NCBI GenBank assembly: GCA_008501735.1
Contig: QQUF01000017.1
Coordinates: forward strand, 1-9,558
Origin: Calditrichota bacterium
GTDB taxonomy: Bacteria; CLD3
Length of the DNA stretch: 9,558 nucleotides
Direction: 5' to 3'
Under the pieces are notes generated by a model. That model worked only from the letters and a program-made list of their open reading frames with translations. It did not search any database and had not been told where the DNA came from. Every line of letters starts with the position of its first letter. Position 1 is the first letter of the stretch. The position numbers and the translations under genes are program-made. This document shows, one piece after another, positions 1 to 9,558 of this stretch.

Positions 1-1418
1 ACATTAATTTATTTGTAAGTCCGGATAAAGGAGTAACTTGGAATTCTCCGACAAAATATCCTTACGCTTCTCATTTTGGTTTTACAGCTCGTAGCGATAC
101 AGCCTACGATTACCAAGAAAGTGGAGCCGGTGGAAGTATTTATCAAGCAAGAAGTTATGATTCGGGAGCAACATTCCAACCTTACGAAACAATTGCAGAC
201 ACAATTTATGCATCAATTCAAACTCCTAAAATTGCTATCGGTGGTAATTCAATACTTCTTTGTCGTGTTGGAGATGATGTTAGTCTTTCTGATAATTTTG
301 CTTATCGTTCATTTGACTTAGGGAACACTTGGTTACCACCTTTTAACATAACTCCTCCGAATATTGATTCACAATTTCCTGATGTTTATTTCCATTCGGG
401 TAAGTTTCATTTTTCAGAAGGTTTTGGTTTTGCTGTTTACAATCGAAGCGATGACTTTGGAAACAGTTTTACACCTCATTGGTTGCTTTGTCTTCCAACA
501 GACAATTGTGCTGTTGACGAACAACAACAAATCACTGCTCACGAAAATAATGTCTTTGTTACTTTTGTTGACCCAAGTGAAGACCCTAAATACAGAATGT
601 TAACAAGGTTTTCAAGAGATGACGGAGATAATTGGTCTCAAGTTCAAATATCTTCAAAAGAAGACCCAAACTTTCCAGCAGTAGGAACTTGGATTTCTAC
701 TGCTGTAGATGACAGTATTTTTTATGTTGTTTATCGTGCAGTTGATTATACAGTTGGAGACCCTTTTGGAGTTCACGAACTTACTTTCCGCAGAGGCTTT
801 TACAAGTTTCCTTTTTTGAGTTTTGAACCTGATACTTTGAAAATCAATTCACAGTTTTTACCAAGTCAGTTGAATACAAACTTTACAGTTAGAAATACAG
901 GTGTAATTGACTTAGAAGTCTCACAAATCGAGCTTCCAAGTTGGATAACTTTACTTTCAGATTCAAGTTTTACACTTCAACCTGATTCAACCAAACAAAT
1001 CGAAATTCAACTTGATTTGACACAACCACTTCTTGAAGCAGAACTTCTCTTTCACACAAACCAACAAATTGATTCAATCAGAAGTTTTGTTGTTTTAGTT
1101 GACACTGTTATTACTGACTTGGGAGAAAAAGAAAACTTACCAAATAAGTTCTCATTGAGTCAGAACTACCCAAATCCATTTAATCCAACAACTACGATTA
1201 ATTACGAATTACAAATTACGAATTACGAGAAATCGACTCTTACAATTTTTAATGTTTTGGGTCAGAAGGTTAAGGAGTTTGAATTAACTAAGAAAGTCGG
1301 TTCGGTAGTCTGGAATGGAACCGATAATTTTGGAAATCCTGTGAGTTCAGGAGTTTATTTGTACCGTCTAAGAAACGGTAGTCTTAGTAAAACCCAAAAG
1401 ATGGTTTTGTTGAAATGA
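1..1418 (+). CDS. Sialidase-like beta-propeller exoprotein with T9SS sorting domain (5' truncated)
   Basis: The frame is open from the first full codon at base 3 to TGA at 1416-1418, so 471 residues are visible and the N-terminus lies upstream of the window. A TTG at 483 could be mistaken for a start, but strong homology to the next gene continues upstream of it in the same frame. Five Asp-box-like motifs (S-x-D-x-G-x-S/T-W/F) lie at bases 18-41, 153-176, 309-332, 447-470 and 612-635, the hallmark of BNR/sialidase-type beta-propellers. A beta-rich Ig-like or anchor-type domain follows (about 815-1115). The end is a T9SS type A sorting domain with NYPNPFNP at 1164-1187 and the terminal residues KMVLLK. 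The protein is therefore probably carried across the outer membrane and attached or released there. Catalytic activity is not shown: I see no clear sialidase Arg triad or FRIP motif, and many such propellers only bind ligands. It is a tandem paralog of the gene at 1534-3786. Confidence 0.9.
   Translation, partial: INLFVSPDKGVTWNSPTKYPYASHFGFTARSDTAYDYQESGAGGSIYQARSYDSGATFQPYETIADTIYASIQTPKIAIGGNSILLCRVGDDVSLSDNFAYRSFDLGNTWLPPFNITPPNIDSQFPDVYFHSGKFHFSEGFGFAVYNRSDDFGNSFTPHWLLCLPTDNCAVDEQQQITAHENNVFVTFVDPSEDPKYRMLTRFSRDDGDNWSQVQISSKEDPNFPAVGTWISTAVDDSIFYVVYRAVDYTVGDPFGVHELTFRRGFYKFPFLSFEPDTLKINSQFLPSQLNTNFTVRNTGVIDLEVSQIELPSWITLLSDSSFTLQPDSTKQIEIQLDLTQPLLEAELLFHTNQQIDSIRSFVVLVDTVITDLGEKENLPNKFSLSQNYPNPFNPTTTINYELQITNYEKSTLTIFNVLGQKVKEFELTKKVGSVVWNGTDNFGNPVSSGVYLYRLRNGSLSKTQKMVLLK
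1164..1418 (+). other. T9SS type A C-terminal sorting domain of the first propeller gene
   Basis: This segment encodes NYPNPFNP, then a linker containing a heptamer array, then a V-L-G-Q-K-V strand, an N-G-T-D-N-F-G-N turn, G-V-Y-L-Y-R-L and terminal KMVLLK. This order matches the Por secretion tail family, recognised by the type IX secretion machinery after Sec export. Downstream of the linker the residues differ clearly from the paralog's sorting domain, although the region before it is identical at the DNA level. Confidence 0.9.
1202..1229 (+). repeat. In-frame heptanucleotide tandem array, copy 1
   Basis: Four adjacent 7-base units read TTACGAA, TTACAAA, TTACGAA and TTACGAG. Seven is not a multiple of three, so successive units are read in different frames; together they encode a segment of the form NYELQITNYE. 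The array sits in the linker just after NYPNPFNP of the sorting domain. The T9SS domain of the 1614-residue gene has an unrelated linker without such units, which suggests the array is an addition rather than part of the family consensus. Confidence 0.85.
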
Positions 1419-1424
1419 TTAAAT

Positions 1425-1490
1425 GAGAACCCGACGAAAAAAGTCGGAGTCTCAAAAAATTCTGAGATTCTCACTCAAAGTGAGGCTCTC
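1425..1490 (+). repeat. 66-nt hairpin-rich intergenic element, copy 1
   Basis: It begins 6 bases after the stop of the truncated gene and is identical to 3794-3859. Hairpin A (1425-1453) has GAGA/TCTC outer pairs, a 2x2 internal loop and a CCGAC/GTCGG inner stem around loop GAAAAAA. Hairpin C (1464-1490) pairs GAGATTCTCAC with GTGAGGCTCTC around loop TCAAA, with one mismatch and one G-U pair. A third pairing, B (1447-1454 with 1463-1472), competes with both A and C. No T-run follows on the + strand, so it is not a standard intrinsic terminator. An mRNA 3' stabiliser, a processing site or a dispersed palindromic repeat are the likely roles. Confidence 0.75.
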
Positions 1491-1533
1491 AATTCACTGT
1501 GTTAATAAAATATTAAAAAAATAGAGAAAATAA

Positions 1534-3786
1534 ATGTTAAAAGAGAAACTAAGAGTAGTAGAAGTAGCTTTAATTTTCGTTTTACAAGCAAGTTTTTGTT
1601 TTGGTGAAAGTCCTCCGAGAGCTTACACAGAATTTGAGAATTACCTTTCAAATGAAAAAGTAATCACAAAAAGATACCAAAGTTCTGGTAGTAGTGAAAC
1701 TTATGTTTTGGTTGGAGTAACTAACCCTGAGAATGGAGAAGCAACACTTTACAGAAGTGTAGTAAGTGGAGTTCCAACTTATGAATGGACAGTTTTGCTG
1801 AAAGACGGTTTCAACTTTTTCGATGAACCAGTAAAAGCGATTTCAGTTAGTGCAAGAAACACAAGGCACATTTTTGTTCAGAGTGAGAGCGGAGAAATTT
1901 ACTTCACAACTGATGGAGGTTTTAGTTTTGAAAAATCAGAGAGCTTAGACGCACCACAGAATAAAACCCATTTTGAAACACTTGTAAAAGATTTTGATTT
2001 AAGTTCAGAATTTCAAGCATCAAAAACGACCCCTTCAAAATACACAAATCAAATAAATGATTTACCGCCTTATGCACCGACAGTTTGGGACACAATTTTA
2101 TGGGATTCAACAGAGACTTTGCTTACAAGTAACATTCCTTCAGGTTGGTTGGCATTTATGCACGGAAGAATCGAAGTTGATGATTCGGGTTTTGTTCACA
2201 TTGCAGCAGTTCAAGAAGATAGATTGCTAAGATATTTTAGAAGCACCGATTACGGAGTAAGTTTTGAACCCGAAGTTGTCTTTCCTGATACAATTGGTGG
2301 CTCCCGTGAAATTGTTGTAACTGAGAATAATGTCTATCTCTATACAATCAATCCTACGATAGGCTATCCTAATCCTCAAGTTAATTTGTTTGTAAGTCAG
2401 GATAAGGGAACAACTTGGAACTTACCAACTAAATTTCCATTTGGAGCGCATCCGGGAGTAACAGCTCGTGGTGATACAGTTTATGATTACCAAGAAAGTG
2501 GAGCAGGAGGAAGTATTTATCAAGCAAGAAGTTATGATTCGGGAGCAACATTCCAACCTTACGAAACAGTTGCAGACACAATTTATGCATCAATTCAAAC
2601 TCCTAAAATTGCCATCGGTGGTAATTCAATACTTCTTTGTCGTGTTGGAGATGATGTTAGTCTTTCTGATAATTTTGCTTATCGTTCATTTGACTTAGGG
2701 AACACTTGGCTACCACCTTTTAACATAACTCCTCCGAATATTGATTCACAATTTCCTGATGTTTATTTTCATTCGGGTAAGTTTCATTTTTCAGAGGGTT
2801 ATGGTTTTGCAGTTTACAATCGAAGTGATGACTATGGAAACAGTTTTACACCTCATTGGTTGCTTTGTCTTCCAACAGACAATTGTGCTGTTGACGAACA
2901 ACAACAACTTACTGCTCACGAAAGTAATGTCTTTACTACTTTTCTTGACCCGGGTGATGCACCAAAAGACTATTTGATAACAAGGTTTTCAAGAGATAAC
3001 GGAGACAATTGGTCTCAAGTTCAACTCGCTTCTCAACAAGCTCCAAGCTATTTGGGAATAGCTCCTTGGTATTCTACTGCCGTAGATGACAGTATTTTTT
3101 ATGTTGTTTATGTAGATGATAATGGAACGCCTTTTGAGTCATTAAAACTAAGGTTCCGTCGAGGTTTTTACAAGTTTCCATTTTTGAGTTTTGAACCTGA
3201 TACTTTGAAAATCAATTCACAGTTTTTACCAAGTCAATTAAGCACAAACTTTACAGTTAGAAACAAAGGTGTAATTGATTTGGAAATTTCACAAATAGAG
3301 CTTCCAAGTTGGATAACTTTACTTTCTGATTCAAGTTTTACACTTCAACCTGATTCAACCAAACAAATCGAAATTCAACTTGATTTGACACAACCACTTC
3401 TTGAAGCAGAACTTCTCTTTCACACAAACCAACAAATTGATTCAATCAGAAGTTTTGTTGTTTTAGTTGACACTGTTATTACTGACTTGGGAGAAAAAGA
3501 AAACTTACCAAATAAGTTCTCATTGAGTCAGAACTACCCAAATCCATTTAATCCAACAACTACGATTAATTACGAATTAGGAATTACGAATTACGAGAAA
3601 TCAGAACTAATAATCTATAACATTCTTGGAGAGGAGGTGAAATCTTGGAAACTAAGTTCCAGTTCAGGTGAGGTAGTTTGGAATGGAACTGATAATTTTG
3701 GGAATCCTGTAAGTTCAGGAGTTTATTTGTATCGTCTAACAAACGGTAGTTTTAACAAAACCAAAAAGATGGTTTTGTTAAAATGA
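1534..3786 (+). CDS. Sialidase-like (Asp-box) beta-propeller exoprotein with T9SS sorting domain
   Basis: This 750-residue protein has a Sec signal peptide at residues 1-24 (basic start MLKEKLR, hydrophobic core, predicted cut near C-F-G/E-S). The signal peptide supports the ATG at 1534, although the upstream sequence is A-rich with no clear Shine-Dalgarno. Asp-box-like motifs occur at residues 125, 237, 288, 333, 385, 431 and 486. The last six are spaced 45-55 residues apart, as expected for a six-bladed sialidase-like propeller. A conserved Cys pair lies in the segment LLCLPTDNC between the last two boxes. Residues about 550-640 form an Ig-like or anchor-type beta domain, and about 660-750 a T9SS type A sorting domain (NYPNPFNP at 667-674, terminal KMVLLK). 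Sec export followed by outer-membrane passage is therefore likely. The ligand is unknown and I see no clear sialidase catalytic set. It is the full-length tandem paralog of the gene ending at 1418, separated from it by 115 bases. Confidence 0.92.
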   Translation: MLKEKLRVVEVALIFVLQASFCFGESPPRAYTEFENYLSNEKVITKRYQSSGSSETYVLVGVTNPENGEATLYRSVVSGVPTYEWTVLLKDGFNFFDEPVKAISVSARNTRHIFVQSESGEIYFTTDGGFSFEKSESLDAPQNKTHFETLVKDFDLSSEFQASKTTPSKYTNQINDLPPYAPTVWDTILWDSTETLLTSNIPSGWLAFMHGRIEVDDSGFVHIAAVQEDRLLRYFRSTDYGVSFEPEVVFPDTIGGSREIVVTENNVYLYTINPTIGYPNPQVNLFVSQDKGTTWNLPTKFPFGAHPGVTARGDTVYDYQESGAGGSIYQARSYDSGATFQPYETVADTIYASIQTPKIAIGGNSILLCRVGDDVSLSDNFAYRSFDLGNTWLPPFNITPPNIDSQFPDVYFHSGKFHFSEGYGFAVYNRSDDYGNSFTPHWLLCLPTDNCAVDEQQQLTAHESNVFTTFLDPGDAPKDYLITRFSRDNGDNWSQVQLASQQAPSYLGIAPWYSTAVDDSIFYVVYVDDNGTPFESLKLRFRRGFYKFPFLSFEPDTLKINSQFLPSQLSTNFTVRNKGVIDLEISQIELPSWITLLSDSSFTLQPDSTKQIEIQLDLTQPLLEAELLFHTNQQIDSIRSFVVLVDTVITDLGEKENLPNKFSLSQNYPNPFNPTTTINYELGITNYEKSELIIYNILGEEVKSWKLSSSSGEVVWNGTDNFGNPVSSGVYLYRLTNGSFNKTKKMVLLK
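3532..3786 (+). other. T9SS type A C-terminal sorting domain of the second propeller gene
   Basis: The segment encodes NYPNPFNP, a heptamer-array linker, a strand ending in I-L-G-E-E-V, the turn N-G-T-D-N-F-G-N, G-V-Y-L-Y-R-L and KMVLLK. It has the usual architecture of the Por secretion tail. Sequence after the heptamer array (residues about 690-710) differs strongly from copy 1, then becomes similar again toward the end. Confidence 0.9.
3570..3597 (+). repeat. In-frame heptanucleotide tandem array, copy 2
   Basis: Four adjacent 7-base units read TTACGAA, TTAGGAA, TTACGAA and TTACGAG. It occupies the same position in the sorting-domain linker as the array at 1202-1229. The second unit differs between the copies (TTACAAA versus TTAGGAA), changing Q-I to G-I in the protein. 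The reading frame is kept in both. Confidence 0.85.
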
Positions 3787-3793
3787 TTTAATT

Positions 3794-3859
3794 GAGAACC
3801 CGACGAAAAAAGTCGGAGTCTCAAAAAATTCTGAGATTCTCACTCAAAGTGAGGCTCTC
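3794..3859 (+). repeat. 66-nt hairpin-rich intergenic element, copy 2
   Basis: This is identical over 66 bases to 1425-1490 and again starts just after the stop codon of a propeller gene (7 bases). The same three possible stems are present. It is followed by AGTTCTTAACTG, again without a T-run on the + strand. Read on the minus strand, hairpin C is followed by a run of six T, so terminator activity is more plausible for antisense transcription, although no minus-strand gene is visible here. Confidence 0.75.
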
Positions 3860-3923
3860 AGTTCTTAACTGTATTTTCAGTAGTGGTAAAAATAAAACAT
3901 TAGAGACCTGCGAAAATTTCTAA

Positions 3924-4010
3924 ATGCTTTTATCCAAATTAGGCTTAACAGCTTTTAAAAATCTGTCAAGTTTTGCAAGAACCATTGCTACTGGTGATAC
4001 AACAAATTAA
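3924..4010 (+). CDS. Possible 28-residue small protein or leader peptide
   Basis: An ATG at 3924 opens a 28-codon frame closed by TAA at 4008-4010, 24 bases before the start of the 1614-residue gene. The peptide begins MLLSKLGLTAF and ends ATGDTTN. It has three basic residues and hydrophobic residues spaced so that a short amphipathic helix is possible. No good Shine-Dalgarno precedes it (GAAAATTTCTAA). It could be a translated leader, a remnant of a decayed gene or a chance frame in AT-rich DNA. I do not recognise a family. Confidence 0.25.
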   Translation: MLLSKLGLTAFKNLSSFARTIATGDTTN

Positions 4011-4020
4011 TTAATTCAAA

Positions 4021-4025
4021 AAGGA
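4021..4025 (+). promoter_or_regulatory. Shine-Dalgarno sequence of the 1614-residue gene
   Basis: AAGGA lies 9 bases before the ATG at 4035, in the context CAAAAAGGAATTATTAAA. It supports that ATG as the start, together with the signal peptide that immediately follows. By contrast the second propeller gene has only an A-rich leader. Confidence 0.6.
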
Positions 4026-4034
4026 ATTATTAAA

Positions 4035-7000
4035 ATGTTGAAAAGGCAAACTTTGATGGCAACATCAGTAATTTTAGCTTCGGCTATATGTATTCAAGCA
4101 CAAACCACTGTAACACATTCAAATAATTTTGAGGTTTACAATGGTGAATTCAAGGAATTTAGAAGTGTAAAAGACATTTCTATTTCTGATGATAAAGTCT
4201 ATGTAATTAATTCAAGCTTTTACTTGGAAGGAACAACCACATTCAAACACAATACCGATGAGACTGTCGGTGCTATGTTAAAATCAAATCCAACTGCCGG
4301 ATTTTCGGAGTTTGTGATAAATGAAACAACAGCCGAATTTTCCAAAACAGATAAAAAGAATGTAAATTCAATCACTTCTGCAACAGTTGGAAGCGATGAG
4401 ATTTTATTCCTTGGAACCACAAATAGTCAAGTAAGAAAATACACTGGTTCATCTTGGGAAGATGAAGATGACTCAGAAACAAACTTGCCTATAAATTTTT
4501 CTGCAAATGCCTTTGCTAATTTTGAAGACCTTAACTTTACAAAAACCTTACTTGGTTTATCGAATGCCACAAATACAAGCGGAACCCCTCAAGCAACTCT
4601 TTACCAAGCTACAATGAATGTTGGAATTGCAGATTGGGCAAAGATTAACAAAAAGACAGGAGTTGAATTCAAAATGCCTGTTGTAGATATTTTGGTAAGT
4701 GATTATTCTGAGTATGGAACAAAGGTATTTGTAGCAGTCAATGATGGGAAGGGTGATAATGGAGCAGATGTAGATATTTCTCCTACAGATACAACTCAAG
4801 TAAATCAAAATGGGATTTGGGTCTCAGATGATTTATCGGCAGGTTTTACAAAATTAGAGCTTCTTGACGGAAGTTCTAGCCCGATTAAAGAGCAGTATTT
4901 TATTACAAGTCTTGGTTATGCCGCACCTGACAAACATTCGGATAATGCAAGTGCTTGGTTTGATACTGAAATTATTTTTGGGGTTTATAACATTCCCGAT
5001 GGAATTGGAGACAACGAACCTACTTTACCTTATGTAACTCAAGAAGATGACGGAATTGTTGACCAATACGGTTGTGGAATTCTTGCTCAGAAAATTGATG
5101 CAACAGACGGAACTGCTTTGGGAGATTGGAACCAATACAATTTAAGTCACGAAAATGGGACTTCTTCCGGTGATTTTGTTTCCCAGACAGAAGCGGCAAA
5201 TTTTTTGACAGATATGGAATTTATTTACGAATTTGATTCACAAACAGCAGGAATGCCAGCTATTTATGTTTCAGATTATGGAAATGGTCTTTACAGATTA
5301 TCAGATTTGAGCTACAACAATCTTTATGGAGCTTCAAGCACAGCACAAATCGGAAGTTACACTTGGGACGGTTCAACAGGTGGACAAAAAGAACATCTGA
5401 CAAATCTTGAAGAAAACCGAGATTTCGGAGCTTTTACATTGCAAAGTGAACTGTATGAAGACACTAACGAAAATAAACTCCAAGATATTTATCTCGGTGG
5501 TTTTAGAAGTTGCCAAAGAATGCTTTCGCCTAAATCGAATGACAAAGAATGGACAGCTTTAAAAGGATATGTTGAGCCTCAACACGGAATCGAATATGTT
5601 AATACTAGTGTTATCACTTCCACCCAAAATTCAACAGAACCAACACCAAGAGGAATCGTAGCAACAAATGGCAGTGTTTACATAAATATGACTAATGATT
5701 CTGACCTTGACGAGACTACCAAGTGGGAATTTTATTTTTCTCCGGGTGGTGCGATAACTTCATTTGCATCAGATAGATTTGGTGATTTAGAAGTTTATAG
5801 TAATGGACTTGAGCCTAATACTGATGCAAATGTAACAGACGGAATGGTTGTTGGTTGTAATCACGAAGACTTTGTAAAAGTAGTAAGTAGTGCAGTAGTC
5901 AGTGACCCACGAAATACAATCTATAATGTGAAAGAAGGCTATTCAATAAATTGGGATAATCTACCTGCTACTTTTAGTTCGGGTGATTCTTATGGTGAAA
6001 GAACAAATTATTACAATCGTAAAAGATTAGTAAATGATTTGGCTCTTATTGGAGGAAATAACCCTATTGTCATTGGAGCGATTGGAGATTGTCCGGGAGG
6101 AGCGAATAAGGATTGCGACGAAAGTATAACAGCAACAACTAATGGAGATAACTTGAGATTTATTATTGCAGGAACTCCTGACAATTTACAAGGAATTCAT
6201 AAATATGTCTCAGAAAGTTACGATGGAGTTCCTACATCATCTGATGTAAATGTAACAAAATTAGGTTTATGGTCTGATTTACTAAAAACTTCTTCGACTC
6301 AAACCTTTGGAACAGATGAGTTCTTTGATGATGGTTATCACGCAATTTATGGTATTTCAGATAACGGAACAAAAGTTTGGGAAGTTTATTTAAATACTGA
6401 TGAGAGCCTAAAAAAGATAACTTCAAAAACATCAATTACGGGTGTAACAGGAACTTTTAATGACATCAGTGTTGCAACAACGAATTTTATTTCTGCAATT
6501 CCAAACTTAGATGCAGAGGATTTGTTTTACAGCGTAATGCTTGCAGGTAGTAATGGAATTTTTATTAGCGAAAGAGTTAATGAAGATGACGTAACGAATC
6601 CGTCTTTTTCTTCTGTCTTGAATACTACATTTGAAAATATTAGTCCAATTGCGAATTTGGGAAGTAATTCATCTTACCTAACTTTTTCCGAAAGACCAAT
6701 GCGTTCAGTCAATGAAAATGAAGTTCTTTGCGTTTACTCGAACAGTGGTGAAAGTTGGAATAATATTATTTATACAAACAATCTAATTGAAGGCGACTTT
6801 GGAAATTGTAACACGATACCGAGTAATATCACTTTTGAACGAGAAGATATTGATTGGATAAAAGTTACAGATTTTGATAGTCATACTTTGCCTTACCCCA
6901 AGTCTTTGTGGTATTCAAATGACTCGGAAAGGGGAGTTCAAGCTACTGATGCAAATGGCAATCCTATATGCACTTCTTTATTCGGAACATCATTTGGAAA

Positions 7001-8879
7001 TTATGAAGATAGATTGTTTGCTGTTTGTAATAAACGTGTTGACGAAAACTTATGGGTTTCAAAAACCGATAATATTTTCAAAATTTCAGATACTGAAATT
7101 TCCGATTTGTTAACCAATAATAGCACTATAAATCTAAGAGGGAGTTTTTGGGTTGAACCTGTAAGTGATGTACAAATTAATACGGGGAAAACCTTAGATT
7201 TAGCTCCTAATCAGACAGCGTATGGAAGTATTGCAGGTCTGTATTTTTTCTCAAAAGATTCTCCAACTCATAAAATTGATTTGAATGGCGGAACTTTAAA
7301 AGTTTCTGATGCTATAATTTCTTCGACTCGTCAAAATTCGACTCCAAGAGTAGGCGATTCAGGGACTGATGATGACTGGACAGGAATTGGAATTAGTAGC
7401 AATAATTCAGAAATTGAGATTTCCGGTAGTACTATTGCAAACTGTGAGTTTGGTGTATTTAAAAATTCGGCAACGGTTTTTAATGATGTTAAATTAGACT
7501 TGAATGAAACTTCAATAGATAATGTGAAAAGGTATGAGATTTATTTAACCAATCTGACCACCTATCAAAAAAACCAAATAAAACTTTACCTTTGTGAATT
7601 TACAGGGTCTAATTTTGGAACAAATGGAGCAGGAGTTTTCCTTAATAAGGTAAACTTTACAGGTTTGGAAAAAGACTATAGTGTATCAATAGATACTTGT
7701 AGCTTCTTAGGTAATAGGAATTATGGAGTTTATGTTTCAAATGCATCGGATATTGAAATAAATAGAAACATTTTGGAAGGAATTATTGATTACGATGCCA
7801 TAAGTATTTCCGATGTCTCAAATAGTACTGCCAGAATCCATAGAAATAAGATTTCAGGTGTTTTAAGTGGTTCATTAAAACCTATCAATGGAATTTATTG
7901 TTCTGATAGCAGAACGGATATTTGGAACAACAAAATCGAAGATACCAAATATGGAATTTATTTAACGAATAGTACGGAATCTCATATTGAAGAGAATAAT
8001 CTTATTGCTAACACAGCTAATTCAATAGCAGGAATTGGAATAAATGGAGCTGATAATTTTGTTTCGGGAGCCGGAATCAAAGTTTGGACTAATAGAGATA
8101 TTAAAGGTTACCCAAAAGCAATTTGGGCTTCTTCAAATGAAACCGGTTTAAATCTTGACGTAGGTAAAGAAGATGATTTTGACAAAGCCAATAAAATTCA
8201 CAGAAATTCTTATGCTTTTTTCTTTGAGTTAAATAGTTCGGGCTTCACTTCAAAAATTCGTCGAAACACAGCCTTTGAACAACAAAACAAATTCATTTAT
8301 GTTTCTTCAAACAATTCAAGCACAACAATTGATGCAGGTTTAGAGGAGGATAATGGAGAAAACTCCTTTGATCCATTAAACTCTTCTACTCCACCAATAT
8401 CATTTGATACTTCTGTCAGAGTAGAAAATCTTTCTACTTCAACCACTGTCCACGCAGTAGGTAATTATTGGGGAATTCCGGAAGAAGAATTAAATACAAA
8501 TGGTAGTGCTTATTTTGACGGAACAATTAATTGGAGTCCGGCACTTTTTGCAAAACCAACACAATTGCCTAAAGTAACAACTGAAATAATTCCTGAAAGT
8601 TTTTCACTCAAGCAAAATTATCCAAACCCTTTTAATCCTTCAACAACAATTGAGTATTGGATTCCGAATCAAGGTGAAGGTTTTGTAACTCTAAAAATTT
8701 ACAATGTCCTTGGACAGGAGGTGAAAACTTTAGTCAATGAAGTTAGACAAACCGGAATTCATAAAATTTTGTGGAATGGAACAGATGAAAATGGTAAATC
8801 TGTAGCTTCGGGAGTTTATTTCTACCGAATTAATGCAGGCGACTTTGTAAGTAGCAAAAAACTTTTACTTCTCAAATAG
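4035..8879 (+). CDS. Giant exoprotein: propeller-like region, parallel beta-helix, T9SS sorting domain
   Basis: This 1614-residue protein starts with a Sec signal peptide (MLKRQT, hydrophobic core, predicted cut after I-Q-A at residue 22 or the next residue). The first about 1040 residues are not assigned to a family with confidence. They contain scattered segments such as GIWVSDDLSAGF, GIFISERV and YSNSGESWNNI that resemble blades of WD/BNR-type propellers, and a close Cys pair at residues 686 and 694. Residues about 1045-1500 read as a right-handed parallel beta-helix: repeated short strands with N and D at turns (for example I-E-I-N-R-N-I-L, I-W-N-N-K-I-E-D, I-E-E-N-N-L-I), closing with GNYWGIP near 1476, a common last-coil motif. 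Residues about 1520-1614 are a T9SS type A sorting domain (NYPNPFNP at 1528-1535, terminal KLLLLK). The likely location is the cell surface or the medium. Beta-helices of this kind bind or cleave polysaccharides or act as adhesins, and I see no decisive catalytic motif. It is probably co-transcribed with the gene at 8892. Confidence 0.9.
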   Translation: MLKRQTLMATSVILASAICIQAQTTVTHSNNFEVYNGEFKEFRSVKDISISDDKVYVINSSFYLEGTTTFKHNTDETVGAMLKSNPTAGFSEFVINETTAEFSKTDKKNVNSITSATVGSDEILFLGTTNSQVRKYTGSSWEDEDDSETNLPINFSANAFANFEDLNFTKTLLGLSNATNTSGTPQATLYQATMNVGIADWAKINKKTGVEFKMPVVDILVSDYSEYGTKVFVAVNDGKGDNGADVDISPTDTTQVNQNGIWVSDDLSAGFTKLELLDGSSSPIKEQYFITSLGYAAPDKHSDNASAWFDTEIIFGVYNIPDGIGDNEPTLPYVTQEDDGIVDQYGCGILAQKIDATDGTALGDWNQYNLSHENGTSSGDFVSQTEAANFLTDMEFIYEFDSQTAGMPAIYVSDYGNGLYRLSDLSYNNLYGASSTAQIGSYTWDGSTGGQKEHLTNLEENRDFGAFTLQSELYEDTNENKLQDIYLGGFRSCQRMLSPKSNDKEWTALKGYVEPQHGIEYVNTSVITSTQNSTEPTPRGIVATNGSVYINMTNDSDLDETTKWEFYFSPGGAITSFASDRFGDLEVYSNGLEPNTDANVTDGMVVGCNHEDFVKVVSSAVVSDPRNTIYNVKEGYSINWDNLPATFSSGDSYGERTNYYNRKRLVNDLALIGGNNPIVIGAIGDCPGGANKDCDESITATTNGDNLRFIIAGTPDNLQGIHKYVSESYDGVPTSSDVNVTKLGLWSDLLKTSSTQTFGTDEFFDDGYHAIYGISDNGTKVWEVYLNTDESLKKITSKTSITGVTGTFNDISVATTNFISAIPNLDAEDLFYSVMLAGSNGIFISERVNEDDVTNPSFSSVLNTTFENISPIANLGSNSSYLTFSERPMRSVNENEVLCVYSNSGESWNNIIYTNNLIEGDFGNCNTIPSNITFEREDIDWIKVTDFDSHTLPYPKSLWYSNDSERGVQATDANGNPICTSLFGTSFGNYEDRLFAVCNKRVDENLWVSKTDNIFKISDTEISDLLTNNSTINLRGSFWVEPVSDVQINTGKTLDLAPNQTAYGSIAGLYFFSKDSPTHKIDLNGGTLKVSDAIISSTRQNSTPRVGDSGTDDDWTGIGISSNNSEIEISGSTIANCEFGVFKNSATVFNDVKLDLNETSIDNVKRYEIYLTNLTTYQKNQIKLYLCEFTGSNFGTNGAGVFLNKVNFTGLEKDYSVSIDTCSFLGNRNYGVYVSNASDIEINRNILEGIIDYDAISISDVSNSTARIHRNKISGVLSGSLKPINGIYCSDSRTDIWNNKIEDTKYGIYLTNSTESHIEENNLIANTANSIAGIGINGADNFVSGAGIKVWTNRDIKGYPKAIWASSNETGLNLDVGKEDDFDKANKIHRNSYAFFFELNSSGFTSKIRRNTAFEQQNKFIYVSSNNSSTTIDAGLEEDNGENSFDPLNSSTPPISFDTSVRVENLSTSTTVHAVGNYWGIPEEELNTNGSAYFDGTINWSPALFAKPTQLPKVTTEIIPESFSLKQNYPNPFNPSTTIEYWIPNQGEGFVTLKIYNVLGQEVKTLVNEVRQTGIHKILWNGTDENGKSVASGVYFYRINAGDFVSSKKLLLLK
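7165..8535 (+). other. Right-handed parallel beta-helix region within the giant exoprotein
   Basis: Corresponding to residues about 1045-1500, this region consists of repeated coils of about 20-25 residues with alternating hydrophobic strand positions and Asn/Ser/Asp turns. Phrases such as GVYVSNASDIEINRN, GIYCSDSRTDIWNNK and GIYLTNSTESHIEENN show the pattern G-(I/V)-Y-(V/C/L)-x followed by I-x-x-N. This is typical of PbH1-type repeats found in pectate-lyase-like and surface adhesin proteins. Boundaries are approximate. Confidence 0.75.
8592..8879 (+). other. T9SS type A C-terminal sorting domain of the giant exoprotein
   Basis: The segment encodes P-E-S-F-S-L-K-Q-NYPNPFNP, the linker STTIEYWIPNQGEGFV, Y-N-V-L-G-Q-E-V, N-G-T-D-E-N-G, G-V-Y-F-Y-R-I and terminal KLLLLK. 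It is a canonical example of the family and has no heptamer array in the linker, in contrast to the two propeller genes. Confidence 0.93.
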
Positions 8880-8882
8880 GAG
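8878..8882 (+). promoter_or_regulatory. Shine-Dalgarno overlapping the upstream stop codon
   Basis: AGGAG at 8878-8882 shares two bases with the TAG stop (8877-8879) of the giant gene and lies 9 bases before the ATG at 8892. Ribosomes ending the first gene would sit on the binding site of the second, which suggests translational coupling in one operon. Confidence 0.75.
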
Positions 8883-8891
8883 AATTTTAAA

Positions 8892-9386
8892 ATGAAGACT
8901 ATAAAACTTTTCAGCATAATAATTTTAACATTAATGGCTTCCATAAGTTTTTCTGAGGAAGCAGAAATTTCTTTAAGTAATCTGACAACAGTTCAAGATT
9001 CACTTTTTGGAACAATTTTTCAAGGAAGTTTTAATTTACCAACTGACTTGGATTCATTGGCAGAAGTTAAATTTGCAGAAGTGCAACTTAGCTCAAACTT
9101 AGTTTTTGCTGATTCAAGTGAACTATTAATAACTGAATTCATTCCATTGAACGCTGATGGAACGGCTAATGAAAGTTACAGCTCAACAGAAGTTCAAAGT
9201 TTGGTAAGAAATGGAAATGTCTTCTTTGACATCACCAAACTTATTGTTGATTGGAAAGATGGAATTTTGGGGAATAATGGATTTGTTGTAAGAAAAAAAC
9301 ATCCGAACTCAACGGATCCTTCTCCTTCTTTCATAAACTTACCTGATGGAAATATTGCGAAAGTAAAAGTAGTTTACTTCAAATAA
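8892..9386 (+). CDS. Small exported protein resembling a DNRLRE-type domain
   Basis: This 164-residue protein has a clear Sec signal peptide (MKTIKLFSIIILTLMASISFS, cut near residue 21). The mature part contains F-N-L-P followed by A-E-V-K-F-A-E-V-Q-L-S, then D-I-T-K-L-I-V-D-W-K-D-G at 113-124, G-N-N-G-F-V-V-R-K at 127-135 and a final beta strand I-A-K-V-K-V-V-Y-F. The order resembles DNRLRE/disaggregatase-related domains, in which a 'V-T-x-L-V-x-x-W' segment and 'N-x-G-x-x-L' strand follow an 'A-x-L' strand. Such domains occur in carbohydrate-binding and surface-anchoring proteins. The match is from memory of the pattern, not a search. There is no T9SS sorting domain, so it may stay in the periplasm or act as a partner of the giant exoprotein. 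The start is fixed by the AGGAG and signal peptide; the gap to the upstream stop is 12 bases. Confidence 0.85.
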   Translation: MKTIKLFSIIILTLMASISFSEEAEISLSNLTTVQDSLFGTIFQGSFNLPTDLDSLAEVKFAEVQLSSNLVFADSSELLITEFIPLNADGTANESYSSTEVQSLVRNGNVFFDITKLIVDWKDGILGNNGFVVRKKHPNSTDPSPSFINLPDGNIAKVKVVYFK

Positions 9387-9407
9387 GTTTCACCCTTTTT
9401 AAGAAAT

Positions 9408-9442
9408 AAGAACTCTCGAATTCGAGCTTCGGGAGTTCTTTT
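9408..9442 (+). terminator. Intrinsic terminator after the exoprotein operon
   Basis: AAGAACTCTCGAA (9408-9420) pairs with TTCGGGAGTTCTT (9428-9440) over 13 base pairs, including one G-U pair, around the 7-base loop TTCGAGC. The stem ends in a short T run (9439-9442). On the minus strand the stem is followed by an AT-rich stretch (TATTTCTTAAAAAGG), so it may also serve a convergent transcript. Confidence 0.85.
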
Positions 9443-9523
9443 ATAGAAAATCGAAGAATTATTTCCTTGTGAAATAAGAATTTGATTTTTTGCACTTTAA
9501 CAGAATATTTATACTTCTAAGAA

Positions 9524-9558
9524 TTAACGATTAAGTTTGATTTCTTCACCTAAACTCA
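9524..9558 (-). CDS. Possible 3' end of a convergent gene (partial)
   Basis: Reading the minus strand from the window edge, one frame gives SLGEEIKLNR followed by TAA at 9526-9524. The residues look like an ordinary protein C-terminus, and the terminator at 9408-9442 lies where a shared convergent terminator would be expected. Only 10 codons are visible, so chance is a real alternative. Confidence 0.25.
   Translation of the reverse strand, partial: SLGEEIKLNR

Follow-up and report, generated by a model that had tools for sequence, protein, structure and literature searches.

A heptanucleotide repeat in one codon slot of many T9SS sorting domains of a Calditrichota genome

Rickettsia palindromic elements are small repeats that have been put in frame into many protein genes, and in this they resemble the arrays described here. 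They are palindromes of about 100-150 bp found in unrelated proteins, whereas the present arrays are direct repeats of about 30 bp in one homologous slot. The TAACTGA repeats of Beggiatoaceae, Cyanobacteria, and Bacteroidetes are, like the arrays here, short tandem sets of a 7-nt unit found at many sites per genome and with a scattered phylogenetic distribution (MacGregor, 2015; PMC4679880). Both kinds also occur occasionally in frame where one strand is free of stops, giving LSVISYQ in the one case and NYELRIT in the other (PMC4679880). The TAACTGA repeats are, however, mainly intergenic and found just upstream of start codons, and those within ORFs share no common protein context, while most copies here lie in one domain slot (PMC4679880). 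The unit also differs, being AATTACG here and neither TAACTGA nor its complement. No mechanism of movement was evident for the TAACTGA repeats (PMC4679880). The cyanobacterial STRR sequences are, as far as the citing passage describes them, likewise usually of 7 bp, dispersed, and of unknown function, but they are intergenic or intercistronic and not, as here, part of a secretion-signal domain family (Mazel et al., 1990, cited in PMC2670836). Ordinary members of TIGR04183/PF18962 encode their strand-turn-strand without any DNA repeat; the array-bearing domains still score above the NCBIfam cut-off. Literature searches using the bare heptamer returned primer sequences only, and the passages retrieved for T9SS and gene conversion concerned domain exchange in P. 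gingivalis and not a repeat in the sorting domain. The arrays belong to a known class of repeat, but where they lie and the way they are spread are unusual.

The window, that is the whole stretch of DNA analysed, comprises 9,558 nt of contig QQUF01000017.1 (C9) from a Calditrichota genome of 4.14 Mb (G000, here called the source genome). It contains two propeller genes, a beta-helix protein gene, and a fourth, small gene encoding 164 residues. The first three each encode a C-terminal T9SS type A sorting domain (CTD) scoring above the curated TIGR04183 cut-off of 23 bits; the domain is also described as PF18962 (Table 1). By C-terminal profile match the array-bearing CTDs are members of the T9SS type A sorting domain, with a predicted role in secretion. 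At 1200-1228 and 3568-3596 Tandem Repeats Finder detects a repeat of period 7 with 4.1 copies and the consensus AATTACG, and the window holds six two-unit matches where shuffles give 0.10; the 7-nt tandem units are beyond chance. The sequence-only reading that preceded this study described four in-frame 7-base units in both propeller genes and a third T9SS domain with an ordinary linker. Tandem Repeats Finder, shuffles, and translation confirm the former, and the latter agrees with the alignment, where the CTD of the beta-helix gene has the unrelated sequence EYWIPNQGEGFVTL at the corresponding place. That the arrays were a matter of the two propeller genes did not hold, as about 45 CTDs of the genome carry one.

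Table 1. Positions of the genes, sorting domains, and heptamer arrays in the window.
Feature	Position	Strand	Remarks
Propeller gene 1	3..1418	+	5' end cut by the contig end; weak BNR/Sortilin matches
CTD of propeller gene 1	1140..1415	+	TIGR04183 40.0 bits; array-bearing, short-hairpin subfamily (alignment)
Heptamer array 1	1200..1229	+	Units AATTACG, AATTACA, AATTACG, AATTACG, then AG; in frame, NYELQITNYE, in CTD of propeller gene 1
Propeller gene 2	1534..3786	+	750 aa; weak Sortilin/BNR matches; closely resembles propeller gene 1
CTD of propeller gene 2	3508..3783	+	TIGR04183 35.9 bits; array-bearing; structure modelled
Heptamer array 2	3568..3597	+	Units AATTACG, AATTAGG, AATTACG, AATTACG, then AG; in frame, NYELGITNYE, in CTD of propeller gene 2
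Beta-helix protein gene	4035..8879	+	1614 aa; CTD array-free
CTD of beta-helix gene	8592..8876	+	TIGR04183 39.1 bits; long-hairpin type, array-free (alignment); control within the window

The spacers 3' of the two propeller genes (1424-1497 and 3790-3862) are near-identical, each with two hairpin-like palindromes. A nearly unchanged copy of the CTD of propeller gene 1 is found close to the end of another contig (L056/L057, C58:1-2426). The window contig therefore probably stops in a repeated gene, with an assembly break at that point.

In the source genome the two-unit pattern AATTACGAATTACG has 38 matches and its reversed control none, while three-unit arrays with at most three mismatches number 138 against 20 in the control; the genome does hold further arrays, for which the sequence-only reading had proposed a search. 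Apart from a handful, the AATTACG arrays are nearly all in T9SS CTDs, where the reading frame is invariably TTTINYELxITNYE, and orientation and place are identical in every CTD gene carrying one. TIGR04183 scored 150 CTDs out of 243 first-look candidates. Among the 175 distinct CTDs that were read, 39 have the strict peptide NYELxxxNYE and 44-48 qualify under relaxed rules; about 45 of at least 175 is an upper estimate of the fraction, as the array loci were all fetched deliberately. The source genome thus has the many unlinked copies typical of dispersed heptanucleotide repeats, but its AATTACG arrays are mostly coding and not mainly intergenic. To call them tolerated in a linker, as had been done, undersells a pattern in which one slot of one CTD subfamily is filled genome-wide.

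The DNA spelling of the arrays is far more uniform than the peptide would require. In 44 array CTDs the heptamer codon is used in 335 of the 375 array codons that encode the same residue, where 205 (sd 8.4) would be expected from the codon usage of the window genes. The flanking codons are at background, both upstream (0.60, expected 0.60) and downstream (0.66, expected 0.65). The array threonine is ACG in 25 of 32 copies although ACG makes up 6% of the threonine codons in the sampled genes, a count biased by the choice of copies on their DNA. A search of the whole genome with every synonymous codon of NYELxIxNYE avoids such selection; it gave 39 matches, all 39 in heptamer DNA and none in other codons. 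In the source genome the peptide hence exists only as the repeat. Residue x (codon 15, at the end of unit 2) is free, with eight dinucleotide types, while the remaining residues are the same in almost every copy. Synonymous identity is 0.83 among array copies and 0.51 among their flanks, and the correlation between the two is weak (r 0.16). The copies thus share more identity at the DNA level than shared descent of the domains gives. These comparisons support a repeat origin at the DNA level and not a conserved protein motif, as the sequence-only reading had proposed; an absence of other arrays from the genome, or unrelated codons for the same residues, would have spoken against it, and neither is found.

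The arrays are confined to one slot, one length, and one CTD subfamily. Of the 48 array CTDs, 47 have a spacing of 17 between the isoleucine of PNPFNPxTxI and the phenylalanine of the following strand; the value is 15 in most array-less short-hairpin CTDs and in most long-hairpin CTDs. The difference amounts to a net gain of 6 nt (two codons), which is not a multiple of seven, and the number of units is fixed. None of the about 94 long-hairpin CTDs carries an array, and about 20 CTDs of the short-hairpin subfamily in the source genome are without one. Genes with one, seven, or ten units are absent among the 48 array CTDs of the source genome. The variation in unit number between copies that marks a contingency locus is thus not seen, and the gain or loss of three units envisaged earlier for T9SS genes does not occur in these domains, where 47 of 48 have equal spacing. 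Structure prediction, confined to the three CTDs of the window, gave a modest AlphaFold model (pLDDT 69.5) of the CTD of propeller gene 2. It has strands at residues 17-23 and 32-38, with array residues 21-30 covering the close of the first strand and the turn behind it. According to this model the array is not in a linker, where it had been placed, but would encode, within the CTD itself, the last part of a β-strand and the turn that leads to the following one. The Ig domain of the FlgD hook cap is among the best PDB fold matches of the model, with a weak E-value of 2.6e-3, and this agrees with FlgD_ig profile matches. A turn between strands could accept a foreign stretch of fixed length. Some array-less CTDs (L087, L309, and L092) have another heptamer-like run, AATTATCAGCTATCAGTGAACAGTGAA, in the slot, with the peptide INYQLSVNSEG, which resembles the LSVISYQ translation of TAACTGA repeats. 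In a weak test of 7-nt periodicity (lag 7) among array-less slots, two of 23 short-hairpin CTDs had z > 2.5 (L087 and L309). A second heptamer flavour in the CTD slot is a lead that these domains offer.

None of 59 other genomes has the exact array; one of these belongs to the same family and seven to the same class. The nearest relative among them, from the same family but another genus (G001), has the short-hairpin subfamily too, in many CTDs that lack arrays and show a spacing of 15; none of its 45 CTDs that were read combines the array spacing with a short hairpin. Twelve reciprocal-best cargo pairs, with cargo identities of 38-66% (at least 54% in seven of them), have the array in the source genome and not in G001. 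These are L030/L387, L019/L391, L024/L403, L025/L329, L065/L393, L070/L395, L066/L398, L074/L400, L015/L390, and L071/L411, as well as L061 and L021 with two genes of L402; best matches were sought among the fetched stretches, and a few of the twelve may be paralogs. The array is accordingly absent from the relative's orthologs. Downstream of the array, the CTDs of these pairs have 48-67% identity between the two genomes, and the mean among array paralogs of the source genome is 58.5%. This part of the domain does not resemble the paralogs more than the orthologs, so what the copies within the genome share is the array, while the rest of the domain has not been homogenised; its spread is uncoupled from the rest of the CTD. 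Judged from these alignments the array seems to have come into genes that already existed, unaccompanied by the rest of the domain, and the simplest reading is that it is younger than the divergence of its flanks.

Outside this genome the arrays are mostly found in a different setting. The sequence AATTACGAATTANNAATTACGAATTACGA occurs in at least 115 stretches of named genomes, and the matches listed come from Cyanobacteria (including Nostoc, Calothrix, and Planktothrix), Bacteroidota, Planctomycetota, Chloroflexi, Acidobacteria, Verrucomicrobia, Endomicrobium, a Vibrio, and a Methanophagales MAG, where MAG contigs may be misbinned. The Methanophagales contig (L160) holds the exact array, one unit being a TG variant, reflecting either archaeal presence or misbinning. 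Among the matches listed from other genomes, 97 of 129 arrays are outside long reading frames, in keeping with the earlier statement that similar heptamers lie dispersed in noncoding DNA of several bacterial groups, and none of the 129 follows the PNPF motif of a CTD. The coding examples elsewhere have the array in frame, and none was called antisense within an ORF, the orientation in which the array has stops. In 82 genomes of the phylum of a T9SS-rich genome the peptide has seven matches in four genomes, none seen in a CTD. In-frame heptamer arrays are also found in reading frames of an Ignavibacteriales MAG (L152) and an Acidobacteria MAG (L156), which by eye we take to be UvrC and PheT, respectively. 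A Dolichospermum gene with several in-frame AATTACG arrays, presumably a DNA methyltransferase judged by eye, has five units where its Sphaerospermopsis homolog has two, a difference of exactly 21 nt or seven residues, in frame (L188 and L232). The arithmetic by which three units keep the frame is thereby confirmed outside T9SS genes; of the earlier rule this part stands, while its application to the T9SS CTDs, with their fixed length, does not.

The few noncoding AATTACG-type or mixed arrays of the source genome start at, just after, or overlapping the stop codon of the left-hand gene. Pure AATTAAG arrays, which contain TAA, are mostly found upstream of start codons in antisense, as (CTTAATT)n; for four the distance to the start is 8 nt or less (noncoding loci L026, L027, L032, L079, L007, L077, L093, and L095; L080, L083, L085, L088-L091, L094, L096, and L099). 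Among the matches listed from other genomes, the array is within about 10 nt of, or overlaps, the end of a neighbouring gene in 46 of 114 cases and the start in 14 of 94, counted from gap lists made with a simple ORF caller.

With slightly better than even confidence, we hold that an AATTACG-type repeat spread at the DNA level, by copying between genes, until about 45 CTDs had it in the same codon slot. The seed would be the strand INYEL, often spelled AATTAYGAATTA and then already two near-heptamers; some array-less CTDs of G001 show three, AATTATGAATTAAAAATTAAT. A four-unit version with two additional codons may have arisen at such a seed or been copied from a dispersed array. Further CTD genes would then have received short stretches of it, but not the domain around them, possibly by short-patch gene conversion or by template switching at shared AATTA. 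The turn after the strand TTTINYEL would tolerate the ten residues NYELxITNYE, near-neutral for the protein, so that in-frame copies survived. We infer a gain in the source genome and not a loss in G001, and the constant 6 nt points to one version being copied and not to separate slippage. Mobility of the array elsewhere is supported by its in-frame presence and by the differing unit numbers of the two cyanobacterial homologs. No donor, breakpoint, or intermediate was caught among the CTDs of the source genome and G001. The eight dinucleotide types at codon 15 argue against one recent template, unless the copied patch starts after codon 15 or any residue is allowed there. The array spacing is also seen in seven array-less CTDs, which may be decayed arrays, in which case some copies are old. 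The array is moreover close to what the strand INYELxI gives in AT-rich codons, so its left half may be partly ancestral.

The main rival to an entry of the array into existing genes is selection at the nucleotide level, with the array as a functional DNA or RNA element (a binding site, a recombination site, or an mRNA signal) under purifying selection while its flanks drifted. The nearly fixed synonymous sites of the array next to flanking ones at background fit this, as do the constant orientation and place, the repeats of this class at gene boundaries in the source genome and others, and the translational or regulatory roles proposed for TAACTGA repeats (PMC4679880) and STRRs (PMC2670836). 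It is nonetheless unlikely: all orthologs in G001 lack the array while cargo and CTDs are retained there, about 20 members of this subfamily in the source genome do without it, and no partner protein or structure was identified. An old single origin, in which one array CTD multiplied by domain duplication and shuffling and its flanks have diverged since, would explain the one length and subfamily and the likeness of array CTDs downstream of the array. Flanks saturated at synonymous sites beside arrays that are not, cargo orthologs without the array, and a remainder of the CTD no closer to paralogs than to orthologs make this improbable.

Slippage could also have acted independently, each CTD expanding its own AATTAYGAATTA seed. 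Seed-like DNA such as AATTATGAATTAAAAATTAAT does occur in array-less CTDs and in G001, and heptamers are, in the citing paper's account, the commonest long simple repeats, for which slippage has been proposed (Mrazek et al., 2007, as cited in PMC4679880). Independent events would hardly converge in 47 of 48 genes on four units and an identical net gain of 6 nt and leave none with one, seven, or ten, which renders this very improbable. That NYELxITNYE is a conserved protein motif, whose codons form a DNA repeat by chance, has next to no probability; a free x among residues conserved in nearly all copies would suit a motif, but all 39 copies in heptamer codons, including the rare ACG, contradict it, and the same DNA is found outside reading frames too. 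A selfish micro-element of about 30 bp that homes into the CTD codon slot and copies itself between paralogs without the domain around it, or an array that serves the cell as a fixed crossover point for exchanging cargo and CTDs, is quite doubtful.

How heptanucleotide repeats move and multiply is a question that concerns many bacterial groups. With about 45 copies in homologous, alignable sites and array-free orthologs at hand, one can measure insertion borders, the net change in length, and how old the arrays are compared with their flanks. In this genome repeat DNA of a noncoding type supplies the same protein stretch to dozens of predicted secreted proteins.
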